Source: Candidatus Methylomirabilota bacterium
GTDB lineage: Bacteria; Methylomirabilota; Methylomirabilia; Rokubacteriales; CSP1-6
NCBI GenBank assembly: GCA_035936835.1
Contig: DASYVT010000023.1
Coordinates: 1-64,000 of the forward strand
Reading direction: 5' to 3'
Length of the DNA stretch: 64,000 nt
Below, one piece after another: positions 1-64,000 of the stretch. The translations under genes were made by a program, and so were the position numbers. Position 1 is the first letter of the stretch. The number at the start of each line of letters is the position of its first letter. Under the pieces are notes generated by a model. That model had not been told where the DNA came from. It ran no database searches and saw only the letters and a list, made by a program, of their open reading frames with translations.

Positions 1-1142
1 CGATCCCGGTTGTGCGCTACCAGGTCGCCGCGCTGGGCCTGGCGGGCGGTACTCACGTGCGGAAGTCCCCCTACGATCCCCAGCTGCTTGACATCAAGTT
101 CTTCGACTCGCGCGGACTCGAGGTGGCGCCGGACAAGGAAAAGGCTATGGAGCGCCTGTTCTTCATGGAGGACTTCGAGCGGGCGCCGATGGACGGCATC
201 GGGACGCTGTCCTTTCCCCACGCGGGCACGGACAGGTACCGGGACGGCCTGCTCGGCTCAGTGGACCGCGACGTGGTCCGCCGGGCCGGCCTGCGGATGG
301 TCCTCGACTACGCCTTCGGCTCCGCGTCGTCGATCTTTCCCTCCGTGCTCGGCGCGCTCGGGGTCGAGGTCATCTCGCTCAACGCCTACCTGGACGAGAC
401 GAAGATCTCCAAGACCGCGGAGGAGTTTCAGCGCTCGCTGCACCAGCTGTCCAACATCGTCCGCACGCTCGGGGCCGATCTCGGGGTGCTCCTCGACACT
501 GGGGGCGAGAAAGTGTTCCTGGTCGATGAGAAGGGCGAGATCCTCGCGGGCGACCTGGCGCTGGCCTTAGTCGCGCTCCTCGTGATGCGCACGCGGCCGT
601 CCGGCCGCATCGTGGTGCCGGTCACCGCATCGCGGGCGGTCGAGCGGATGGCCGAAGAGCACGGGTTCCAGGTCACGCGCTCCCGCGGGACCGCGCGGGC
701 GCTGACCGAGGCCGCTTTGGCGCCCGACGTCGCCCTGGTGGGCGAAGAGCTGGGCGGGCTGATCTTCCCGAGCTTCCACCCGGCGTTCGACGGAATGTCG
801 GCGGTCGTGCGGATCCTCGAGATGATGGCGCGGCTCGACGTGCGGCTGCATCCCCTTACGCGCGAAGTTCCCGAGACTTACGTCGCGCGGCTCGAAGTGC
901 CGTGCCCGGACGAGCGGAAGGGCGCTGTGATGCGGCGGCTGATCGAGGCGACCAAGGGCGGCAGCGTCGAGCTGATCGAGGGTGTGCGCGTGAGCATGGG
1001 TGATGACTGGGTGGCGGCGATTCCGGACGCGGACCGAGCGACGTTCCATGTGGTGGCCGAGTCGGCCAATCGGGATCGTGCCCAGCGGCTGGCGGAAGAG
1101 TTCCGCGACCGCATCACTGGTTGGAGAAAGGAGCCTGCGTGA
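1..1142 (+). CDS. Mannose-1-phosphate guanylyltransferase/phosphomannomutase-like protein, C-terminal part (5' truncated)
   Basis: The reading frame is open from base 3, so the gene begins upstream of the window; the GTG at 12 is probably internal. What is visible has the fold order of the alpha-D-phosphohexomutase family (domains I to IV). The catalytic loops are degraded: where active enzymes have TASHNP there is HVRKSPYDP (about bases 54-81), and the metal loop DGDxDR reads DTGGEK (495-512), followed by the usual VFLVDEKGE. The sugar-binding loop is EELGG. This is the pattern of the non-catalytic mutase-like half of long nucleotidyltransferase fusions, so an N-terminal GDP-mannose or similar nucleotidyltransferase domain upstream is inferred, not seen. 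The stop overlaps the tlyA start (GTGA). The family is fairly certain; the activity is not. Confidence 0.7.
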   Translation, partial: IPVVRYQVAALGLAGGTHVRKSPYDPQLLDIKFFDSRGLEVAPDKEKAMERLFFMEDFERAPMDGIGTLSFPHAGTDRYRDGLLGSVDRDVVRRAGLRMVLDYAFGSASSIFPSVLGALGVEVISLNAYLDETKISKTAEEFQRSLHQLSNIVRTLGADLGVLLDTGGEKVFLVDEKGEILAGDLALALVALLVMRTRPSGRIVVPVTASRAVERMAEEHGFQVTRSRGTARALTEAALAPDVALVGEELGGLIFPSFHPAFDGMSAVVRILEMMARLDVRLHPLTREVPETYVARLEVPCPDERKGAVMRRLIEATKGGSVELIEGVRVSMGDDWVAAIPDADRATFHVVAESANRDRAQRLAEEFRDRITGWRKEPA

Positions 1143-2014
1143 AGAAGGCGACCATGAAGAAGCCGAACCCCGGAGCCGTGCAGGAGTCGAGGAGCCGGGC
1201 TGGGGGTGCCGGGCAGGCGAAGGTCAAGGAGCGTATCGACGTGGCGCTGGTGGCCCGGGGTTTGTGCGACAGCCGCGAAAAAGCGGCCCGCCTGCTCCTG
1301 GCTGGCGCCGTCACGGTGGACGGAAAGCGCGTGGACAAGCCCGGCGTCCTGGTCGCCCCGAGCGCAGACCTGCGCGTGACCGCGCGGCCGAAGTTCGTGA
1401 GCCGGGGCGGCGACAAGCTCGTGCATGCCCTGGACGCCTTCGCCGTCTCGCCCAAGGGGCGGGTCTGTATCGACGTCGGCGCGTCCACGGGCGGCTTCAC
1501 GCACTGCCTGCTCGAGGCCGGCGCCTCTCGCGTGTACGCGGTGGACGTGGGGCAGGGACAGCTCGACGCGTCCCTGCGGGCCGACGGACGCGTCGTGGTG
1601 ATGGAAAAGACGAATGCCCGCCAGCTGCCCGCGGACGCGTTCCCGGACGCGCCGGGGCTCGCCACCCTCGACGTCTCCTTCATCTCCCTCGAGAAGGTCC
1701 TGCCGTCCGTGTTCGCGGTGCTGACGCCCGAGGGGGAGGCGGTGGCGCTGGTCAAGCCGCAGTTCGAGATCGGCAAGGGGCTGGTGGGCAAGGGCGGAGT
1801 GGTACGAGATGCCGCCCACCACCGGACGGTCGTCTCCCGTGTCGCCCGCTTCTGCGTCCTGCACGGTTGGCACGTGCGGGGCGTGACCGCGTCGCCGCTC
1901 AAGGGGCCCAAGGGCAACCGCGAGTTCTTCCTCCATCTCACGCGCGCGGGCCGCACCGCGCCCGACCTCGACGCGCTCATTGCCCGAGCGGCGGAATCCG
2001 CCGAACCCGCATGA
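1139..2014 (+). CDS. tlyA: TlyA family rRNA 2'-O-methyltransferase (hemolysin A family)
   Basis: This 291-residue protein has an S4 RNA-binding domain (about residues 30-90) followed by an FtsJ/RrmJ-like Rossmann methyltransferase domain with the SAM-binding motif IDVGASTGGF at 111-120. TlyA enzymes 2'-O-methylate cytidines in 16S and/or 23S rRNA and affect capreomycin sensitivity in mycobacteria. I chose the GTG at 1139 because it overlaps the preceding stop as GTGA and has GAAAGGAG (1126-1133) five bases upstream; a start at 1121 would place the ribosome-binding site inside the gene. The 3' end overlaps nadK by ATGA. Tail-to-head pairing of tlyA, nadK and recN is common in bacteria, which supports the call. 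Confidence 0.93.
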   Translation: MKKATMKKPNPGAVQESRSRAGGAGQAKVKERIDVALVARGLCDSREKAARLLLAGAVTVDGKRVDKPGVLVAPSADLRVTARPKFVSRGGDKLVHALDAFAVSPKGRVCIDVGASTGGFTHCLLEAGASRVYAVDVGQGQLDASLRADGRVVVMEKTNARQLPADAFPDAPGLATLDVSFISLEKVLPSVFAVLTPEGEAVALVKPQFEIGKGLVGKGGVVRDAAHHRTVVSRVARFCVLHGWHVRGVTASPLKGPKGNREFFLHLTRAGRTAPDLDALIARAAESAEPA

Positions 2015-2868
2015 AGCGGATCGGCGTCGTCGCCAAGACCGACCGGGCGGATGCCCGTGAGGTCGTAGAGCGACTGCTCGCCTGGTGCGCGGAGCGAGGG
2101 CTCCAGCCGGTCCTCGAGAAGGAGACGGCGGGGCTCTGCCCGGACAGCCAGGCGGCGACTGCGCGAAAGCCCGACCTGCCGGGCCAGGTGGACCTGCTGC
2201 TCGTGCTGGGCGGCGACGGCACGCTGCTCTCCATGGCTCGGCTCGTTGGCGACCTGAGCGTGCCCATACTCGGCGTGAATCTGGGCGGCTTGGGCTTTCT
2301 GACGGCCCTGACCAAGGAGGAGCTCTTCCCGGCTCTTGAGGCTTTTCTCGCGGGCGGGCTCGTGATCGAGGAGCGCGTGATGCTCGCCGCACAGGTGTGG
2401 CGCCACGGAGAGCGGCTCTCGGAGTACGTCGCGCTCAACGACGTGGTGATCACCAAGTCGGCGATGAGCCGCATCATCAACCTGGCGGTGTCGGTGGACG
2501 GGCAGTTCGCCACGGCCTACCGCGCCGACGGGCTCATCATCTCGACACCGACGGGCTCCACGGCCTATTGCCTTTCGGCGGGCGGCCCTATCGTCTTCCC
2601 GACCATGCCCGCGGTCGTGCTGACGCCGATCTGCTCGCACACGCTCACGAACCGTCCGATCGTGCTGCCCGCTGACCAGCGCATCGAGGTGACGCTCCAG
2701 TCCGACCAGGACGTGATGCTCACCATCGACGGGCAGGTCGGCTTCGCACTCAAGGAGGCCGACGTCGTGGCGGTCCACCAGGCGGTGGCGCGCATCCGGC
2801 TCCTCCGCTTCCCGCAGAAGCACTTCTTCTCGGTGTTGCGGACCAAGCTCAAGTGGGGAGAGCGCTAA
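2011..2868 (+). CDS. nadK: NAD kinase
   Basis: This 285-residue enzyme phosphorylates NAD to NADP in the cytoplasm. It carries the GGDGTLL motif (residues 67-73), the NDVVITKS segment and the TPTGSTAY motif that line the NAD and ATP pocket, and the length fits bacterial NadK. The ATG at 2011 overlaps the tlyA stop, implying translational coupling. After its stop there is a 107-base gap containing a tandem repeat before recN. Confidence 0.97.
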   Translation: MKRIGVVAKTDRADAREVVERLLAWCAERGLQPVLEKETAGLCPDSQAATARKPDLPGQVDLLLVLGGDGTLLSMARLVGDLSVPILGVNLGGLGFLTALTKEELFPALEAFLAGGLVIEERVMLAAQVWRHGERLSEYVALNDVVITKSAMSRIINLAVSVDGQFATAYRADGLIISTPTGSTAYCLSAGGPIVFPTMPAVVLTPICSHTLTNRPIVLPADQRIEVTLQSDQDVMLTIDGQVGFALKEADVVAVHQAVARIRLLRFPQKHFFSVLRTKLKWGER

Positions 2869-2897
2869 GGTGGGAAGCCGGTGACGCCAGCCTGTGC

Positions 2898-2943
2898 CCC
2901 CGGGGATACGTCTTGAGCCCCCCCGGGGATACGTCTTGAGCCC
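2898..2943 (+). repeat. Exact tandem duplication of a 23-bp unit between nadK and recN
   Basis: Two perfect head-to-tail copies of a 23-base unit occupy 2898-2920 and 2921-2943. Each starts with the palindrome CCCCGGGG and continues ATACGTCTTGAGCCC. The array lies 30 bases after the nadK stop and 33 bases before recN. It is non-coding in my interpretation. It could be a protein-binding site, a relic of a palindromic repeat element, or a chance slippage duplication. Confidence 0.9.
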
Positions 2944-2975
2944 GAAGTCCCCCGCGTCGTAGCATGGCGTCCGCG

Positions 2976-4688
<1,713 letters not shown>

Positions 4689-4690
4689 TG

Positions 4691-4703
4691 TAAGATACAT
4701 CGT
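4691..4703 (+). promoter_or_regulatory. Possible -10 element placing secA on a leaderless transcript
   Basis: TAAGAT (4691-4696) sits seven bases before the secA ATG, with no Shine-Dalgarno sequence between the recN stop and that ATG. This spacing would start the transcript at or near the start codon. I find no convincing -35 hexamer, so the call is weak. Confidence 0.25.
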
Positions 4704-7511
<2,808 letters not shown>

Positions 7512-7594
7512 CCTGCTCCGACGAGTAGCCTGCTCCGGGAGCCCCGCATCTAGTGCTCCGGTGGTCCTCAACCCCCTTCATATGGGGTTTTCCC

Positions 7595-7623
7595 TTGTGC
7601 GTCCGACCCTGGCCGTGTTATCT
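7595..7623 (+). promoter_or_regulatory. Weak candidate promoter upstream of smc
   Basis: TTGTGC (7595-7600) and TTATCT (7618-7623) are separated by 17 bases, the ideal sigma-70 spacing, and lie in the 137-base secA-smc gap. Both hexamers match consensus poorly (three and two of six), so this is a guess based on position. The rest of the gap shows short GCTCC repeats but no terminator with a T-run. Confidence 0.2.
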
Positions 7624-7648
7624 GTGAGTGCCGGAGTCCGGCAACCGT

Positions 7649-10600
7649 ATGCGCCTCGAACAGATCGTCATACAGGGCTTCAAGTCCTTCGCCGAGAAGA
7701 CGGAGGTCCCGGTCTTTCCCGGTGTGACGTGCATCGTCGGCCCAAACGGCTGCGGAAAGTCCAACGTCGCCGACGCAGTGAGGTGGGCGCTCGGCGAGCA
7801 GAGCCCGAAGATCCTGCGCGGTCATAAGATGGAGGATGTGATCTTCCACGGCTCCTCCTCGCGCAAGGCCGTGGGGCTGGCCGAAGTCGGCCTCGTCTTC
7901 AACAACGACGGCGGGCTCAACGTGCCGTGGAGCGAAGTCGGCGTGGCCCGCCGACTCTACCGAACCGGCGAGAGCGAGTACCTTCTCAACAAGGGTGTCT
8001 GCCGCCTCCGGGACATCCAGGACCTCTTCGCGGGAACCGGCGTCAACCCCAAGGCCTACGCTCTCATGGATCAGGACCGGCTCAACCACGTCCTGACGGC
8101 CAAGCCCTGGGAGCGGCGCATCTTTATCGAGGAAGCGGCCGGCGTCGCGCGCTACAAGCAGCAGCGGGCCGAGACCCAGGGCAAGCTCGACGCCACCCGC
8201 CAGAACCTGCAGCGCGTCCGCGACGTCATGGACGAGGTCAAGCGACAGGTCAGCTCCCTCGAGCGCCAAGCGAAGAAGGCCCAGCAGTACAAGGTGCTCC
8301 ATCAGGAGAGGCAGGCCCTCGACCTGGCCATGCTGGCGGCCGACTACGCCGGGCTGACGGCTGCGCATGGGGCGCTGGTCCAGGAGGGCGCCAGGCTCCG
8401 CCGGGAGGAAGACGAGCGGCGGGTGGCCATCGCCCAGATCGAGGCCCGCGAGGCGACGCTGCGCGCTGCGATACAGGAGAGCGAGTACCGGCTGGCGGAT
8501 CTCAGGCAGTCTGCGCAGAAGTTCCAGGGCGAGGTCGAGCGCCTGCTCGAGCGGCGCGAGCAGATGGGCGCGCAGATCCGTGAGATGGGGGAGGAGGAGC
8601 TGCGGCTCGGCGAGGAGATCCGCTCTCTCGCCGAGCGCCGAGCCGAAGTCGGCCTCAAGCGCGAGGACGTGATCCGAGCCCTGGGCGAGGCGCGGCAGCG
8701 CTTCGCCGGGCTGGACCGGCAGGTCAAGGAGCTCGAAGCCGATCTGGAGATGCGGCGGGCCGAGCTTGGCAGGCGCCGGGAGGCCGTCGAGGCGCTGCGC
8801 CTCGAGCAGATCCGCGTAGCCGGGGACCGCGCCGAGCTGACGCGTTCCGCGGGCGAGCTGCGGGAGCGCGGCGCCCAGCTCGAGCGTCGGCGCGAGCGGC
8901 TTGAAGCGGAGACGACGTCGGCTCGGGGCGAGGCCGACGCGCTGGCGGCGGCGCGGCGTCACCTGGAGCGGAGCTTCGAGCAGACAGGTGTCCAGCTCTC
9001 CCTGCTGACGGGGGAGAGGGAGCAGGTCGAGCAGGAGCTCGTCCGGCAGGGAGTCATGCGCGTTCAGGCGCAGGAGTCGCTGGCGGCGCTCCGGGTGACC
9101 ATCGCCGCGAAGGAGTCCGCCCGCGAGGCGCTGGGTCGGCTCGAGCGCGAGCGCGAAGGCTACGGCGCCGGGGTGCGCTCGCTGTTCTCACCGCAGGCGG
9201 CTTCGTCCGTGGCCGGCGTGGTGGGCACGGTCGCGGACCTGCTCGAGGTCCCGCCGGGTCTCGAGCCGGCGGTTGAGGCGGTGCTCGGCGACCGCCTCCA
9301 GTGGGTGATTGTCGAGCGCTTCGAGCATGCGCGGGCGGCGCTGACCTATCTCGAGCGCGAAGGCGCGGGCGCGGCGACGCTCCTCGCCCTCGAGACGCTC
9401 GCTCCCGCACGCAGCGCCGGCGAAGGGCGCAGCGACGACAAGGACGTCACCTGGGCGGATCGCCTGGTCGGCGGGCCGCGGCCCGAGCTGGTCCGACACC
9501 TGCTTGGGGGCGTCGGAGTCGTCGGGCACCTCGACCTGGCCGAGGCCCTGTGGCGGCGCGACGGAGCCGTGGCGACGTATGTCACGCGGGCCGGCGAGGT
9601 GCTGGCCCCGACCGGGGCGCTGACGGGCGGTCGTCGACACAACGAACGGCAGGCCAATGACCATTCCCTTCTCGGAAGGAAGCGAGCGCTGCGCCAGCTG
9701 TCGGAGGAGTTGGGCGAGCTCGCCCTCCAGGCGGAGGAGGCCCAGCGGCGGTTCCATGCGCTGGACCGTGAGGTCGAATCGCTGCGGGGCCGCCAGGAGG
9801 TCTTGCAGGTCTCCGTCCACGCTCAGGAGACGGCCCGGCTGAGCGGCGAGAAGGATATCGAGGCCGCGCGCCGCGAAGCCGAGCGAGTGCTGCGCCATCT
9901 CGAAACACTCCAGGCCGAGGGACGCCAGCTCTCGGGCGAGGCGTCGACGGCGGCGCGCGAGATCGAGGCGCTGGAAGGGCGGCTGGCTGAGGTGGCGGCC
10001 CGCGAGACAGCCATCGAGCGGGAGATGACGGCGCTGCGGCAGAGCCTCGAGGCCGACCAGGCCGGCGAGGCGTCCATCGTGGTCGCCGCGACGTCCTGTC
10101 GTGTCGACCTCGCCACCGTTCTCGAGCGCGTCGAGGCGCTCGGACGCGAGATCGACAGTCTGAGCGAGCTTGAGCTCGAGTTTGGGGCGCGTCTCGAGGA
10201 AGCCGGGAGCCGGCGCGCCCAGATTCTCGACCGGCGCCAGGACCTGACGCGGGAGCAGGGCCGGACAGACGAGCGTGCGCGCGAAGTCGGGGCGGAGCGC
10301 GACCGCAAGGAGCGGGATGTCGCCGTGCTCGCGGAGGAGCACGGGCGACGGCTCGACCTGAGGCAGACGACGGAGAACGAGCTCCGCGAGGCGCAGCGGC
10401 GGCTCGACGGCTTGGTCTCGCGGATTCACGAGCTGGACCTGAAGGAGACGGAAGGGCGCGTCCGCCGGGAGGAGCTTCTCCAGGAGGCCGGGCGCCGCCA
10501 CGCCGTCGACGGGGCGGAGACGCTGCTCGCCGCTCACGATCCGACTCGGGACATCGAAGCCGGTAAGATCCGCTACGAGGATCTCGGCGCCAAGCTCGAA

Positions 10601-11215
10601 GGGATGGGGCCCGTCAACCTCGTGGCGGACGACGAGTACCGGGAGCTCCAGGAGCGGCTCGAGTTCCTTCGAAGCCAGCACGACGACCTGGTGCAGTCCA
10701 TGAAGGATCTCGATCGGGCGCTCCGCGGCATGACGCGGACGGCGCAGGAGCGCTTCCAGGAGGCCTTCGAGGAGATCAACCGGCATTTCGGTGAGATCTT
10801 CCAGCGGCTATTCGAAGGCGGACGGGCCGAGTTGCGCATGGTGCCGCCGGAGGAAGGCGAGGATGACCCGCTGGAGCTGGGCGTCGAGCTCATGGCCCAG
10901 CCGCGCGGCAAGCGGCTCCAGGCGGTGACTCTGATGTCGGGCGGGGAGCGGGCGCTCACCGGCCTCGCCCTCCTGTTCGCGATCTTCTACTACCGGCCGA
11001 GCCCATTCTGCGTGCTCGACGAGGTGGACGCCCCGCTCGACGACGCCAACATCCACCGGTTCATCAGGGTGTTGCGGGAGCTCTGCTCCCAGACCCAGTT
11101 CATCGTCATCACGCACAATCGCAAGACCATGGAAGCCGCCGACGTGCTCTACGGCGTCACCATGCAGGAGCCAGGGCTCTCCCGCCTCGTTTCCGTCAAG
11201 CTGACCGAAGCCTAA
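7649..11215 (+). CDS. smc: Chromosome segregation protein SMC
   Basis: SMC forms the condensin ring with ScpA and ScpB, whose genes lie at 48782-50228 in the same window. The 1188-residue protein has Walker A GPNGCGKSN near residue 35, two long coiled-coil arms rich in E, R and A, a hinge at roughly 510-660 (VVGTVADLLEVPPGLEPAVE), and the C-terminal LMSGGERALTGLALLFAIF signature with Walker B FCVLDEVDAPLDDAN. A GTG at 7628 would add seven residues; I prefer ATG 7649 because MRLEQIVIQGFKSFA is the standard N terminus. Confidence 0.97.
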   Translation: MRLEQIVIQGFKSFAEKTEVPVFPGVTCIVGPNGCGKSNVADAVRWALGEQSPKILRGHKMEDVIFHGSSSRKAVGLAEVGLVFNNDGGLNVPWSEVGVARRLYRTGESEYLLNKGVCRLRDIQDLFAGTGVNPKAYALMDQDRLNHVLTAKPWERRIFIEEAAGVARYKQQRAETQGKLDATRQNLQRVRDVMDEVKRQVSSLERQAKKAQQYKVLHQERQALDLAMLAADYAGLTAAHGALVQEGARLRREEDERRVAIAQIEAREATLRAAIQESEYRLADLRQSAQKFQGEVERLLERREQMGAQIREMGEEELRLGEEIRSLAERRAEVGLKREDVIRALGEARQRFAGLDRQVKELEADLEMRRAELGRRREAVEALRLEQIRVAGDRAELTRSAGELRERGAQLERRRERLEAETTSARGEADALAAARRHLERSFEQTGVQLSLLTGEREQVEQELVRQGVMRVQAQESLAALRVTIAAKESAREALGRLEREREGYGAGVRSLFSPQAASSVAGVVGTVADLLEVPPGLEPAVEAVLGDRLQWVIVERFEHARAALTYLEREGAGAATLLALETLAPARSAGEGRSDDKDVTWADRLVGGPRPELVRHLLGGVGVVGHLDLAEALWRRDGAVATYVTRAGEVLAPTGALTGGRRHNERQANDHSLLGRKRALRQLSEELGELALQAEEAQRRFHALDREVESLRGRQEVLQVSVHAQETARLSGEKDIEAARREAERVLRHLETLQAEGRQLSGEASTAAREIEALEGRLAEVAARETAIEREMTALRQSLEADQAGEASIVVAATSCRVDLATVLERVEALGREIDSLSELELEFGARLEEAGSRRAQILDRRQDLTREQGRTDERAREVGAERDRKERDVAVLAEEHGRRLDLRQTTENELREAQRRLDGLVSRIHELDLKETEGRVRREELLQEAGRRHAVDGAETLLAAHDPTRDIEAGKIRYEDLGAKLEGMGPVNLVADDEYRELQERLEFLRSQHDDLVQSMKDLDRALRGMTRTAQERFQEAFEEINRHFGEIFQRLFEGGRAELRMVPPEEGEDDPLELGVELMAQPRGKRLQAVTLMSGGERALTGLALLFAIFYYRPSPFCVLDEVDAPLDDANIHRFIRVLRELCSQTQFIVITHNRKTMEAADVLYGVTMQEPGLSRLVSVKLTEA

Positions 11216-11228
11216 CTCCGCCCCCGCT

Positions 11229-11268
11229 TTGACTCTTTGGCCGCCCAGGGCGTAGACTGCCCTGGAGG
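11229..11268 (+). promoter_or_regulatory. Candidate sigma-70 promoter with a palindrome over its -10, ahead of rodZ-like gene
   Basis: TTGACT (11229-11234, five of six to consensus) and TAGACT (11253-11258, four of six) are 18 bases apart. A perfect inverted repeat, CCAGGGC (11245-11251) and GCCCTGG (11259-11265), brackets the -10 hexamer and runs into the Shine-Dalgarno GGAGG (11264-11268). The palindrome could be an operator bound by a dimeric repressor. As RNA it could form a hairpin only if transcription started further upstream. Confidence 0.45.
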
Positions 11269-11272
11269 TGTC

Positions 11273-12043
11273 ATGAGCTCTCTGGGAATTCGTCTGCGCG
11301 AGCTTCGCGAGGCCAAGGGTGTGTCGCTCGACAACATCGCGCGCTCCACTCGGGTCGGGCGAGGGCACCTCGAAGCCCTCGAGTCCGACAGGTTGGATGA
11401 GCTGCCTTCGCCGGTCTTCGTCAAAGGCTTCATCCGGGCATACTGCGAGTTCCTCGACGCCTCACCTGACGAGGCGCTGGGGCTGTACCGCGAGGCCGCC
11501 GGGAAGACCGTGAAGCCGGAGCGAGTCCAGAGCGCCACGCTGACGAAGCCGTCCCGCCGCGTCGGGCCGCTCATGGTCAGCCTCGTCCTCTTCATCGCAC
11601 TCGGCGCGAGCCTGTTCGCGCTTCGAATGGGGCTCAAGAGCTCCCCGCGCCCGGCGCCGGCCGTGTCGGGGCCTGCGCGGGGCAACCCCGAGAGCGTAGC
11701 CTCGTCGACGCCCGCCCCCGCCACATCCTCGACCGCCGTGCGCGTACAGCCGGCGCCCGTTCCGGCGGGGGAGCCAAGGCCCGCAGGGCAACGGCTCCTG
11801 ATTCGCGCCGTGGAGCCGACGTGGATACGGGTGCAGGTGGATGAGGGGCAGGTGACGAAGGAGCTTTTGCAGGCGGGCGCGGTCCGCGAATGGACAGCCG
11901 CGCGAAGGTTCGTCCTCACCGTGGGCAATGCGGGCGGCCTCGAGGTCGACCTCAACGGGCGACGGATTCCGGCGCTGGGAGCCAGGGGCGCGGTCATCCA
12001 GAGACTGGTGCTGCCGGCGGAAGCCCAGCGGGCGGGATCGTAG
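11273..12043 (+). CDS. RodZ-like helix-turn-helix membrane protein with DUF4115-type C-terminal domain
   Basis: The 256-residue protein has an N-terminal Xre-like HTH_25 domain (residues 3-65, SLGIRLRELREAKGVSLDNI), a single transmembrane helix at about 99-117, a Pro/Ala/Ser-rich linker (about 122-170), and a C-terminal beta-rich DUF4115-like domain (about 172-250). This is the RodZ architecture; in E. coli RodZ links MreB filaments to the cell-wall elongation complex. I chose the ATG at 11273 because GGAGG ends four bases upstream. The gene precedes ftsY, overlapping by one base. Other HTH plus DUF4115 proteins exist, so RodZ function is likely but not proved. Confidence 0.8.
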   Translation: MSSLGIRLRELREAKGVSLDNIARSTRVGRGHLEALESDRLDELPSPVFVKGFIRAYCEFLDASPDEALGLYREAAGKTVKPERVQSATLTKPSRRVGPLMVSLVLFIALGASLFALRMGLKSSPRPAPAVSGPARGNPESVASSTPAPATSSTAVRVQPAPVPAGEPRPAGQRLLIRAVEPTWIRVQVDEGQVTKELLQAGAVREWTAARRFVLTVGNAGGLEVDLNGRRIPALGARGAVIQRLVLPAEAQRAGS

Positions 12044-12966
12044 TGGGCTTCCTCGGCGCCTTGGCCGATCGCCTGAAGCAGGGGCTTGAGCGCTCGCGCC
12101 TGACGCTGAACCAGGGGCTCGACGGCCTGCTCTCGGCGGGCAGGGTTGTCGACGAGGTCATGCTTGAGAAGCTCGAGGAGGTGCTGGTCGCCTCCGACCT
12201 CGGGGTCCGTGAGGCGGCCGAGTTCGTGTCGCGCGTGCGGGCCGAGGCCAAGCGCACGGGGGCGCTGTCGGGACAGGACGTGCGCGCGCTCCTGCGAAGG
12301 TTTCTCGAGGAGGCCCTGGCGGGCGCGGCAGCGCCGCTCAACGTGGACGGAGCGCCGAGCGTCATCCTGATGCTGGGGGTCAACGGCGCGGGCAAGACCA
12401 CAAGCACGGGCAAGCTTGCGGCGACGCTCCGCGCGTCGGGCAAGAGCGTCCTGCTTGCGGCAGCCGATACCTTCAGAGCGGCGGCGGTGGAGCAGCTCGA
12501 GGAGTGGGGGCGCCGGGCGGGCGCGGAGGTCATCCGTCAGGGCGCGGGCGCCGACCCAGCGGCCGTAGTCTTCGACGCCGTGAAGGCCGCGGCGGCCCGC
12601 GGCGTGGACGTGCTCCTCGTGGACACCGCCGGCCGCCTCCATACGAAATCGAACCTGATGGACGAGCTCGCCAAGCTCAAAAAGGTCGTAGCCCGGCAGC
12701 TGCCGGGGGCGCCGCACGAGTGCCTGATGGTGCTGGAGGCTTCGACCGGGCAGAACGCCTTGGCTCAGGCCAGGCTCTTCCACGAGGCGGTAGGGCTGAC
12801 GGGGCTCGTGCTGACGAAGCTCGACGGCACGGCCAAGGGCGGCATCGTGGTGCGCATCTACCGCGAGCTGGGGGTGCCAATAAAACTCATAGGAGTAGGG
12901 GAACAGGTGGAGGACCTCCAGCCCTTCGATCCGAAGGCGTTCGTGGACAGCCTGATCTCCCCATGA
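12043..12966 (+). CDS. ftsY: Signal recognition particle receptor FtsY
   Basis: FtsY is the GTPase receptor that docks SRP-bound ribosomes at the inner membrane. The 307-residue protein is essentially only the NG domain: an N-terminal helical bundle (1-90), then GVNGAGKTTSTGKLA (G1), DTAGRLHTKSNLMDEL (G3 region) and TKLDGTAKGG (G4). The long acidic A domain of E. coli FtsY is absent, as in many other phyla. The start is GTG 12043, whose G is the last base of the rodZ-like stop (TAGTG). The stop overlaps ribD by ATGA. Confidence 0.96.
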   Translation: MGFLGALADRLKQGLERSRLTLNQGLDGLLSAGRVVDEVMLEKLEEVLVASDLGVREAAEFVSRVRAEAKRTGALSGQDVRALLRRFLEEALAGAAAPLNVDGAPSVILMLGVNGAGKTTSTGKLAATLRASGKSVLLAAADTFRAAAVEQLEEWGRRAGAEVIRQGAGADPAAVVFDAVKAAAARGVDVLLVDTAGRLHTKSNLMDELAKLKKVVARQLPGAPHECLMVLEASTGQNALAQARLFHEAVGLTGLVLTKLDGTAKGGIVVRIYRELGVPIKLIGVGEQVEDLQPFDPKAFVDSLISP

Positions 12967-14096
12967 AGACGGACGCCGCGCTCAGACCCGAAGACTTCCG
13001 TTGGATGGGGCGCGCTCTTGAGCTCGCCGGGCGCGGCGTGGGCATGACCTCTCCCAATCCCGTCGTGGGCGCCGTGCTCGTGGCGGCGGACCGCGCCGTC
13101 GGGGAGGGCTTCCACGCCCGAGCGGGCGCAGCCCACGCAGAGACGGAGGCGCTCGGACAGGCGGGCGCAGCGGCCCGCGGCGCGACGCTCTACGTCACGC
13201 TGGAGCCCTGCAACCACACGGGCCGGACGCCGCCGTGCGTGGAGGCGATCAGGGTTTCCGGTGTCAAGCGGGTCGTCGTGGCAACGCGCGATCCCAATCC
13301 CCGGGTATCGGGCGGTGGAGCCGCCGCGCTGTCCCGGGCCGGCGTCGAGGTGACGGTCGGCTGCCGCGAGGATGAGGCGATAGCCCTCAACCGCGTCTTT
13401 ATCATCGCGGCTCGGCGCGGCCGGCCTCACGCCACCCTCAAGTGGGCCGCGACGCTGGACGGCGCGACCGCCGACGCTCGGCGAGCGTCCCGCTGGATCA
13501 CCGGACCCGAGGCGCGGCTCGAGGCGCACCGCATGAGGAGCCGAGCGGATGCCATCGTCGTCGGGATAGGGACAGCCCTGGTCGACGATCCCGGTCTCGA
13601 CGTGCGGCTGGGTCATCCCTGGCCACGCGAGCCCTTTCGGGTCGTCGTCGACAGCCGAGCGCGTCTCCCGGTGTCGGCACGTCTCATCGGAGCGGGCAAG
13701 CCCGAGCGCGCGCTCGTGGCAATCACGGACGCCGCCGACCCGGAGCGCCTCGGCAACCTCGAGACGCGAGGGGTCACGGTGCTCAGGTGCAAGTCGCACG
13801 AGGGTCATGTTGACGTGCGCGACCTCGTATCTCGGCTCGGTGCCCTCGACGTAGGCGGGATCCTCGTGGAGGGGGGCGGCACGCTTGCCTGGGCCTTCCT
13901 CGAGGCGGGGCTCGTGGACCGCGTCGTCGCCTTCACGGCTCCCAAGCTCCTCGGGGGCGCGTCTGCGCCCAGGGCTCTCGAGGGCACCGGCCTGCTCCTG
14001 CCGGAGGCGATTCGGCTCGAGGGAATCTGTGTCCGTCCTATCGGGACGGACTGGATGATGGAGGCGGATGTCGTGCACCAGGGCGTCAAGGCCTGA
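12963..14096 (+). CDS. ribD: Bifunctional diaminohydroxyphosphoribosylaminopyrimidine deaminase / 5-amino-6-(5-phosphoribosylamino)uracil reductase
   Basis: RibD does the second and third steps of riboflavin synthesis. The 377-residue protein has an N-terminal deaminase domain with zinc ligands in HAETEAL and EPCNHTGRTPPC, and a C-terminal NADPH-dependent reductase domain starting near KWAATLDGATA and ending with the VEGGGTLAWAFLEAGLVD motif. It opens the rib cluster and is coupled to ftsY by ATGA. No FMN riboswitch precedes it, since the upstream sequence is ftsY coding DNA. Confidence 0.97.
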   Translation: MKTDAALRPEDFRWMGRALELAGRGVGMTSPNPVVGAVLVAADRAVGEGFHARAGAAHAETEALGQAGAAARGATLYVTLEPCNHTGRTPPCVEAIRVSGVKRVVVATRDPNPRVSGGGAAALSRAGVEVTVGCREDEAIALNRVFIIAARRGRPHATLKWAATLDGATADARRASRWITGPEARLEAHRMRSRADAIVVGIGTALVDDPGLDVRLGHPWPREPFRVVVDSRARLPVSARLIGAGKPERALVAITDAADPERLGNLETRGVTVLRCKSHEGHVDVRDLVSRLGALDVGGILVEGGGTLAWAFLEAGLVDRVVAFTAPKLLGGASAPRALEGTGLLLPEAIRLEGICVRPIGTDWMMEADVVHQGVKA

Positions 14097-14097
14097 T

Positions 14098-14691
14098 ATG
14101 TTCACGGGCATCGTCGAAGAGACGGGCCGGGTGCTGCGCCGCACCGGCGCCCGGCTGGTGGTCAGCGCGGGCGCGACGCTCGACGCCACGCAGGTGGGCT
14201 CGAGCCTCGCGGTGAGCGGCGTCTGTCTGACGGCCGTGGAGCTGGGTGCCGACTCCGTCGGCTTCGACGTCGGGCCCGAGACCCTCGCCCGGAGCGCCCT
14301 CGGGGATCTCTCGCCCGGAGACGAGGTCAACCTCGAGCGCCCCATGCGGCTCGACGGCTTCGTAGGGGGGCACCTGGTCCTTGGACACGTGGACGGCGTC
14401 GGGGTCATCGAGGCGGTGGAGAGGGAGGGAGAGACGGCGCGGCTCAGAATAGAATGGCAGGACCCGGGGCTGGGCCCGCTTCTGATCCCGAAGGGCTCGG
14501 TTGCGGTGGACGGGGTCAGCCTAACTGTCGCGGTCCTGGGGGCGAAGGCTTTCGAGATCATGGTGATCCCGCATACACTGGAGCGGACGACGCTGGGCGG
14601 GCTGAAGGCTGGCCGGCGGGTCAACCTGGAAATGGACGTAATCGGGAAGTACGTGCTGCGCGCCCTGAGCTTGAGAGAGGAGCGACGGTGA
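14098..14691 (+). CDS. ribE: Riboflavin synthase alpha subunit
   Basis: This enzyme dismutates two molecules of 6,7-dimethyl-8-ribityllumazine to riboflavin and the pyrimidine precursor. The 197-residue protein begins with the hallmark [10 protein letters not shown] and consists of two homologous beta-barrel repeats (1-95 and 96-190), the second with [12 protein letters not shown] and [19 protein letters not shown]. An in-frame ATG at 14068 would extend it into ribD; the ATG at 14098, one base after the ribD stop, fits the family N terminus exactly. Confidence 0.97.
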
Positions 14692-15914
14692 CGACCGAGA
14701 GTAGGCGGGAGTTCGCGAGCATCGAGGAGGCGGTGGGAGACATCCGCGCCGGGCGGATCATCGTGGTGGTCGACGACGAGGACCGGGAGAACGAAGGCGA
14801 CTTCCTCATGGCGGCCGACAAGGCCACGCCCGAGGCCGTCAACTTCATGATCGTGCACGGGCGGGGCCTCATGTGCATGCCCATGCTGGGCGAGCGGCTC
14901 GAGGAGCTGCAGATCCCCATGATGGTCAACGACAACACCGCGCCGCTGGGGACCGCCTTTACGGTGAGCGTGGACGCGCGGCGCGGTGTCACCACCGGCA
15001 TCTCGGCGTACGATCGCGCGGTCACCATCCGCACGCTCGTCAATCCCCTGTCGCGCCCCGACGATCTGACGCGCCCCGGGCACATCTTCCCGCTTCGGGC
15101 TATGCCGGGCGGGGTCCTGCGGCGGGCGGGGCACACGGAGGCGGCCATCGACCTGGCGCGGCTTGCCGGCAGCGCACCGGCCGGCGTCATCTGCGAGGTG
15201 CTCAACGACGAGGGCGGCATGGCGCGGGTGCAGGACCTGCTCTTCCTGGCGAAACGCCACGGGCTCAAGTGCATCACGATCAAGGACCTCATCGAGTACC
15301 GCATCCAGAAGGAGAAGCTCGTGCGGCGGGCGGCAACCACGCAGCTGCCGACCGAGTACGGAGATTTCACCTGCATCGCCTACGAGACCACGGTGGACGA
15401 CCGCCTCCCGCTGGCCCTCGTCATGGGCGACGTGTGCAGCGACGACCCCGTGCTGGTGCGTGTCCACTCGGAGTGCCTGACGGCCGACGTGTTCGGCTCG
15501 CGCCGCTGCGACTGCGGCTCGCAGCTGCACAAGGCCTTGGCCATCATCGAGCGCGAAGGGCGCGGCATCCTCCTGTACATGCGTCAGGAGGGGCGGGGGA
15601 TCGGGCTCTTGAACAAGCTGCGCGCGTACGAGCTCCAGGACCAGGGTAAGGACACCGTCGAGGCCAACCACGTCTTGGGCTTCCAGGCCGACTTGCGCCA
15701 CTACGGCATCGGCGCGCAGATCCTCGTCGATCTCGGCGCGAAACGCCTGCGCATCCTCACGAACAACCCGAAGAAGATCGTCGGGATCGAGGGCTACGGG
15801 CTGCAGGTGGTCGAGCGCGTGCCGATCGAGATTCCGCCCACCGAGAGCAACAAGCGCTACCTGATGACCAAGCGCGAGAAGATGGGCCACCTCTTCTCTT
15901 CGCTGCCTGATTGA
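14688..15914 (+). CDS. ribBA: Bifunctional 3,4-dihydroxy-2-butanone 4-phosphate synthase / GTP cyclohydrolase II
   Basis: The 408-residue fusion supplies both riboflavin precursors. The N-terminal RibB domain (about 1-205) has [11 protein letters not shown] and the acidic and histidine residues of the ribulose-5-phosphate site ([11 protein letters not shown]). The C-terminal RibA domain (about 210-400) has the zinc site [20 protein letters not shown] and the RQEGRGIGL motif. The GTG at 14688 overlaps the ribE stop (GTGA) and has GAGAGGAG upstream. The deduced residues look intact in both halves. Confidence 0.97.
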
Positions 15915-15915
15915 G

Positions 15916-16440
15916 ATGGCCGGAGCCGCCCCCGAGAGGAACCCGAACAAAACATCCAGGCACGGCGCCCGCCGAGCGCCCACGGGTCGCTTCGCCGTCG
16001 TGGCGGCGCGATTCAACGAGTCGATCTCGAAGAAGCTCGCCGACGGAGCCGTCTGCGCGCTCGAGGCCGGCGGCGTGGCCGGCGAATGCGTCGAGGTCCA
16101 CTGGGTGCCCGGCGCGTTCGAGCTTCCGCAGGCGGCCATGGCGCTCGCGCGGACGGGCTGGTATGCCGGCATCGTCTGCGTCGGTGTGGTGATCCGGGGC
16201 GAGACCCCGCACTTCGATTACATCGCGGGCGAGGCCGCCCACGGGCTGTCGAGGGTCGCGCTCGAGACCGGGGTGCCGGTGAGCTTCGGTGTGATCACCG
16301 CGCTGACGGAAGCGCAGGCGTGGGAGCGCGCCGGAGGCGCCGTCGGCCACCGCGGCGAGGAGGCGGCACGGGCGGCGCTCGAGATGGCGGGCTGGATGCG
16401 GGGGCTCAAGGCCGGCCGCGCTCGCCCGCGCCGGCGCTGA
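15916..16440 (+). CDS. ribH: 6,7-dimethyl-8-ribityllumazine synthase
   Basis: Lumazine synthase condenses the pyrimidine and the butanone phosphate and forms pentamers or icosahedral shells. The 174-residue protein has RFNESISKKL, the WVPGAFELPQAAMAL motif, CVGVVIRGETPHFDYI with the catalytic histidine, and the GVPVSFGVIT segment. It carries about 20 extra Arg/Pro-rich N-terminal residues compared with the 154-residue E. coli enzyme and an Arg-rich tail. The start lies one base after the ribBA stop; the stop shares one base with nusB. Confidence 0.96.
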   Translation: MAGAAPERNPNKTSRHGARRAPTGRFAVVAARFNESISKKLADGAVCALEAGGVAGECVEVHWVPGAFELPQAAMALARTGWYAGIVCVGVVIRGETPHFDYIAGEAAHGLSRVALETGVPVSFGVITALTEAQAWERAGGAVGHRGEEAARAALEMAGWMRGLKAGRARPRRR

Positions 16441-16856
16441 TGGGCAAGCGCCGCAAGGCCCGCGAGCTGGCGTTGCAACTGCTCTACCAACTCGATGTCC
16501 AGGGCGAGGGCTCGCCAGGGCCCCACCTCGACGAGTTCTGGACGCGCCACCCCGTGGACGTCGAGGTGCGCGAGTTTGCCGAAGCCCTGGTGCGCGGGAC
16601 CAAGCTCCACGAGGCGAAGATCGACGAGCTGATCTCCCAGTACGCGCAACACTGGGAGCTCGAGCGGATGGCGGTGGTGGACCGGAACATCCTCCGCGAG
16701 GGCATCTTCGAGATCCTGTGGGCCGGCGACGTGCCTCCGAAAGTCGCAATCAACGAGGCGCTCGAGGTGGCCAAGAAGTTCAGCACGCAGGAGTCGAGCC
16801 GCTTCATCAACGGGATCCTCGACCGCGTCCACAAAGAGCTGCGGCCCTCCGGCTGA
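16440..16856 (+). CDS. nusB: Transcription antitermination factor NusB
   Basis: NusB binds boxA RNA with S10 (NusE) and supports rRNA antitermination. The 138-residue protein begins GKRRKARELALQLLYQ and contains DRNILREGIFEIL and PKVAINEALEVAKKF, the conserved helices of the family. Its ATG overlaps the ribH stop (TGATG). ribH-nusB adjacency is widespread in bacteria and supports both calls. Confidence 0.97.
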   Translation: MGKRRKARELALQLLYQLDVQGEGSPGPHLDEFWTRHPVDVEVREFAEALVRGTKLHEAKIDELISQYAQHWELERMAVVDRNILREGIFEILWAGDVPPKVAINEALEVAKKFSTQESSRFINGILDRVHKELRPSG

Positions 16857-16863
16857 GGCCTGC

Positions 16864-17610
16864 GTGCGATACGCGGTCCTCTCCGACGTGCACGGCAACC
16901 TGGAAGCTCTGTCGGCCGTGCTGGCCGACGCGGCTTCCGAGGGAGCCCTCGGAATTCTGTGCCTGGGAGACGCGGTCGGGTACGGCGCTGATCCCGCTCC
17001 CTGCATCGAGCTGTTGGGCGAGCGCTCCACGCGGATGGTCGCGGGCAACCACGAGCACGGCGCGTTGGGCTTGCTGGACGTCCGCTGGTTCAACGCAGCA
17101 GCACGTGCGGCGGCGCTCTGGACTCGCGACCGCCTGGGCGCGGACCACCAGAGTTTTCTCTCCGCGCTCCCCCTCGCATCGACGCTCGGCGAGGCGACCT
17201 GCGTCCACGCGAGCCCGCGGCGCCCGGAGGAGTGGGACTATCTCCTCTCGGCGGAGGACGGGTTCCAGGCGTTCGGCGACTTCGCGACGCGTCTGTGCTT
17301 CGTCGGGCACTCGCATCGACCGGGCGTCTGGTCGCTGGGCTCGAGCGGGCCGGAGTACGAGGACTTGGCCGGCCCGGCCTTCCATGATCGCCGCATCCCC
17401 TTCCACGACGGGCGGCGGTACATCATCAACGTAGGCAGTGTCGGGCAGCCCCGCGACCGCGATCCGCGGGCCGCGTACGTCCTATGGGACGAGGACGAGC
17501 GAAGCGTCACGCTTCGGCGCGTGATGTACGATCACAAGACGGCGGCGGCCAAGATCCTCCGAGCCGGGCTCCCGCGCGCGCTGGCCGATCGCCTCGCGCA
17601 CGGGGTGTAG
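16864..17610 (+). CDS. Calcineurin-like metallophosphoesterase
   Basis: The 248-residue protein has the five metal-binding blocks of the superfamily: SDVHGNLEAL (D8, H10), LGDAVGYG, AGNHEHG, a histidine in CVHASPR, and VGHSHRPGVW. It resembles MJ0936/YfcE-type phosphodiesterases and the diadenosine tetraphosphatase-like group, but the substrate cannot be told from sequence. Cytoplasmic, no signal peptide. The start is GTG, seven bases after nusB, so it probably belongs to the same transcript. Confidence 0.85.
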   Translation: MRYAVLSDVHGNLEALSAVLADAASEGALGILCLGDAVGYGADPAPCIELLGERSTRMVAGNHEHGALGLLDVRWFNAAARAAALWTRDRLGADHQSFLSALPLASTLGEATCVHASPRRPEEWDYLLSAEDGFQAFGDFATRLCFVGHSHRPGVWSLGSSGPEYEDLAGPAFHDRRIPFHDGRRYIINVGSVGQPRDRDPRAAYVLWDEDERSVTLRRVMYDHKTAAAKILRAGLPRALADRLAHGV

Positions 17611-17659
17611 CCCGCTGCCTCTCCCCGGCCGCACGGCGACACGCAGGGCTGTCCTCACG

Positions 17660-19170
17660 TTGTCGGGGGTCGCCGGGGCCCTGGCATTCCCGACGACGGA
17701 CTGGTCGATGCTGGCCTGGGTCTGGCTGGTGCCCGCCTTTCTCTGCGCTCTCGAGCGTTCGCCCAGAGAGGCCCTCGCCGACGGATGGCTGGCCGGCACG
17801 GCATTCTTTGTCGTGCTCCTTCGCTGGCTCGACCACACCTTCCAGAACTACAGCGCCATCCCGTGGCCGGTGACGTGGCTTCCGATCCTCGCGCTGGCGG
17901 CCTACTGCGGTCTGTATACGGGGCTCGTGTGCGCCGCCATCGGGCGCCTGCGCGGCCGTCTCGGCGACGGCTGGGCGCTCGCAGTGGCGCCCGCGCTCTG
18001 GGTGGCGGGAGAGTGGATCCGCGACTGGCTCATGGGCGGGTTTCCGTGGGGCCTGCTGGGCTACTCTCAGCACCTGGCGCTCCCGGTGATTCAGATCGCC
18101 GAGATCGGCGGTGTCTACCTCGTGTCGATGCTTCTCGTAGCCGTGAACGCCGCCATCGCGGGGCTCTGTGTTCTCGGCAGGCGTCGGGCGGCTCCGGGCC
18201 TCGCGTCGGTCGCCCTCCTGCTGATGGGTTCGCTTGCCTTCGGCTGGTGGACTCTCTCGCACGAGTTCGGCCCTGCTGCCGACCGCGCGCTGCGCTTCGT
18301 CGAGATCGCCGTGATCCAACCCTCCGTCGAGCAGAGCCAGAAGTGGGACCCCGCGTACCAGGCACAGACTCTCGACCTCTACGAGAGCCTGACGCGCCAG
18401 GCAGCCATGACGAAACCGGCCGTCATCCTCTGGCCGGAGACCGCCGCGCCTATCTTCCTTCGCGGCGATCCCGCCCTGCTCAAAAGGCTCGTGGCGCTGT
18501 CCCGGGAGATTGAAGTGCCGGTGCTGGTCGGCTCCATCGACCAGCTGACGGGCCCACGGGATCAGTTTCTGAACAGCGCTTTTCTACTGGGAGATCAGGG
18601 GATTACGGCCAAGTATGATAAGATTCACCTCGTACCGTTCGGCGAGTATGTACCCCTTGCCGGGATCTTCGGCTTTGTCAGACAGTGGGCGGAGTTCATC
18701 TCTGATTTCGCGGCCGGCAGCCGCCAGACGGTGTTCCCGCTGCCCGGGGCGCCATTCGGCACCGTGATCTGTTACGAGGTGATTTTCCCCGGTCTGTTCA
18801 GGGGCTTCGTGGTTGGAGGCGCGAGCTTCATGGCCAACATCACCAACGATGCGTGGTTCGGACGGACGAGCGGCCCTTGGCAGCACCTGGGCATGCTTGC
18901 GCTCCGCGCTGTCGAGAACCGAGTGGCCATTGCCCGGGCGGCAAACACGGGCATCTCGGGATTCCTGGGCCCGGACGGACGCGTGGGGCGGACGCTGCCG
19001 CTCTTGGAGCGCGGCTTCCTCTCCGCCCGGATCCCGCTCCGGTCGCGAACGACCCTGTACACGCGGTTCGGTGACTGGCTCGTCTACCTGTGCCTTGGGT
19101 TGTCCGCCGCGGCGTGGGCCGCCGCGGCCATCAGGAAGCCTGCGGCGCTAGGCAGGAAGCCTTCGGCGAC

Positions 19171-19177
<7 letters not shown>
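17660..19177 (+). CDS. lnt: Apolipoprotein N-acyltransferase
   Basis: Lnt adds the third acyl chain to lipoproteins in the inner membrane, the last maturation step before LolCDE sorting. The protein has about six N-terminal membrane helices, a periplasmic nitrilase-like domain and a final C-terminal helix. The catalytic triad is intact: E260 (LWPETAAP), K321 (KYDKIHLVPFGEYVP) and C371 (VICYEVIFPG). The 505-residue frame here starts at TTG 17660, but homologous sequence (RRAVLTLSGVAGALAF) begins upstream and no ATG, GTG or TTG exists earlier in frame after the previous stop, so the true start may be a rarer codon such as CTG 17615. lolC and lolD follow downstream. Confidence 0.94.
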
Positions 19178-20269
<1,092 letters not shown>

Positions 20270-20270
20270 C

Positions 20271-21866
20271 GTGGCCGCCGCGCAGCCAGAGGGACCCCTG
20301 CCCGAGGCGCCCCAGCCGGAGACACCCAAGCCGGAGACACCCAAGCCGGAGACAAATGACCTCATTCGGCGGCGCCTCGAGAAGCTGGAGGCGCTTCGCG
20401 CCGGCGGGATCGACCCGTTCGGGCAGCGTTTCGCGGTCACGCACTGGGCAGGCGAGCTCGGGCGCCGCTTTCACGCCGCGGGTGACGACCTGCTCAAGCA
20501 GGCCGGCCCCGTGGTCGTCGCCGGGCGGGTGGTCGCGCTCAGGCACCACGGGAAGACCTGCTTCGCGCACCTGCGCGACCAGTCCGGGCAGATACAGCTC
20601 TACGCCCGGGTGGACGGGCTCGGGGAGCGCTACGCGCTGTTCACCAACCTCGACGTCGGCGACTTCATCGGTGTGACAGGGGAGCTCTTCCGAACGCGCA
20701 CTGGCGAGTTGACCGTCGCCGTCCGGAGCTTCGAGTTCCTCGCCAAGTCGCTCCGGCCGCTGCCGGAGAAATGGCACGGGCTCAAGGACGTCGAGACCCG
20801 GTACCGGCGCCGCTACGTCGACCTCGTGATGAACCCCCAGGTCCGCGAGGTCTTCGTGATCAAGAGCCGGCTGATCCGCGAGATGCGCGCCTTTCTGGAC
20901 GCGCGTGGCTTCCTCGAGGTCGAGACCCCGATGATGCAACCCATTCCCGGCGGAGCGGCGGCCAAGCCCTTCGTGACGCACCACAACGCGTTGGACATGG
21001 CGCTCTACCTGCGCATCGCCCCCGAGCTGTATCTCAAGCGCCTGGTTGTCGGCGGGCTCGACCGCGTCTACGAGATCAACCGGAGCTTCCGCAACGAGGG
21101 GATCTCGACGCAGCACAACCCCGAGTTCACGATGCTGGAGTTCTACCAGGCCTACGCGGACTATGAGGACCTCATGAGCTTGACGGAGGAGATGCTCGCG
21201 CATCTCGGGCGGGAGGTCCTCGGAGCGACCACGCTCCGGTACCAGGGCGAAGAGGTGAGTCTCGCGGGCCCGTGGCCGCGCCTGCCGTTCTTCGATGCGA
21301 TCTCCCGGGCCATCGGCGCCGCCGTCGGCCCGGAGACCCCTGAGGCCGCCTTGCGGAAGGCGGCGGTGGCGGCGGGCGTGCCGGAGCCCAAGGCGGGGGC
21401 GGGCGCCGTCGGCCTGTGGAAGGACGTCTTCGACACGCTCGTCGAGCAGACCCTGGTCCAGCCGACCTTCATCACCGACTTCCCCATCGAGCTCTCGCCG
21501 CTGTCCAAGCGCAAGACCGGCAACCCGCGGTTGGTGGACCGCTTCGAGCTGTTCATCTGCCGGCGGGAGATCGCCAACGCCTACTCGGAGCTCAACGACC
21601 CGGTAGACCAGCGCCGCCGCTTCGAGGAGCAGGCACGCGAGCGCGAGCGCGGCGATGAGGAAGCGCACTGGATGGATGAGGACTTCGTCCGCGCCCTCGA
21701 GTACGGCATGCCGCCGACGGCAGGCGAGGGGATCGGCATCGACCGGCTGGCCATGCTCTTCACCGACTCGCCGTCGATCCGCGACGTGATCCTGTTCCCC
21801 CACCTGCGCCCCGAGCGCGGCCAGGCTGGCCAGCCCGCGCCCGACGATGAAGAGGGCGAGGGCTGA
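20271..21866 (+). CDS. lysS: Lysyl-tRNA synthetase, class II
   Basis: The 531-residue enzyme charges tRNA-Lys. It has an N-terminal OB-fold anticodon-binding domain (about 60-185) and a class II catalytic core with motif 2 [20 protein letters not shown] and motif 3 [12 protein letters not shown]. An unusual N-terminal tail carries the repeat [13 protein letters not shown], encoded by a 15-bp tandem repeat (20316-20354). The start is GTG 20271, two bases after prfB. The stop shares one base with lolC. Confidence 0.97.
20316..20354 (+). repeat. 15-bp in-frame tandem repeat in the lysS N-terminal tail
   Basis: CCGGAGACACCCAAG occurs at 20316-20330 and 20331-20345 without mismatch, followed by a partial third copy to 20354. 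It encodes the PETPK repeat, outside the conserved synthetase domains. A length change here would stay in frame. Confidence 0.9.
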
Positions 21867-23110
21867 TGCCCGGCCGAGGCCTCCCCTTCGAGCTGTTCCT
21901 GGCGCTCCGCTATCTCCGCGCGCGCGGACAGCGCGCCAACTTCTCGCTCTTCGTCTGGATCGGCGTGGGAGGCGTCTTCCTGGGCGTCAGCGCCCTCATC
22001 GTGGTGCTGGCCGTGATGACCGGGTTCCAGGACGGCATCAAGGACAGGATCATCGCAGCGAACCCTCACATCCTGGTCGTCGAGCGGGGCGGTCGCGGGG
22101 TCGCCGGGGCCTCGGAGGTCGCCTCGCGGGTGCGATCCATACGCGGGGTGCTCTCGGCCACGCCTTTCGTGGTCCAGCAGGCGCTGTTCACCAGCCAAGG
22201 CCGCGGCGCCACGGGCGGGCTCCTGCGGGGCGTCGATCTCGCGTCGCCGACCGTCCGGGCGCAGCTCGCGGGCGAGGTCAAGACTGGAAGCCTCGACCCG
22301 CTGCTGCGGGTATCGGGGGAGCCCGCCCTCCTGCTGGGACGAGAGCTCGCGAGGACGCTCGGCGTTGTTCCCGGCGATCACCTAACGCTCATCTCGCCCG
22401 AGAGCGCCATGACGGGGGTCGGCCTCGTTCCCAAGATGCGGCGATTCGAGGTGGCGGGTTATGTCGAGGTGGGGCTGTACGAGTACGACGCCTCATTGGC
22501 CTACACCGGGATCGCGGCTGCCCAGGAGTTCGCAGGGCTCGGCGACCGGGTCTCCGGGGTCGAGGTGAAGCTCGACGACCCCTTCGATGCCAAGAAGATC
22601 GGCCGGCGAATCGCCGCGGTCGTCGGGCCCGGGCTCTGGATCCGCGATTGGATGGGGATGAACCGCAACCTCTTCGCGGCGCTCCAGCTCGAGAAGCTGG
22701 CGCTCTTCGTCATCGTCACGATCATCGTGCTGGTCGCGGGCTTCGCGATCATCGGCCACCTGATCCTGCTCGTGGCGGAGAAGCGCAAGGAGATCGGCAT
22801 CCTCAAGGCCATGGGCGCGAGCGCGGGAAGCATCGGGAGCGTCTTCCTGGCGGCCGGGATGGCGATCGGCCTCGTCGGCACGGTGGCCGGCAGTCTCTTC
22901 GGCCTGGCGTTGATCTGGGTCCAGAACACATACAAGATCATCCGGCTGGCCGGTGACGTGTACCAGATCGACCACCTTCCCATGAAGCTGACCGGGCTCG
23001 ACTTCGCCCTCGTCACGAGCGCGACGCTGCTGATCTCGTTCCTGGCGACGCTGTCCCCGGCGCGCCGGGCCGCTCGGCTGGACCCTATCGAGGTGCTCCG
23101 GTATGAGTGA
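21866..23110 (+). CDS. lolC: Lipoprotein-releasing ABC transporter permease LolC/E
   Basis: This 414-residue inner-membrane permease extracts mature lipoproteins for transfer to LolA. It has one N-terminal membrane helix (about 27-50), a periplasmic MacB-like domain (about 55-270), and three C-terminal helices (about 275-300, 320-350, 380-400) with the EKRKEIGILKAMGAS coupling motif. It overlaps lolD by eight bases. Only one LolC/E-type permease is present, so the transporter may use it as a homodimer; a second copy elsewhere cannot be excluded. Confidence 0.93.
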   Translation: MPGRGLPFELFLALRYLRARGQRANFSLFVWIGVGGVFLGVSALIVVLAVMTGFQDGIKDRIIAANPHILVVERGGRGVAGASEVASRVRSIRGVLSATPFVVQQALFTSQGRGATGGLLRGVDLASPTVRAQLAGEVKTGSLDPLLRVSGEPALLLGRELARTLGVVPGDHLTLISPESAMTGVGLVPKMRRFEVAGYVEVGLYEYDASLAYTGIAAAQEFAGLGDRVSGVEVKLDDPFDAKKIGRRIAAVVGPGLWIRDWMGMNRNLFAALQLEKLALFVIVTIIVLVAGFAIIGHLILLVAEKRKEIGILKAMGASAGSIGSVFLAAGMAIGLVGTVAGSLFGLALIWVQNTYKIIRLAGDVYQIDHLPMKLTGLDFALVTSATLLISFLATLSPARRAARLDPIEVLRYE

Positions 23111-23786
23111 GGCGCTGGTCGCGGCGCGCGAGCTTGAGCGGGAGTACCGGGTCGGCCCCGAGACCGTGCGTGTGCTGCGGGGCGTGAGCCTGTCCGTCAA
23201 CGCGGGGGAGAGCGTCGCCCTGATCGGCGCCTCGGGGGTCGGGAAATCGACGCTGCTCCATCTCCTGGGCGGGCTCGATCGCCCTACGGTCGGGCAGGTG
23301 CTCTTCGCGGGCGAGGACATGTACGCCCGCTCGGAGGGCGCGCTGGCCCGGCTCCGGCGCACCGAGATCGCGTTCATCTTCCAGTTCTACAATCTCTTGG
23401 GCGAGATGACCGCGCTCGAGAACGCGATGATGCCGGCCTTGCTCCAACGCCTGCCGGCCGCCCAGGCCCGGGAGCGCGGAGCCGCTGCTCTGCACGAGGT
23501 CGGGTTGGGCGACAGGCTCGGCCACCGCCCGGGCGAGCTGTCGGGCGGGGAGCAGCAGCGGGTCGCCATCGCCCGCGCGCTCGTCGCCCAGCCCCGACTG
23601 GTCCTGGCCGACGAGCCCACGGGCAACCTCGACCCCAAGACCAGCGAGGTGATCTGGGATCTCTTCCTGAGACTGCAGGCGGAACGGGGCCTGGCCTTCG
23701 TCATAGCGACCCACAACCACGATCTGGCTCGCAAGGCCGACCGCGGATACCGGCTGCTGGAGGGGCGGGCGGTCGCCTGGAGCTGA
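23103..23786 (+). CDS. lolD: Lipoprotein-releasing ABC transporter ATPase LolD
   Basis: The 227-residue ABC ATPase powers LolC. It has Walker A GASGVGKSTLLHLLGG (about 40), the FIFQFYNLLGEMTALENAMMP Q-loop region, the signature LSGGEQQRVAIARALV, Walker B LVLADEPTGNLD and an H-loop THNHD. These are the residues of the LolD/MacB subfamily. It ends the lnt-to-lolD run; a 209-base gap to clpC follows. Confidence 0.96.
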   Translation: MSEALVAARELEREYRVGPETVRVLRGVSLSVNAGESVALIGASGVGKSTLLHLLGGLDRPTVGQVLFAGEDMYARSEGALARLRRTEIAFIFQFYNLLGEMTALENAMMPALLQRLPAAQARERGAAALHEVGLGDRLGHRPGELSGGEQQRVAIARALVAQPRLVLADEPTGNLDPKTSEVIWDLFLRLQAERGLAFVIATHNHDLARKADRGYRLLEGRAVAWS

Positions 23787-23794
23787 GGGTCGCG

Positions 23795-23812
23795 GAGGCC
23801 CTTTCCGGCCTC
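23795..23812 (+). terminator. Weak hairpin just after lolD
   Basis: GAGGCC (23795-23800) and GGCCTC (23807-23812) can pair as a six-base stem with a six-base loop nine bases after the lolD stop. There is no following T-run, so intrinsic termination is doubtful. It marks a plausible operon boundary before clpC. Confidence 0.3.
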
Positions 23813-23890
23813 TCATCGAATTCGCGCACTTAGATCTCACCAAAGGGGCCCGAAGGAAGAAAATGCTAGGCCGACCGAGGACTTGGGAGG

Positions 23891-23896
23891 TATACT
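23891..23896 (+). promoter_or_regulatory. Possible -10 box upstream of clpC
   Basis: TATACT (23891-23896) matches the sigma-70 -10 consensus at five of six positions and lies 100 bases before the clpC start, in the longest intergenic gap of the window. I see no good -35 at 16-18 bases upstream. A start near 23903 would give a leader containing the three repeats at 23931-23980. Confidence 0.35.
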
Positions 23897-23930
23897 TTGC
23901 CCAGGTCAGGGTCGGGCTCAGGGGCGGTTC

Positions 23931-23980
23931 TAACCCTTAGAGAGCAGTGCTAACCCTTAGGGGGCAGTGCTAACCCGAAG
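23931..23980 (+). repeat. Three 20-bp-spaced direct repeats in the clpC leader
   Basis: TAACCCTTAG occurs at 23931 and 23951, and TAACCCGAAG at 23971, exactly 20 bases apart, with spacers AGAGCAGTGC and GGGGCAGTGC. Two units therefore share CAGTGCTAACCC. The nine bases CAGTGCTAA differ by one base from GAGTGCTAA, the right half of the HrcA-binding CIRCE element, but no left half is present in inverted orientation. The two-helical-turn period suggests a multi-site protein binding array controlling this stress-protease gene. Confidence 0.85.
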
Positions 23981-23995
23981 TTGCGAGGGCTCCAA

Positions 23996-26443
23996 GTGTT
24001 CGAGAGATTTACGGAGAGAGCGCGGCGGGTCATCATCCTGGCGAGAGAAGAGGCGGGCCGCTTCCGCCATGATTTCGTCGGGACCGAGCACATCCTCCTG
24101 GGGCTCATCCGGGACGGCGAAGGGATCGCGACGGCCGTCCTCCAGCGCCTCGGCCTCAGGCTCGAGACGGTCAAGGCCGAGGTGGAGCGGGCGCTGGCCG
24201 GCTTCCCGAAGACCCTGACATTCGGCGAGGTGCCTTTCACGCCTCAGGCCAAGCGGGTCCTCGAGCTCAGCATCGAGGAAGCCCGCCAGCTCGGGCACAA
24301 CTACATCGGCACCGAGCACCTCCTCCTGGGGCTCATGAAGGAGGGGCAGTCCATCGCGGCGAAGATCCTCGAATCCCTCGGTGCGCGCCTCGACGAGGTT
24401 CGCCAGGAGACGCTTGCGCTCTTGGGAGACCAGTACTACCCGCGTCCCAAGAAGCGCTCGCAGACACCGGTGCTCGACGAGTTCGCCCGCGATCTGACGC
24501 AGTTGGCCCGCGAGAGCAAGCTCGACCCGGTCATCGGGCGGGAGACGGAGATCGAGCGCGTCATCCAGATCCTCGCCCGGAGGACCAAGAACAACCCGGT
24601 CCTCATCGGGGAGCCCGGCGTCGGCAAAACGGCCATCGTCGAGGGGCTCGCCCAGCGCATCGTGGGCCACGAGGTGCCCGACGTGCTGGCGCAGAAGCGG
24701 CTCCTGCAGCTCGACCTGGGCGCCCTTGTAGCCGGCACGAAGTACCGCGGGCAGTTCGAGGAGCGGCTGAAGGCCGTCATGAAGGAGATCCGCCAGTCGG
24801 AGAATGTGGTGCTCTTCCTCGACGAGCTCCACACGCTGATCGGGGCGGGCGCCGCGGAAGGCGCGATCGACGCGTCGAACATGCTCAAGCCGGCGCTGTC
24901 GCGAGGCGAGATCCAGACCATCGGCGCGACGACGCTGGATGAGTACCGCAAGTACATCGAGAAGGACGGCGCGCTCGAGCGCCGCTTCCAGCCCGTTATC
25001 GTCCGCGCCCCCTCTGTGCCCGAGTCCGTGGAGATCATCAAGGGGCTGCGCCACAAGTACGAGGCGCATCATCGCGTAAAGATTACCGATGAGGCGATCG
25101 ATGCGGCTGTGAAGCTCGCCGACCGCTACATCACGGACCGGCAGCTGCCTGACAAGGCCATCGACGTCATCGACGAGGCCTCCTCGCGCACCAGGCTGAT
25201 GGCGCTGACCCCTCCGCCCGAGATCAAGGAGATCGGCAAGGAGGTCGAGCGCGTCGTCCGCGAGAAGGACATGTACCTGGAGGCCCAGGAGTTCGAGAAG
25301 GCCGCGTCTCTCCGGGAGAAAGAGAAGCTGCTCCGCGCGCGGGACGAGGAGATGAAGCGCGAGTGGGACAAGCGCAAGGGCAAGGGGCCCCAGACGGTCA
25401 GCGAGGAGGATATCGAGTACATCGTCTCACGCTGGACGGGCATCCCGCTGTCCAAGCTCGAGGAGAAGGAGTCTGCGAAGCTCGCCCGGATGGAAGACGC
25501 GCTCCACGGGCGCATCATCGGTCAGGAAGACGCGGTCGTCGCGGTGTCCCGCGCGATCCGCAGGTCGCGGGCAGGACTCAAGGACAGCCGGCGGCCCGTG
25601 GGATCCTTCGTGTTCCTCGGTCCGACGGGTGTGGGCAAGACGGAGCTGGCCCGGGCGCTGGCGGAGTACCTCTTCGGCGACGAAAACGCGCTCATCCGAG
25701 TGGACATGTCCGAGTACATGGAGAAGTTTTCCGTTTCGCGCCTGCTGGGGGCGCCTCCCGGCTACGTAGGCTACGAAGAGGGCGGTTACCTCACGGAGAA
25801 GGTGCGGCGCCGCCCGTATTCGGTCGTGCTCTTCGACGAAATCGAAAAAGCCCACCCGGATATCTTCAACATGCTGCTCCAGGTACTGGACGACGGGCGC
25901 CTGACCGATTCGGTGGGCCACGTGGTGGATTTCAAGAACACCATCCTGATCATGACGTCGAACCTGGGGACCAGCTTCATCGGCAAGCGGTCGGCCCCGG
26001 GCTTCCTGGCCGAAGGGGACGAGACGAGCTACGAGCGCATGAAAGAGAAGGTGCTGGACGAGTTGAAGCGCGCGTTCCGGCCGGAGTTCATCAACCGGAT
26101 CGACGACATCATCGTGTTCCACGCGCTGTCCCGGGAGCACATCACTGCGATCGTGCAGCTCATGGTCGATCGCATCAACAAGCAGCTGTCGGACAAGGGC
26201 ATCCAGCTCGAGCCCACCGGGGCTGCGCTGGACCTGCTCGTCCAGAGGGGATACGACCCGACTTACGGGGCGCGCCAGCTGAGGCGGACGATCCAAAAGT
26301 ACGTCGAGGATCCGCTCGCCGAGGCGATCGTGCGCGGGCAGTTCGGGGACGGCGCGCGGATCGAGGTGGATGTCGAGGCGGGTAATTTCACCTTCCGCGA
26401 GATTCAGATCGCCGAGCCGAGGCTCGCGCTGGCGGAACGTTAG
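23996..26443 (+). CDS. clpC: ATP-dependent Clp protease ATPase subunit ClpC
   Basis: ClpC unfolds proteins for ClpP. The 815-residue protein has two Clp_N repeats (1-145), the first AAA+ domain with Walker A GEPGVGKT (205-212), a UVR motif in the middle region ([18 protein letters not shown]) that separates ClpC from ClpA/ClpB, and a second AAA+ domain with GPTGVGKT (about 541-549) ending in a D2-small domain. I chose GTG 23996 ([10 protein letters not shown], the ClpC N terminus) with GAGGG six bases upstream, rather than TTG 23981. No mcsA, mcsB or ctsR lies next to it, unlike in Firmicutes. Confidence 0.96.
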
Positions 26444-26477
26444 AGCGACACGTCCGAGACTGGACGGCCGACGAGCC

Positions 26478-28775
26478 ATGACCGCGCGGGGGAGGCCTGC
26501 TCTCGCAATTTTTTTTGCCCTGACCCTGTCTTGGGTCGGCGGGGCGATTGTCCGCCCCGCGCTCGGGCAACCCCCCTCCGCGCCCCCTCCGGGCGCGCAG
26601 ATCATCCTCAAAGACCTCGCAGTCCAGGGTAACCGCCGCGTCCAGGAAGCAGTCATCCTGGGCCGCGTCTCCGCCAAGGTCGGCGGCCCCTTCGTCCCGG
26701 CGCGACTCGCGGAGGATATTCGGTCGGTCTTCTCACTCGGCTTCTTCGATGATGTGCAGGCCAAGGTCGAAGACTTCGAGGGCGGTGTCAAGCTGGTCTT
26801 CGTGGTTACCGAGCGTCCCTTCGTCCGCGACATCACGTTCGGCGGCAACAAGCGCCTCGATGCCGCAACCCTCCAGGAGAAGATCGACTTCAAGCTCGGC
26901 GCCGTGTACAACCCCGTCGAGGTGACACGGGCCGCCGAGAAGCTGAAGGAAGCCTACGAGGAGGAGGGCTACTTCGAGGTCGGCGTGACGCCCGAGGTCG
27001 ACCGGCTGCCCGACGGGGACGTCAGCGTGACGTTCCGCGTCGCCGAGGGCCGAAAGATGACGATCGACAAGATCGTCATTGAGGGCGCGCAGGGCCTGAA
27101 GCCGGAGAAGATCAAGAGCATCATGCTGACCCAAGAACGGGAATTCTACATCCTGCGGGGCACGGTCCAGCGGCAGAAGCTCGACCAGGACACCGAGCGC
27201 GTCGTCACGTTCTACAACGACAACGGCTACATCCAGGCGCGGGTGGAGACGGTCGACACCCAGGTGGACCGCGCGACCGCGCGGGTCACGATCAGGATCG
27301 TGGTGGCCGAAGGGCCGCAGTTCAAGGTCGGCGGCATCGATATCACCGGCAACAAGGTGCTGCCCCTCGAGGAGCTGCGCCGGCGCGTCCTGCTCAAGCC
27401 CGATGACATCTATTCCCGGACCAAGCTGCAGGAGACCGTCAAGGGTATCGGGGACGTCTACGGGACTATCGGGCGGACCGCGGCAGACATCGTTCCCCAA
27501 ATCGCGCTCGACGTGCCGAACCGGAAGGTCAACATCACGCTCGAAGTCAGCGAGGGCCCCGAGGTCTTTATTGAGCGGATCAACATTTCAGGGAACACGC
27601 GGAGCCAGGAGAAGATCCTTCGCCGTGAGCTCCCGATGGCGGAGGGCGACCTCTTCACCACGCAGAAGCTCGCCCGAGCAAAGCAGAAGCTGGTCAACCT
27701 CACCTACTTCGAGAAGGTGGAGACCAAGACCCTGCCGGGCTCGACCAAGGACAAGATCGTCGTCAATATCGACGTGACGGAGAAGCCCACGGGCCTCTTC
27801 TCGATCGGCGGCGGTTACAGCTCGCAGGACGGCGCGTTGGGTACGGTCGACCTGTCCCAGAACAACTTCCTCGGGAAGGGCTACCAGCTCTTCCTCCGCC
27901 TGCGCGGCGGCACGCAAACGCAGCAGGGCACGATCGGGTTCACGGACCCGTGGTTCCTGGACCGGCCGCTGGCGGCGGGGTTCGACCTCTTCAACAACCG
28001 GCGGGTGTACCAGGACTACACGGTCAACTCGCTCGGCGGCGACGTGCGCTTCGGCGCTCCGATCGGAGACTACAGCCGCTGGAACGCCCTGTACCGCTTG
28101 AGCCAGGAGAAGGTCAGCAACGTCGCGTCCAATGCCAGCACGGAGCTGCTGCAGGCACAGGGCACCACGGTGACATCGCTGGTCGGGGGCTCGCTCAGCC
28201 GGGACACGCGGGACAGCTTGACGGAGCCGACACGCGGCAACTACTCCCTGTTCGGAGCCGACGTCGCGGGCATCGGGACGGGGGACAACCGCTTCTTCCG
28301 GATCACGGCCACGACGACCCAGCACCAGCCGCTGTGGTTCGACCATGTGCTCAGCGGACGCCTCATGACGGGTTACCAGCTCGGCTGGTACAAAGACCCA
28401 GTGCCGTTTTTCGAGCGCTACTACCTCGGCGGCCCAAACACCATCCGGAGCTTCAAGGCGCGCCAAATCTCACCCGTGGACTCGTCGGGCACGGCCATCG
28501 GCGGGAATTTCCAGGTGCTGGGCAACCTCGAGTACTCGGTGCCGCTGCCCTACGGAATCAGGGCAGCGCTCTTCTTCGATGCCGGCAACGTCTACGGCCC
28601 GGACCAGAGCGTGCACGCGCCGGTTGACCTGACGAACCTCAAGTACGCGGTCGGTCCCGGGATCCGCTGGAACTCGCCCTTTGGGCCCGTCCGGGTGGAC
28701 TACGGCGTCAACCCGAACCCGACGGGGAAGGAGAAGTTCGGCAATATCCAGTTCTCGATGGGCTCGGCGTTCTAG
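26478..28775 (+). CDS. bamA: Outer membrane protein assembly factor BamA
   Basis: BamA inserts beta-barrel proteins into the outer membrane. The 765-residue precursor has a signal peptide (about 1-27, ALAIFFALTLSWVGG, cleavage near ALGQ), five POTRA domains (about 35-430) and a 16-strand barrel (about 435-765) with the conserved strand segment YYLGGPNTIRSF and the terminal phenylalanine typical of barrels. I chose ATG 26478, 34 bases after clpC, because it gives a complete signal peptide. skp follows with a strong Shine-Dalgarno sequence. Confidence 0.96.
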   Translation: MTARGRPALAIFFALTLSWVGGAIVRPALGQPPSAPPPGAQIILKDLAVQGNRRVQEAVILGRVSAKVGGPFVPARLAEDIRSVFSLGFFDDVQAKVEDFEGGVKLVFVVTERPFVRDITFGGNKRLDAATLQEKIDFKLGAVYNPVEVTRAAEKLKEAYEEEGYFEVGVTPEVDRLPDGDVSVTFRVAEGRKMTIDKIVIEGAQGLKPEKIKSIMLTQEREFYILRGTVQRQKLDQDTERVVTFYNDNGYIQARVETVDTQVDRATARVTIRIVVAEGPQFKVGGIDITGNKVLPLEELRRRVLLKPDDIYSRTKLQETVKGIGDVYGTIGRTAADIVPQIALDVPNRKVNITLEVSEGPEVFIERINISGNTRSQEKILRRELPMAEGDLFTTQKLARAKQKLVNLTYFEKVETKTLPGSTKDKIVVNIDVTEKPTGLFSIGGGYSSQDGALGTVDLSQNNFLGKGYQLFLRLRGGTQTQQGTIGFTDPWFLDRPLAAGFDLFNNRRVYQDYTVNSLGGDVRFGAPIGDYSRWNALYRLSQEKVSNVASNASTELLQAQGTTVTSLVGGSLSRDTRDSLTEPTRGNYSLFGADVAGIGTGDNRFFRITATTTQHQPLWFDHVLSGRLMTGYQLGWYKDPVPFFERYYLGGPNTIRSFKARQISPVDSSGTAIGGNFQVLGNLEYSVPLPYGIRAALFFDAGNVYGPDQSVHAPVDLTNLKYAVGPGIRWNSPFGPVRVDYGVNPNPTGKEKFGNIQFSMGSAF

Positions 28776-28791
28776 CCAGGAGGAGAGAGGC

Positions 28792-29352
28792 ATGAGTGGG
28801 CGCTTCAGGCAGGCGGTGGTGGTAACGGTGCTGGCGAGTCTCTCGGCTCTGTGGTGGGCGCTGACACCAGCCCTCGCGCAGGCGCCGCAAGCGACCCGCA
28901 TCGGGTACGTGGATCTCCAGCGCATCCTCGCGCGCTCGCAGGCCGGGGTGCAGGCCCGCGAGCAGCTGGAGAAGGAGAAGGTCGGCATGCAGAAGCAGCT
29001 GGACGGTCAGAAGGCCGAGCTCGACAAGCTGCGGGACGAACTCGAGAAGAAGGGGCAGCTGCTTTCGGCTGATGCCCGCCGGGACAAGCAGGACCAGCTT
29101 GAGCGCAAGCTGCGCGACGCCCAACGTCTCGCCGGCGACCTCGAGAAGGAGCTGCAGAAGAAGGAACAGACCATGGGGGCGAAGATCCTGCGAGAGCTGG
29201 AGGGGATCTTTACCAGGGTCGGCAAGGAGAAGGGCTACGCGCTCATCCTCGAGCGCCGACAGGCCGGCGTCGTCTACGGCGCGCCCGAGGTGGACGTCAC
29301 GGAGGAAGTGATCAAGGCCTTCGACGACGAGACGCGCAAGGCCAAGAAGTAG
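28792..29352 (+). CDS. skp: Periplasmic chaperone Skp/OmpH family protein
   Basis: Skp-type chaperones hold unfolded outer-membrane proteins in the periplasm for BamA. The 186-residue precursor has a signal peptide (1-30, ending ALAQA), then IGYVDLQRILARSQAG, a long charged coiled coil (about 50-145) and a short C-terminal strand region (KGYALILERRQAGVVYG). AGGAGAGAGG sits directly before ATG 28792. The order bamA-skp-lpxD-lpxA is the classic envelope cluster. Confidence 0.93.
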   Translation: MSGRFRQAVVVTVLASLSALWWALTPALAQAPQATRIGYVDLQRILARSQAGVQAREQLEKEKVGMQKQLDGQKAELDKLRDELEKKGQLLSADARRDKQDQLERKLRDAQRLAGDLEKELQKKEQTMGAKILRELEGIFTRVGKEKGYALILERRQAGVVYGAPEVDVTEEVIKAFDDETRKAKK

Positions 29353-29358
29353 GCTGCC

Positions 29359-30388
<1,030 letters not shown>

Positions 30389-30396
<8 letters not shown>

Positions 30397-31231
30397 GCCG
30401 GCGCGCATCCATCCGACGGCCATCGTGGAGCCCGGTGCGGAGCTCGCGGCCGGGGTCGTGGTCGGTCCCTACAGCCTCATAGGGTCATGCGTCGCGATCG
30501 GGCCCGGCTCGGAGATCGGCGCCCACGTGGTTCTCGAGGGTCGCGTCAGGTTGGGGGCGCGATGCCGTGTCGGGCACGGCGTCCTCATCGGCGGGGTGCC
30601 CCAGGATCTCAAGTTCCGCGAGGGGCTGCTCGTGGGCGTGAGCGTCGGCGACGACACCGTCATCCGGGAGTACGTCACCGTGCACAGGGCGACCCACGAG
30701 GGGCGGGACACGCGGATCGGAAGCCGCTGCCTCCTCATGGTCTCGAGCCACGTCGCCCACGACTGCGTGGTCGGCGACGAGGTCATCATCATCAACTATG
30801 CCGGGCTGAGCGGTCACGTGACCGTCGAGGATCGCGCGACGATCGGCGGGCTCACGGGGATCCATCCCTTCACGCGGATCGGCACGTACGCCTACGTTGG
30901 CGGCTGCGCGAAGGTCACGCAGGACGTGCCGCCCTTCGTGATGGCCGACGGCATACCCGCGACGGCGCGCGGCGTCAACGTGATCGGCATGCGCCGCGGC
31001 GGCGTGGACGGCGATGGGCGCCGCCAGGTGCGTGCCGCTTTCCGAATTTTGTACCGCTCCGGCCTCGCGCCCGCCGCCGCCGCCGCCAAGCTCAAGACGG
31101 AGCTCGGCGGCCACCCGCTCGTGGCGCGGCTTGTCGACTTCATCGAGGACTCGAAGCGCGGCATCGTCCCGGCCCCGCCGCCGACAAATGCGCAAGTTGA
31201 AGACGCGGAAAACGAGGACCGCGTGTGGTGA
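30389..31231 (+). CDS. lpxA: Acyl-ACP--UDP-N-acetylglucosamine O-acyltransferase
   Basis: LpxA catalyses the first step of lipid A synthesis. The 280-residue protein is a hexapeptide-repeat beta helix with a helical C-terminal domain. The active-site histidines are kept (H121, H124 in [12 protein letters not shown]143 in LSGH, H159), and PQDLKF resembles the E. coli sugar-binding segment. One change stands out: the usual HQF motif reads HPF (H159-P160). The C-terminal tail after about 255 is Pro/Ala-rich. It is coupled to lpxD by eight bases and to the next gene by GTGA. Confidence 0.95.
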
Positions 31232-32259
31232 GCGTGCCGGAAAGCGGACGCATACGCGCCGGGGTGGTAGGTGCGGGCCACATGGGCCAGTACCACATCC
31301 TGGCCCTGGCGGAGCTGTGGGACGTCGAGCTCGTGGCGATCTGCGACGCTGATGCCACGCGCGCCCAACAGATCGCGGCGCAGTACGGAACTCGGGCGGT
31401 GGCCACGCACCGGGAGCTGGCGGAGCTCGTCGACATCGCCACGGTCGCCGTGCCGACCGAGCGCCACTTTGAAGTCGCCCGTGACCTGCTGGAGGCGGGC
31501 GTCCACGTCCTCGTCGAAAAGCCGATGACGCCCACGCTGGAAGAGGCCAAGGAGCTCTTCCGCCTGGCGCGGCAGCGCGCCCGGGTGCTCCACGTGGGCC
31601 ATGTCGAGCGCTTCAACGGGGCGGTGCAGGAGCTGCGCAAGATCGTCGAGCGACCCGTCCTCATCGAGTCCAGACGGCTCGGCCCCTTCGTGCCGCGGGT
31701 GCAGAACGACTCCGTCGTGATGGACCTCATGATCCACGACATCGACATCGTGCTGGGTCTCGTGGACAGCGAGCCTCGCCGGATGAACGCCCTCGGGCGC
31801 TCCATCCACTCGCTCCAGGCCGACGTCGCCAACGTGCAGATCCTCTTCGACTCCGGAACCATGGCGACGATCACGGCGAGCCGCGCCACCGAGGAGAAGA
31901 TCCGCACCCTCTCGATCACCCAGCCCGACGCGTACATCGTCCTGAACTACGCCGACCAGGACATCCAGATCCACCGGCGGGCCGCGCAGGAGTACACCCT
32001 CAACCGCGAGTCGATCCGCTACCGGCAGGCGTCCTTCGTCGAGCGCCTTTTCGTCCACAAGGACAACCCTCTCAAGCTGGAGATCCGCCACCTGATATCG
32101 GCCGCTCGCGCCGCGAAGGCGACCGGCCAGGTGGAGCTGCCCGAGACCGACGACCTTCGGTCGCTGGCCGTGGCGCTCGAAATCGAGCGGATGATCCGCG
32201 AGGGCCGGGGTGAGGTCGCCTGGCCGAAGGATCTCCCATGGAGCGCCGCCTCGCGGTGA
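31228..32259 (+). CDS. Gfo/Idh/MocA family oxidoreductase in the lipid A operon
   Basis: This 343-residue protein has a Rossmann NAD(P)-binding N terminus (GVVGAGHMGQYH), the EKP motif (VLVEKPMT) and a C-terminal Gfo/Idh domain with DLMIHDIDIVLGLV, which places a histidine for sugar oxidation. It lies between lpxA and lpxI with overlaps on both sides, so it very likely acts on a UDP-sugar or lipid A intermediate. GnnA, which oxidises UDP-GlcNAc at C3 for 3-amino lipid A, is in this family and in similar positions in some bacteria, but its partner aminotransferase GnnB is not here. GTG 31225 and 31228 are both possible starts. Confidence 0.85.
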   Translation: MSVPESGRIRAGVVGAGHMGQYHILALAELWDVELVAICDADATRAQQIAAQYGTRAVATHRELAELVDIATVAVPTERHFEVARDLLEAGVHVLVEKPMTPTLEEAKELFRLARQRARVLHVGHVERFNGAVQELRKIVERPVLIESRRLGPFVPRVQNDSVVMDLMIHDIDIVLGLVDSEPRRMNALGRSIHSLQADVANVQILFDSGTMATITASRATEEKIRTLSITQPDAYIVLNYADQDIQIHRRAAQEYTLNRESIRYRQASFVERLFVHKDNPLKLEIRHLISAARAAKATGQVELPETDDLRSLAVALEIERMIREGRGEVAWPKDLPWSAASR

Positions 32260-33044
32260 TGGCCGGCGCCGGGGTCCTCCCCGGCCGGGCCGCCGCCGAA
32301 GCCGCGCGCCAGGGATGGCGCGTGGTCGCGCTCGCCTTCGACGAGGCGGCGGGCCTTGACGCCCACGCCGAGCGCGTGGTGCCCTCCGCCATCACCGACA
32401 TCCACGCAGTCCTCCAGACGCTCCGCGGCGAACGTGTCCAGGCGGCCGTGTTCGTGGGCAAGTTCTGGAAGCAGCGCGTGTTCGACGAGGTCGGAGAAAC
32501 CGACGAAGCCGGCCGCCGCCTGGCCGGTGGGGGGCTGTCGGACGCCGCGCTGGCGGGCACGGTGGTGGCAACGCTCGCCGGAATGGGGATCGAGGTCCTC
32601 GACCAGCGACCCTTTCTCTCGCCGTGGATCATGGGGCCCGGGACGGTGACGTCGCGGGAGCCGTCGCCGGACGAGTGGGGCGAGATACGCGCGGGGTTCG
32701 CGCTCGCGCGTCGCCTGGCGGAGCACGGGATCGGGCAGACCCTCGTGCGCTCGCGCGGCGTCACGCTGGCCGTCGAGGCAGCCGAGGGCACCGACGAGAC
32801 GATCCGTCGGGGCGCCAAGCTCGCCGGCCTTGGCGCGGTTGTCGTCAAGGCGGTGGCAGCAGGGCACGACTTCCGCTTCGATATCCCCACCGTCGGCCCG
32901 GCGACGCTTGCGGCCATGGCAGAAAGTGGCGCGACGGCGCTGGCCGTGGACGCCGGCAAGGTGCTCCTCGTCGAGCGCGAAGAGGCGGTGCGAATAGCGG
33001 ACCGCGCCGGCATCGCCGTGGTGAGCGTTGATGACGGCAGCTGA
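32238..33044 (+). CDS. lpxI: UDP-2,3-diacylglucosamine pyrophosphatase LpxI
   Basis: LpxI hydrolyses UDP-2,3-diacylglucosamine to lipid X, replacing LpxH in alpha-proteobacteria and several other phyla. The 268-residue protein starts ERRLAVMAGAGVLPGRAA, contains FVGKFWKQRVF and ends with AVDAGKVLLVEREEAVRIADRAGI, the DUF1009 family pattern. It overlaps the preceding gene by 22 bases and lpxB by 14. No LpxH or LpxG is seen in the window. Confidence 0.94.
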   Translation: MERRLAVMAGAGVLPGRAAAEAARQGWRVVALAFDEAAGLDAHAERVVPSAITDIHAVLQTLRGERVQAAVFVGKFWKQRVFDEVGETDEAGRRLAGGGLSDAALAGTVVATLAGMGIEVLDQRPFLSPWIMGPGTVTSREPSPDEWGEIRAGFALARRLAEHGIGQTLVRSRGVTLAVEAAEGTDETIRRGAKLAGLGAVVVKAVAAGHDFRFDIPTVGPATLAAMAESGATALAVDAGKVLLVEREEAVRIADRAGIAVVSVDDGS

Positions 33045-34194
33045 CGGACGTCTGATCATGCTGTCAGCCGGTGAGGCTTCCGGCGACCTACACGGCGCCA
33101 CCATGTGCCGGGCGCTCCGGGCGCTCGACCCGAGCCTGCGGCTGATCGGCATGGGCGGGCCCCGAATGGCGGCGGCGGGTGTCGAGATCCTCGTTGACCC
33201 GACGGCACACGCCGCGATGGGGACGAGCGAAGCCATCAGTCGTGTTCCCGGGCTCTACCGCGCGTACAGACTCCTGGTGAGGCGGCTCCGGGAAGCCCGG
33301 CCGATGGCGATGGTGCTCATCGACTTCCCCGAGTTCAATCTGCGGTTAGCAAAGCAGGCGCGGCGCGCGGGGATTCCGGTCGTGTACTTCATCCCGCCGC
33401 AGATCTGGGCCTGGCGACGGGGACGCATACGGCAGATGGCCCGGCGCGTGACGCGGGTCCTCGCGGCGTTTCCCTTCGAGAAGAGCCTGTACGAGGAGGC
33501 CGGCGTCTCCGTGGAGTTCGTGGGCCACCCCCTGTTGGACGAGGTGCCGAGCGACCTCGACCGAGCGAAGGCCCGCGAGCGGCTCGGTGTGGGAGAGAGA
33601 CAGACCCTCGTGGGCCTCCTGCCCGGCAGCCGGCGGCAGGAAGTCGACCGCCTGCTGCCGCCCATGCTGGATGCGGCAGCCCGGCTCTCCCGATCCGACG
33701 GCCGACGCTGCTTCGTGCTTGGGTTGGCCGCGAGCGTGGATCGCGGGCCCGTCACCATCCACCTCAGGCGCGCGTCCGAGGCGGGCGGCCCAGCGGTGGA
33801 AGTGGTGGACGGACTCACGCACGAGGTGATGGCGGCCTCGGACGCGCTCCTGATCGCCTCGGGGACGGCGACCCTCGAGGCGGCGCTGCTCGGGACGCCG
33901 ATGGTCGTCTGCTACCGGGTGTCGCGACTGAGCGAGGTGGTCGTGCGCCTGCTGAATCGTTCGCCGTGGATCAGTCTCCCGAACATCGTCGCCGAGCGCG
34001 GCGCGGTGCCCGAGATACTTCAAGATAAGGTCACCGGAGCGCGGCTTGCGAGCGAGGCGGAACGCCTGCTCGTCGATTCCGTGGCGGCGACCGCCCAGCG
34101 TGCGGCGTTCAAGGAGGTGCGCTCGAGGCTGGGGCAGCCGGGCGTCGGGGCGCGGGCGGCGCGGGCCGTGCTGAAGGTCGTGGGCGCCGCATGA
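33031..34194 (+). CDS. lpxB: Lipid-A-disaccharide synthase
   Basis: LpxB (GT19) joins lipid X and UDP-2,3-diacylglucosamine into the lipid A disaccharide at the inner face of the membrane. The 387-residue protein has SAGEASGDLHGA near its start, IDFPEFNLRLAKQARRAG, the YFIPPQIWAWRRGRI segment and SGTATLEAALLGTPMVVCYR. ATG 33031 is preferred over a TTG one codon earlier. The stop overlaps the next gene by ATGA. Confidence 0.96.
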   Translation: MTAADGRLIMLSAGEASGDLHGATMCRALRALDPSLRLIGMGGPRMAAAGVEILVDPTAHAAMGTSEAISRVPGLYRAYRLLVRRLREARPMAMVLIDFPEFNLRLAKQARRAGIPVVYFIPPQIWAWRRGRIRQMARRVTRVLAAFPFEKSLYEEAGVSVEFVGHPLLDEVPSDLDRAKARERLGVGERQTLVGLLPGSRRQEVDRLLPPMLDAAARLSRSDGRRCFVLGLAASVDRGPVTIHLRRASEAGGPAVEVVDGLTHEVMAASDALLIASGTATLEAALLGTPMVVCYRVSRLSEVVVRLLNRSPWISLPNIVAERGAVPEILQDKVTGARLASEAERLLVDSVAATAQRAAFKEVRSRLGQPGVGARAARAVLKVVGAA

Positions 34195-34841
34195 AGGCCG
34201 CCCGGCTCGGCCGGAAGCTGGCCCCGGCCGCAGGGTCTTGGGCGCTCCGGCTGCTGGCCGCCACGCTCCGTCTACGGCGCGAGGAGAAAACCGTGGAGCC
34301 CCTGAGGGCCGCGGGCGCGCCGGCCATCTACGTCGTCTGGCACGCGCGCCTCCTGCTGCTGCCGTACCTCTATCGCCGGCGGGGGCTGTGGGCGCTGGTC
34401 AGCCGCTCCGAAGACGGCTCGATGATATCCGACCTCGTGCGTCGCTTCGGCTTCGTCACCGTCCGAGGATCTTCGAGCCGCGGGGGCGCGGAGGGGCTCC
34501 GGGCCCTCGCCCGCGCCATTGGAGAGGGCCACAGCGTCGTCGTTGTGCCCGATGGCCCGCGGGGTCCGCGGGAGGTGCTCAAGGCCGGGGTCGTCGTCCT
34601 GGCAAGGTTGACGGGCGCGCCGGTGGTACCGGCGGCTCTCGCGGCGTCTTCCGAATGGCGGGCGCGCTCGTGGGACGAATTTCGGATCCCGAAGCCGTTC
34701 TCGCGGTGTGTAGTCCGCTTCGGCGAGCCGATCCTCGTCCCCCGCGACATCGACGCGGCCGGAGAGGAAATCTCGCGCAAGGAGATCGAGGCCGCCTTGA
34801 ATGCCGTCACGTGGCAGGTCGACGAGGAGGCGCGCCGCTGA
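34191..34841 (+). CDS. DUF374 lysophospholipid acyltransferase-family protein
   Basis: The 216-residue protein has the DUF374 hallmarks VVWHARLLLLPYLY, SRSEDGSMISDLVRRFG, GSSSRGGAEGLRAL and PDGPRGPREVLKAG, distantly related to LPLAT acyltransferases (LpxL/PlsC). It sits between lpxB and waaA, where a lipid A late acyltransferase would be expected, and no LpxL/LpxM of the usual type is in the window. I infer it may add a secondary acyl chain to lipid A; the sequence alone does not show this. Confidence 0.85.
   Translation: MKAARLGRKLAPAAGSWALRLLAATLRLRREEKTVEPLRAAGAPAIYVVWHARLLLLPYLYRRRGLWALVSRSEDGSMISDLVRRFGFVTVRGSSSRGGAEGLRALARAIGEGHSVVVVPDGPRGPREVLKAGVVVLARLTGAPVVPAALAASSEWRARSWDEFRIPKPFSRCVVRFGEPILVPRDIDAAGEEISRKEIEAALNAVTWQVDEEARR
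34824..34840 (+). promoter_or_regulatory. Ribosome-binding site that points to a CTG start for waaA
   Basis: GAGGAGG (34824-34830) ends seven bases before CTG 34838, which overlaps the preceding TGA stop as CTGA, the same geometry as the ATGA and GTGA junctions seen throughout this window. The nearest conventional codons, GTG 34811 and GTG 34859, fit neither the site nor the family N terminus as well. Confidence 0.55.
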
Positions 34842-36121
34842 TCCACGCTCTCTACTCCGTGGCGCTCCGGCTCGGGCTGCTCGCCTACCTGCCCGTGTTC
34901 GCGGTTCGGAAGCTCAGGCGCTCGGGCTACGACAGGGCGATCGGCCAGCGCCTTGGGCGCTACGGGACGGACCTGCCGGCCGAGCCGCGCTGCTGGATCC
35001 ACGCCGTGTCCGTGGGGGAGGCGGCGACGGCTGTCGCGCTGGTCGAAGCGCTCGTCCGCCGCTGGCCGGAGCTCGGTATCGTCATGACGACGGTGACGCC
35101 GACGGGGGCGCGCATTGTGTCCGACAGGCTCGATGGGAAGGTGAGTCACCGGTACTTCCCCGTCGACCTGCCCGGGCCCGTCCGCCGCGCGCTGGATGCC
35201 GTGAGGCCCCGCTTCTTCATCGGCATGGAGACCGAGCTGTGGCCGAATTTCTTCCGGGCGCTGGCGGCGCGCGGCATCCCGTCCATGATCGCCAACGGGC
35301 GCGTCTCGGACCGCTCCTTCCGGCGCTACCGCCGCGTGCGCTTCGTCACCTCCCGGATGCTGCGCGACGTCGGGGTCTTCGCGATGCAGTCGCAGGAGGA
35401 CGCGCGCCGCATTATCGCCCTCGGCGCGCCGCCCGAGCGGGTCGTGGTCACGGGTAATCTCAAGACGGACCTCGCTCCCCCGGATGCCGGGGGCGAGTCC
35501 CTGTGGCAGCGGCTGCTCGGACTCGGCGAGGATGACCTCGTGTGGATCGCGGGCAGCACGCATCGGGGCGAGGATGCCGCCGTGCTGGACGCCTTCGCGC
35601 GGCTCCGCGCGCGCTTCCCGCAGCTCGTCCTGCTTCTCGCCCCGCGGCACCCGGAGCGGGTGCCGGAGGTGGAGCGCCTCGTGGTCGAGCGTGGGCTCAG
35701 CGCGGTCCGCCGCAGCGATCTTCCGGGCGCGCGGGACCGGAGCGCGGTGATCATCCTCGACACGGTCGGAGAGCTGGCGCAGATCTACAGGGTCGCAACC
35801 GTGGTATTCGTCGGGGGCAGCCTCGTCCCGACAGGGGGCCACAACATGCTGGAGCCCGCGCTGCTGCGAAAGGCGGTCCTCTTCGGGCCTCACACGGGCA
35901 ATTTTCGCGAGAGCGCCGACGTCCTCCTGGCCGCCGGCGGCGCGGTGCTGGTCCGCGAGGGCGCGGAGCTCGAGCGCTGCGTCGGCCAGTTGTTGGGCAA
36001 CCTCGAGCTGAGGCAGCGTATGGGAGAGGCCGCCTTCCAGGCCCTCGTGGGTCGTCAGGGAGCCGTGAAGCACACCCTCGAGCTCGTGGAGCGCTTCTTG
36101 ATGGAGCCGGCGCATGGCTGA
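34838..36121 (+). CDS. waaA: 3-deoxy-D-manno-octulosonic acid transferase (Kdo transferase)
   Basis: WaaA (GT30) transfers Kdo to lipid IVA at the inner membrane. From CTG 34838 the protein is 427 residues, the normal family length. It has an N-terminal membrane anchor (LYSVALRLGLLAYLPVFAVRKL), the WIHAVSVGEAATAVALVEAL motif with the catalytic glutamate, GMETELWPNF, VTGNLKTD, WIAGSTHRGED and GGHNMLEPALL. The start is inferred from the RBS; GTG 34859 would remove part of the anchor. Whether it adds one or more Kdo residues cannot be read from sequence. Confidence 0.92.
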   Translation: MIHALYSVALRLGLLAYLPVFAVRKLRRSGYDRAIGQRLGRYGTDLPAEPRCWIHAVSVGEAATAVALVEALVRRWPELGIVMTTVTPTGARIVSDRLDGKVSHRYFPVDLPGPVRRALDAVRPRFFIGMETELWPNFFRALAARGIPSMIANGRVSDRSFRRYRRVRFVTSRMLRDVGVFAMQSQEDARRIIALGAPPERVVVTGNLKTDLAPPDAGGESLWQRLLGLGEDDLVWIAGSTHRGEDAAVLDAFARLRARFPQLVLLLAPRHPERVPEVERLVVERGLSAVRRSDLPGARDRSAVIILDTVGELAQIYRVATVVFVGGSLVPTGGHNMLEPALLRKAVLFGPHTGNFRESADVLLAAGGAVLVREGAELERCVGQLLGNLELRQRMGEAAFQALVGRQGAVKHTLELVERFLMEPAHG

Positions 36122-37238
36122 GCCGGCGCGGGCGCCGGAGCTTTGGCTGCAGGAAGCCTGGCATGGGCGGGCCAGCCCGGTGGTCCGCGCGGGTCTCTGC
36201 GTGGCGGCGGCGGCTTATCGCGCCGCCCTCACGGCACGCTCCGCGTCCTACCGGATCGGCCTTCTGTCCACGCGCGGCCTTCCCGTGCCGGTGATATCGG
36301 TCGGCAATGTCACGGTGGGCGGGAACGGAAAGACACCCCTGGCCGAGGTCGTCGTGCTGGCGCTGGCCGAGATGGGCGCGCGGCCCGCTCTCATCAGCCG
36401 CGGCTACGGGCGGCGCACGCGCGGCGTTCGAATCGTGACCGATGGCGGCGGCCTCCGGCTCGGCGCCAGGGACGGCGGGGACGAGCCTGTGCTCCTGGCT
36501 GAACGGCTGCCCGGCGTGCCGATCGTGGTGGGGGAAAGCCGGTACGAGGCGGGGGCGGTCGCGGTCGGGACATGCTTCGCCAACGCGCTGGTCCTCGACG
36601 ACGGATTCCAGCACCGGACGCTGACCAAGGACCTCGAGATCGTCGTGGTTTCCGGAAGCGACTCGTGGGGTAACGGTCGACTCTTTCCGAGGGGCTCCCT
36701 GCGCGAGCCGCTGTCCGCGCTCAAGCGGGCCGGCCTCGTCGTGGTCACGAACCCGCCAACTGCCGCCGCCACAAGCGATATCGCCCACGTGCTACGGCGG
36801 AGAGGATCGGCCGCGACAGTTCTCTGCGGCGCCTACCGCCCGACATCGCTTCGGCGCGGCGACCACGTTCGTGCCGAAGCGCCTGAGGCGCTCTGCGGGC
36901 GGAAGGTGCTCATGCTGGCGGGACTGGCGGCAGCCGGGGGATTCCTCGCGACGGCCGAGGGCCTGGGAGTGGAGGTAGCGGGGTTGGCGGAGTTCCCTGA
37001 CCATCACTGGTACACGCCAGCCGATCTCGCTCGCGTGGCCGCGCGGGCGCGCGCGACGGGGGCCGAGGCCGTCCTCACGACGGAGAAGGACTGGGTCCGG
37101 CTCCGCGAGATGCCCCGGGGGAATGTGCCGTTCTGGGTGCTGTCAGTGCGGCTCGACTTGGGCGCCGACAGCGTGGCCCTCTGCCAAGTGCTCAGCGAGA
37201 CGCTGAGACGCGCGGCCGGCGGGCGGCGGCTGCCGTGA
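36114..37238 (+). CDS. lpxK: Tetraacyldisaccharide 4'-kinase
   Basis: LpxK phosphorylates the 4' position of the lipid A disaccharide. The 374-residue protein has a membrane-proximal N-terminal helix, the P-loop-like GNVTVGGNGKTPLAEVV, ISRGYGRR, the catalytic segment LDDGFQHRTLTKDLEIVV and TTEKDWVRL. It overlaps waaA by eight bases and waaF by one. Its position after waaA in the operon is unusual only in that the two act in the reverse order. Confidence 0.96.
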   Translation: MAEPARAPELWLQEAWHGRASPVVRAGLCVAAAAYRAALTARSASYRIGLLSTRGLPVPVISVGNVTVGGNGKTPLAEVVVLALAEMGARPALISRGYGRRTRGVRIVTDGGGLRLGARDGGDEPVLLAERLPGVPIVVGESRYEAGAVAVGTCFANALVLDDGFQHRTLTKDLEIVVVSGSDSWGNGRLFPRGSLREPLSALKRAGLVVVTNPPTAAATSDIAHVLRRRGSAATVLCGAYRPTSLRRGDHVRAEAPEALCGRKVLMLAGLAAAGGFLATAEGLGVEVAGLAEFPDHHWYTPADLARVAARARATGAEAVLTTEKDWVRLREMPRGNVPFWVLSVRLDLGADSVALCQVLSETLRRAAGGRRLP

Positions 37239-38242
37239 TGTTCGACGCCGGGGTCGTCCTGGTGCGCCTCCCGAACTGGCTCGGCGACACGGTGATGGCG
37301 CTGCCCGCCTTGCACGGCCTTCGAGCGGCCCGCCCCGGGGTTTGCGTGGTGGCCGTCGGCCGCTGGGCGCCCCTCCTCGCGGGACAGGGTGTGGCCGACG
37401 CCCTTGTGCCCTATCCGCTCGAGTGGAGGGACCGCCGCCGGCTCGCCGCCTCACTGCGGGGAATGCGCGCGGATGCCGGGGTACTGCTCACGAATTCTTT
37501 CGAGTCCGCCGTCGCGGCGCGGCTCTGGGGCGCCCGTATGCGGCTCGGCTATGACACCGACTTGCGGTGGCCTCTCCTGACGCATGCCGTACCGCTGCCT
37601 TCGCCGCGACTGCATCAGATCGACGAGTACCGCGGACTCCTTGAGGCGGCAGGCGTGGCGGCGCCGGTAACGGTTCCGGTCTGGCGCCTCGGGGAGGACG
37701 CGGCGGCCGGCGCCGCGGTCTCGGCGCTGCTCGACGAGTGCGGAGTCTCCCGCGGGGCCCGAGCGGTGGGACTCCACCTCGGCACATCATTCGGCTCGTC
37801 GAAGCAGTGGCCGGCGGCGTCATTCGCGGAAGTCGCATCGCGCCTGCGTGAGCGCGAGCTTCGCCCCATTCTCCTGGGCAGCCCTAGCGACGTGGAAATG
37901 GCCGCCGCCGTCTCGGCCTCCGCCGGCTGGGCCATTCCATCGCTCGTCGCTCGGGACCGGCCCGAGCTTCTGCCAGGACTTCTCGCCCGCCTCGCGTGTC
38001 TCATCAGCAGCGACACAGGGCTCGCGCATCTCGCGGCGGCGGTCGGCACGCCTACGGTCACGCTCTTCGGGCCGACGGATCCCCGTCTTACGGCGCCCAG
38101 GAGCCGCGCGGCCCGGAGAGTCGAAGGGCGTGCACCGTGCGCGCCGTGCTTCCTGCCGCGCTGTCCCATCGACCACGTGTGCATGCGGGACATCACGGCG
38201 GCGTCCGTGACGGAGATAGTGGAGGAGGGGCTCACGGCATGA
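37238..38242 (+). CDS. waaF: ADP-heptose:LPS heptosyltransferase II-like (GT9)
   Basis: The 334-residue GT9 enzyme has PNWLGDTVMALPALHGLR, LTNSFESAVAARLWGARMRLGY, the sugar-nucleotide site segment GTSFGSSKQWPAASFAEVA and SSDTGLAHLAAAVGTPTVTLFGPTDP, the WaaF pattern. Like WaaF it has a cysteine-rich C-terminal segment (CAPCFLPRCPIDHVCM). It would add the second heptose to the inner core. A GTG one codon earlier (37235) is an alternative start. Heptose synthesis genes and waaC are downstream. Confidence 0.92.
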   Translation: MFDAGVVLVRLPNWLGDTVMALPALHGLRAARPGVCVVAVGRWAPLLAGQGVADALVPYPLEWRDRRRLAASLRGMRADAGVLLTNSFESAVAARLWGARMRLGYDTDLRWPLLTHAVPLPSPRLHQIDEYRGLLEAAGVAAPVTVPVWRLGEDAAAGAAVSALLDECGVSRGARAVGLHLGTSFGSSKQWPAASFAEVASRLRERELRPILLGSPSDVEMAAAVSASAGWAIPSLVARDRPELLPGLLARLACLISSDTGLAHLAAAVGTPTVTLFGPTDPRLTAPRSRAARRVEGRAPCAPCFLPRCPIDHVCMRDITAASVTEIVEEGLTA

Positions 38243-39348
38243 GGACCGTGCTCCACACCGAGTCCTCTCCGGGCCTCGGAGGCCAGGAGCTGAGGACGCT
38301 CAGAGAGGCTCGCTGGACTGCAGCACGAGGCTGGCGGGTCCTCCTGGCGGGTCAGCCCGATGGGCGGTTCGTGGGACAAGCGCGCGCGGCAGGTCTCGAG
38401 GCCGTCGGTGTCCGCATGCGGGGCGCGTGGGATCTCGGCGCCGTCTGCGCGCTCCAGCGGCTGATCAGGCGGGAGCGGGTCAGCATCGTCCACACCCACA
38501 GCTCGGTGGACGGCTGGGTGGGCGGGTTGGCTGCGCGCGCCGCTGGCGTCCCCGTCGTGCGGACGCGCCATGTCTCGATCCGCATACGACGGCGCTGGAA
38601 CCCCGTCTATCGCTGGCTCGCGGATCGGGTGATCACGAGCGGTGAGGCCATCCGCAGCCTCGTGATCGAGGCCGGGGTCGATCCCGGGCGGGTCACCGCC
38701 ATCCCGGCGGGCGTGGACCTCGCGGAATTCATCGGTGGTTCAAATGATGGCCCCGCGGTGCGCGAGAGCCTGGGCCTGGCGCGGCCCGTGATCGGGTCGG
38801 TCGCCATGTTCAGGGGTTCGAAGGGCCATGCGCATCTCCTCGACGCTTTCGTCGCGGTTCACGCCCGGCATCCCGCGGCGCGGCTCCTGCTCGTCGGCGA
38901 CGGAATCCGGCGGCCTTGGGTCGAGGGTCTCGCGAAGGACCGCGGTCTCGGTGAGGCGGTCGTCTTCACCGGCTTCCGGACCGACGTGTCGGTGCTCTTG
39001 CGCGCCATGGACTGCTTCGTCCTGGCTTCGACGCGGACCGAGGGTGTGCCGCAGTCCCTTCTCCAGGCTTTCGCGGCCGGGGTACCCGTGGTGGCGTGTG
39101 CGATCGGTGGAATTCCCGAGGTCGTCAAGGATGGCGAGACGGGCATTCTCGTCCCGCCCGAGGACGCCGCCGCCCTGGCTCGGGCTATTGAGTCCGTCTT
39201 GAGCGACGGATCGGGCGCCGCGGCTCGCGCCCGGGGGGCGCGGCGGCTGGTCGAGGAGCGTTTCTCTCATGGCGCTTCCGTCTCGCGCCTTCTGGCGCTC
39301 TATGACGAGGTCATCGCGGGAACGGCCCCGCGCCGGCTCGGCGCATGA
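38239..39348 (+). CDS. GT4-family glycosyltransferase 1 of a five-gene series
   Basis: The 369-residue protein has two Rossmann domains: an acceptor-side N domain with SSPGLGGQELRTLREA and VHTHSSVDGWVGG, and a donor-side C domain with FRGSKGHAHLLDAF, LLLVGDGI and TRTEGVPQSLLQAFAAGVPVVA. In the usual E-x7-E motif the second acid is Q here. It closely resembles the next two proteins, so the three look like tandem paralogs. The position between waaF and gmhB implies LPS core sugar transfer; donor and acceptor are unknown. It overlaps waaF by ATGA. Confidence 0.88.
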   Translation: MRTVLHTESSPGLGGQELRTLREARWTAARGWRVLLAGQPDGRFVGQARAAGLEAVGVRMRGAWDLGAVCALQRLIRRERVSIVHTHSSVDGWVGGLAARAAGVPVVRTRHVSIRIRRRWNPVYRWLADRVITSGEAIRSLVIEAGVDPGRVTAIPAGVDLAEFIGGSNDGPAVRESLGLARPVIGSVAMFRGSKGHAHLLDAFVAVHARHPAARLLLVGDGIRRPWVEGLAKDRGLGEAVVFTGFRTDVSVLLRAMDCFVLASTRTEGVPQSLLQAFAAGVPVVACAIGGIPEVVKDGETGILVPPEDAAALARAIESVLSDGSGAAARARGARRLVEERFSHGASVSRLLALYDEVIAGTAPRRLGA

Positions 39349-40478
39349 GCGGAACGGGCCGGCTCACAATCCTCCAGGTCGTCGCCAACCGCTGGTGGAC
39401 GGGCAGCGCGGAGCCGGTGCTGCGACTTGTCCTCGGACTCCAGGCCAGGGGGCATCGCGTGCTTCTCGGTCTGGCGTCAGGTGACCGCTTCGAGGCGAAG
39501 GCGCGCGAGGCCGGCATCCAGCCCGTCAACGACTTGAGGCTCGACGTGAAGTCCGGCCCGGCAGGCATCGTGCGCGATGCCCGGCGGCTCAGGAGCCTCG
39601 TGACCCGCGAGGGCGTGGACGTGGTCCACGCTCATCACGGCCACGACCACTGGCTGGGGTGGTGGGGGCACGGCACGGCAGCCCTCATCAGGACCTTCCA
39701 CAACGAGCGCGCGGTCCGCCGGGCATGGCCGGACTCGGCGCTCTACAGACGTACCGACTCCGTCATTGCCGTGAGCCGGCGCATCGAGGAGCGCCTTCGC
39801 GAAGCGCGCGTCCCCGGTTCGCGGCTCTACCGCGCGGACGGCGTGGTGGACGCCGCGCGCTTCGTCACGGACGTTCCGGGCGCCGCGAAGATCCGGGAGG
39901 AGTTCGGGGCGGCCGGCGTCCCCCTCGTCGGCTGCGTCGCGCGGCTCGCTGCCGGCCGGGGTCACGAGACCCTCATCGAGGGCTTCCGCCTGCTCGTAGC
40001 AGAGCGGGGCGATGCGCGGCTGTTGCTGGTCGGGAAGGGCGAGCGGCGCGATGCGCTCGAGGGACTCATCAAACGGCTCGGGCTCGAGCGCTGCGTGTTC
40101 TTCGCCGGCTATCGGGATGCCGACCTGCCGGCGGTGCTCGGAGCCCTCGACGTGTTCGTCCTCATGGGAGCGGGCTCGGACGAGTCCTGCCGCGCGGCCC
40201 TCGAGGCCATGGCCGCGGGGCGGCCTGTCCTCGCCGCCCGGGTGGGCGCGCTCCCCGACGCCGTGGTCCACGGAGAGACGGGGCTCCTCCTCGACGAGCC
40301 GAGCCCGGCGGCAGTGTCTGCCTCCCTTGCGCGTCTCCTGTCGGCTCCCTCTGAGGCGCGCGCCATGGGCGAGGCCGGGAGACGCCGCGCCCTTTTCCTC
40401 TTTACCTCGGAGCGCCACGCGGAAGCTACGGAGGCGCTGTACCTCGAAACCATCGGGAGGCTCCACGCGGCACCGTGA
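39345..40478 (+). CDS. GT4-family glycosyltransferase 2 of the series
   Basis: The 377-residue protein has the same layout as its neighbours: NRWWTGSAEPVLRLVLGLQARGH, VVHAHHGHDHWLGWW, IRTFHNERAVRRAW, ARLAAGRGHETLIEGFRLL, LLLVGKGERRD and DESCRAALEAMAAGRPVLA, giving a D-x7-E version of the nucleotide-sugar motif. Cytoplasmic-face enzyme, no signal peptide. It overlaps both neighbours by four bases. Substrate not deducible. Confidence 0.88.
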   Translation: MSGTGRLTILQVVANRWWTGSAEPVLRLVLGLQARGHRVLLGLASGDRFEAKAREAGIQPVNDLRLDVKSGPAGIVRDARRLRSLVTREGVDVVHAHHGHDHWLGWWGHGTAALIRTFHNERAVRRAWPDSALYRRTDSVIAVSRRIEERLREARVPGSRLYRADGVVDAARFVTDVPGAAKIREEFGAAGVPLVGCVARLAAGRGHETLIEGFRLLVAERGDARLLLVGKGERRDALEGLIKRLGLERCVFFAGYRDADLPAVLGALDVFVLMGAGSDESCRAALEAMAAGRPVLAARVGALPDAVVHGETGLLLDEPSPAAVSASLARLLSAPSEARAMGEAGRRRALFLFTSERHAEATEALYLETIGRLHAAP

Positions 40479-41593
40479 AGGTGATCCACATGGTCTCCTG
40501 CGGCGGGTGGTCCTCGGATGCCTACTGGGCCGCGGGGGTATGCCGCGAGCTGACGCGGGCCGGACACGAGGCGACGCTCGTCTGCCGCCGCGGGACCGAG
40601 GAGCGTGTCATGTCGCGCGCACGCGACGAAGGCGTCCAGCGGATCGAGACCTTGAGCTTCCGCTCGGGCCTCCATCCCTCCGCCGACATACCCGATGTCA
40701 GGACGCTTCGGGCGTGGCTCCCGGCCGCCGACATCGTCCACGTCCATCGCGGCAAGGAGCACTGGCTGGCGGCAATCGCGAACCGCCTGTCTCCGCAGAG
40801 GCGGCCCCTCGTTCGCACCCGCCACATCGTCCAGCCGATACGTCCGCACGCTTTGAACCGCTGGCTCTACGGCCGGGCGACGGATCTTGTCGTGACGGTG
40901 AGCGAGGCCATCCGCCGCCAGTGCCTCGCGGCGGGCCTGGCGCTCCCCGATCACGTGGTGGCGCTCCCGGGCGGCGCGGACGGGGAGCGATTCAGGCCCG
41001 GGCACGACGGCGCCGCTCTCCGACAGAAGCTGGGGTTACCGGCAGGGGTGCCGCTCGTGGGGCTCTTGTCCGGCTTCCGCGTCATGAAGGGCCATGCGGT
41101 GGCGGTCGAGGCGGCTCAGAGGCTCACCGGCTCGGGACGTGCCTTTCACCTCCTCTTCGTGGGCCAGGGACCCTTCGAAGCCGCGACCCGGGAGAGCGTG
41201 GTTCGCGCCGGCCTCGGCGACCGAGTCTCCTTCCTTGGCTTCGTCGACGATCCGGCCCGAGTGGTCGGAGCTCTCGACATCGCCCTGTACCCGCCGCTCG
41301 AGTCCGACGGGATGTCGCGCGTGCTCTTCGAGTACCTGGCGGCCGGCCGGGCCGTCATCGCCAGCCGCGTCGGCGTCGCGGCCGAAGTCCTGACGGACGA
41401 TGAGTCGGCGCTGCTCGTGCCGGGGGGCGACGCGCCCGAGCTCGCCCGCGCCTTAGCAACCCTGCTGGATGACGGCGCGCTTCGGCGAAGGCTGGGCGAG
41501 AGGGCGGTGGCCCTGGCCCATGAAAGCCTGACAGGCGCGCGCGTCACGGCGAGACTGCTCGATCAGTACCGGCGGCTCGCCGCAGGATCATGA
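40475..41593 (+). CDS. GT4-family glycosyltransferase 3 of the series
   Basis: The 372-residue protein starts at GTG 40475 (GTGA overlap). It has SCGGWSSDAYWAAGVCRELTR, IVHVHRGKEHWLAAIANRL, RTRHIVQPIRPHALNRWLYG, SGFRVMKGHAVAVEAAQRL and a D-x7-E motif in DGMSRVLFEYLAAGRAVIA. It shares the H-x-H...W and R-T-x-H segments with the two preceding proteins. It probably transfers a further core sugar; identity unknown. Confidence 0.88.
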   Translation: MKVIHMVSCGGWSSDAYWAAGVCRELTRAGHEATLVCRRGTEERVMSRARDEGVQRIETLSFRSGLHPSADIPDVRTLRAWLPAADIVHVHRGKEHWLAAIANRLSPQRRPLVRTRHIVQPIRPHALNRWLYGRATDLVVTVSEAIRRQCLAAGLALPDHVVALPGGADGERFRPGHDGAALRQKLGLPAGVPLVGLLSGFRVMKGHAVAVEAAQRLTGSGRAFHLLFVGQGPFEAATRESVVRAGLGDRVSFLGFVDDPARVVGALDIALYPPLESDGMSRVLFEYLAAGRAVIASRVGVAAEVLTDDESALLVPGGDAPELARALATLLDDGALRRRLGERAVALAHESLTGARVTARLLDQYRRLAAGS

Positions 41594-42732
41594 AGATCTC
41601 CGTGCTCTGCTTCGACGTCTCAGCCAATGCCGCCGGCCGCGCCGATCTCCTGGCGAGACTGCTGGTACCCCTCGGCTCCGTGGAGGTGATCGGACCGCGC
41701 TCGGGACCAGGGCTCTGGGAGCCCGTGGCTTCCGGGCCCGTCCGCTACACGAGTGTCCCGGCCCGGCGCATGCCGGGATTCGTCGCCACCATGGCCGACC
41801 TCGCGCGGCGAGCCGACGGGGATCTCATCTACGCGTCCAAGACGAGGCTCGCGAGCGCCGGCGTCGGCTACCTCAAGCGCGTTGCGGGAAAACGTCCGCT
41901 GCTCCTCGACATCGACGACTGGGAGCTGGGTTTCTACCTTCGCTCGGGCTTCTGGGGCACCGTCGGCCGCGCGCTCAACCTCGGCAACCCGAGCGGCCTG
42001 CCGTGGACGTGGCTCTGCGAGCGACTCACGGCGCTCGCGGATGGAGTGACGGTCGCCTCGCGCTTTCTTCAGCAGCGCTTCGGGGGCACGCTGATCCCGC
42101 ACGTCAGGGACACCGACGCGTGGAAGCCGGGCTGCGCGAGCGCTGCTGCTGGGCGCCGCCTCCTCGGCGTGGCGGACAAGCGCGTCGTCATGTTCCTCGG
42201 CACGCCGCGAGACTACAAGGGGCTGGACGACCTCGCCGCGGCCGTGGCTTCACTCGGACGCGCTGACGTGGCCTTGGTGGTGGTGGGCGCCCAGGCCGAC
42301 AGCGCGGCGGGCAAGCGGATCCTCGGGCGATGCCCGCGGGCCGCGCTCGTGCCGTGGGTGCCGTTTGAGCAAGTCCCGACGCTCCTCTCGGCGGCCGATG
42401 TGGTGGCCGTGCCCCAGCGGGAAACGCCGGACACCGTCGCTCAGGTCCCGGCGAAGATCTTCGACGCCATGGCTCTCGGGCGCCCGGTGGTCTCGACGCG
42501 AGTCTCCATGATCCCGGAAATCCTCGACGGCTGTGGTCTCCTCGTCGAGCCGGGGAACGTTTCGGGGCTGGCCGCCGCCATTCGGACGCTCCTCGACGAT
42601 TCCAGCCTTGCGGAAGTTCTGGGCGCCAAGGCGCGCGAGCGCTGTGTGGAGCGCTACAGCTTCCAGGCGGCGCGGGGGGAACTGTTCCCGCTGATCGAGC
42701 GAGTCATGGCGACGCCCAAGGGAAACCCATGA
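41590..42732 (+). CDS. Glycosyltransferase 4 of the series, divergent GT4 type
   Basis: The 380-residue protein has a GT4-like C domain (FLGTPRDYKGLDDLAAAVASL, VVVGAQADSAAG, VPQRETPDTVAQVPAKIFDAMALGRPVVST) but its N domain differs from the other four, with LDIDDWELGFYLRSGFWG and an aromatic-rich stretch at about 125-140. The canonical first glutamate of E-x7-E is not obvious. It may use a different donor class. Overlaps of four bases with both neighbours keep it in the operon. Confidence 0.85.
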   Translation: MKISVLCFDVSANAAGRADLLARLLVPLGSVEVIGPRSGPGLWEPVASGPVRYTSVPARRMPGFVATMADLARRADGDLIYASKTRLASAGVGYLKRVAGKRPLLLDIDDWELGFYLRSGFWGTVGRALNLGNPSGLPWTWLCERLTALADGVTVASRFLQQRFGGTLIPHVRDTDAWKPGCASAAAGRRLLGVADKRVVMFLGTPRDYKGLDDLAAAVASLGRADVALVVVGAQADSAAGKRILGRCPRAALVPWVPFEQVPTLLSAADVVAVPQRETPDTVAQVPAKIFDAMALGRPVVSTRVSMIPEILDGCGLLVEPGNVSGLAAAIRTLLDDSSLAEVLGAKARERCVERYSFQAARGELFPLIERVMATPKGNP

Positions 42733-43832
42733 AGCTCGCCGTCATCTGCCGCCCCTTCTCCTTCCACGGCGGCGTCGAAACCTCCACCGCGGGCCTGGTC
42801 AATGCGCTTGTCGAGCGCGGCGGCTACGACGTCGACCTCATCACGTCAGCGGGGCAATTCCCTGTCCCCGGCGTCGGCCACCGCCGGCTCGCGGTTCCGG
42901 GGCAGCCGTCAGTGCTCCGCCAGCTCTGTTTCGCCCTGGCGGCGAAGAGGGCGGTGCGCGCGGGAGCCTACGACGTCGTCCAGAGCCACGAGCGGTGCCT
43001 GGCCCAGGACATCTATCGGGCCGGCGAAGGCTGCCATCGGGCGTACCTCGAGGCCATGGGGCGCGGCGGCCTTCAAGTAAATCCTCAGCATCAGCTTCTC
43101 CTGTGGCTGGAGCGGCGCATCTTCACGCTTCGGAGCGCGCGCCACATCGTGGCGATTTCCGCAAGGGGCAAGGCCGAAGTCGAGCGTCTCTACGGCACGC
43201 CGGCTTCGAGCGTGACCGTCGTCTATAACGGTGTGGACCTGGGCCGCTTCCATCCAGAGAACCGCCTCCGCTGGCGAGCGGAGACTCGGGAGGCGCTGGG
43301 TATTCCGCGGGAAGCGTGGCTGGTTGCGTTCGTCGGCTCCGGCTTCGAGCGCAAGGGCTTAGGACCCCTGATGGAGGCTGTGGCCGCCCTCCGGTCCCGT
43401 GACGTCCGCCTCCTCGTGGCTGGCAAAGGGCGCACCGAGATGTACCGCCGGCTGGAGGCACGGCTCGACCTGCAGGGATCCGTGACCTGGATAGCGCCGC
43501 GTCCCGACGTCGAACGGCTCTATGCCGCCGCCGACGCCGTGGCTCTGCCGGCCCGCTACGAGCCATTCGGGAACGTGCATCTCGAGGCGCTGGCGTCGGG
43601 GGTTCCCGTACTGACCAGCTCACTAACGGGTGGATCTGAGGTCGTGAGCGACGGCGTGAGTGGCGCGGTTACCGCCTCGCTCGAGCCGGCGGATATCGCG
43701 CGAGGCTTGCGGACTATTCGGGACGGCGATGCCGGCCGGTTGGCGGAGGCGGCGAGAGCGTCAGCGGAGCCGTTCACCTATGCGGCGCAGGTCGAAGGGC
43801 TCGAACGAATCTACCGCCTGCTCAAGGCCTGA
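42729..43832 (+). CDS. GT4-family glycosyltransferase 5, WaaG-like
   Basis: The 367-residue protein resembles WaaG-type LPS core transferases: FHGGVETSTAGLVNALVERG, QSHERCLAQDIYRAGEGCHRAYLE, VYNGVDLGRFHPENR, FVGSGFERKGLGPLMEAV and a canonical E-x7-E in YEPFGNVHLEALASGVPVL. WaaG adds the first glucose to heptose II in enterobacteria; here the sugar is a guess. It ends the tightly packed series, followed by a 69-base gap with a promoter. Confidence 0.87.
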   Translation: MKLAVICRPFSFHGGVETSTAGLVNALVERGGYDVDLITSAGQFPVPGVGHRRLAVPGQPSVLRQLCFALAAKRAVRAGAYDVVQSHERCLAQDIYRAGEGCHRAYLEAMGRGGLQVNPQHQLLLWLERRIFTLRSARHIVAISARGKAEVERLYGTPASSVTVVYNGVDLGRFHPENRLRWRAETREALGIPREAWLVAFVGSGFERKGLGPLMEAVAALRSRDVRLLVAGKGRTEMYRRLEARLDLQGSVTWIAPRPDVERLYAAADAVALPARYEPFGNVHLEALASGVPVLTSSLTGGSEVVSDGVSGAVTASLEPADIARGLRTIRDGDAGRLAEAARASAEPFTYAAQVEGLERIYRLLKA

Positions 43833-43866
43833 CGGGGTTCCTCGACTCAGTAAACAGGGATTTTCA

Positions 43867-43901
43867 TTGATCAATCCGGGCCGGGGCATTACACTGCCCT
43901 C
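43867..43901 (+). promoter_or_regulatory. Candidate promoter giving a leaderless gmhB transcript
   Basis: TTGATC (43867-43872) and TACACT (43890-43895) are separated by exactly 17 bases, each matching sigma-70 consensus at four of six positions. The -10 ends six bases before the gmhB ATG (43902), so transcription would begin at the A of the start codon. No Shine-Dalgarno sequence precedes this ATG, which agrees with leaderless translation. Confidence 0.5.
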
Positions 43902-44507
43902 ATGTCCCCGGCGTCCACTGGCCGTTCCGCCGTGTTCATGGACCGTGACGGTTGTCTGATCGAAGAGGCGGGGTATATCAATCACCCCAGCCGGGTACGC
44001 ATGCTGCCGAGATCGCCCGCCGCTGTGGCCCGCCTCAATCGGGCAGGGATCGCTGCGGTGATGGCGACCAACCAGGCCGGCATTGCGCGAGACTATTTTT
44101 CGAAAGAGACACTCGACGCGGTCAACGCCGAGGTTGAGCGCCAGCTGGGCGACCAGGGAGCGCGGCTCGACGCGCTCTATGTCTGCACCCATCATCCGAC
44201 AGCCGGGCAGCCACCATTCCGCCTTGAGTGCGAGTGCCGGAAGCCCAAGCCGGGGCTCCTGCTCCGCGCGGCAGCGGAAATGGGTCTGGATCTATCCCGG
44301 TCGGTGATGATCGGCGACAAGCCGTCGGATGTCGCGGCCGGTCAAGCGGCGGGCGTGGCGACGGTCCTCGTGCTCACGGGGTACGGCCGTGGGGAATGGG
44401 AGAATCGGCGGCACGAGTGGACGCTCGGGCCCGACCACGTGGCCGAGGATCTCTTCGACGCCGTCCTATGGGCGCTGGGGAGACTGGACATGTCATGTTC
44501 CCGGTGA
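43902..44507 (+). CDS. gmhB: D-glycero-D-manno-heptose-1,7-bisphosphate 7-phosphatase
   Basis: GmhB removes the 7-phosphate during ADP-heptose synthesis. The 201-residue HAD-family protein has the nucleophile motif FMDRDGCLIEE, TNQAGIARDYF, the zinc-binding segment CTHHPTAGQPPF followed by CECRKPKPG, and the MIGDKPSDVAAGQAAG acid motif. This matches GmhB rather than histidinol-phosphatase given its neighbours. It overlaps the kinase gene by 13 bases. gmhA and hldD are not in the window. Confidence 0.94.
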   Translation: MSPASTGRSAVFMDRDGCLIEEAGYINHPSRVRMLPRSPAAVARLNRAGIAAVMATNQAGIARDYFSKETLDAVNAEVERQLGDQGARLDALYVCTHHPTAGQPPFRLECECRKPKPGLLLRAAAEMGLDLSRSVMIGDKPSDVAAGQAAGVATVLVLTGYGRGEWENRRHEWTLGPDHVAEDLFDAVLWALGRLDMSCSR

Positions 44508-45511
44508 AGAGGCTCCGCGCGCTCATCACGGGATTCACCGGCAAGAGGATCGTCGTCGTCGGCGACCTCATCGCCGACGAATACCTCTACGGCAAGCCCG
44601 CGCGCATCTCCCGGGAGGCGCCCGTCCTCATCCTCCGCTTCACGGACGGCGAGGTTCGCCTGGGCGGCGCCGCGAATGCCGCTCACAATGTCCGTGCCCT
44701 CGGGGCGACGTCCCTGCCCGTAGGCGTCCTAGGCAGAGACCCGGCGGGAGACGAAGTCCTGCGGCTCTTCGGCGAAGCCGGGATCTCATCCGAGGGCGTC
44801 AGCAGGGCCGCGGGGCGCTTGACCCCGGTGAAGACGCGCATCATGGCAGGCGGCTACGAGTCCACGCGCCAGCAGGTCGTCAGGCTGGACCGCGAGCCCG
44901 AGCCCAGCCTGCCGGGCGATGTCGAGGCGCGGCTGATCGCCGCCGTGCAGGCGGTCGGGAGCGGAGCCGACGCCTTCCTCGTCTCCGATTACGGCTACGG
45001 CACCGTCACGGCGGGGGTTTTCGAGGCCGTCCTCGAGACGGCCCGCCGGCGCCGCGCCATCGTGGCTGTGGACAGCCGCTATGACCTGCCGCGCTTCCGG
45101 GGCGCGACCGCGGCGACTCCAAACGAGCCCGAGGTCGAGGCGCTGGCGGGGACCGAGCTGGGGGACGACAGCGCTCTCGAGAAGGCCGGGCGCGTGGTGC
45201 TCGAGCGGCTCGATTCGCGCTATCTCCTGGTCACGCGCGGCAACCGGGGCATGGCGCTGCTCGAGCGCGAGGGTCCCGTGACGTTCATGCCGATTCACGG
45301 GAGCGACCAGATCGCCGACGTGACCGGCGCGGGAGACACCGTGATCAGCGCCTTTACCGTCGCGCTCGCCGCAGGCGCAGGCGCGGTCGAGGCCGCGTGG
45401 CTCGCCAACGTGGCCGGCGGCGTGGTGGTGATGAAGCGAGGCACGGCGACGGTCTCCCCGCAGCAGCTTTCCGAGTCGCTTGGCGACGATGGCGCCGCTG
45501 CTCGGCGTTGA
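44495..45511 (+). CDS. hldA: D-glycero-beta-D-manno-heptose-7-phosphate kinase (HldE domain I as a separate gene)
   Basis: The 338-residue PfkB/ribokinase-family protein phosphorylates heptose 7-phosphate at C1. It has VVGDLIADEYLYGKPARISREAPV, VRLGGAANAAHNVRALG, VSDYGYGTVT and the anion-hole motif DVTGAGDTVISAFTVALAAG. In E. coli this domain is fused to the adenylyltransferase; here the two are separate genes overlapping by 23 bases. The start is ATG 44495. Confidence 0.94.
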   Translation: MFPVKRLRALITGFTGKRIVVVGDLIADEYLYGKPARISREAPVLILRFTDGEVRLGGAANAAHNVRALGATSLPVGVLGRDPAGDEVLRLFGEAGISSEGVSRAAGRLTPVKTRIMAGGYESTRQQVVRLDREPEPSLPGDVEARLIAAVQAVGSGADAFLVSDYGYGTVTAGVFEAVLETARRRRAIVAVDSRYDLPRFRGATAATPNEPEVEALAGTELGDDSALEKAGRVVLERLDSRYLLVTRGNRGMALLEREGPVTFMPIHGSDQIADVTGAGDTVISAFTVALAAGAGAVEAAWLANVAGGVVVMKRGTATVSPQQLSESLGDDGAAARR

Positions 45512-45998
45512 CGAGGCGGCCCGTCTTGCCGAGGGCTGGCGGCGCCAGGGCAAGCGGCTGGTCCTGGCCAACGGCTGCTTCGATCTCCTCCACGTCGGCC
45601 ACGTGCGCTACCTCAGCGAGGCCCGCGCGCTCGGCGATGCCCTCCTGGTCGGGGTCAACGGGGACATTTCCGTGCGCCGGCTCAAGGGGCCGGGGCGGCC
45701 CATCATGACGGCCACCGAGCGCGCGGAGATCGTCGGCGCGCTGAGGTCCGTGGACGGCGTGGTTATCTTCGAGGACGACACAGCTGAAGCTCTCGTGGCG
45801 AGACTCCGGCCCGACGTGCACGCCAAGGGCACCGACTACACGGCGGAGTCCGTGCCGGAACGGAGCGCGGTTCTCTCGGCCGGAGGGCGCGTCGCCATCG
45901 CAGGGGATCCGAAGAGCCACGCCACGCGCGACCTCATCCGGCTCATCTTGGAGAGATTCGGGGAGAGATTCGGAGAGAAGCCCGGGGCGGGGCGATGA
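45489..45998 (+). CDS. hldC: D-glycero-beta-D-manno-heptose 1-phosphate adenylyltransferase (HldE domain II as a separate gene)
   Basis: The 169-residue cytidylyltransferase-like enzyme makes ADP-heptose. It has ANGCFDLLHVGHVRYLSEAR with the HxGH nucleotide motif, VGVNGDISVRRLKGPGRPI, and KGTDYT with SVPERSAVLSAGGRV. The C terminus carries a 12-bp in-frame tandem duplication (45950-45973, ERFGERFG). I prefer ATG 45489 over TTG 45480. It overlaps waaC by four bases. Confidence 0.94.
   Translation: MAPLLGVDEAARLAEGWRRQGKRLVLANGCFDLLHVGHVRYLSEARALGDALLVGVNGDISVRRLKGPGRPIMTATERAEIVGALRSVDGVVIFEDDTAEALVARLRPDVHAKGTDYTAESVPERSAVLSAGGRVAIAGDPKSHATRDLIRLILERFGERFGEKPGAGR
45950..45973 (+). repeat. 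12-bp exact tandem duplication at the 3' end of hldC
   Basis: GGAGAGATTCGG is present twice without mismatch (45950-45961 and 45962-45973), followed by a partial third unit. It encodes RFGERFGEK in the last 15 residues of the adenylyltransferase, beyond the conserved fold. Confidence 0.9.
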
Positions 45999-47026
45999 CG
46001 TCGCGCAGCCCGCGCATCGCGATCATCAAGCTGTCCTCACTGGGCGATGTGGTCCACGCCCTCCCGGTCGCGCACGCGCTCAGGCGCGCGCTCCCCTCCG
46101 CGCACCTGACGTGGGTGGTCGAGGCGCGCGAGTACGCGATCCTCCGCGACCACCCCGATCTCGACGCGGTGGTGCCGGTGGACACGCGCCTGTGGCGCAG
46201 GCTCATCTGGCGCCCGGCGGGAGCCCGCCAGGTGCTGGGCAAGGTCGGGCGGCTCCGAGAGAGGATCCGCCGCGCCTCCTTCGACGTGGCCATAGACCTC
46301 CAGGGACTGCTCAAGAGCGGGCTCCTGACAGCCTACACAGGGGCGCCCCTGCGGATAGGCTTCAGCGCGGGCCGGTGCCGCGAGCGCTGGAATGCGCTCT
46401 TCACCAACCGTCGCGTGACGCCCCCCGACTCGGCACGCCATATCGTCGAGCAGTACCTGGCGCTCCTCGCCCCGCTCGGTATTGAACCGGGGCCCGCGGA
46501 GTTCCACGTGCCCGCGCGCGCGGCGGCGGAGCGCCGGATCGAGGAGCTCCTCGTCAAGGAGGGCGTCAAGCCCGGCGACCGGCTGGTCGCGATGAACCCG
46601 GGCGCGGGCCATCCGCAGAAGCGGTGGTCTGTGGGGCGCTTCGGCGCCTTGGCCGAGCGGCTGGCCACTGAAGCGGGCGCGCGTCTCCTGCTGCTCTGGG
46701 GCCCCGACGAGGCGCACATGGCGCGCGAGATTTCCCTGGCGCTGCCGGGGCACAGCGCGCTCCTCGCCCCGCCGACGGACCTCGGCGAGCTCGCGGCCCT
46801 CTTGAAGCGCTGCCGGCTGATGATCGCCAATGACACGGGGCCGCTCCACTTGGCGGCGGCGCTTGGGACGCCGTCTCTCGGGCTCTACGGGCCGACCCGC
46901 GCCGAGCGCAACGGCCCCTACGGGAAGCTCTGCCGGGGACTGCAGAGTCCGGACGGCACGATGGCCGGACTCGAGGTCGCGGGAGTCTTCGAGGCCGCGC
47001 GAGGCATGCTCGAGGGCGCGGAGTGA
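45995..47026 (+). CDS. waaC: ADP-heptose:LPS heptosyltransferase I (GT9)
   Basis: WaaC adds the first heptose to Kdo-lipid A. The 343-residue protein has IIKLSSLGDVVHALPVAHALRR, AIDLQGLLKSGLLTAYTGA, the NPGAGHPQKRWSVGRFGALAE donor segment and ANDTGPLHLAAALGTPSLGLYGPT. The SSLGD N terminus fits WaaC better than WaaF (NWLGD), so the two GT9 genes in this window divide the two roles. It overlaps its neighbours by four bases. Confidence 0.94.
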   Translation: MTSRSPRIAIIKLSSLGDVVHALPVAHALRRALPSAHLTWVVEAREYAILRDHPDLDAVVPVDTRLWRRLIWRPAGARQVLGKVGRLRERIRRASFDVAIDLQGLLKSGLLTAYTGAPLRIGFSAGRCRERWNALFTNRRVTPPDSARHIVEQYLALLAPLGIEPGPAEFHVPARAAAERRIEELLVKEGVKPGDRLVAMNPGAGHPQKRWSVGRFGALAERLATEAGARLLLLWGPDEAHMAREISLALPGHSALLAPPTDLGELAALLKRCRLMIANDTGPLHLAAALGTPSLGLYGPTRAERNGPYGKLCRGLQSPDGTMAGLEVAGVFEAARGMLEGAE

Positions 47027-47796
47027 ACCGGCTCAGCGTCGCCATCATCGCCTGGAACGAGGAGGAGCGGCTGCGCGCCTGCCTCGAGAGCGTCGCCTGG
47101 GCGGACGAGATCATCGTGATCGACGCCGAGTCCACCGACAAGACCGTCCAGGTCGCGCGCGAGTTCACGGACAAGATCTGGGTGCGGCCGTGGGCCGGCT
47201 TCGCCGCGCAGAAGAACTTCGCGCTCGAACAGGCGACCGGCGAGTGGGTGCTGTCGCTGGACGCCGACGAGCGCGTCCCCCCCGGGCTCCGGGAGCGCAT
47301 CGGCCGCATCGTGCGCGCGAACGGGCCAGCCGACGGCTATTCCATCCCACGGAAGAACGTCTTCTGGGGCGTCTGGGTGCGCCACGGCGGGCTCTATCCG
47401 GACTACCAGCTCCGCCTTTTCCGACGGGACGCCGGGCGCTTTGCGGACAGCGCGGTGCACGAATCGGCCGTGGTCGAGGGCCACGTCGAGCCCCTCGTCG
47501 AGCCGATGCTGCACCACTCGTACCGCGGACTCGAGGATTTCGTCGCGCGCTCGAACCGGTACTCCACGCTTGCGGCCCAGGAGATCGTCAGCCGCGGCGG
47601 ACGGGCGGGACTCGCCGACTTGGCGCTCCGTCCGCTCGGGCGGTTCCTCTCTATGTACGTCCTGAGATTAGGCTTCCTCGACGGCTGGCGCGGCTTCGTG
47701 CTCGCCGTGCTCTACGCCAACTACGTGTTCCTCCGCATGGCGAAGGCCTGGGAAGCGCGCCGGGGCTCGGGACAGGGAGATCCGGGAGCGTCATGA
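47023..47796 (+). CDS. GT2-family glycosyltransferase, WaaE/KdtX-like
   Basis: The 257-residue GT2 enzyme has AIIAWNEEERLRACLESV, IDAESTDKTVQVA, SLDADERVPPGLRERI (the DxD metal motif) and a C-terminal hydrophobic segment near 215-235 that may be membrane-associated. It resembles the WaaE/KdtX group that adds beta-1,4-glucose to heptose I. The donor is inferred from family resemblance only. The start is GTG 47023, overlapping waaC. Confidence 0.87.
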   Translation: MNRLSVAIIAWNEEERLRACLESVAWADEIIVIDAESTDKTVQVAREFTDKIWVRPWAGFAAQKNFALEQATGEWVLSLDADERVPPGLRERIGRIVRANGPADGYSIPRKNVFWGVWVRHGGLYPDYQLRLFRRDAGRFADSAVHESAVVEGHVEPLVEPMLHHSYRGLEDFVARSNRYSTLAAQEIVSRGGRAGLADLALRPLGRFLSMYVLRLGFLDGWRGFVLAVLYANYVFLRMAKAWEARRGSGQGDPGAS

Positions 47797-48785
47797 CCTC
47801 CAAGCAGCGGGTGGTCTCCGGCATGCGCCCCACGGGCAAGCTCCATCTCGGCAACTACCTGGGCGCGCTCGAGAATTGGGTGCGCCTCCAGGACGAGTAC
47901 GACTGTTTCTACTTCGTTGCGAGCTGGCACGCGCTCACGACAGACGCGGAGAACAGCGGCCAGGCGCCGGACAGCACGATCGAGATGCTGGCGGACTGGC
48001 TCGGCGCGGGTCTCGATCCGGAGCGGAGCACGTTCTTCATCCAGTCGCTGGTGCCCGAGCACGCGGAGCTCCATCTCCTGTTCTCCATGGTGACGCCGGT
48101 CGGCTGGCTCGAGCGCGTCCCCACCTACAAGGAAATGGTGGAGCAGCTGGGGATCGCGTCGCCCTCGTACGGGCTACTGGGGTACCCGCTGCTTCAGGCG
48201 TCGGACATCCTCATGTACAAACCGCAATGGGTGCCGGTCGGCATCGACCAGGTGCCGCACGTCGAGCTGACGCGCGAGGTGGCGCGGCGCTTCAACAACA
48301 CGTGGAAGCCGGTCTTCCCGGAGCCCGGGGCCAAGCTGACCCAGATCCCGAAGGTGCCGGGGACTGACGGCCGAAAGATGTCGAAGTCGCTCGGCAACGC
48401 AATTCTATTGTCGGACACGCCCGAGGTGATTACAGCCAAGGTCAAGCCGATGATCACGGATCCCGCCCGGAAGCGGCGGAGTGACCCGGGCAACCCGGAC
48501 CTCTGCCCGGTCTTCGACCTCCACAAGATCTTCACTCCCGAGGCGCCGCGCGAGGCCTGCGCAACCGGCTGCCGGACGGCGGGCATCGGCTGCCTCGACT
48601 GCAAGGCGGTGTTGCTCACCCACATGCTGCCGCCGCTCGCCGGGATTCGTGAGCGGCGCGAGCGCTTCGCGGCCAAGCCGCGCGAGATCGTGGAGATCCT
48701 CCACGAGGGTTCGAAGAAGGCGCGCGAGTTCGCGAAGAAGACCATGGACGAAGTCCGCGCGGTGATCAACCTGGAGCCCAATTGA
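47793..48785 (+). CDS. trpS: Tryptophanyl-tRNA synthetase
   Basis: The 330-residue class I synthetase has the HIGH-like motif PTGKLHLGNYLGAL, the tryptophan-pocket region YPLLQASDILMYKPQWVPVGIDQ and the KMSKS loop GRKMSKSLGN. A Cys-rich segment CATGCRTAGIGCLDCK near the middle of the C-terminal half (residues about 253-268) is seen in a subset of bacterial TrpS. It overlaps the GT2 gene by ATGA and scpA by TTGA. Confidence 0.96.
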   Translation: MTSKQRVVSGMRPTGKLHLGNYLGALENWVRLQDEYDCFYFVASWHALTTDAENSGQAPDSTIEMLADWLGAGLDPERSTFFIQSLVPEHAELHLLFSMVTPVGWLERVPTYKEMVEQLGIASPSYGLLGYPLLQASDILMYKPQWVPVGIDQVPHVELTREVARRFNNTWKPVFPEPGAKLTQIPKVPGTDGRKMSKSLGNAILLSDTPEVITAKVKPMITDPARKRRSDPGNPDLCPVFDLHKIFTPEAPREACATGCRTAGIGCLDCKAVLLTHMLPPLAGIRERRERFAAKPREIVEILHEGSKKAREFAKKTMDEVRAVINLEPN

Positions 48786-49594
48786 GTGCGGACACGGAGA
48801 CGGAGCCGCAGGGCCTGACCGTCAGGGTCGAGTCCTTCGTCGGTCCGCTGGATCTGCTGCTCCACCTCTGCAGGACCAGCGAGGTCGACCTCGCCAACCT
48901 GCCCATCCGCACCATCACCGAGCAGTACCTCGCGCATCTCGAGTCGGTGCAGTTCCAGGACCTCGACACCGCCGGCGCCTTCATGGTCATGGCCGCCACC
49001 CTGATCTACCTCAAGTCCAAGCTCTTGCTGCCGGTCGATCCCGAGGCGCCGCCGGACACCCTCGACGAGGAGGGCGAGCTGCTGCGCCAGGAGCTGGCCG
49101 AGCGGCTGCGCGAGTACGCGCGCGTCAAGGAGCTCGGCGCCTGGCTCGGCGAGCGCGAGGCGGAGCAGGCGCTGCTCTACGGCCGCACCGTCGGCGATCT
49201 GCCGCCGCCCGAGGACGTCCCGCTTGAGGACCTCTCGGTTCATCTCCTGCAGAGGGCCATCACGCGGCTCATCGAGGAGCAGAAGCGCCAGACGCCGCGC
49301 CAGATCGAGCCGAACCCGCTCTCGGTCCTCGAGCGCATGGGCGAGGTCATCGAGCTGCTGCGGCACACGTGGTCCATCCTCTTCTCGTCCGTCGCCGGGC
49401 AAGAGCGCGTCCGCGCCGAGTGGATCGTGACGCTGCTTGCCTTGCTCGAGCTGGTGAGGCTCGGGCAGGCGCGCGCCCACCAGGCCGAGCTGTTCGGGGA
49501 GATCGTCATCGAGTCGGCCTCCCCGACCGATACGGCCTCGGACGTCATCCCGCGCAGCGACGCGTCTACCCATGGAGAGACCACGCATGACTGA
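48782..49594 (+). CDS. scpA: Segregation and condensation protein A
   Basis: ScpA is the kleisin that bridges the two SMC heads. The 270-residue protein has VRVESFVGPLDLLLHLCRTSEVDL at the start, IRTITEQYLAHL, MAATLIYLKSKLLLP, and a C-terminal winged-helix part with FLALLELVRLGQ-like sequence (TLLALLELVRLGQARA). The start is TTG 48782, overlapping the trpS stop as TTGA. Its partner smc is at 7649. Confidence 0.95.
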   Translation: MSADTETEPQGLTVRVESFVGPLDLLLHLCRTSEVDLANLPIRTITEQYLAHLESVQFQDLDTAGAFMVMAATLIYLKSKLLLPVDPEAPPDTLDEEGELLRQELAERLREYARVKELGAWLGEREAEQALLYGRTVGDLPPPEDVPLEDLSVHLLQRAITRLIEEQKRQTPRQIEPNPLSVLERMGEVIELLRHTWSILFSSVAGQERVRAEWIVTLLALLELVRLGQARAHQAELFGEIVIESASPTDTASDVIPRSDASTHGETTHD

Positions 49595-50228
49595 GCCTAT
49601 CGACGTCCTCGAAGCGCTGCTCTTTGCCTCTGAGGCTCCCGTCGAAGCCGAGCGAATCCAGGAGGTGCTCGACCTTCCCTCCGCGGGCCAGGCTCGCGAG
49701 CTGGTGCGCGTGCTCGGGGAGCGGCTCGACGGGCAGGGCAGGGCGCTCCAGATCATCGAGGTGGGCGGCGGCTTCCGCCTGGTGACGCGGCCCGAGGTCG
49801 CGCCCTGGCTCGTGAAGCTGGCCCGCAGCCGGACGCGCTCCCGGTTGTCGCGCTCGTCGCTGGAAACCCTCGCCATCATCGCATACCGCCAGCCGGCGTC
49901 CCGTCCCGACATCGACGCCGTCAGGGGCGTCAACTCTGAAGCGGTCCTCGACAACCTCCTCGACCGCCGCATGGTCCGCATCGCCGGGCGGAAGGACTCG
50001 CCCGGCAGGCCGTTCCTCTACGAGACGACGCGCGACTTTCTGGTCGCCTTCGGCCTGAGAGACCTGGCCGACCTGCCCAAGGTCGAGGGTGATCTCGTGA
50101 TCCCGGAGACCCCGCCAGACGCCGCGGGGGCGGCGGGATCCGGCGACGCCGTGGAGATCTCCCCTGCCACCGATGCGGCTCAGCAAGATCCTGGCCCAGG
50201 CGGGGCTGGCGTCACGCCGCGGGGCTGA
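49587..50228 (+). CDS. scpB: Segregation and condensation protein B
   Basis: ScpB dimers bind ScpA and regulate the SMC ATPase. The 213-residue protein consists of two winged-helix domains, with VLEALLFASEAPV at the start, VGGGFRLVTRPEVAPWL, LSRSSLETLAIIAYRQPASRPDI and the VRGVNSEAVLDNLLDRRMV segment; the last 45 residues are low-complexity. ATG 49587 has GGAGAG just upstream, better than ATG 49572. It overlaps rluB by 56 bases, the largest overlap in the window. Confidence 0.94.
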   Translation: MTEPIDVLEALLFASEAPVEAERIQEVLDLPSAGQARELVRVLGERLDGQGRALQIIEVGGGFRLVTRPEVAPWLVKLARSRTRSRLSRSSLETLAIIAYRQPASRPDIDAVRGVNSEAVLDNLLDRRMVRIAGRKDSPGRPFLYETTRDFLVAFGLRDLADLPKVEGDLVIPETPPDAAGAAGSGDAVEISPATDAAQQDPGPGGAGVTPRG

Positions 50229-50922
50229 GGCGCTGCTCGAGGCCGGCCGCGTCACCGTCAACGGAACGGTGCGGCTCGAGCCCGGTGCCCAGGCGGACCC
50301 CGCGACCGATCTCATCGCCCTCGACGGCCGCCCGGTCGGCGCGCGCGAGGCGTACGCATACGTGCTGCTCCACAAGCCGCGCGGCTACGTCACGAGCCTC
50401 CATGACCCCGAAGGCCGCCCGGTGGTGATGGATCTCCTGCCGCGGGAGACGCCCAGGCTCTTCCCCGTCGGGCGGCTCGACTACGACGCCGAGGGCCTCC
50501 TGCTCCTCACAAACGACGGCGAGCTGACCAACCGGCTGCTGCATCCGCGCTACGAGATCCCCCGCGTCTACGAGGCCGAGGTGGAGCGCCACGTCGGGCC
50601 GGGCGACCTCGAGCGGTGGCGGCGCGGCGTACTTCTGCCGGACGGTCCGGCGCTGCCCTCGGCCGTCCGAATCCTCAGGCGCGGGAAGGCGAGCACGTGG
50701 CTCAGCGTGACGTTCAAGGAAGGGCGCTACCGCGAGGTGAAGCGCTACTGCAAGGCCCTCGGCCACCCCGTGATGCGTCTGCGCCGCGTCCAGTTCGGCC
50801 CGCTGCGTCTGGGGGCGCTCCCGTTGGGGCAGACGCGTGCCCTGACCCCAGCCGAGCTCGATGCGCTGCGGAACTTGCGCCACCAAGGCGCTTCGCCTAT
50901 ACTACCCAGGATTCGCCGATAG
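50173..50922 (+). CDS. rluB: Ribosomal large subunit pseudouridine synthase, RluB/RsuA family
   Basis: RluB isomerises a uridine in 23S rRNA helix 89 (E. coli U2605). The 249-residue protein has an S4 domain at 2-55 (RLSKILAQAGLASRRGAEALL) and a synthase domain with the catalytic aspartate in GRLDYDAEGLLLLTNDG, plus KEGRYREVKRYCKALGHPV. scpA-scpB-rluB is a conserved gene order. The exact target base is inferred from the family. Its 3' end appears to contain the promoter for pheA. Confidence 0.93.
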   Translation: MRLSKILAQAGLASRRGAEALLEAGRVTVNGTVRLEPGAQADPATDLIALDGRPVGAREAYAYVLLHKPRGYVTSLHDPEGRPVVMDLLPRETPRLFPVGRLDYDAEGLLLLTNDGELTNRLLHPRYEIPRVYEAEVERHVGPGDLERWRRGVLLPDGPALPSAVRILRRGKASTWLSVTFKEGRYREVKRYCKALGHPVMRLRRVQFGPLRLGALPLGQTRALTPAELDALRNLRHQGASPILPRIRR

Positions 50923-50936
50923 ATCCGCATCAGGAG
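50875..50936 (+). promoter_or_regulatory. Candidate promoter and RBS for the pheA-hisC-tyrA-aroA operon
   Basis: TTGCGC (50875-50880) and TATACT (50898-50903) are 17 bases apart; the -10 matches consensus at five of six. Both lie inside the last codons of rluB. Transcription would start near 50910, and AGGAG (50932-50936) stands six bases before the pheA ATG. Confidence 0.5.
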
Positions 50937-50942
50937 CCCTTC

Positions 50943-52004
50943 ATGGACCTGGACGACTGGCGATCCAGGATCAACGACCTCGACGAGCAGATCCTCAACC
51001 TTCTCAACCAGCGCGGACACGCCGCCCTTCAGATCGGCGAGCTCAAGCGGCAGCAGGACAGGCCGTACTTTGTCCCGGAGCGCGAGGCCCAGGTCCTGGA
51101 GCGCCTCGCCGCGCTGAATCGAGGCCCCCTGAGCGCTGAGGCGGTCCGCGCCGTCTGGCGGGAGATCCTCTCGGCCTCTCTCGCCCTCGAGAATCCGCTG
51201 CCCGTCGGGTACCTCGGTCCCGCCGGCACCTTCACCCACGCCGCGGCGATGCGCCGTTTCGGGACCTCGGCCCACCTCATCCCGATCAAGACCATCGCGG
51301 ACATCTTCGAGGAGGTCGAGCGGGGGCGCGCGGAATACGGCGTGGTGCCGGTCGAGAACTCGACCGAAGGGCCGGTCAACGTCACGCTCGACCGCCTCAT
51401 CGACTCGGAGGCCCTGATCACGGGCGAGCTCACGCTCGAGATCAGCCAGCACCTGCTGTCGAGGGCCGGCGAGCTCGGCGAGGTCAAGGTCGTCTGTTCC
51501 CACCCGCAGGCGCTCGCGCAGTGCCGGCAGTGGCTGCTGGCCCACCTGCCCGACGCCCGCACCGAGGAGATGTCGTCGACGACCGCGGCGGCCGAGCGCG
51601 CGAAGGACGACCCGACGGTGGCGGCCGTCGCCTCGGAGCTGGCAGCCCGGACGTACGACGTGCCTGTGCTGCAGAAGCGCATCGAGGACAATCCATACAA
51701 CACCACACGCTTCCTGGTGATCGGACGCCGCCCGGTCGGTGCCACGGGGCGGGACAAGACCTCCATCCTCTTCTCGATGAAGAACGAGCCGGGCGTGCTG
51801 TACAGCATCCTCCAGCCCTTCGCCGCGCGCCGGCTCAACATGACCAAGATCGAATCGCGACCAACCAAGCGGCGCCCCTGGGAGTACGTGAACTTCGTCG
51901 ACTTCGAGGGTCACCGCGATACCGATGACGTCCGGGCCGTTCTCGACGAGGTCAAGGAGCGCTGCCAGTTCCTGAAGATCCTCGGATCCTACCCGGCCGC
52001 CTAA
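50943..52004 (+). CDS. pheA: Bifunctional chorismate mutase / prephenate dehydratase (P-protein)
   Basis: The 353-residue enzyme converts chorismate to phenylpyruvate. An AroQ-type mutase domain (1-90, RINDLDEQILNLLNQRG) is followed by the dehydratase domain (about 92-270: GYLGPAGTFTHAAA, VPVENSTEGPVNVTLDRL, NTTRFLVIG) and a C-terminal ACT domain (about 280-350) with the phenylalanine-binding ESRP motif (NMTKIESRPTKRRPWEY), so feedback inhibition by phenylalanine is expected. First gene of the aromatic operon. Confidence 0.97.
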   Translation: MDLDDWRSRINDLDEQILNLLNQRGHAALQIGELKRQQDRPYFVPEREAQVLERLAALNRGPLSAEAVRAVWREILSASLALENPLPVGYLGPAGTFTHAAAMRRFGTSAHLIPIKTIADIFEEVERGRAEYGVVPVENSTEGPVNVTLDRLIDSEALITGELTLEISQHLLSRAGELGEVKVVCSHPQALAQCRQWLLAHLPDARTEEMSSTTAAAERAKDDPTVAAVASELAARTYDVPVLQKRIEDNPYNTTRFLVIGRRPVGATGRDKTSILFSMKNEPGVLYSILQPFAARRLNMTKIESRPTKRRPWEYVNFVDFEGHRDTDDVRAVLDEVKERCQFLKILGSYPAA

Positions 52005-52014
52005 GGAGCCGCTC

Positions 52015-53130
52015 ATGACTGTGTCCTGGGAATCCCTCGCCAACGACCACATCCTCGGGATCGACCCCTACGAGCCGGGGAAGCCGATCGAGGAGCTCGA
52101 GCGCGAGTTCGGCCTGACCGACGTCATCAAGCTCGCCTCGAACGAGAACCCCCTGCCGCCCTCGGAGCGCGTCCTCAAGGCCATCTCGGAGGCGCTGGCC
52201 CATCTGAACCGCTACCCCGACGGCAGCGCTCACTACCTGCGTATCGCGCTGGCGCGGCGTCACGGGCTCACGCCCGAGCACATCATCATGGGCAACGGCT
52301 CCAACGAGCTGATCGAGTTGCTCGTGCGAGGCTTCCTGCGGCCGGGCGAGGAGGCGATCATCCCGCACCCGACGTTCGTCGTCTACCCCATGATCGTCCA
52401 AGCCGCCGGTGGTATCCGGGTAGTTGTCACCCTGAAGGACCATCGGCTCGACCTCGAGGCCATGGCGCGCGCGATCACGCCGATGACGAAGATAGTGTTC
52501 ATCGCCAACCCGAACAATCCGACGGCGACCCTCGTGACGGCGGAGGAGGTCGCGGCCTTCATGGCGCGCGTGCCGGACAAGGTCATCGTGGTCTTCGACG
52601 AGGCCTACTTCGAGTTCGCCCAGGGGCCGGACTTCCCCGACTCGGTCCAGTACATGAAGCAGGGCCGCAAGGTCGCCGTGCTGCGGACCTTCTCCAAGGC
52701 CGCGAGCCTTGCGGGGCTTCGTGTAGGCTACGCGATCGCGGACCCCGACTGCGTCGCCCTTCTCAACCGGATCCGGCAGCCCTTCAACGTCAACTCGCTC
52801 GCCCAGGTGGCCGCGTTGGCAGCCCTCGAGGACGACTCGCACATCCTCGAGTGCCTGCGGATGAATGAGGCTGGACGGCACTTCCTGTGCGACGAGTTCA
52901 CATCGATGGGGCTGAAGTACGTGCCCTCGCGCGCCAACTTCATCCTTCTCGACGTGGCCCGGAGCGGCAGCGACGTCTTCCAGCGCCTTTTGAAGGAGGG
53001 CGTGATCGTGCGCCCCATGTCGAGCTTCGGCATGGAGACGGCGCTCCGCGTGACCATCGGCACGCCTGAGGAAAATCGGCGCCTGATCAAGGCGCTGAAG
53101 AAGGTCCTGGCGGAGGGCAAGGTCGGGTGA
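52015..53130 (+). CDS. hisC: PLP-dependent aminotransferase, HisC type (probable aromatic aminotransferase role)
   Basis: The 371-residue fold type I aminotransferase has IKLASNENPLPPSERVLKAI, the NPNNPTATLV motif, the PLP lysine in RTFSKAASLAGLRVGYAI and RVTIGTPEENRRLIKAL, all of the histidinol-phosphate aminotransferase subfamily. Placed between pheA and tyrA, it more likely transaminates phenylpyruvate, hydroxyphenylpyruvate or prephenate, a role known for HisC paralogs; no other histidine gene is near. AAGGAG precedes the ATG. Confidence 0.9.
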   Translation: MTVSWESLANDHILGIDPYEPGKPIEELEREFGLTDVIKLASNENPLPPSERVLKAISEALAHLNRYPDGSAHYLRIALARRHGLTPEHIIMGNGSNELIELLVRGFLRPGEEAIIPHPTFVVYPMIVQAAGGIRVVVTLKDHRLDLEAMARAITPMTKIVFIANPNNPTATLVTAEEVAAFMARVPDKVIVVFDEAYFEFAQGPDFPDSVQYMKQGRKVAVLRTFSKAASLAGLRVGYAIADPDCVALLNRIRQPFNVNSLAQVAALAALEDDSHILECLRMNEAGRHFLCDEFTSMGLKYVPSRANFILLDVARSGSDVFQRLLKEGVIVRPMSSFGMETALRVTIGTPEENRRLIKALKKVLAEGKVG

Positions 53131-53975
53131 TCCGCCGCCTCGCCGTTGTCGGGCTGGGGCTCCTCGGCGGTTCCGTGGCCAAGGCGGCTCGCGCCGAATC
53201 GCTGGCGCGGGAGATCGTGGGGGTCGGCCGCAACCCCGCAAACCTCGCGCTGGCTCTCAGCGAGGGGGCCGTCGACCGCGTCACGACCGATCTTCGAGAG
53301 GGCCTGACCGGCGCCGACATGGTCGTCCTGGCGACCCCCGTCGCCACCCTCGAGCATCAGATGCCCGCCGTGTGGCAGGCAGCCGAGCCGCAGGCCCTCA
53401 TCACCGACGTCGGCAGCACGAAGGCCGCGATCGTGCGCGTTGCCGAGACGCTCAGCGTCTCGCGGCCGCTCGACTTCGTGGGCAGCCACCCCATGGCGGG
53501 ATCGAACCTCTCGGGCTTCGCGGTCTCCCGCGCGGATCTCTTCCGGGGCGCCACGATCATCCTCACGCCCACCGACCGCACCGCGCGGGACGCCGTCAAG
53601 CGCGTCACGGAATTCTGGGAAGGGGCCGGCGGGCGAGTCGTCACCATGGATCCCGCCACCCACGACCGGGCCGTGGCCGCCATAAGCCACCTGCCGCACC
53701 TCGTGGCCGACGCGCTCGTGGATGCCGTGGTCCGGATGGATCCGCAGTTCTTCGACGTGGCCGCGCGGGGCTTCAAGGACACCACGCGCATCGCGGCGTC
53801 GAGCCCGACCGTCTGGAGGGAGATCTTCGAGGAGAACCGCGAAGCGCTGGCCGAAGCCGTCGCGGCTTTCCGGGCGGCGCTGGACGACCTCGAGCGCGTG
53901 CTGCGCTCAGGCGACGCGCCGCGCATCGAGGCCGAGCTGGAGCGCATCCGCATGACCCGGACGAGGCTTGGGTGA
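53127..53975 (+). CDS. tyrA: Prephenate dehydrogenase
   Basis: TyrA oxidatively decarboxylates prephenate (or arogenate) toward tyrosine. The 282-residue protein has the nucleotide motif GLGLLGGSVAKAAR, TDVGSTKAAIV, FVGSHPMAGSNLSGF and an ISHLPHLVADAL segment with the substrate histidine. It lacks an ACT domain, so tyrosine feedback through that route is not expected. NAD versus NADP preference cannot be told with confidence. The GTG start overlaps hisC; the stop overlaps aroA. Confidence 0.95.
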   Translation: MIRRLAVVGLGLLGGSVAKAARAESLAREIVGVGRNPANLALALSEGAVDRVTTDLREGLTGADMVVLATPVATLEHQMPAVWQAAEPQALITDVGSTKAAIVRVAETLSVSRPLDFVGSHPMAGSNLSGFAVSRADLFRGATIILTPTDRTARDAVKRVTEFWEGAGGRVVTMDPATHDRAVAAISHLPHLVADALVDAVVRMDPQFFDVAARGFKDTTRIAASSPTVWREIFEENREALAEAVAAFRAALDDLERVLRSGDAPRIEAELERIRMTRTRLG

Positions 53976-55288
53976 TGCGGATCCGCGTGCGGGCTCCCAA
54001 GCGGCTCTGCGGCACGGTCCAGGTGCCGGGGGACAAGTCCATCTCTCACCGGGCGGCCCTCTTCGGCGCGATCGCCTCGGGACGTACGGAGATCACGGGC
54101 TACCTCGAGGGGGAGGACTGCCTGAACACGCTCAAGGCGGTCCGCGCCCTCGGCGTCCTCGTGACGCGGAAGGGCCCGGGGCACTACCTCGTTGACGGCG
54201 CCGGGCTCTTCGGCCTGCGCGAGCCCGAGCAGGTCATCAACCTCGGCAATTCTGGCACAGCGGTCCGCCTGCTCATGGGCGTCCTCGCGGGACAGCCCTT
54301 CTGGACCTTTCTGACGGGCGACGACTCGCTGCGGCGGCGGCCCATGAGACGGGTCGGCCTACCCCTGACGCGCATGGGCGCCATGGTGGTCGGCCGCGAA
54401 GACGGCTCGCGCCTGCCGCTGGGAGTGCGAGGGACGAGGCCGCTCAAGGCGATTGCTTACGACTCACCCGTCGCCTCAGCCCAGGTCAAGACGGCGCTGC
54501 TGCTGGCCGGTCTCTGGGCGGACGGGCCCGTCACCGTCACGGAGCCTGTGCGCTCGCGCGACCACACGGAGCGCATGCTGACGGGCTTCGGGGCGGGGCT
54601 GTCGGTCGACGGCACGACCGTCACGCTCACGCCGGGGGCCGAGCTTCGCGGACAGGGCGTCGCCGTACCGGGGGACATCTCCTCCGCGGCCTTCCTGTTG
54701 GTAGCGGGCACGATCGTGCGGGGGGCGGAGATCACGGTCACGGGCGTGGGTGTCAACGAGACGCGCGCGGGGCTCCTCGACGCGCTCGAGTCGATGGGCG
54801 CCTCGGTAGGCCGGAGCCACGCCGCCCTGGCGGCGGGCGAGCCCGTCGCCGACCTCACGACCCGCAGCGCGACTCTCCGCGGCGCGCTCGTGGGCGGCCC
54901 GATGATCCCGCGCCTCATCGATGAGGTGCCCGTGCTCGCGGTGGCGGCCTGCATGGCAGAGGGACGGACGCGGATCACCGACGCAGCGGAGCTGCGCGTG
55001 AAGGAATCGGACCGCATCCGCTTCGTCGCCACGGAGCTCGGCACGCTGGGCGCGCGCATCACCGAAACTCCAGACGGCCTCGAGATCGAAGGCGGCACGC
55101 GGCTCCGCGGCGCCTGCGTCCAGAGCGGCGGCGACCACCGCATGGCGATGGCGCTCTGCGTGGCCGGCCTCGTCGCGGAGGGAGAGACGATCGTCGAAGA
55201 CACCGAATGCATCGGGACCTCGTACCCCGGTTTTGTCGCGACAGTCAACACGCTGGCCGGCGCGCCCTGCCTGGAAGAACTGCCGTGA
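53975..55288 (+). CDS. aroA: 3-phosphoshikimate 1-carboxyvinyltransferase (EPSP synthase)
   Basis: AroA makes EPSP in the shikimate pathway. The 437-residue protein has PGDKSISHRAALFGAIASG, NLGNSGTAVRLLMG, DDSLRRRPMRR, VKTALLLAGL, VPGDISSAAF and KESDRI, the active-site residues being intact. The alanine in NLGNSGTA contrasts with the G-T-A-M pattern of plant-type enzymes, so it may be of the class II type; this is tentative. It overlaps tyrA by one base and cmk by GTGA. Confidence 0.96.
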   Translation: MRIRVRAPKRLCGTVQVPGDKSISHRAALFGAIASGRTEITGYLEGEDCLNTLKAVRALGVLVTRKGPGHYLVDGAGLFGLREPEQVINLGNSGTAVRLLMGVLAGQPFWTFLTGDDSLRRRPMRRVGLPLTRMGAMVVGREDGSRLPLGVRGTRPLKAIAYDSPVASAQVKTALLLAGLWADGPVTVTEPVRSRDHTERMLTGFGAGLSVDGTTVTLTPGAELRGQGVAVPGDISSAAFLLVAGTIVRGAEITVTGVGVNETRAGLLDALESMGASVGRSHAALAAGEPVADLTTRSATLRGALVGGPMIPRLIDEVPVLAVAACMAEGRTRITDAAELRVKESDRIRFVATELGTLGARITETPDGLEIEGGTRLRGACVQSGGDHRMAMALCVAGLVAEGETIVEDTECIGTSYPGFVATVNTLAGAPCLEELP

Positions 55289-55983
55289 CTTGCCGACGCG
55301 ATCCCGTCATCACCATCGACGGCCCGGCCGGCGCGGGCAAGTCCACCACCGCCCGCGAGGTCGCCCGCCGGCTCGGGTTCAGGCTCGTGGACACTGGCGC
55401 GCTGTACCGCGCGTTGGCGTGGGCGCTCATGCAGGCGGGCGTGTCGCCGGAGGACGAGATCGGCGTCGGAGCGCTGCTGGCCCGGACGACCGTCGAGCTG
55501 GCCGACATGGGCGCCGGCGGGGGCACCAGCGGGCGCGTGCTGGTCAACGGCCGCGACGTCACCGCCGAGATCAGGACGCCCGAGATCGCCCTGACGACGT
55601 CGAGGCTGACGGCGCTCAGAGCGGTGCGCGACAAGATGACGCCGCTCCAGCGGAGCCTCGCGGCCGCCGGCGGGGTCGTCCTTGAGGGCCGGGACACGGG
55701 CAGCGTGGTCTGCCCCGACGCGGAGGTCAAGGTCTACCTGGACGCGGACCTTGCCGAGCGGGCCCGCCGCCGCCGCGACGAGCTGGCCGCGCGCGGCCTG
55801 CCCGCCGACTACGAAAGGGTGAAGGCGGAGGTCGCCTTGCGGGACCGCCAGGACATGGAGCGGGCGCTCGCGCCGCTCCGCAAGCCGCCGGGGGCCGTGA
55901 CGGTCGACTCGACGGCGCTCTCCCCGGAGGCGGTGGTTTTGCGGATCCTCGACGCGGTGGAGCAGGCGCGGTGCTGTACCTGA
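55285..55983 (+). CDS. cmk: Cytidylate kinase
   Basis: Cmk phosphorylates CMP and dCMP. The 232-residue P-loop kinase has ITIDGPAGAGKSTTAREVARRLGF, VDTGALYRALAWALMQAG, EGRDTGSVVCPDAEVKVYLDA and RDRQDMERALAPLRKPPGA. The start is GTG 55285, overlapping the aroA stop as GTGA. aroA-cmk-plsC-rpsA is a common bacterial order. Confidence 0.97.
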   Translation: MTCRRDPVITIDGPAGAGKSTTAREVARRLGFRLVDTGALYRALAWALMQAGVSPEDEIGVGALLARTTVELADMGAGGGTSGRVLVNGRDVTAEIRTPEIALTTSRLTALRAVRDKMTPLQRSLAAAGGVVLEGRDTGSVVCPDAEVKVYLDADLAERARRRRDELAARGLPADYERVKAEVALRDRQDMERALAPLRKPPGAVTVDSTALSPEAVVLRILDAVEQARCCT

Positions 55984-56603
55984 TCCTGAAGCCGCTGGTG
56001 GTGTTTCTGATGCGGGCGTGGTTCGGACTCCGCGTGAGAGGAGCGGAGCACATCCCGTCCTCGGGGCCTGCGCTCATCGTCTCGAACCATCAGAGCATTC
56101 TCGATCCGCCGGTAATCGGCGGGGCGGCGCGGCGCCAGATCTATTTCCTCGCGAAGGCGGAGCTGTTCCGGATCCCCCTCTTCGGGTGGTTGTTCCGGGC
56201 GCTCCACGCGCGGCCGGTGCGCCGCGAGGGCTCGGACCCGGGTGCGCTCAGAATAGCCGCGCTGTTGCTCGAACAAGGCAAGGCGCTCCTGGTCTTTCCG
56301 GAGGGGACGCGCAGCCTGGACGGCCGTCTTGGGGAAGGGAAGCCCGGTGTCGGGATGCTCGCGGTCACGAGCGGGGCGCCGGTGGTGCCCGCGTACGTCT
56401 CGGGCACCCTCGAGGCCCTGCCCAAGGGCGCGGTCTGGCCCCGGCGCAGCCAAGTGAGCGTGAGCTTCGGTCCCGCGTTACACTTCAAGGCCCCGATCGG
56501 TTCCGGCCGCAAGGAGCGCTACCGGGAGGCTACAGAGGAGATGATGCGCGGGATCGCGCAGTTGAAGGCGCAGAGCGCCACGACACGCTCCGGGGATCCT
56601 TAG
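55971..56603 (+). CDS. plsC: 1-acyl-sn-glycerol-3-phosphate acyltransferase
   Basis: The 210-residue membrane-associated enzyme makes phosphatidic acid. It has an N-terminal membrane helix (LYLILKPLVVFLMRAWFGL), the catalytic H-x4-D motif in SNHQSILDPP, the FPEGTRSLDG motif and VVPAYVSGT. The GTG start overlaps cmk by 13 bases. Substrate chain length and alternate roles in lipid A acylation cannot be excluded. Confidence 0.92.
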   Translation: MLYLILKPLVVFLMRAWFGLRVRGAEHIPSSGPALIVSNHQSILDPPVIGGAARRQIYFLAKAELFRIPLFGWLFRALHARPVRREGSDPGALRIAALLLEQGKALLVFPEGTRSLDGRLGEGKPGVGMLAVTSGAPVVPAYVSGTLEALPKGAVWPRRSQVSVSFGPALHFKAPIGSGRKERYREATEEMMRGIAQLKAQSATTRSGDP

Positions 56604-56610
56604 GAGTGTG

Positions 56611-56685
56611 GGGGGAGTACGGGGGCCATGTCGAGGCCCCCGTTGCTGGGGGAGTACGGGGGCCATCTCGGGGCCCCCGTTGCTG
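56611..56685 (+). repeat. Two tandem copies of a 37-bp hairpin-forming repeat before rpsA
   Basis: Copy 1 spans 56611-56648 and copy 2 56648-56685, each reading GGGGGAGTAC, an 8-base stem CGGGGGCC, a 7-base loop, the perfect complementary arm GGCCCCCG, then TTGCTG. The loops differ (ATGTCGA and ATCTCGG) while the stems are identical, as expected of a structure kept by pairing. A third, cut-off copy lies at 63970-64000. The hairpins follow the plsC stop and could also block or slow transcription. Confidence 0.9.
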
Positions 56686-56754
56686 AACGACGTCAGGGGC
56701 GGTCGCGAAGTCCGACGCCCCGGCGATATCCATCAAGGGAGGAAGCACCGCATT

Positions 56755-58470
56755 ATGGAGACGGAGAACCGGAAGGCGAAGCTCCTCGAGGGGGTGCAGG
56801 AGGAGGTGGCAGAGGCCCCCGAGGAGAGTATGGAGGATTGGTTCAACCGGGGCGTGGGCGACATCGAGGAAGGGGAGGTCGTCCGCGGCAGGGTCGTCGA
56901 GGTCCGCGACAGCGAAGTGCTCGTGGACATCGGCTACAAGAGCGAGGGGACTATCGCGATGGAGGAATTCCGCCACGCGGGCACCCTCCCGAAGGTCGGC
57001 GACGAGATCGAGGTCTACCTCGAGTCCAAGGAGGACAGCGAGGGGCTGATCGTCCTCAGCAAGGACAAGGCCGACAAGATCAAGGTCTGGGACGCCATCT
57101 CCAAGTCTCACGACAGCGGCACGCCCGTGGAAGGCAAGGTGGTCGAGGTCGTCAAGGGCGGGCTCTCGGTCGACGTGGGCGTCCGCGCCTTTCTGCCGGG
57201 CTCCCAGGTGGACCTGAGACCTGTTAAGAACCTCGCCTCGATGCTCGGCCAGATGATCCGCGCGAAGGTCATCAAGCTCAACCGGCGGCGAGGCAACGTC
57301 GTTCTGTCCCGGCGCGCGGTGCTCGAGGAGGAGCGCGAGGAGAAGCGGAAGCACACGCTCTCGGTGCTCTCGGAGGGCATGGTGCTCACGGGCGCCGTCA
57401 AGAACATCACCGACTACGGCGCCTTCATCGACCTGGGCGGGATCGACGGCCTCCTGCACGTGACCGACATGTCCTGGGGCAGGGTCGGACACCCGTCGGA
57501 GATCTTCCAGATCGGCGACCAGGTCGAGGTCGTCGTGCTGCACTTCGATCGCGAGACCGGGCGCGTCTCGCTTGGCTACAAGCAGAAGTCGTCCGACCCC
57601 TGGGCCGTCGTCGACGAGCGCTACCCCGTCGGCGCCAAGGCGCAGGGGCGGGTGGTGAGCCTGACCAATTACGGCGCCTTCGTCGAGCTCGAGCCCGGAG
57701 TCGAAGGGCTCGTGCACGTGTCCGAGATGTCGTGGACGCGCCGCGTGCGACACCCCTCGAAGCTCGTCAACGTCGGCGACATGGTGGACGTCATGGTGCT
57801 CGACGTGAACAAGGCCACCAAGCGCATCTCGCTCGGCATGAAGCAGGTCGAGGCCGACCCGTGGGCGACCATCGAGGAGCGCTACAAGCCGGGCGAGCGG
57901 GTCGAGGGCAAGGTGCGCAACCTGACCGACTTCGGCGCCTTCGTCGAGCTCGAGCCCGGCGTGGACGGCCTGCTGCACATCTCCGACATGTCCTGGACCC
58001 GCAATATCGGGCACCCGTCGGAGATCCTCAAGAAGGGGCAGTCCGTCGAGACGCAGATCCTCAACGTGGACAGGGACAACAAGCGAATCTCCCTGGGCCT
58101 CAAGCAGATCCAACCCGATCCGTGGGAATCTGTCTCCCAGCGCTATCCCATGGGCTCTCGCGTCACCGGCAAGATCGTGCGGCTGACCGACTTCGGCGCC
58201 TTCGTCGAGCTTGAGCCCGGCGTGGACGGGCTCCTCCACGTCTCGCAGATGTCGAGCCGTCCCATTGCCTCGCCCTCCGACCTCGTGAACGTGGGCGACG
58301 AGCTCACGCTGATGGTGATACGCGTCGATCCCAACGAGCGGCGCATAGGGCTCAGCCTCAAGGACCTGGCGGCGGCCATCCTGGAGGAGCCGTCGCAAGC
58401 GGATGCCCGCGGCCGCGGCAAGGGGCGGAAGCGGCGTGGCGGCGAGGACTTCGATGAGGATGAGGAGTAG
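56755..58470 (+). CDS. rpsA: 30S ribosomal protein S1
   Basis: S1 helps mRNA bind the ribosome. The 571-residue protein has six S1 domains at roughly 38-105, 118-186, 203-272, 288-358, 375-445 and 462-532; domains 3-6 carry the YGAF/FGAFVELEPGV RNA-binding pattern. The N terminus (1-35) is acidic and the tail is Lys/Arg then Asp/Glu-rich. ATG 56755 is chosen because GGGAGGAA lies about 10 bases upstream; the frame is open further upstream through the repeats, but that part is not S1-like. Confidence 0.97.
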   Translation: METENRKAKLLEGVQEEVAEAPEESMEDWFNRGVGDIEEGEVVRGRVVEVRDSEVLVDIGYKSEGTIAMEEFRHAGTLPKVGDEIEVYLESKEDSEGLIVLSKDKADKIKVWDAISKSHDSGTPVEGKVVEVVKGGLSVDVGVRAFLPGSQVDLRPVKNLASMLGQMIRAKVIKLNRRRGNVVLSRRAVLEEEREEKRKHTLSVLSEGMVLTGAVKNITDYGAFIDLGGIDGLLHVTDMSWGRVGHPSEIFQIGDQVEVVVLHFDRETGRVSLGYKQKSSDPWAVVDERYPVGAKAQGRVVSLTNYGAFVELEPGVEGLVHVSEMSWTRRVRHPSKLVNVGDMVDVMVLDVNKATKRISLGMKQVEADPWATIEERYKPGERVEGKVRNLTDFGAFVELEPGVDGLLHISDMSWTRNIGHPSEILKKGQSVETQILNVDRDNKRISLGLKQIQPDPWESVSQRYPMGSRVTGKIVRLTDFGAFVELEPGVDGLLHVSQMSSRPIASPSDLVNVGDELTLMVIRVDPNERRIGLSLKDLAAAILEEPSQADARGRGKGRKRRGGEDFDEDEE

Positions 58471-58479
58471 GCCGCTCGT

Positions 58480-59385
58480 GTGGGGCTACAGGTGACATCC
58501 CGCGGTCGCGTCGCGGTCGTTGCAGTGGGGGTGGGCCTCGGGATCCTCGTGCTGTTCCTCGGCACGATCTGGGTTCTCATGGCGACGGTCAGCGAGGATG
58601 GGCTGCCCACGGGCGGACCGAGGGTCGCGGTCGTGGAGATTGAGGGCATCATCGTGGACGGCACCGCGGCCGTTCGCGAGCTCCGCGAGCACGCGGACAA
58701 TCCGTCGATCAAGGCGGTTGTCCTCCGCGTCAACAGCCCGGGCGGGGTCGTCGCGCCGACGCAGGAGATTTTCGCCGCCATCCAACGCGCGAGAAAGGCC
58801 GGCAAGCCTGTGGTCGCGACCCTTGGCGCAGTGGCCGCCTCGGGCGGGTACTACGTCGCGGCGGCCGCCGACAGGATCTACGCCAATCCCGGCACGCTGA
58901 CGGGCTCCATCGGCGTGGTCATGCAGATGGCCAACCTCGAGGGGCTGCTGAAGAAGGTCGGCGTCGAGTACGTCGTCGTCAAGGCGGGCGCGTACAAGGA
59001 CGTGGGCAACTTCGCCCGCACCATGAGCCCCGAGGAGCGGAAGATGCTGCAAGCGCTGCTCGACGACGTGTACTCGCAGTTCGTGGACGCAGTCGCCGAA
59101 GGACGGGGGCTCGAGCGAAAGGAAGTGCTGGCGTTCGCCGAAGGCCGCATCTACTCCGGCCAGCAGGCACTGGCGCTCAAGATGGTGGACGAGATGGGCG
59201 GCTTCGAGGATGCCGTCGAGGCCGCGGGCAAGCTGGCCAATATTCAGGGGCGGCCGAAGCTCGTCTACCCGCGAAAGAAGTTCTCCTTCAAGGATCTGCT
59301 GGAGAACCGGCTGGGACTGTCGGGGGTCGGTCCGCTCCTGCCGGCCCTTTCGGGCATCCGGACCCCCCTCTACCTCATGCAGTAG
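58480..59385 (+). CDS. sppA: Signal peptide peptidase SppA (36K type)
   Basis: SppA degrades leftover signal peptides in the membrane. The 301-residue protein has an N-terminal membrane anchor (about 10-35), VNSPGGVVAPTQEI, the nucleophile serine in VAASGGYYVAAAAD, GSIGVVMQMANL and the catalytic lysine region VKAGAYKDVGNFAR. The single-domain length fits the short SppA form. The start is GTG 58480, nine bases after rpsA. Confidence 0.93.
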   Translation: MGLQVTSRGRVAVVAVGVGLGILVLFLGTIWVLMATVSEDGLPTGGPRVAVVEIEGIIVDGTAAVRELREHADNPSIKAVVLRVNSPGGVVAPTQEIFAAIQRARKAGKPVVATLGAVAASGGYYVAAAADRIYANPGTLTGSIGVVMQMANLEGLLKKVGVEYVVVKAGAYKDVGNFARTMSPEERKMLQALLDDVYSQFVDAVAEGRGLERKEVLAFAEGRIYSGQQALALKMVDEMGGFEDAVEAAGKLANIQGRPKLVYPRKKFSFKDLLENRLGLSGVGPLLPALSGIRTPLYLMQ

Positions 59386-59404
59386 CCGTAAACCCTTGCT
59401 CTAC

Positions 59405-59434
59405 TTGACAATCTTTCGACCGGCGTGCTACGTT
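59405..59434 (+). promoter_or_regulatory. Sigma-70 promoter of the HU/IHF gene
   Basis: A perfect -35 TTGACA (59405-59410) is followed 18 bases later by TACGTT (59429-59434) with the extended -10 dinucleotide TG one base upstream (TGCTACGTT). It lies 20 bases after the sppA stop. Transcription would start near 59441, giving a leader of about 68 bases before ATG 59509. Confidence 0.6.
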
Positions 59435-59508
59435 TCAAAAGTGGAATCAGCCCGGTCGACGTGTCCGTGACCGGAAGATGGCGGGGTTCCCGTGGAGGGA
59501 GCAGGCTC

Positions 59509-59784
59509 ATGACCAAAGCGGATCTCATCGAGGAAGTCTCCAAGCTGTCGAGCCTGACCAAGAAGGAGACGGAGTTGATCGTCAACACCGTCTTCGACAA
59601 CATCACCGACGCTCTCGCCAAGGGAGATAAGGTGGAGCTGCGCGGGTTCGGCAGCTTCCGCATCCGCCACCGCAACTCCCGAAAGGGCCGCAACCCCAAG
59701 ACCGGAGACAGCGTCAGCGTCCCCGAAAAGCGGGTGCCGTTCTTCAAGGTGGGGAAGAGACTCCGCGAGCTGGTCAACACTTAA
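59509..59784 (+). CDS. HU/IHF-family DNA-binding protein
   Basis: The 91-residue protein has MTKADLIEEVSKLSSLTKKETELIV, the ELRGFGSFRIRHRNSRKGRNPKTG arm region (split here for length) and the FKVGKRLRELVN end. It bends DNA and helps compact the chromosome. The arm residues and position after rpsA-sppA favour an IHF-like subunit, but HU cannot be excluded. GGAGG (59494-59498) precedes the ATG. An in-frame upstream extension is possible but unlike the family. Confidence 0.93.
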   Translation: MTKADLIEEVSKLSSLTKKETELIVNTVFDNITDALAKGDKVELRGFGSFRIRHRNSRKGRNPKTGDSVSVPEKRVPFFKVGKRLRELVNT

Positions 59785-59803
59785 GAGGTCGCCCCGTAGC
59801 CGC

Positions 59804-60310
59804 GTGGACCGACTCTGGGCGCCGTGGCGGATGGCCTACGTGACATCCGTCGGAGCGCCGCCCGCCACGCCCCCCGCCACGCCCGATGGCTGCATCCTCT
59901 GCGACGCGCTCGTGTCCGGCGATGACAAGGGGAACCGCATTCTCCGCCGGGGCCCGAAAGCCTTCCTGATCCTCAACAAGTACCCGTACGCGTCGGGCCA
60001 TGTCATGGCCGCGGTCAACCGCCACGTCGGCTCTCTCGAGGAGACAGCTTCGGACGAGATCTGCCAGGTCATGGAGCTCGTGCAGGCGGCGGTCCGGGCT
60101 CTCACCCGCGCCTATGCCCCCGAGGGCTTCAACGTCGGCCTCAACCAGGGGCGCGCGGCGGGAGCCGGCGTGCCCAAGCACCTGCACATCCACATCGTGC
60201 CGCGCTGGAGCGGCGACGTCAACTTCATGCCCGTCGTGAGCGACACTCGCGTCCTGCCAGAGAACCTGGATACGACGTATGACCGCCTGCTGGCGGCGCT
60301 CGGCTCGTGA
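59804..60310 (+). CDS. HIT-family protein (Ap4A phosphorylase-like nucleotide hydrolase)
   Basis: The 168-residue protein has RLWAPWRMAYV, the zinc-type CILC motif, ILNKYPYASGHVMA and the HIT motif HLHIHIVPRWSGDVNFMP. This variant is shared with mycobacterial Ap4A phosphorylase and Fhit-like enzymes. It carries a 12-bp in-frame duplication (59861-59884) coding PPATPPATP near residue 20. The start is GTG 59804; the stop overlaps mutS (GTGA). Confidence 0.88.
   Translation: MDRLWAPWRMAYVTSVGAPPATPPATPDGCILCDALVSGDDKGNRILRRGPKAFLILNKYPYASGHVMAAVNRHVGSLEETASDEICQVMELVQAAVRALTRAYAPEGFNVGLNQGRAAGAGVPKHLHIHIVPRWSGDVNFMPVVSDTRVLPENLDTTYDRLLAALGS
59861..59884 (+). repeat. 12-bp exact tandem duplication in the HIT gene
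   Basis: CCCGCCACGCCC occurs twice in a row (59861-59872, 59873-59884) without mismatch. It encodes the PPAT repeat in a non-conserved stretch between the N-terminal WAPWRM motif and the CILC motif. Confidence 0.9.
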
Positions 60311-62934
60311 GGGACCCCTCGGCCGAGCTGTCGCCCCAGCTGTCACCCCAGCTGTCACCCATGATGTTGCAGTACCGGGAGCTGAAGCGGCGCTACCCGG
60401 ACTACGTGCTGCTCTTCCGCCTCGGTGACTTCTACGAGATGTTCTTCGAGGACGCCCACGAGGGCGCCAAACTGCTGCAGATCACGCTGACCTCACGGCA
60501 AAAGGGAGAGGGCGCCATTCCGATGGCCGGTATCCCGCACCATGCCGCGGACGGCTACATCGCGCGGCTGATACGGGCCGGACGGAAGGTGGCCGTGTGC
60601 GAGCAGATGGAAGCGCCGGCCAAGGGCAAGAAGCTCGTCCGGCGAGAGGTCGTCCGGGTCATCACGCCCGGTACGCTCACCGACACCCAGTATCTCGACG
60701 GGGCCGCGAACAATTACCTCCTGGCCGTCCACAGGGCGGGCGCCGGCGCCGGCCGGACGCTGGGCGCCGCCCTGGTGGACGTTTCCACGGGCGAGTTCTG
60801 GGTCGGTGAAGCCGCGGGCGACGGAGCGGCGCTGCTCGACGCGGCCCTCCTGCGGCGGCCCGCCGAGTGCCTCGTGGCTGGGGAAGAAGACCAGGATCTC
60901 GCCGCCCGGCTCGCCGCCGCAGGGATCATGGTGACCCGCGGGGAGCCCTCGTGGTTCGCGCTGCGCCAGGCGCGTGAGCGGCTCGCGGCGCACTTCCGTG
61001 TTCACTCGCTCGACAGCCTGGGCGTGGGCGAGATGGGCGCCGGGCTTCAGGCCTCGGGCGCTGCCCTCGCGTATCTGCGGGAGACGCAGGGCGAGGCGCT
61101 CGGCCACCTCGCCCGTCTCCAGCGCCTGATCCCGGGCGACGCCATGGTGCTCGATCCCACCGCCGTCGCCACGCTCGAGCTCTTCGAGAACGCCCAGGAA
61201 GGGACCCTGCGCGGCTCTCTCCTTGCGACCCTCGACCGGACTCGGACGCCGATGGGCGCACGAACCCTCCGCCAGTGGCTGCTGCGGCCGCTTCTGGACA
61301 CGGGCGCCATCTCGCGACGCCAGGATGCCGTCGCGGCGCTGGTCGCGGAGCCGCAGCAGCGGGCCGCCGTGCGGAAGCAGATCCACGGCATCGGCGACCT
61401 CGAGCGGCTCTCGAGCCGGGCCGCCCTCGGCGTCGCGCATGCGCGGGATCTGACGGGACTCCGTACCTTTCTCGGTTCCCTCCCGGCTGTCCGCGAGGCG
61501 CTCGGCGGACTCTCAGCGCCACTCCTCGCTGAGGTGGGGGAGGAGATCGCGGCCCTGCCGGCGCTGCAGAAGCTGCTCGTGGACGCTCTCGAGGACGAGC
61601 CGCCGCTGACGCTCCGGGAGGGCGGCCTGGTCCGGGAGATCTGGAGCGCCGATCTCGGCGAGATCAAGCGCGGGGCGCGGGAGGCGCGAGAGTGGATCGC
61701 TGCCCTGGAGGGACGTGAGCGGGAGCGCACGGGCATCCCCACGCTCCGCGTGCGCTTCAACCGCGTCTTCGGCTACGGCATCGAGGTGAGCAACGCGCAC
61801 GTGGCTAAGGTGCCCGGCGAGTACATACGGCGCCAGACCCTGGTGGGCGCCGAGCGGTACGTCACCGTCGCGCTCAAGGAGTACGAAGGCCGCGTGCTTG
61901 GGGCTGAGGAGCGGATGGCCAAGCTCGAGCTGGAGCTCTTCCAGGAGGTCCGTGCCGCCGTCGCGGCCGAGGCGTCGGCGCTGCTCCGAACGGCACGGGC
62001 GGTCGGGACGCTGGACGCGCTCGCATCGCTCGGCGAGATCGCCCACGAGCGTGGGTACGTGAGGCCGCAGGTCGACGACGGCCGAATGCTCGACATCGCG
62101 GAGGGCCGCCATCCCGTGCTCGAGTCGGGCGGCGAGCGCCCCTTCACGCCCAACGACCTCCACCTCGACCCCGACCGCGAGCAGGTGATGATTCTGACGG
62201 GCCCCAACATGAGCGGCAAGAGCGTGTTCATGCGCCAAGCGGCGCTGCTGGTGATCCTGGCCCAGATGGGCAGCTTCGTCCCGGCGCGGTCGGCCCGGAT
62301 CGGGGTCGTGGACCGGATCCTGACCCGCGTCGGGGCCCAGGACAACCTCGCGCGGGGCCAGAGTACTTTTCTCGTGGAAATGGTCGAGACCGCGAGCATC
62401 CTGCACAACGCCACGGAACGAACTCTGGTTCTACTTGACGAGGTGGGGCGCGGCACCTCGACCTTCGACGGGCTCGCCATCGCCTGGGCCGTGACCGAGG
62501 AGCTTCACGACCGCGGTCGCGGCGCGAAGGTGCTCTTCGCCACTCATTACCACGAGCTCACCGCCCTCGCCGATCGGCTCGCGCGCGTCCGCAACTTCCA
62601 CGTCGCCGTCAAGGAATGGAACGACGAGATCATCTTCCTTCACAAGGTCGGGCCCGGCGGGACGGACCGGTCCTACGGCATCCAGGTCGCCCGCCTCGCC
62701 GGCTTGCCGAAGGCCGTCATCGCGCGCGCGCGGGAAATCCTCGCCGACCTCAGCCAGAATCCCGGCGCGCTCGTCCCGGGTCAGCCCGAGCCGACCCCGC
62801 AGCTCGGTCTTTTCCCGCATACCGCCAACCCCGTGCTCAAGGAGCTGGGCGCGCTCGACGTCTCGTCCCTCACACCGCTGGAGGCGCTCAACCTCCTGGC
62901 CGAGTGGCAGCGGCGTCTCAAGGCGCAGCCGTGA
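60307..62934 (+). CDS. mutS: DNA mismatch repair protein MutS
   Basis: MutS recognises base mismatches. The 875-residue protein has the mismatch-binding F-x-E motif in LGDFYEMFFEDAH, a connector and core-clamp region, and the ATPase with Walker A GPNMSGKSVFMRQAALLV, LLDEVGRGTSTFDGLA (Walker B) and THYHELTALAD. The N-terminal tail holds a LSPQLSPQLSP repeat from three 12-bp units (60325-60360). The GTG start overlaps the HIT stop; ATG 60361 is an alternative that would omit the repeat. mutL follows by GTGA overlap. Confidence 0.97.
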   Translation: MRDPSAELSPQLSPQLSPMMLQYRELKRRYPDYVLLFRLGDFYEMFFEDAHEGAKLLQITLTSRQKGEGAIPMAGIPHHAADGYIARLIRAGRKVAVCEQMEAPAKGKKLVRREVVRVITPGTLTDTQYLDGAANNYLLAVHRAGAGAGRTLGAALVDVSTGEFWVGEAAGDGAALLDAALLRRPAECLVAGEEDQDLAARLAAAGIMVTRGEPSWFALRQARERLAAHFRVHSLDSLGVGEMGAGLQASGAALAYLRETQGEALGHLARLQRLIPGDAMVLDPTAVATLELFENAQEGTLRGSLLATLDRTRTPMGARTLRQWLLRPLLDTGAISRRQDAVAALVAEPQQRAAVRKQIHGIGDLERLSSRAALGVAHARDLTGLRTFLGSLPAVREALGGLSAPLLAEVGEEIAALPALQKLLVDALEDEPPLTLREGGLVREIWSADLGEIKRGAREAREWIAALEGRERERTGIPTLRVRFNRVFGYGIEVSNAHVAKVPGEYIRRQTLVGAERYVTVALKEYEGRVLGAEERMAKLELELFQEVRAAVAAEASALLRTARAVGTLDALASLGEIAHERGYVRPQVDDGRMLDIAEGRHPVLESGGERPFTPNDLHLDPDREQVMILTGPNMSGKSVFMRQAALLVILAQMGSFVPARSARIGVVDRILTRVGAQDNLARGQSTFLVEMVETASILHNATERTLVLLDEVGRGTSTFDGLAIAWAVTEELHDRGRGAKVLFATHYHELTALADRLARVRNFHVAVKEWNDEIIFLHKVGPGGTDRSYGIQVARLAGLPKAVIARAREILADLSQNPGALVPGQPEPTPQLGLFPHTANPVLKELGALDVSSLTPLEALNLLAEWQRRLKAQP
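60325..60360 (+). repeat. Three 12-bp in-frame tandem units in the mutS N terminus
   Basis: Units at 60325-60336, 60337-60348 and 60349-60360; the last two are identical (CAGCTGTCACCC) and the first differs at two bases. They encode LSPQLSPQLSP, upstream of the conserved mismatch-binding domain. Confidence 0.9.
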
Positions 62935-64000
62935 ACCCCATCCGCCTCCTGCCCGATCACCTCATCAACAAGATCGCCGCGGGCGAGGTCGTGGAGCGGC
63001 CGGCGTCGGTGGTCAAGGAGCTCGTTGAGAACGCGATAGACGCCGGCGGGCGTGTCATCACGGTGGAGCTGAAAGACGCGGGGCGGCAGCTCATCCGGGT
63101 CACCGATGATGGCACCGGCATGACGCGCGCCGACGTCGACATGGCGCTCCGGCGCCACGCGACGTCGAAGATCTCCGACGAGGGCGACCTGGCGGCCATC
63201 GCGACCCTGGGCTTTCGCGGCGAGGCCCTGCCGGCCATCTGCGCCGTTAGCCGTTTCGAGATCCTCTCATGCCCCCGCGGCGGCGCCGTGGGCACTCTCG
63301 TGCGCGGGGCGGGAGGAACGGTCGTCGATCGCCTCGAGGTCGAGGCCGCGCCCGGCACGTCCGTCGAGATCCAGGATCTCTTCTTCAACACGCCGGCGCG
63401 GCTCAAGTTTCTCCGGAGCGCGCCGGCCGAGCTGGCCTTCATCCTCCGGCTCCTGCAGGGCATCGCCCTCGCGCGGCCGGACCTGCATCTCCGCGCACTC
63501 CACCACGGCAAGGCCGTGTTGACGGCGCCGGCGGCGGCAACTCTGCGGGCCCGCGTCGGCGCCGTCTTGGGTTTCGAGACAGCGGAGGCGATGCTCGACG
63601 TGGATCACACGCAGGGGAATGTGCACGTCACCGGGCTCGCGGCACCGCCACAGCGGGCGCGCGGCAACCGCGACGAGATCACCCTCATCGTCAACGGCCG
63701 TCCGGTCCGTGATACGGCGCTAGCCCAGGGTCTGATCGAGGCCTACCGGCCCATGCTCCCGCGCCACCAATTCCCGGTGGCGGCGCTCCTGATCGACCTG
63801 CCCCTGCCTGAAGTCGACGTCAACGTCCACCCGACCAAGGCCTGGGTCCGCTTCCGCTCGCCGCGGCTGGTGCAGGAGGCAGTGTTCCGCGCCGTCCAGG
63901 ACGCTCTCCGCTCGCAGCGCGTCGTCCAACCCCAGCAAGGCCTTGGCGCGCCCGGCCGACCTGCTGACTGGGGGAGTACGGGGACCATGTCTGGGCCCCC
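62931..64000 (+). CDS. mutL: DNA mismatch repair protein MutL, N-terminal part (3' truncated by the window)
   Basis: MutL links MutS to strand excision. The visible 356 codons hold the GHKL ATPase domain: NKIAAGEVVERPASVVKELV, ENAIDAGG (Bergerat fold), GFRGEALPAICAV, DLFFNTPARLKFL, and the transducer domain to RLVQEAVFRAVQDAL at about 320. From about 340 it enters the Pro/Gln-rich interdomain linker, where bases 63970-64000 belong to the hairpin repeat also found before rpsA. The C-terminal dimerisation domain lies beyond the window. The start is GTG 62931, overlapping mutS. Confidence 0.96.
   Translation, partial: MNPIRLLPDHLINKIAAGEVVERPASVVKELVENAIDAGGRVITVELKDAGRQLIRVTDDGTGMTRADVDMALRRHATSKISDEGDLAAIATLGFRGEALPAICAVSRFEILSCPRGGAVGTLVRGAGGTVVDRLEVEAAPGTSVEIQDLFFNTPARLKFLRSAPAELAFILRLLQGIALARPDLHLRALHHGKAVLTAPAAATLRARVGAVLGFETAEAMLDVDHTQGNVHVTGLAAPPQRARGNRDEITLIVNGRPVRDTALAQGLIEAYRPMLPRHQFPVAALLIDLPLPEVDVNVHPTKAWVRFRSPRLVQEAVFRAVQDALRSQRVVQPQQGLGAPGRPADWGSTGTMSGP
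63970..64000 (+). repeat. Third copy of the 37-bp hairpin repeat, inside the mutL linker (cut by the window end)
   Basis: GGGGGAGTAC (63970-63979) is followed by GGGGACC, a 7-base loop ATGTCTG and GGCCCCC, with one A-C mismatch relative to the perfect stem of the copies at 56611-56685. In the mutL frame it is translated as WGSTGTMSGP. The rest of the unit, expected to read G then TTGCTG, is outside the window. Confidence 0.8.

Follow-up and report, generated by a model that had tools for sequence, protein, structure and literature searches.

A dispersed palindromic repeat, probably REP-like, read in frame through the MutL linker of a Candidatus Methylomirabilota bacterium

How does a hairpin sequence that lies twice in non-coding DNA before rpsA come to stand a third time inside mutL? 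The question is raised by the window studied here, a 64,000-nucleotide stretch of DNA taken as a whole, from the genome of a Candidatus Methylomirabilota bacterium (4.1 Mb, 236 contigs; hereafter G000, its congeners being G001 to G004). A first-pass annotation had read the sequence as a small dispersed element, possibly spreading in this genome. We consider it likely that the unit belongs to a family of REP-like, non-autonomous dispersed palindromes that is specific to a single family of Candidatus Rokubacteria. The hosts are uncultured soil and groundwater bacteria.

The repeat unit and its copies

A search for GGGGGAGTACGGGGNCCATNTCNNGGCCCC allowing up to 3 mismatches hit the window three times, always on the + strand (56611, 56648, 63970), against 0.00 expected from 100 dinucleotide shuffles, which bears out the reported recurrence in mutL of the unit upstream of rpsA. 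Genome-wide, a pattern search found 7 full copies at 6 sites in G000, with 0 for the reversed control pattern, and a covariance model made from 47 units recovered the same 7 copies at E<=0.01; a half copy upstream of ruvA comes in addition. The unit had been given a length of 37 bp, a figure that in fact reflects the spacing between the two copies on the rpsA side; the true length is 43-44 nt. Copy 1 (56610-56646, +; pattern, covariance model) starts 6 nt past the stop codon of an acyltransferase-like gene (55971-56603, +; plsC-type by eye, called from its reading frame only) and is fused head-to-tail with copy 2 (56647-56690, +; pattern, model E 9.9e-10), a complete 44-nt unit with the rpsA start 64 nt downstream (56755-58470, +; frame from a codon-based caller, name from the first-pass annotation). 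Copy 3 (63969-64012, +; pattern, sequence, covariance model) lies within mutL (62931-64000 and on to about 64634, +; 567 aa) and, since 12 of its bases lie beyond 64000, is cut by the window edge.

The consensus reads [T]GGGGGAGTRC, followed by a stem GGGGGCC/GGCCCCC of 7 bp that encloses the 7-nt loop ATNTCNN, and then GYTNNNRAATGA. Information content, taken over 22 sites of the genus that were picked to be non-orthologous (L010:7764 among them probably matches by chance), stays high around the stem between -11 and +32 and falls sharply beyond, and the unit therefore has discrete edges. Pairing is also evident, with 97.2% of stem cells paired and a covariation score of 0.217, a value reached in 0 of 500 shuffles and with none of the slid partners. 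The outer stem pairs covary family-wide by A-U/U-A/G-C and C-G/G-C/U-A exchanges with both sides changed; because these changes follow few lineages, few of them are independent. Folding energies of the rpsA-side copies are near -22.5 kcal/mol (z -1.8 to -1.9 relative to shuffles); in the mutL copy one stem pair is mismatched (GGGGACC), and its fold, in the sequence ending at the window edge, is not better than that of shuffles (z 0.41). Beyond the stem the unit has no terminal inverted repeat. Openness in all six reading frames was considered as a special trait of the unit and rejected, as 37% of random 37-mers of the window are equally open.

The copy within mutL and other in-frame copies

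The annotation had placed the third copy in frame within the inter-domain linker of MutL, and this position is confirmed. The unit forms codons 347-361 and is read as WGSTGTMSGPPFPNN, in a frame that stays open to 567 aa; it falls behind the ATPase (PF13589/PF02518), between PF01119, which ends at residue 326, and the PF08676 dimerisation domain, which starts at 382, and AlphaFold gives pLDDT <50 for linker residues 335-372. Together with the 7 copies at 6 sites, the open frame and the disordered linker support the earlier description of a small dispersed element that the linker tolerates. The unit adds about 15 Gly/Pro/Ser-rich residues to MutL, probably with a near neutral effect. That a change of 15 residues could be tolerated agrees with E. 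coli, where shortening of the MutL linker by 40% was without a mutator phenotype (PMC6902014).

The MutL proteins of G003 (95% identical to that of G000) and G002 (91%) both hold an inverted unit at the same place, and G003 mutL retains besides it TGTCTGGGCCGCCGTTCCCAAACAA, the right half of the forward copy. The unit is absent from MutL of G001 (76%), G004 (75%) and all other genera read. Judged from these alignments, the most likely history would begin with a forward copy in an ancestor shared by G000, G002 and G003; a second copy, inverted, would then have arisen in the G002/G003 line or been lost in G000. Whether or not it holds the unit, the linker is about equally long, and a simple clean insertion is therefore not shown. 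The comparison that the annotation had proposed, a genome-wide count together with the mutL linker of relatives, gave a divided answer: the seven copies and the two congeners without the unit speak for an element, the inverted copies in two sister species and the equal linker lengths against a clean insertion.

Besides MutL, in-frame units were found in two other inter-domain linkers, of an ABC exporter and of an AtuA-like protein, and unit presence differs between species at the mutL and ABC exporter genes. The ABC exporter linker (PF00664-PF00005) has a single unit in G003 and two or three units, nested and degenerate, in G002, but a full unit in neither G000 (94% identical) nor G001; the net gain of about 11 residues in G003 is the only net gain among these linkers. 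At the position of the G003 right half, the G000 exporter reads CACCCCCGCTCCTTACCGG, which may be a right-half remnant of the unit. In the AtuA-like linker (PF07287-PF23544) the hairpin is perfect in G000 and has drifted in the G003 ortholog, and most unit-free relatives are just one residue shorter there. In G004, two units lie at the C-terminal end of a gene that looks hyuB-like by eye. As a side observation, G000 has two closely similar ABC exporter genes (C138:117-1847 and C131:10694-12007), with 94% and 92% identity to the protein of G003; for the second gene the match covers only residues 2-450.

Distribution and gene boundaries

In a species-level genome collection, exact matches were confined to Candidatus Rokuibacteriota MAGs. 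With the covariance model at E<=1e-4, units were detected in 47 of the 57 genomes from one Rokubacteria family, as against 0 of 38 others in the phylum. Each congener has 6-12 copies, reversed controls having none, and in the family as a whole copy number ranges from 0 to >60 per genome, counts near 60-66 being lower bounds (at least 60). The sister genera have a second hairpin upstream, CGAG..CCCGG-loop-CCGGG..CGAGCG, and with it a two-hairpin unit of about 85 nt (L087, L091, L093, L188-L207), which forms tandem arrays with a period of 88-91 nt and most often adjoins gene 3' ends; the second hairpin is also changed on both sides of its pairs. Viral contigs searched with two exact patterns for phage carriage gave no match, and a literature search on Rokubacteria repeats found nothing relevant.

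Most copies lie outside called genes (29/35 in this genus, 28/31 in G029, 23/28 in G034 and 37/39 in a mixed set), with gene positions from a simple codon-usage caller and counts that include tandem neighbours and some orthologs. Several sites are common to different species: ruvC-ruvA (G000-G003), an alcohol dehydrogenase gene (G000, G002, G003), trpS and its neighbour (G002-G004), rpsA (G000, G002) and the 3' side of frr (G000, G004), most of these genes being named by eye from translations. Because there are only 6 sites in G000 and most copies, shared with orthologous loci of other species, are old, the suggestion that the element is spreading in this genome is unsupported, and evidence of recent movement is absent. 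Between species, identity at shared sites other than rpsA (where just 7 unit positions align, too few for use) is 93-100% in the unit, 56-100% in the left-adjoining DNA and 80-98% in the coding DNA on the right; at the ruvA site of G000 and G001, 41/44 positions of the unit are identical as against 51/80 of the adjoining non-coding DNA. The number of copies in an array also differs between species, two versus one at rpsA and one versus two at the alcohol dehydrogenase site, and units have therefore been added or removed in tandem.

In this genus, the right end of the unit often carries a start codon, and its terminal AATGA contains that of ruvA, of the alcohol dehydrogenase gene and of the gene after trpS (L009, L010, L113, L118, L122). 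In sister genera, the right end mostly lies within about 15 nt of a gene boundary, usually an opposite-strand stop codon (17/18 mixed-genus loci, 10/14 in G029). The intergenic copies would probably act in mRNA as gene-junction hairpins. Reading of RuvC through the units was considered and rejected: the open frame there is not that of RuvC, and G001 RuvC stops 22 nt before the first unit. The ruvC-ruvA gap also holds tandem truncated half units (GGGGGAGTACGGGGGCCAT plus spacer), in a longer array in G003 (L120) than in G000 (L010). Upstream of a gatC-like gene of G004 (L126), units stand about 103 nt apart, and the spacer has a candidate hairpin (CTGTCGCCGGCG...).

Known repeats, rival explanations and mode of copying

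REPs in general (PMC3733652, PMC12306157) are, like the unit, short dispersed palindromes that lie mostly between genes near gene ends, in tandem groups and with some intragenic copies, including in DNA-repair genes and linkers; the broad definition of a REP (short, palindromic, similar, repeated, mostly extragenic) describes the unit. It differs in lacking a GTAG or CGTC tag, in its 7-nt loop with a fixed ATNTC, in head-to-tail tandems where REPs form HH/TT dimers, in its few copies in this genus and in the second paired hairpin of the sister genera. None of the 47 aligned units has GTAG (heads are AGTAC, AGTGC, GTTG, GTAT and similar), and the repeat-flanked RAYT gene of the GTAG-tagged superfamily was seen neither in G000 nor at the Y1_Tnp loci of relatives. 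For the CGTC-tagged superfamily (CGTC tag, stem of 8-9 bp, loop of 4-5 nt, CCA tail), the unit stem, counted as 9 pairs in this comparison, would fit, but the 7-nt loop does not and no CGTC is found at unit ends. Because the tags are absent and no RAYT association was seen, membership in both superfamilies fails; the likeness to REPs in general stands, and the family looks like a new REP branch. The annotation had drawn a parallel to the RPEs of Rickettsia (RPE-1 to -7; PMC3767692, PMC2229807), which holds as an analogy: both are palindromic and lie in frame within coding sequences, at solvent-exposed sites in RPEs and in the MutL, ABC and AtuA linkers here, the first disordered in its model. 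It does not hold as kinship: RPEs measure 105-146 bp and have terminal inverted repeats (PMC2229807), and RPE-4 and -6 are of the CGTC type (PMC3733652), a tag that the unit lacks; no sequence kinship was shown, and the REP class fits better.

Could the mutL sequence be a chance resemblance? The linker is highly variable and fast-evolving, and the copy has a broken stem pair, but with 0.00 matches expected, the whole 44-nt unit matched (model E 2.4e-8) and full copies at the same mutL place in two sister species, this is extremely improbable. The unit might instead be chiefly a functional RNA, a 3'-end or terminator hairpin in some genera and a translation-junction hairpin in others, selected at gene boundaries, with the mutL copy a stray. 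The gene-boundary positions described above, the start codons inside AATGA, the pairs changed on both sides in both hairpins and the better conservation of the unit than of its flanks argue for it. Yet copy number varies from none to more than 60 within one family, orientation and gene side vary between genera, and tandem arrays, half copies and copies within coding sequence occur; moreover, the U tract after the hairpin is absent and Rfam, at its gathering score, gave 0 matches in 10 loci. We regard such a primary role as unlikely.

A narrower form of the preferred explanation, in which a RAYT would have driven the family and its transposase was then lost from G000 and others, is likewise doubtful. 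It agrees with the anatomy, a short unpaired head and an imperfect palindrome, and with single Y1_Tnp genes in G001, G003 and G034; REPINs and RAYT-mobilised REPs (PMC3116915, PMC8266576) are also non-autonomous hairpin DNA. However, none of these Y1_Tnp genes has a unit beside it, GTAG is absent from all aligned units, and PF01797 (Y1_Tnp) had no match in G000, G002, G004 or in any of six genomes that carry some 60 copies or more. The abundance of a REP-like repeat without a detected Y1 transposase bears on how such repeats spread.

Under the REP-like reading, a discrete 43-44 nt unit would have been copied in the past to scattered sites, most likely by an enzyme that, like REP transposases, works on hairpins of single-stranded DNA. 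Selection would have cleared harmful insertions, the survivors standing in intergenic gaps and flexible protein linkers, and in mutL the forward copy would be read through the disordered linker with little effect. Counting against this reading, neither a mobiliser (PF01797) beside the unit nor a clean empty site was found, and the linkers of MutL and AtuA have about the same length whether or not they hold the unit. A more extended proposal is tentative, though possible: a new REP-like superfamily of one uncultured bacterial family, whose ancestral unit of about 85 nt had two hairpins and was copied by some enzyme that is not a Y1/RAYT transposase, partly co-opted as gene-boundary RNA and repeatedly captured in frame in linkers including that of MutL. 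REPs occur within DNA-repair genes, where they have been proposed both to be tolerated in flexible linkers and to create mutator strains (PMC3733652). With MutL copies of both orientations spread over three close species, and two further species lacking them, this genus offers a natural test of the mutator proposal.
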